Origin: Microcaldota archaeon
GTDB lineage: Archaea; Micrarchaeota; Micrarchaeia; Norongarragalinales; UBA8480
Reading direction: 5' to 3'
DNA: 12,799 nt
Assembly: GCA_023247085.1 (NCBI GenBank)
Contig: JAHFHC010000022.1
Location: forward strand, 1 to 12,799
A program made the position numbers and the translations under genes. The notes below the pieces were generated by a model that ran no database searches, was not told the DNA's origin, and saw only the letters and a program-made list of their open reading frames with translations. Below, piece after piece: positions 1-12,799 of the stretch; the first letter of the stretch is position 1, and every line of letters begins with the position of its first letter.

Positions 1-372
1 AAAATATGCGTACCATTCACAACACCAGTAGCCAACATAGCCGCATTAACAGACGCAACCAAACCAACCTGAGACAAATTAACAGAATTATTCAAAATAT
101 GCGTACCATTCACAACACCAGTAGCCAACATAGCCGCATTAACAGACGCAACCAAACCAACCTGAGACAAATTAACAGAATTATTCAAAATATGCGTACC
201 ATTCACAACACCAGTAGCCAACATAGCCGCATTAACAGACGCAACCAAACCAACCTGAGACAAATTAACAGAATTATTCAAAATATGCGTACCATTCACA
301 ACACCAATACCAATCAAAGTTGCATTAATAGATCCATACAAACCAACCTGAGAAAAGTTAATAGAATTATTC
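1..372. repeat. 93-bp tandem repeat: three identical copies plus one diverged copy
   Basis: Units start at 1, 94, 187 and 280. The first three (1-93, 94-186, 187-279) are identical base for base. The fourth (280-372) keeps the length and frame but differs at about 15 positions. The unit is 31 codons of the minus-strand secreted protein, so the array lies inside a gene. It may continue beyond the left edge. Exact identity next to a diverged copy points to recent expansion or gene conversion. Confidence 0.95.
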
Positions 373-701
373 GCCAAATGGGTGCCATTTACTGCTCCGG
401 CAGCAATAAAAGTCGCGTTAATCGCACTTTGGAAATTAGGACCCAAATGCGTTGCATTCAATGCACCTTTTCCAATGAAAGTCGCATTTACGCCTTCAGC
501 AAAACCAGGGCCAAGATTAGAAGCATTAATTATACCATTGTTCAAAACGCCAGTGCCATTATGTGACACTTGCAAGAATTCATTGAGAAGAGTACCCCAG
601 GCGTTGTTGTCACTCTGGTCTGTTGGTAAACGAGTTGCAAAAGCAAGACTTACAAAAGTTAAGAGAAAAAGAGAAGATAGAAAAACATTACGAATATTCA
701 C
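1..701 (-). CDS. Secreted repeat protein, N-terminal part (runs off left edge)
   Basis: An open frame runs from a GTG at 701-699 to the left edge, giving 233 codons without a stop. An in-frame TAA directly precedes the GTG, and GGTGAT lies 9 bases upstream, so this start is well supported. Residues 1-22 form a signal peptide (basic MNIR, hydrophobic core, AFA before the likely cut), so the product should be exported. Residues 25-50 (TDQSDNNAWGTLLNEF region) resemble, from memory, the N-terminal segment of some fibre-like repeat proteins. From about residue 51 the chain consists of 23-31-residue repeats with a G-x-[VL]-N-[GA]-T-H start and an [IV]-N-A core; the last three units are identical. 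Nineteen N-x-S/T sequons fall in about 211 mature residues. A surface or adhesin-like fibre is my inference; no enzymatic motif is visible. Confidence 0.85.
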   Translation of the reverse strand, partial: MNIRNVFLSSLFLLTFVSLAFATRLPTDQSDNNAWGTLLNEFLQVSHNGTGVLNNGIINASNLGPGFAEGVNATFIGKGALNATHLGPNFQSAINATFIAAGAVNGTHLANNSINFSQVGLYGSINATLIGIGVVNGTHILNNSVNLSQVGLVASVNAAMLATGVVNGTHILNNSVNLSQVGLVASVNAAMLATGVVNGTHILNNSVNLSQVGLVASVNAAMLATGVVNGTHI

Positions 702-704
702 TTA

Positions 705-765
705 AGATCAATCACCCAAAAATTACTTCGATAATAAAAGCAAATCAAATTATATATAAAAAGCT
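705..765 (-). promoter_or_regulatory. Promoter and Shine-Dalgarno site of the repeat-protein gene
   Basis: Read on the minus strand, a TTTATATATA box lies at about 751-763, which would place transcription start near 725-730 and leave a leader of roughly 25 bases. GGTGAT at 711-716, nine bases before the GTG, matches an archaeal anti-Shine-Dalgarno sequence. Both sites support the GTG start. Confidence 0.6.
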
Positions 766-810
766 TTTGCTTGAATTTTTTTGTAAATCTTAAAATTGTT
801 TGCTAATTTT

Positions 811-1320
811 TTAAGTAATTTTAGTGGATGCGATAATTCGTTGTCTTATTTCGTTTCCGGTTTTGGAATCGCTTGTTGTAAAAACTAAGTAAACAACTCG
901 ATTTTTGCTAGTATCTCCCATTATGTAGAGCCAATTTTTTAGGGTTTCTGTGCCCATTGATTGATCCATTGATATTTCAACTACTGGGAAGTTGCTTACG
1001 GTTGTTTCTCGCGTTGAAATGTTGGAAAACGCATTGTTTGAGCTGAAAGAATCGTAGTTTTCTAGTGCTATTTTTTTAAACTCGCTGGCGTTTCTGTTAG
1101 GCACTTGTGTGACTGCAAACGAGGATGCGTTTAAGTCACCAAAACGCACTAGAGACAAGGGATCTGGTTGAGGTGACCAGTTAGCTGGTTTTTCGAAGTA
1201 AATTCCAGCTGCGCTGTCGGAGTAATTGTCAAAGACCATTGTTTGCGTGGCAGGCTGGCCAATACACCCGAGTAAAGCTATAGCTGAAAATACTAATAAT
1301 AGTTGAGAAAACAGTTTCAT
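811..1320 (-). CDS. Small predicted lipoprotein, PsbP-like
   Basis: The frame is open from 1395, but I place the start at the ATG at 1320, which gives 169 residues. That start yields MKLF, a hydrophobic run and LLGC, a lipobox-like end with Cys19 as the likely lipidated residue. It also removes an overlap with the gene upstream. A TATA-like TTTTTAAAA lies about 33 bases upstream (1346-1360). The mature part contains a Y-F-x-K-P-A-N-W segment near residue 43 and a C-terminal strand pattern (NWLYIMG, VVYLVFTT) seen in PsbP/Mog1-fold proteins of archaeal and bacterial envelopes. That resemblance is from memory and is moderate. It should be an extracytoplasmic membrane-tethered protein of unknown role. 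It lies downstream of the VTT membrane protein on the same strand. Confidence 0.75.
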   Translation of the reverse strand: MKLFSQLLLVFSAIALLGCIGQPATQTMVFDNYSDSAAGIYFEKPANWSPQPDPLSLVRFGDLNASSFAVTQVPNRNASEFKKIALENYDSFSSNNAFSNISTRETTVSNFPVVEISMDQSMGTETLKNWLYIMGDTSKNRVVYLVFTTSDSKTGNEIRQRIIASTKIT

Positions 1321-1372
1321 ACGGCATCTAGCGTATAGCTTTAGGCTATGAAGTTTTAAAAACCGTGCGGCT

Positions 1373-1948
1373 TTACACAATAACTTTAGTTGCAATTAAT
1401 GCAAGTACAGCAAAGTGTAGTACGCGTGAGGCAAATGAGTAAATTGCGAATTCTTTGAAGTTCATTCCAGTTAAACCTGCAACGAAGGTAATTGGGTCAA
1501 AAATAGGCGAAGCGGGAATTATTCCAAATATCAGAATCGGAAGCGGACCGTATTTGTCGAACCATTTTTTTGCGCCGTCTAATTGTTTTGGGTTTATGAA
1601 GTGGTAAACTAGTTTTTCGCGAAAAACGCGGGCTAGCCAATAGTTTAGAAGGGCACCAAAGAAACCTGCAATAATTGCAACGGCAGTAAACAATAATTTC
1701 GTGCTTAAGTCCGGAGCTAAGTTAATCGCAGTTACAAATAGGAGGTCGGTTGGAAAAGGCAGTGCAGTTGAACCTAGAAAAACGCCAACAAAAACCCCGA
1801 CAACACCCCATTGTGCGACTGTTGTTTTTACGTCGCCGTATAAATTAGGTGCAAGTATAGAAAGAGCTTCAATTGCTAGCAAGGTGATCAGAATAGCGGC
1901 TATTCCAATTGCAACTGATTTGGCAATTTCTTTATGGTCTTTATGCAT
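1373..1948 (-). CDS. VTT/DedA-family integral membrane protein
   Basis: About 191 residues from the ATG at 1948; a GTG at 1957 is the alternative start. I prefer the ATG because GTGA lies five bases before it. The protein has hydrophobic segments at about 11-33, 45-66, 83-105, 139-160 and 168-190. The re-entrant-type segment with GSTALPFPTDLL near 58-70, the G-x-x-x-N-Y-W-L-A-R stretch near 97-107, and the FDKYGPLPILIFGIIPASP segment near 128-147 fit the VTT (SNARE-associated/DedA, YqaA-like) family. Members are membrane proteins, some implicated in flipping polyprenyl-phosphate or phospholipid. The substrate here cannot be read from sequence. A TATA-like box (TTTATTTATT) at about 1983-1995 suggests its own promoter. 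Confidence 0.85.
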   Translation of the reverse strand: MHKDHKEIAKSVAIGIAAILITLLAIEALSILAPNLYGDVKTTVAQWGVVGVFVGVFLGSTALPFPTDLLFVTAINLAPDLSTKLLFTAVAIIAGFFGALLNYWLARVFREKLVYHFINPKQLDGAKKWFDKYGPLPILIFGIIPASPIFDPITFVAGLTGMNFKEFAIYSFASRVLHFAVLALIATKVIV

Positions 1949-2012
1949 AATAGTCACTTTTGGTAAATTAATGCTAATAATACCAATAAATAAAGAACAA
2001 TACGAAAGGGGA

Positions 2013-2564
2013 TTAAAAAACAGTCAGGAGATCTGAACGCGTTACTACGCCCACAAGTTTGCTATTATCCATAACGCAGACAATTTGCGAATAGTGCAAA
2101 ATCGACTGCAAAGCTGATGCAGGTGCATCTGAACTGATAACTGGCGGAGCTGGAGAGGCAATAACCTTTACAAGCGTGGTTTTATCTGCCCCTTTTTCAA
2201 TAGCATTTAAGATATCACTTTCTGAGATTAAACCAACTAATTTGTTTTTGTAAACGATTGGGAGTTGCGAAACTCCTAGTCGACGCATCTTTGTAGAAGC
2301 TATGATAAGCGAATCAGAAGGCGCGAGTGTTTCTATGTTGCGGTGCATCACGTCACGCACAAGGACAAGTTTAGCGCCTTTATTGATTTTTTCAAGAGTG
2401 GAAAAAAGTTTTGCAACAGTGGAATAAGCCGGGTCAACTTTATTGTTTTCTATTTTAGTGATAACAGACTGCGCTACTCCCGACTGTGCAGCTAATTCAA
2501 CTTGCGTTAACCCCGCTAATAGACGCGCAGTTTTCAATTCGCTTGGAAGTGGCAGCAAACTCAT
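2013..2564 (-). CDS. HTH (XRE) transcriptional regulator with two CBS domains
   Basis: 183 residues. Residues 7-60 form an XRE-type helix-turn-helix (LKTARLLAGLTQVELA...VAQSVITKIENNKVDP). Residues 70-125 and 132-183 are two CBS motifs (DVMHRN...VGLISESDI and VIASPA...VGVVTRSDLL). Each CBS motif keeps the Asp (D117, D178) that typically contacts the ribose of adenosyl ligands, so ligand binding is plausible. The layout fits the archaeal family of predicted regulators with C-terminal CBS domains (COG3620). The gene is divergent from metK, with 140 bases between the two starts. CBS pairs are known to bind AMP, ATP or SAM, so control of metK by adenylate or SAM is a reasonable inference. A TATA-like box at 2590-2605 gives an almost leaderless transcript. 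Confidence 0.92.
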   Translation of the reverse strand: MSLLPLPSELKTARLLAGLTQVELAAQSGVAQSVITKIENNKVDPAYSTVAKLFSTLEKINKGAKLVLVRDVMHRNIETLAPSDSLIIASTKMRRLGVSQLPIVYKNKLVGLISESDILNAIEKGADKTTLVKVIASPAPPVISSDAPASALQSILHYSQIVCVMDNSKLVGVVTRSDLLTVF

Positions 2565-2589
2565 ATTCTTAACAGAATAATTATGGGAT

Positions 2590-2605
2590 AAAAATATTTT
2601 TAAAC
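2590..2605 (-). promoter_or_regulatory. TATA-like box of the HTH-CBS regulator gene
   Basis: On the minus strand the segment reads GGTTTAAAAATATTTT, centred about 34 bases before the ATG at 2564. This predicts a very short leader. No Shine-Dalgarno site is visible, in keeping with leaderless translation. Confidence 0.5.
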
Positions 2606-2612
2606 CTATTTA

Positions 2613-2629
2613 TGCTAAATTATTTAGCA
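2613..2629. promoter_or_regulatory. Perfect 17-bp palindrome, operator candidate
   Basis: TGCTAAA TTA TTTAGCA is a 7-bp perfect inverted repeat with a 3-base spacer. It lies between the TATA boxes of the regulator gene and metK. Related half-sites occur at 2631-2639 (TTTTAGCAG) and, inverted, at 2672-2680 (CAGCTAAAA). A dimeric HTH regulator could bind here; the adjacent HTH-CBS protein is the obvious candidate. This is inference from position and symmetry. Confidence 0.55.
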
Positions 2630-2639
2630 GTTTTAGCAG

Positions 2640-2695
2640 TTAATTATAATTAGTTAAAAGCTATTTGAAAACAGCTAAAAACTTTTTTAAGGTGA
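2640..2695 (+). promoter_or_regulatory. metK promoter and Shine-Dalgarno site
   Basis: A TATA-like TTAATTATAATTA at 2640-2652 predicts transcription start near 2672. GGTGA at 2691-2695 lies nine bases before the ATG at 2705 and is a good archaeal ribosome binding site. Half-sites TTTTAGCAG (2631-2639) and CAGCTAAAA (2672-2680) flank the TATA box, which would suit repression. Confidence 0.55.
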
Positions 2696-2704
2696 ACCAA
2701 TAAA

Positions 2705-3856
2705 ATGAAGCATTTCTTTACATCAGAGTCAGTGACCGAAGGGCATCCGGATAAAATTTGTGATCAAATTTCAGATGCGATTCTTGATGCCATTTTGGAA
2801 AAAGATAAGGAAGGAAGGGTAGCAGTTGAGACGCTTACAACAACTGGAAGCGTCATGGTTGCGGGCGAAGTTACTACTAATAGCTATGTTGACATTCAGG
2901 GGGTTGTACGTAAAACTTTGAAAGATATTGGGTACACTAACCCCGAATTTGGGCTAGATTACTCAGATTGTGGAGTTTGGACGGCTATTCATGAGCAAAG
3001 CCAGAACATTGCAGTAGGCGTTGACGAAGCGAAGCAAAAAGAACAAGGAGCCGGCGACCAAGGGTTAATGTTTGGTTTTGCTTGCAACGAAACTCCAGAG
3101 CTTATGCCTTTGCCAATTATGTTAGCCCATGGCTTAACTATGCGACTTTCAGAAGTTAGGAAGAAGAAGATTTTACCTTGGGTGAGGCCAGATGGTAAAT
3201 CACAAGTCACAGTTGAGTACGAAGATGGTAAGCCGAAACGCGTAGACGCAATTGTAATTGCAGTTCACCATAGCCCCGAGAATACTCGCGAACAAATTAT
3301 CCGCGACATTAAGGAACACGTGATTAAACCAATCTGCGGCAAATGGATGGATGAAAAAACACACATATATGTAAACGAAACTGGCGTATTCATAGTCGGT
3401 GGACCTGAAGCAGATACAGGCGTAACTGGCCGCAAAATCATTGTTGATACTTATGGCGGATACGCACGCCACGGTGGAGGCGCATTCAGTGGAAAAGACC
3501 CGTCGAAAGTTGACCGTTCCGCAGCTTATGCAGCACGCTATATTGCAAAGAATATAGTTGCAGCAGGGTTAGCGGATAAATGTGAAGTGCAGTTGTCTTA
3601 TTCAATTGGGGTAGCACAACCAGTTTCAATTTACGTTAACACATTTGGTACAGCTAAAATTCCAGAAGAGAAGATAAGTGAATTGTGCTTGAAGCACTTT
3701 CCAGTTAAGCCAAAACAAATCATCGAGCACTTAAAGTTAAAGAGGCCCATCTACAAGAAAACAGCGGCTTATGGTCACTTTGGTAGAAATGACCCTGACT
3801 TTACATGGGAAAAAACTGATAAAGCTGAAGTGCTGAAGAAAGACGCAGGGCTTTAA
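2705..3856 (+). CDS. metK: S-adenosylmethionine synthetase (bacterial/eukaryal-type MAT)
   Basis: 383 residues, the usual length for bacterial MetK. It makes S-adenosylmethionine from methionine and ATP in the cytoplasm. Visible hallmarks are [13 protein letters not shown] (residues 13-25, with His14, Asp16 and Lys17 of the ATP/Mg site), [12 protein letters not shown] (115-126, signature 1), GGGAFSGKD (257-265, signature 2) and the C-terminal [14 protein letters not shown] segment. All three MetK domains appear intact. Most archaea instead use a distinct archaeal MAT (COG1812), so this bacterial-type enzyme suggests old transfer or a lineage-specific replacement. The start is set by GGTGA nine bases upstream. 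It is divergent from the HTH-CBS regulator and convergent with the asparaginase homologue. Confidence 0.98.
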
Positions 3857-3891
3857 CAACGTTTTAAGACCGCGGCGTTTTTAGCACTTTT
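3857..3891 (+). terminator. Possible T-rich terminator after metK
   Basis: The short convergent gap contains two T-runs on the plus strand (TTTTT at 3878-3882, TTTT at 3888-3891). Archaeal termination often uses T-runs without a strong hairpin. There is no clear stem. Confidence 0.3.
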
Positions 3892-4378
3892 AATCCATTT
3901 CTTCGAAGAAGCCGGTTTCTAGGTTTTTCTTCACTTTATTCCAAGCATAGCATTTGCCATTCATTGCAATGTAAACGCCATGCGGAAGCGTTTGTACAAA
4001 CGCAAGTGCTGCGCCTAAGTTAAAAGAAGAATCGGAATTTTTGAATTCGTATGGCACAAGCGCACCCGTGAATATTATTGTCTTGTTTTTTACTTGACTT
4101 GCAACTAGAGCAGCGGTTTTGTACATTGTGTCAGTTCCATGCGTAACTATAATTCGATCTTCAACTGCTTTTTTACAGTTTTCAGAAATAATTTGTCTAT
4201 CCTTGTCAACCATATCTAAACTATCCATTGACATTAACGGCGTAATTACAAAGTCAACTTTGCACCATCCTCGTTCCAATAGTTTTGGCACACGCGTTGG
4301 CTTTACAACTAAACGTTGAGAAATAGGGTCATATTCTTTGTCAAAAGTGCCGCCAGCAGTGAAAATACGAATACGCAT
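3890..4378 (-). CDS. Single-domain L-asparaginase homologue
   Basis: 162 residues, about half the length of a full asparaginase I/II. It matches the N-terminal asparaginase domain: TAGGTFDK (residues 7-14, nucleophile Thr11), HGTDTM (80-85, second catalytic Thr82 and Asp83), TGALVPYEF (104-112, matching TGAMRP) and SSFNLGAALAFV (117-128). It stops cleanly where the N-terminal domain ends, so it looks like a genuine short-form protein and not a broken gene. By eye, the lysine of the catalytic relay aligns with Thr130, so normal activity is doubtful. Short asparaginase-like proteins occur elsewhere; GatD shares the domain but is longer. A TATA-like TTTTATG about 33 bases upstream suggests a near-leaderless transcript. 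Hydrolysis of Asn or another amide is possible but unproven. Confidence 0.88.
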   Translation of the reverse strand: MRIRIFTAGGTFDKEYDPISQRLVVKPTRVPKLLERGWCKVDFVITPLMSMDSLDMVDKDRQIISENCKKAVEDRIIVTHGTDTMYKTAALVASQVKNKTIIFTGALVPYEFKNSDSSFNLGAALAFVQTLPHGVYIAMNGKCYAWNKVKKNLETGFFEEMD

Positions 4379-4493
4379 AAATATACAAACTAAAAGTGGC
4401 TTTTGAACATAAAAGCATTTGGTAAACTCGCCTTACGCACTTAATTTAAACTCTATTCCCCCAAATAAATTCGAAAATTACAAGATTAGCATT

Positions 4494-4568
4494 GGGCTCG
4501 TAGCTTAGCCTGGTTGGAGCACTCGACTGATAATCGAGCGGTCGTGAGTTCAAATCTCACCGGGCCCA
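4494..4568 (+). tRNA. tRNA-Ile (GAU)
   Basis: Full cloverleaf without intron. Acceptor stem GGGCTCG (4494-4500) pairs with CGGGCCC (4561-4567), with one G-U. The D-arm is 4503-4520. The anticodon stem CTCGA/TCGAG encloses CTGATAA, with GAT at 4529-4531. The T-arm GTGAG-TTCAAAT-CTCAC is 4544-4560, and the discriminator is A (4568). CCA is not encoded. The 5' GGGCTCGTAGC and D-loop sequence are of archaeal tRNA-Ile type. A TATA-like AAATAAATT lies about 28 bases upstream. Confidence 0.97.
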
Positions 4569-4594
4569 TAAAAATTCACAATAGCTAAGACATA

Positions 4595-5398
4595 TTATAA
4601 TTGAGCTCTGTATCTTCCAGGCACGATATGTTTTAGGAAAGTCTGCTGTGCTTTTGCCAACGCATTCTGATATTTAGTTTTTGGAATTAAATGCACATTC
4701 CCGCGGCGGTCAATAACAAGAAACGGGTGCGTCTCACGCGCATGCGTTACACTAATCTTCTTTTGTGCATCTAAAAATTCAATCTCCTTACTCTTTTCAA
4801 CAACGTCTTTAGTTGTCTGACGAACTGCAGGTGAAACAGATTTATACAAAGCACTTAAAGTAACCGCTGGAACTAAAGCACCTACAGCTACACTTTTCGC
4901 AACTGAACCTTCAGATAACGTCCAAGCAACTGCCCCTGAAAGAAATGCACCTTCTGCCAAAAGATCCGTCCGCTCTGGGAACGTTTCGTTTATTCGCTTT
5001 TTCCTTGCATTCAGTAGTTCTTCCACTTTTTGCTTTATTACGGGATGTAAATCCTCGTGCTTTATTACTAAACGCTTTTTTTCAAGCGGCGGACTAAGCG
5101 CTACATTAACCGTACGCATTAAATGATCAAAAGCTTCTTCACCTGAGACTCGCTTAGCAATCGCATTTGCTTGAGCTAAATGTGGTTTCATTCGGTCAAC
5201 AGTGGTTCTTTTTAACAAATCGCCAAGCGCCGTCAAATTTGCGTCAGTAATTTTGCCTTTCTTATGCGCGGCGTGTAACGCAACTTGCAAGTCCGGATGA
5301 AGCCAACCATACCGCTGCATACCAATCAACTTCAAATGACTCTCAGCAGCAGCTTGTTGCACTTTGCGATCAAGTGTTTTTCCTTCATTTTCTGGCAT
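4595..5398 (-). CDS. Unrecognised protein with a central membrane segment
   Basis: 267 residues; I do not recognise the family. Residues 1-145 are mostly charged and helical, with several Lys/Arg/Glu-rich stretches, and include QRYGWLHPDLQVALHAAHKKGKI (28-50). Residues 147-188 are small and hydrophobic (AFLSGAVAWT, VAVGALVPAVTLSALY) and could form two short membrane helices or a hairpin. The C-terminal part has a strand-like segment THPFLVIDRRGNVHLIP (223-239), followed by a basic helix and tail. No catalytic signature is visible. It lies 53 bases downstream of the LytM-like gene on the same strand, so the two could be co-transcribed, though a weak TATA-like sequence (CCTATAGC) sits in the gap. 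A lineage-specific membrane-associated protein is the safest description. Confidence 0.75.
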   Translation of the reverse strand: MPENEGKTLDRKVQQAAAESHLKLIGMQRYGWLHPDLQVALHAAHKKGKITDANLTALGDLLKRTTVDRMKPHLAQANAIAKRVSGEEAFDHLMRTVNVALSPPLEKKRLVIKHEDLHPVIKQKVEELLNARKKRINETFPERTDLLAEGAFLSGAVAWTLSEGSVAKSVAVGALVPAVTLSALYKSVSPAVRQTTKDVVEKSKEIEFLDAQKKISVTHARETHPFLVIDRRGNVHLIPKTKYQNALAKAQQTFLKHIVPGRYRAQL

Positions 5399-5451
5399 AA
5401 ATAATAGTTTACTAAACCGCTTTTTTAATGCTATAGGTTATCTTGATAATT

Positions 5452-6822
5452 TTATCTTTCGTAAATTATTGCATTGCTTGTAAAACTGGAAACTTCATTT
5501 GCGGTTTTGTTTGGAAAAATTTCTAGTTTTAGTTTTCGAGTGTCAATGAGTTGCGCTAACACAACGCCCTCTACAGAATTGTCAAAATCCTTTATTTTTA
5601 AATTCTGGGCAAGAGAAATGCGATCCCAGTGTTGACCGTCCGGCGTATAATATTCATAAGGAACTAACTCGTATTTCACTAAGCCAGTTGAAACGCTAAC
5701 TTCCGATGGGTTTGGACCATTGCCTTTAACGCCAAATTGTTTTGCTGCACCTGCAAAATTACCCATTGAGATTATGAAATGAGATGGGTCAATGTAATCT
5801 GGAACAAACGCAAAATGATTTTTCCAATATTCGGGGTTATTCTGACCACCGGCATATCCCCCTGTGTTTTCTACAAACCAGTTGCCAATTAGCTTTCCGT
5901 CAACATCATAGTCAATTTTCCCACCCGTGGGTATTGCGGTGCGTACATTTTTTTCCAATAGTTGGGATTTCAATGGTTCTGTAAAGTAGTCAAAGGAGTC
6001 AACCACGTGAATTTTCCATGATTCACTTTTGTAATGTTCTGGTACTACGAAACCGTTTAATTTTACGTTATCGTCATAGGCGTTAAAGTCTAATCCCACT
6101 GCTTTTCCTATTAGCTCACCTGACTTAACCCTTACATCCTGCCCAGGATAACTTCGCGCATCTAATAAGGGCTGAAGTTTTGGAGACAATTGGTAAAGGT
6201 GAATATAAATTGTGTAAAACGTGCAAGTGTGGTAAATAACTAGCCTATAATCCCCTAGTTCTGGATTTGTTGTTTGCTTATAACTATTACCCATACTTTG
6301 CACTAACCCAACGGTTCCATCTGCAGGTGAATATACGTCCAGTAAATCATTTACGCTATAATCCGAACTAGGTTTCCATGACTTAGCGTAGTAATACTGA
6401 TGGTCAGACGGAGTTACATGACTTCCGGTTGTTCGACCTAAAGGAGATATAAAATTAATGTCCTCTAGCTTCATTGGAGAAGCAGTAAAATTAACTGATC
6501 CAGAACCAGAGCAAGGATAGCCATCTGCACTTCGAGTATTTGGATTGACTTCGTTGTCTTGATGATTGACTTGATTGTTTTGATTATAGCCATTTGAATA
6601 TTGTCTTTGACTTACATCAGAATATTGAACAGGCCGAATAGATGACTGGTTATACGTAAAATTATTCATTTGAACATTTTGAGACGTATTTTCTTTATTT
6701 TGCTCTTGAATAAAATTAGAAGGTTGAAGCGGCTGAATTAGCGGTTGGCTTTGTTGAAAATACCCTGCTAAAAATAAAGCAGTTACAAGCACCAATCCAA
6801 AGACAACGGCATATTTGTACAT
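5452..6822 (-). CDS. Membrane-anchored protein with a diverged LytM/M23-like domain
   Basis: 456 residues from the ATG at 6822 (a TTG precedes it). Residues 5-22 form a signal peptide or membrane anchor. Residues 25-100 are an Asn/Gln-rich low-complexity linker. Residues 120-275 look like a lysostaphin/LytM (M23) beta-barrel: ISPLG, SHVTPSDHQYYY (135-146), VYSPADGTVGLV, YIHL (206-209, matching the YAHL of M23), VKSGELIGKAVG (232-243) and SWKIHVV (268-274). The last segment aligns with the M23 HxH motif, but Lys replaces the first His, so zinc-peptidase activity is doubtful. The C-terminal 180 residues form a further, unassigned domain. Archaea lack peptidoglycan, so a murein target within the cell is unlikely; a structural or adhesive outer role is inferred. 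A TATA-like AAATTAAATAAAG lies about 30 bases upstream. Confidence 0.75.
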   Translation of the reverse strand: MYKYAVVFGLVLVTALFLAGYFQQSQPLIQPLQPSNFIQEQNKENTSQNVQMNNFTYNQSSIRPVQYSDVSQRQYSNGYNQNNQVNHQDNEVNPNTRSADGYPCSGSGSVNFTASPMKLEDINFISPLGRTTGSHVTPSDHQYYYAKSWKPSSDYSVNDLLDVYSPADGTVGLVQSMGNSYKQTTNPELGDYRLVIYHTCTFYTIYIHLYQLSPKLQPLLDARSYPGQDVRVKSGELIGKAVGLDFNAYDDNVKLNGFVVPEHYKSESWKIHVVDSFDYFTEPLKSQLLEKNVRTAIPTGGKIDYDVDGKLIGNWFVENTGGYAGGQNNPEYWKNHFAFVPDYIDPSHFIISMGNFAGAAKQFGVKGNGPNPSEVSVSTGLVKYELVPYEYYTPDGQHWDRISLAQNLKIKDFDNSVEGVVLAQLIDTRKLKLEIFPNKTANEVSSFTSNAIIYER

Positions 6823-6902
6823 CAAGTTTACTTAAGCAAACCAATCTTTATTTAATTTGTGGATACACGCTATATTTTATCGCACACTTTACGCGCGAAC
6901 AT

Positions 6903-7799
6903 TTAGAAAGTCTTCATTTCTTTTATTTCTTCATACCTTTTTTGAATTTCGTTTTGGCTTAGCTTTTGCATTTCATATATTGAAAAATCTTCCGCGTTGA
7001 ACGAAGCGATTACTGATCCATAGATAATGGCCTTTCTCATGTTTTTCTCGCTCGTATCTTTTGTTTTTGCTAAATAGCCTACAAATGCTCCGCCAAAGCA
7101 ATCCCCACACCCAGTTGGGTCTTTCACTAGTTCAAGTGGATACGCGCTTGCGCTGAAGTGCTTATCTTTTGTAAATAGCAAGGAGCCATGTTCGCCTTTT
7201 TTTATGACAATAGCAGTTGGACCAAGCGACAGTGCTTTTTGTGCCGCATTTACAAGACTAGTGGTTTCAAATAATTGACATGCCTCATCGTGATTTAGCA
7301 ACAATACATCAGTTTTGCCGATCATTTCAAGTAATTCCGTTTTTTTGTTTTGAATCCAGAGGTTCATTGAGTCTAGTACAACTAACTCAGGGTCATCAAG
7401 TTGTTTGAAAACGGCTAGCTGAATTTCTGGGTCAGTATTTCCAAGGAAAACGTACTTAGCTTTGCGATATTCTTGTGAAAGTTTTGGCTTTAATTCAGTT
7501 AAGCAATTTAATTCCGTACGCAGCGTTTTAGCAGTATTTAAGTTGTGTTCGTATAAACCACTCCAACGAAATGTCTTGCCTTTTTTTTCAACGCCAGTTA
7601 AGTCCATTTGCTTTTCTAGAAGTTGCCAGTGGTTTTTTGGAAAATCTTCTCCAATTATACTAATTACGCCTGGTTTTGTGAAAAAAGAACAAGCGTACGC
7701 GGCATACGCTGCAGATCCGCCCAATGCATCAGTAACCTTGCCAGACGGCGTTTCTATTGAATCCAGCGCGATTGTACCAAGTATAATCGTGTCTATCAT
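6903..7799 (-). CDS. PfkB-family carbohydrate or nucleoside kinase
   Basis: 298 residues, normal for the ribokinase/PfkB superfamily, which transfers phosphate from ATP to a sugar or nucleoside hydroxyl in the cytoplasm. Residues 27-37 (GGSAAYAAYAC) are the N-terminal substrate-side motif. GEDFP is at 50-54. DPTGCGDCFGGAF (227-239) is the PfkB signature 2, with Asp233 as catalytic base and the GCGD anion hole. LLLNHDEACQLF (166-177) is the typical N-x-x-E region. The substrate cannot be assigned; the subfamily is usually annotated only as sugar kinase. The start is the ATG at 7799. A TATA-like TTTAAATT lies about 40 bases upstream, with only a weak GGTAA further from the start. It is divergent from the flavin reductase across a 166-base gap. 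Confidence 0.93.
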   Translation of the reverse strand: MIDTIILGTIALDSIETPSGKVTDALGGSAAYAAYACSFFTKPGVISIIGEDFPKNHWQLLEKQMDLTGVEKKGKTFRWSGLYEHNLNTAKTLRTELNCLTELKPKLSQEYRKAKYVFLGNTDPEIQLAVFKQLDDPELVVLDSMNLWIQNKKTELLEMIGKTDVLLLNHDEACQLFETTSLVNAAQKALSLGPTAIVIKKGEHGSLLFTKDKHFSASAYPLELVKDPTGCGDCFGGAFVGYLAKTKDTSEKNMRKAIIYGSVIASFNAEDFSIYEMQKLSQNEIQKRYEEIKEMKTF

Positions 7800-7965
7800 A
7801 GTTGTAAAATTACCTTAAGTTATCGAAATAAAATCAAATTTAAACCCGCCGAAGTATAATACCTTATATAAATAATCAAATACTAGATTTTATTAAATAG
7901 CGAATTATGCACAAATTATCACACGCTAAGAATAGCTAACTACACGTAAAAAGGTTGAAAATATA
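7800..7965. promoter_or_regulatory. Divergent promoter region, kinase and flavin reductase
   Basis: This AT-rich gap separates two divergent starts. On the plus strand CCTTATATAAATAAT (about 7862-7876) is a strong TATA-like box, predicting a leader of roughly 65 bases for the reductase; a second AT-rich element at 7887-7898 is possible. On the minus strand a TTTAAATT box at about 7837-7846 serves the kinase. No clear palindromic operator was found. Confidence 0.45.
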
Positions 7966-8682
7966 ATGTACCGCGGAAAAGCTGAGCTTGTTGAAATTAT
8001 AAAAGAAACGCATGACACAAAAACGTATAGATTGCAACTAGATGGCGAAGCAAAACTGGATTTCAAGCCCGGCCAATTCGTAGTACTTGTTATCCCCCCA
8101 GAATTAGGGGGTGGGCCACAGTACTCACGCGCTTATTCAATTGCCTCTAGCCCAACCGAGCCCCTTATTGACCTCACTATGAACGTTGTTGGTGCGGTTA
8201 CAACCAAGATGGATTCATTTGAAACAGGCATTAAACTAAACATACAAGGTGCGTTTGGCAAATTTATTTTCGATGAAACAAAACATAATGACGTGGTTGT
8301 AATTGCCGGCGGCACAGGGATAACTCCGTTTAGGAGTTTTTGGCGCTATATTCAAGACAAAAACCTGTCAACAAAATTAACCGTTTTAATCTCCTATAAA
8401 ACTGCAAGCGATATTGTTTACAAAGAAGAACTAGAAGAAATTACAAAACAATCCAAAGTAAAAGTATTTTTGACATTAACACGAGAACCAGAGAATACTG
8501 ATTGGAAAGGAAATCGAGGAAGAATCACCGGCGAGATTATTAAACAACAATGTGACGCACTGGAAGGAAAAACGTTTTTCATTTGCGGGTCAAACAAAAT
8601 GAATGACGGCATTTCAGAAACGCTCCTTTCTCTAGGAGTTCCGAAAGACCAAATAATAACCGAAAAGTGGGGAGAATATTAA
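7966..8682 (+). CDS. FAD/NAD(P)-binding oxidoreductase (ferredoxin-NADP reductase-like)
   Basis: 238 residues with the two-domain FNR layout. FAD domain: KPGQFVVL (34-41), RAYSIASSP (55-63, the RxYS flavin motif) and GAVTT (76-80). NAD(P) domain: AGGTGITPFRSF (114-125), FFICGSNKMND (204-214), and a C-terminal EKWGEY ending in Tyr238 as in FNR proteins. There is no 2Fe-2S cysteine cluster, so it is a plain reductase and not a phthalate-dioxygenase-type or PyrK-type subunit. It should move electrons between NAD(P)H and a flavin, ferredoxin or similar partner in the cytoplasm. Its end overlaps the ribosome binding site of the MazG gene, so the two appear to form an operon. Confidence 0.92.
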   Translation: MYRGKAELVEIIKETHDTKTYRLQLDGEAKLDFKPGQFVVLVIPPELGGGPQYSRAYSIASSPTEPLIDLTMNVVGAVTTKMDSFETGIKLNIQGAFGKFIFDETKHNDVVVIAGGTGITPFRSFWRYIQDKNLSTKLTVLISYKTASDIVYKEELEEITKQSKVKVFLTLTREPENTDWKGNRGRITGEIIKQQCDALEGKTFFICGSNKMNDGISETLLSLGVPKDQIITEKWGEY

Positions 8683-8684
8683 AA

Positions 8685-8999
8685 ATGACATTAAGCAAAG
8701 CACAAGACGAAGTTGACGAATGGGCTAATCAATACAAAGTGCCTTACTGGACTCCACACGAGATACTAGCGAGGTTAACTGAAGAAGTTGGTGAATTGGC
8801 GCGCGAAATTAACCACACTCATGGGCCAAAAAAGAAAAAAACTCCAACTGAAGGAAGCACAATAAAAGAAGAAATGGGCGACGTTCTTTTTACACTTATT
8901 TGCCTTGCAAATTCCCAAAAAATTGATTTAGATGAATGCTTTCAAAAAGCAATGGCTAAATGTTATGGCAGAGATAAAAACCGGTTTGAAAAAAAATAA
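8685..8999 (+). CDS. MazG-like nucleotide pyrophosphohydrolase (YpjD type)
   Basis: 104 residues from the ATG at 8685. A GTG at 8667 would add six residues inside the upstream gene, but GGGGAG at 8669-8674, about ten bases before the ATG, decides for the ATG. The protein has the MazG metal-binding pattern EExxE...ExxD: Glu33, Glu34 and Glu37 in LTEEVGELAREI, then Glu63 and Asp66 in KEEMGDVLFTL. Overall it closely resembles the Bacillus YpjD-type MazG homologue (RLTEELGELAREVNH, LVCLANS, RDKDRW). Such enzymes hydrolyse NTPs or dNTPs to monophosphates and may clear damaged nucleotides. The start lies two bases after the reductase stop, so translation is probably coupled. Confidence 0.95.
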   Translation: MTLSKAQDEVDEWANQYKVPYWTPHEILARLTEEVGELAREINHTHGPKKKKTPTEGSTIKEEMGDVLFTLICLANSQKIDLDECFQKAMAKCYGRDKNRFEKK

Positions 9000-9074
9000 A
9001 CCAGTAGCCTAAGTACAACCGACATTTTGTCAAAAACACAACTATTAAGAACTACGATAATATAAGAATTTTAT

Positions 9075-9344
9075 ATGTGCGATCGCATTGATGTAAAAAC
9101 AGCTGCACTTTCAGTTGGAACTTTTGCTTTTCTTCTCCATTTATTGTGGGTACTTATAGTGGCCGCTGGATTTGGGCAAGCGCTAGTGAACTGGAAACTT
9201 TCGCTTCATTTTGTTTCAATGCAATTTACTGTAATGCCTTTTGGCTTTGTAAACGCAATTGTGCTATTAATAGCTGCATTTATAGTAGGCGCGGGTGCAG
9301 GCGCGTTATTTGCAACAGTGTGGAACCACTTTTCAAAACGCTAG
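9075..9344 (+). CDS. Small two-helix membrane protein
   Basis: 89 residues with two clear membrane segments: about 12-34 (SVGTFAFLLHLLWVLIVAAG) and 53-81 (a glycine- and alanine-rich run ending GAGAGALFATVW). The tail HFSKR is basic. The arrangement resembles small prokaryotic membrane proteins of the DUF5676 type, from memory, with modest confidence. Function is unknown. The start ATG at 9075 has no Shine-Dalgarno site; AT-rich sequence about 25-35 bases upstream (9041-9050) could be a TATA box, which suggests leaderless translation. It stands alone between the MazG gene and tRNA-Glu. Confidence 0.75.
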   Translation: MCDRIDVKTAALSVGTFAFLLHLLWVLIVAAGFGQALVNWKLSLHFVSMQFTVMPFGFVNAIVLLIAAFIVGAGAGALFATVWNHFSKR

Positions 9345-9395
9345 AACTTGTGAAGAAACTTATAAACCCGTACAGCTCTAACTTTTTTTACACTT

Positions 9396-9503
9396 GCTTC
9401 GATCGTCTAGCTGGTCAAAAATCGTTTAATTTTTAAACTATTTTCCGTAAAAGGACGCAGCCCTCTCAAGGCTGCAACTCGGGTTCAAATCCCGATCGAA
9501 GCG
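9396..9503 (+). tRNA. tRNA-Glu (CUC) with a ~34-base insertion in the D-loop
   Basis: Acceptor GCTTCGA (9396-9402) pairs perfectly with TCGAAGC (9496-9502). D-stem GTCT (9405-9408) pairs with GGAC (9453-9456). Anticodon stem GCAGCC/GGCTGC (9457-9462, 9470-9475) encloses CTCTCAA, with CTC at 9465-9467. T-arm TCGGG-TTCAAAT-CCCGA is 9479-9495. CCA is not encoded. The D-loop is 44 bases (9409-9452), against about 8-11 normally. Removing about 34 bases would give a normal loop such as AGCTGGTCAA. The extra segment contains GTTTAA-TTT-TTAAAC (9424-9438), a perfect hairpin. A TATA-like CTTATAAACC lies about 34 bases upstream. An intron at an unusual site is the best guess, but I found no canonical bulge-helix-bulge. 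Confidence 0.85.
9417..9452 (+). other. Inserted segment in tRNA-Glu D-loop, candidate noncanonical intron
   Basis: This AT-rich stretch interrupts an otherwise normal tRNA-Glu. The exact ends are ambiguous because A-runs flank it (9417-9421 and 9449-9452). It folds as GG-bulge(UCA)-AAAAU-(C/U)-GUUUAA-UUU-UUAAAC-(C/U)-AUUUU-CC (9413-9446), a long hairpin with a three-base bulge. The second bulge expected of a splicing motif is missing. Confidence 0.55.
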
Positions 9504-9517
9504 CTTTCTCCTGTCGC

Positions 9518-9533
9518 CCTTTTTTATACTTAT
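9518..9533 (+). promoter_or_regulatory. T-run and TATA-like box between tRNA-Glu and the next gene
   Basis: TTTTTTATACTTATA follows the tRNA directly. The T-run (9520-9525) could end the tRNA transcript, and the TATA-like element lies 20-30 bases before the ATG at 9552, predicting a near-leaderless message. Confidence 0.45.
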
Positions 9534-9551
9534 AGCTTGTTAATTTTGTTT

Positions 9552-10643
9552 ATGCCATTTAAGCGTATTTGGGCTATTCATCCGTCAGTAAAAGAACTTT
9601 GGGCTAACCCTAGACTAATTCCTAAACTACAAGTTTTCTTTCAACACTTAATGACAAACCTCCCTGAAGATAAGCATTACACTAGAAGCGCGATTTTAAA
9701 CAAAGCGGCGTCAGTAGAGTTTAAAGTTTTTGGGAAAGCGTTGGATAATTTGTTAGGGCCGAATACAAAGCAATTTTCTAAAGATAGATTAAAGGAGATA
9801 TCAACCAGGTTACAAGGCGTACAAATAGAAGTACAACACGTTAATGAAGCTAAATCAAATTATGGAATAGACTTTACATCCCCTGTCGGAGTGAGGGTAT
9901 TAAAAGAAACCGAAAGGGAAGTTGAACTTCAAATTGAGCCAGTTAACCTTACAATGGTTAATCGACAAAAACTCAGCCAAGGCGATTTATACTTACCGCA
10001 TGAAACGGATCCAGAAACAGCCTATGTTGCTACTCCTTTGAAAGCGGACGGCAAACCGCCAGTTTATTCGCTAGTGCGTTTAGTGCCGTTTCGTGACCCA
10101 GATACAAATGCGCTTCATTACTTTGTACAAAATTTACAGCCTAAGAAAAGGGAAAGCCAAGTTCCAAATCAAGTGCAAAAAACTTATAGATTTTTAGATA
10201 AATGGAGTTTAATGGCTGCGCTTAACTACGCACGTACAAGTGGAGCTGCAAAGGTATTCATTTCAAGAGAATACGCTTCACAAATTCACGGTTTGCTTGG
10301 CGATCATCATACTAGACACGTTCTACAGCAAATTCGTAAAAAACACACGCGTCAAGTAGTTAGAAACGCTTGGGCAGATTATAGCAAGGGGCAAATTGAC
10401 AAAGCAGAATTCGTAAAAAGAGCAAAAGATGCCGGGCTAACGTTACCTAAGTATTTAACTGACAAAGAAGCGGAGCGATTATACGAAGAATCACCGCGCG
10501 CGGTTGGATTTAGGCCATTTGCTTCGAACATAAGCGTAAAAGAGAAAAATAGACGAACTACAATTGTTCGACCATTAGTTTATCCGACGTTAGAAGATCA
10601 CCCGTTATCTTTCTTAGTGCATAGACCGTTTAGACAAGCTTAA
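9552..10643 (+). CDS. Unrecognised cytoplasmic protein of 363 residues
   Basis: The frame opens at a TTG (9537), but the ATG at 9552 fits the promoter spacing and gives 363 residues. I do not recognise the family with confidence. There is no signal peptide and no membrane helix; the chain is basic. Residues 170-245 (VYSLVRLVPFRDP, HYFVQNLQPKKRE, then RFLDKWSLMAALNYARTSGAAKVFIS) form a strand-strand-helix-strand pattern. Residues 255-310 are a Lys/Arg-rich helical region, and 309-323 read RLYEESPRAVGFRPF. This order loosely recalls phage- and DPANN-encoded proteins with an EIQSD-helix-strand module followed by Y-x-x-x-P-x-x-x-G-F, but the EIQSD motif itself is absent (VQNLQ instead). A nucleic-acid or protein-modifying role would be guesswork. 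It appears to be a single-gene transcript. Confidence 0.75.
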   Translation: MPFKRIWAIHPSVKELWANPRLIPKLQVFFQHLMTNLPEDKHYTRSAILNKAASVEFKVFGKALDNLLGPNTKQFSKDRLKEISTRLQGVQIEVQHVNEAKSNYGIDFTSPVGVRVLKETEREVELQIEPVNLTMVNRQKLSQGDLYLPHETDPETAYVATPLKADGKPPVYSLVRLVPFRDPDTNALHYFVQNLQPKKRESQVPNQVQKTYRFLDKWSLMAALNYARTSGAAKVFISREYASQIHGLLGDHHTRHVLQQIRKKHTRQVVRNAWADYSKGQIDKAEFVKRAKDAGLTLPKYLTDKEAERLYEESPRAVGFRPFASNISVKEKNRRTTIVRPLVYPTLEDHPLSFLVHRPFRQA

Positions 10644-10738
10644 AAACAAACGCATAAGCTAATGTAAGTACCCAATTCATACCGTCATTATTTTTATATT
10701 GATTATAGCTAATTTAGATAGGTCAAGAGTTAAACGGC

Positions 10739-11629
10739 ATGGTTCTTTGTATTATTGCATTTATAGTGTTCGGCATAATGTCTATTTTTTCAGCTAAGTA
10801 TAGACCACTAGCAAAAGAAGGGTTTCGTTGCGTTTTTAGAACATTAACAATGAAACCATGCGACACGGGTTTAGATCAAAAGTTCAAAACCGAAGTAGTG
10901 TACAGCGTAATGCGTTATTCTCCCGGAGCTGCGCGATTTGTAAACAAGCAATTTGCATTTATATCGTGGATTTTTGTATTACTAACCCTCGCGAGCCTTG
11001 GCTACAGCGCGTACGGAGTTTACAACTTTTATGTTTTTGGAAACTGTGAAGGCCCAAACGCAACTTCAACATGCATATTAAACGACTTAACCGGAGATTA
11101 CGGCAGGTTCAGCAGTCCAACTGAATTAATCCCACCAACTGATCTTGATGGAATAAAGGCAGGCAACCGCTCTTCCAATTTGACAATCATTGAATTTGGA
11201 TGTTTTGTATGCCCATATACAAAAAAAGCAGAACCAATTGTGAAAGAATTACTTAATACAACCAACGTAAATTATATTTTCAAACCTTTCCCGCTGCCAA
11301 ACCACAATAACAGCTTTATAGCTGCTCAAGCAGTGCTTTGTGCGGTTAAGCAAAACAAAGAATGGGAAATGCGGGAGCGTGTGTTCGCTCACCAAGAAAC
11401 ATGTTCAGTTGATGGAACACTTGCAATTAATGATATTGCTGAAAGCAGCGGGATGAACATGACGCTTTTCAAACGATGTATGAATAACAATGAAACAGTT
11501 GGAGAGTTAAACAAATACATTGAACAAGGCAAAGCCGCACACATTTATGCTACGCCAACATTTTTTGTTAATGGCAAGCCACTTGTTGGGCCAAAGTCAA
11601 TTGATGAGTTTAAGGTATTGATTAAATGA
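10739..11629 (+). CDS. Membrane-anchored DsbA-like thioredoxin-fold protein
   Basis: 296 residues. Hydrophobic segments at 1-18 and 72-100 flank a conserved-looking loop with FRCVFRTLTMKPCDTG (29-44). The C-terminal domain (about 145-296) is thioredoxin-fold of the DsbA/DSBA-DSBB disulfide interchange type: IIEFGCFVCPYTKKAEP with redox pair Cys155-x-x-Cys158, a helical insertion (190-250) holding Cys201, Cys222 and Cys247, and YATPTFFVNGKPL with cis-Pro273. Cys103 and Cys112 lie between anchor and domain and may form a further disulfide. The domain should face outside and make or shuffle disulfides in exported proteins. A TATA-like TTTTTATATT lies at 10690-10699. Its stop overlaps the next start by ATGA, so it leads a two-gene operon with the cysteine desulfurase. 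Confidence 0.92.
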   Translation: MVLCIIAFIVFGIMSIFSAKYRPLAKEGFRCVFRTLTMKPCDTGLDQKFKTEVVYSVMRYSPGAARFVNKQFAFISWIFVLLTLASLGYSAYGVYNFYVFGNCEGPNATSTCILNDLTGDYGRFSSPTELIPPTDLDGIKAGNRSSNLTIIEFGCFVCPYTKKAEPIVKELLNTTNVNYIFKPFPLPNHNNSFIAAQAVLCAVKQNKEWEMRERVFAHQETCSVDGTLAINDIAESSGMNMTLFKRCMNNNETVGELNKYIEQGKAAHIYATPTFFVNGKPLVGPKSIDEFKVLIK

Positions 11630-12799
11630 ATGTAAAAAACGATTTTCCATTTTTGGCAAAGAACATTGACTTAGTTTACTTGGATAGCGCTTGCACGTCA
11701 ATTAAACCAAAGCAAGTGATTGAAGCTGAAAAGAGTTATTATGAAGATTACGGCGCATGTGCGGGCAGAAGTTCGCACAAGTTCGGCGTAAAGACAAGCG
11801 AAAAAATTGAGAATTGCCGCGAAATAGTTGCAGGGTTTGTTGGTGCAAAAAGCGAAAACCTAATTTGGACGCGTAACACAACAGAAGGGCTGAACTTAGT
11901 TGCTAATTGCACTGATTTTCAAAAACGCAAGACAGTTATTACAACTATAAACGAGCATCATTCAGTTTTGCTTCCATTGCTAAAATTACGCGATGCGGGA
12001 AAGATAAAATTAAAGGTCCTAAAAGCAGAAAATGGCGTCGTATCGCTTGAACAGTGGAGTGAAGCAATTGACAAGGAAACCGCACTTGTTGTGACGCATA
12101 ACAGCAACAACACTACTTCGATTAAACAAAACGTAAAGCAAATAACTAAAATTGCTCACGATGCTGGCGCATTGATTTGCATTGACGGCGCGCAAGGAGT
12201 TCCACATTACAGTGTAAATTTCGGGCAAGAAAATTTTGATTTTCTATGTTTCTCTAGCCATAAAATACTTGGCTCAACTGGAATCGGCGCATTAGTCGCA
12301 AAAACTGAATTATTGAAAGCAATGCCGCAGTTCTTAGTTGGCGGCGGTACAGTAAAAACAGTTTCTTTAGAAAAAGTAGTTGTTGCTAGCGACCAATCAA
12401 AATTTGAAGCAGGGATTCAACACTACGCTGGAATTTTTGGATTTGCTGCTGCTTGCGAATACCTGGAAAAGATTGGTATGAAAAATATAGAAGCGCATGA
12501 AAAAACATTATCAACGGCATTGCTAAGTGAATTGAAAGATATAGGCGCAATGATTTATGGTGATTTAAACAACCGCAGTGCATTATATTCGTTTAACCTT
12601 GGCAACGCGGCGCCGCATGAGTTAGCGCTAATGCTTGATAAAGAAGGGGTTGCGGTTCGCAGTGGATTTTTCTGTGCTCAACCCGCAATGGAGTCACTTG
12701 GAGCAAAAAATGGCTGCGCAAGAGTAAGCGCATACCTTTACAATTCGCTTGAAGACGTAAAGAAGTTCAGCGATGCATTGAAAAAACTAAGCAAATTAT
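11626..12799 (+). CDS. sufS: Cysteine desulfurase, SufS/CsdA type (partial, runs off right edge)
   Basis: The start ATG at 11626 overlaps the upstream stop (ATGA); 391 codons are visible without a stop, close to the full length of about 400. It is a PLP-dependent class-V aminotransferase-fold enzyme that takes sulfur from L-cysteine for Fe-S cluster or tRNA thiolation. Motifs seen are YLDSACTSIKP (18-28), RNTTEGLNLV (83-92), NEHHSVLLP (109-117), CIDGAQGVPHY (185-195), SSHKILGSTGIGAL (210-223) with PLP lysine Lys213, and VRSGFFCAQP (344-353) with catalytic Cys350 in the place of the usual RAGHHCAQP. The N-terminal Asp20-Ser21-Ala22 matches the usual LDxAA region, with Cys23 in place of the second Ala. 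Group II (SufS-like) rather than NifS/IscS-like is supported by the C-terminal motif. The coupling to a DsbA-like gene is unusual. Confidence 0.95.
   Translation, partial: MNVKNDFPFLAKNIDLVYLDSACTSIKPKQVIEAEKSYYEDYGACAGRSSHKFGVKTSEKIENCREIVAGFVGAKSENLIWTRNTTEGLNLVANCTDFQKRKTVITTINEHHSVLLPLLKLRDAGKIKLKVLKAENGVVSLEQWSEAIDKETALVVTHNSNNTTSIKQNVKQITKIAHDAGALICIDGAQGVPHYSVNFGQENFDFLCFSSHKILGSTGIGALVAKTELLKAMPQFLVGGGTVKTVSLEKVVVASDQSKFEAGIQHYAGIFGFAAACEYLEKIGMKNIEAHEKTLSTALLSELKDIGAMIYGDLNNRSALYSFNLGNAAPHELALMLDKEGVAVRSGFFCAQPAMESLGAKNGCARVSAYLYNSLEDVKKFSDALKKLSKL

Follow-up and report, generated by a model that had tools for sequence, protein, structure and literature searches.

Introduction

Introns at position 20/21 and at other non-canonical positions of archaeal tRNAs have been reviewed, as has the finding that similar introns were inserted in numerous tRNAs of Thermoproteales (PMC4090602). 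ARMAN-1 and ARMAN-2 belong to the archaea with multiple-intron tRNAs (PMC4033280), and the epsilon2-type splicing endonuclease cleaves relaxed motifs (PMC6379350, PMC4033280). In this enzyme, Y236, H251, and K282 serve catalysis, R275 and W384 recognize the bulge, and Y160–K161 lie in an ARMAN-specific loop (PMC12397907), the residues of which are credited with the cleavage of relaxed motifs.

The tRNA-Glu(CUC) gene described here lies in a window of 12,799 nucleotides, the whole stretch of DNA that was analyzed. It shares with the 20/21 introns spliced at relaxed bulge–helix–bulge (BHB) motifs the D-loop position, the short size, the bulge–helix architecture, and a host with a broad-specificity endonuclease (PMC4090602). 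The groups that the literature names as rich in such introns are mainly Crenarchaeota and Nanoarchaeota, whereas the host in this study is a tiny, uncultivated member of the Candidatus Micrarchaeota outside the acidophilic ARMAN lineages; the likeness is one of architecture. With ARMAN-1 and -2, the host has in common the phylum, the epsilon2 type of EndA including the ASL residues Y160/K161, and relaxed motifs at varied tRNA positions (PMC4033280, PMC12397907). However, its genome is only distantly related to theirs, and in a pattern search for 32- to 62-nt inserts the tRNA-Glu intron was confined to one family of the class. The split tRNA-Glu of Nanoarchaeum equitans has the same amino acid specificity and a relaxed BHB at the junction, but is assembled in trans from two genes, while the gene studied here is continuous and its intron lies in cis in the D-loop. 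A split tRNA of this type was ruled out, since both exons are found in one 108-nt gene, and the Nanoarchaeum parallel drawn in an earlier note on this DNA is not needed. The D-loop intron is of a well-known archaeal kind; what is new is one more place and one more lineage. Taken alone it matters little, because the endonuclease of the phylum is already known to accept relaxed motifs. A limited literature search retrieved no paper on tRNA introns across Micrarchaeota; this exact intron may have been listed earlier.

The tRNA-Glu(CUC) gene and its probable intron

Positions 9396–9503 (+ strand) of the window matched the Rfam tRNA family RF00005 over the full length of the model (positions 1–71; cmscan, 49.6 bits, E-value 2.5e-8), with a D-loop insert sized 38 nt in the alignment. 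The anticodon CTC at 9465–9467 assigns the gene to tRNA-Glu(CUC). The acceptor stem (9396–9402/9496–9502, GCTTCGA/TCGAAGC) is perfectly paired, the D-stem GTCT/GGAC (9405–9408/9453–9456) is intact with one U·G pair, the T arm is present, the discriminator is G, and CCA is not encoded. The D-loop spans 44 nt (9409–9452) and contains a 6-bp hairpin GTTTAA/TTAAAC (9424–9429/9433–9438) with flanking A-runs. The analysis of the sequence hence bears out the description in the earlier note, which comprised a tRNA-Glu(CUC) with an insertion of about 34 bases in the D-loop, intact stems including a perfect acceptor stem, a 44-base D-loop, and the hairpin between A-runs. ARAGORN with default settings did not call this tRNA in the window. 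Its only call was another one, tRNA-Ile(GAT) at 4493–4569, which is a reminder that a default-setting tRNA finder can miss genes with D-loop introns.

A TATA-box-like sequence, CTTATAAA, is located 30 nt upstream of the tRNA (9359–9366, + strand) and, judged from its sequence, may act as the promoter element. A similar element, GTGAAGAAACTTATAAA, also precedes the tRNA-Glu orthologs in the nearest relative of the window genome (G002) and in G001. The neighboring protein-coding gene covers 9537–10643.

The boundaries of the intron were derived from homologous tRNA-Glu genes of related genomes, a comparison that the earlier note had suggested. Where tRNA-Glu genes of the same order are uninterrupted, the insertion site has the sequence GTCTAGNNNGGTCAAGGAY. 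The window gene has GGTC–insert–AAGGAC where the intronless relatives have GGTC/AAGGAY exactly at the junction (slash), so that removal of 34 nt restores the usual sequence. The 5' exon (9396–9416, + strand) comprises the 5' strands of the acceptor and the D-stem and the D-loop through GGTC, corresponding to GTCTAGNNNGGTC/AAGGAY in intronless relatives. The 34-nt intron (9417–9450, + strand), inside which all differences from G002 fall, is followed by the 3' exon (9451–9503, + strand) with the 3' strand of the D-stem, the anticodon arm, the T arm, the 3' strand of the acceptor stem, and the discriminator G. Because A's flank the junction, the placements 9417–9450, 9418–9451, and 9419–9452 are indistinguishable by sequence, and the splice sites are ambiguous by 1–2 nt. 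If the cut strictly followed the 3-bp helix described below, the intron would measure 33 nt (9417–9449). Before GG, the exon is one base shorter than in most relatives; a 33-nt intron, with one more A kept, would therefore restore the usual length of the D-loop. In silico removal of the intron yields a canonical tRNA like the intronless homologs, and the resulting 74-mer folds as a cloverleaf. The most fitting interpretation of the insert is a non-canonical archaeal tRNA intron of the ordinary kind, located at a 20/21-type position.

Predicted fold of the precursor

The 108-nt transcript was folded without constraints. In the minimum-energy (MFE) structure, the D-stem is retained and the exon sequence UGG (9412–9414, + strand) pairs with CCG of the intron (9445–9447, + strand), forming a central helix H with pair probabilities of 0.28–0.49 at 37°C. 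The intron folds into a hairpin h' (9418–9444, + strand; AAAAT-C-GTTTAA/TTAAAC-T-ATTTT, loop TTT; pair probabilities mostly 0.6–0.97), in which GTTTAA/TTAAAC continues below a C·U mismatch as AAAAT/ATTTT (9418–9422/9440–9444). The 3-nt bulge UCA (9415–9417, + strand) separates AAAAT/ATTTT from the exon–intron pairing. The splicing endonuclease generally cuts between the second and the third nucleotide of a bulge, which places the predicted 5' splice site between 9416 and 9417. On the 3' side, an internal loop with AGC opposite UAAAA is found between the D-stem and H, without a clean bulge.

A strict BHB, with two clean 3-nt bulges and a 4-bp helix, fails narrowly: H has only 3 bp, one of them U·G, the fourth pair would be C·U, and the 3' side is the internal loop AGC/UAAAA. 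With helix H (UGG/CCG) adjoining a bulge of 3 nt (UCA) and h' (AAAAU/AUUUU), the motif in the modeled precursor is a relaxed BHB of the HBh' type; the 3' internal loop and the short H make it relaxed rather than strict. When the intron was dinucleotide-shuffled 2000 times, this arrangement appeared in 3 of the MFE structures (0.15%). Since shuffling reproduces it so seldom and a second, independently assembled species shares the insert, the architecture is not attributed to chance. The earlier note had fitted no canonical BHB, which holds for the strict form, but it missed the extension of the hairpin below the C·U mismatch and, across the bulge, into UGG/CCG, and with it the relaxed HBh' motif in the MFE structure; a relaxed splicing motif had been among its options, and this is the one that the unconstrained, rarely reproduced fold favors.

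The window genome and G002 differ at 4 of the 108 positions, all of them in the intron (Fisher's exact test, p = 0.009), and the exons are identical at 74 of 74 bases. One change affects the C·U mismatch, one the loop of the hairpin, and two the intron strand of H, where CCG is replaced by CTA in G002 and both changes preserve the pairing with exon UGG. In the modeled structure, the four differences would be neutral, which is supportive but not proof, coming from one close sequence pair. The HBh' fold of G002 is 1.3 kcal/mol less favorable than the MFE structure, which substitutes a neighboring 2-bp pairing for H. In G005, a fold with H lies 0.8 kcal/mol above the MFE, and in G001 H is present in the MFE structure.

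Splicing machinery and proposed processing

The host encodes a broad-specificity splicing endonuclease of the epsilon2 type and the ligase RtcB. The endonuclease of G002 (387 amino acids), the nearest named relatives of which are from Candidatus Micrarchaeota, aligns over residues 11–387 with the epsilon2 enzyme of ARMAN-2 (4fz2, 9w2k; E-value 6e-128) and conserves Y236, H251, K282, R275, and W384 as well as the equivalents of the loop residues Y160–K161. The copy of the window genome (locus L075, contig C26, 1393–2561) has the same residues, its sole interruption being a short stretch of undetermined bases; the gene is intact in G002. A tRNA_int_endo match was obtained in 36 out of 40 relatives.

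Very probably, the locus represents a functional single-copy tRNA-Glu(CUC) gene with a 33- to 34-nt D-loop intron of the 20/21 type, which carries a relaxed HBh' motif and is cut out by the epsilon2 endonuclease, the exons being joined by RtcB. In the precursor, exon UGG, which includes G18–G19, would pair with CCG at the 3' end of the intron. The UCA bulge and the intron hairpin would complete the HBh' motif, with the internal loop AGC/UAAAA as the 3' site. The epsilon2-type endonuclease would then cut near 9416/9417 and 9450/9451, and RtcB would presumably ligate the exons. The expected product is a tRNA of 74 nt whose D-loop is normal (AGCTGGTCAA), the spliced reading being predicted as GGTCAAGGAC or GGTCAAAGGAC. 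According to this model, removal of the intron almost certainly falls to the tRNA-splicing enzyme of broad specificity that the archaeon itself encodes. The junction, the HBh' fold, and the endonuclease support the earlier proposal that the tRNA-Glu(CUC) is functional and contains an archaeal intron outside position 37/38. The hint that its removal is puzzling finds no support, as HBh' is the unconstrained MFE structure and the genome group encodes an endonuclease that cuts such motifs.

A functional tRNA that keeps the insertion as part of a giant 44-nt D-loop is conceivable in so far as the insertion forms a hairpin of its own while the remaining cloverleaf is intact. However, the predicted fold pairs the insertion with G18–G19, which should stay free for the contact between D-loop and T-loop, and the insert varies from 34 to 92 nt across the family next to unchanged exon sequence. 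Furthermore, the host encodes both the splicing endonuclease and RtcB, and insertions also occur in the anticodon loop and the T-loop of other tRNAs from this genome, all of which makes retention highly unlikely. It is equally improbable that the 34 nt are either never removed, the structured 44-nt D-loop being used as such, or removed by a route that bypasses the splicing endonuclease; nothing was found in favor of the different removal mechanism or the retained giant D-loop that the earlier note had listed.

That the gene is a pseudogene or a decaying copy might be suspected from an insertion in a conserved loop and from its being missed by the default tRNA finder. A decaying gene would hardly match G002 at all exon bases while the intron changes, and the TATA-like box upstream is conserved. 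An uninterrupted second tRNA-Glu(CUC), which according to the earlier note would speak for a pseudogene, was not present among the tRNAs collected by search from the window genome (estimated completeness of the assembly 92%), the interrupted gene being the only CUC tRNA-Glu found. We consider decay extremely unlikely. The window stems from a draft archaeal assembly (892,562 bases, 36 contigs), which could raise the suspicion of an assembly or sequencing error. The separately assembled contig of G002 matches across the whole tRNA region and contains the same insert with four point differences, contradicting the sequencing error in the insertion that the earlier note had taken into account and reducing the probability of an artifact to almost nil.

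Distribution in the family

A pattern search of 301 genomes of the class detected inserts of 32–62 nt at the tRNA-Glu site in the window genome, G002, G003, and G005, all from family f1. The search for longer inserts in the order (29 genomes) added G001, which belongs to the same genus as the window genome. These searches used exact patterns, which would miss diverged genes, and covered other insert lengths in the order only. The inserts measure 34 nt in the window genome and in G002, 43 nt in G003, 50 nt in G005, and 92 nt in G001. The intron of G002 is near-identical to that of the window genome; those at the same site in G001, G003, and G005 have other sequences. This pattern indicates that tRNA-Glu genes of family f1 are recurrently interrupted at the D-loop site.

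The isoacceptor concerned varies. In G003, the UUC gene carries the insert, plus an additional one in the T-loop, and the CUC gene is continuous; G005 shows the reverse, with the insert in the CUC gene and an uninterrupted UUC gene. The window genome has an anticodon-loop intron in tRNA-Glu(UUC) instead (contig C36, 8121–8252). The ends of the D-loop introns are alike (AAGTAAC…GCCGA) in the congeners G003 (contig C50, L082, UUC) and G005 (contig C18, L083, CUC), and it looks as if the intron had moved between isoacceptors or the anticodon had switched. For G003, a 4-bp helix UCGG/CCGA can be written, with which the usual cut rule would remove A21; exact cut sites are therefore not claimed. With introns of 34, 34, 43, 50, and 92 nt in both tRNA-Glu isoacceptors of one family, this set could be used to test the site choice of epsilon2 enzymes in relaxed motifs.

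Other interrupted tRNAs and further features of the window

Only 11 tRNAs of the window genome scored above the Rfam cut-off, in part because many of its tRNAs are interrupted. Interruptions in the anticodon region were found in tRNA-Tyr (contig C27, 25446) and in tRNAs on contigs C10 (2841) and C35 (93015). About nine further tRNAs have introns in or near the T-loop, three of them together with a second intron, and the tRNA-Glu(CUC) of the window is one of the milder cases in this genome. The T-loop introns of these approximately nine tRNAs (loci L032, L033, L036, L037, L038, L040, L041, L042, and L043 on contigs C9, C16, C29, C36, C21, C25, C8, C35, and C5) resemble each other, with hairpins AAGCCTTTTTCTTT...AAAGAAAAAGGCTT and often an end ...CGAAAATCC. 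They look like one intron family that has spread among tRNAs, as reported for Thermoproteales, and may merit closer attention.

Two other features of the window were noted. The gene at 2705–3856 encodes an S-adenosylmethionine synthetase, which looks like a bacterial-type enzyme and not an archaeal one, possibly as a result of gene transfer. At the edge of the window (1–372), four 93-bp tandem repeats (95% matches) form an open frame with a repeated unit of 31 amino acids.
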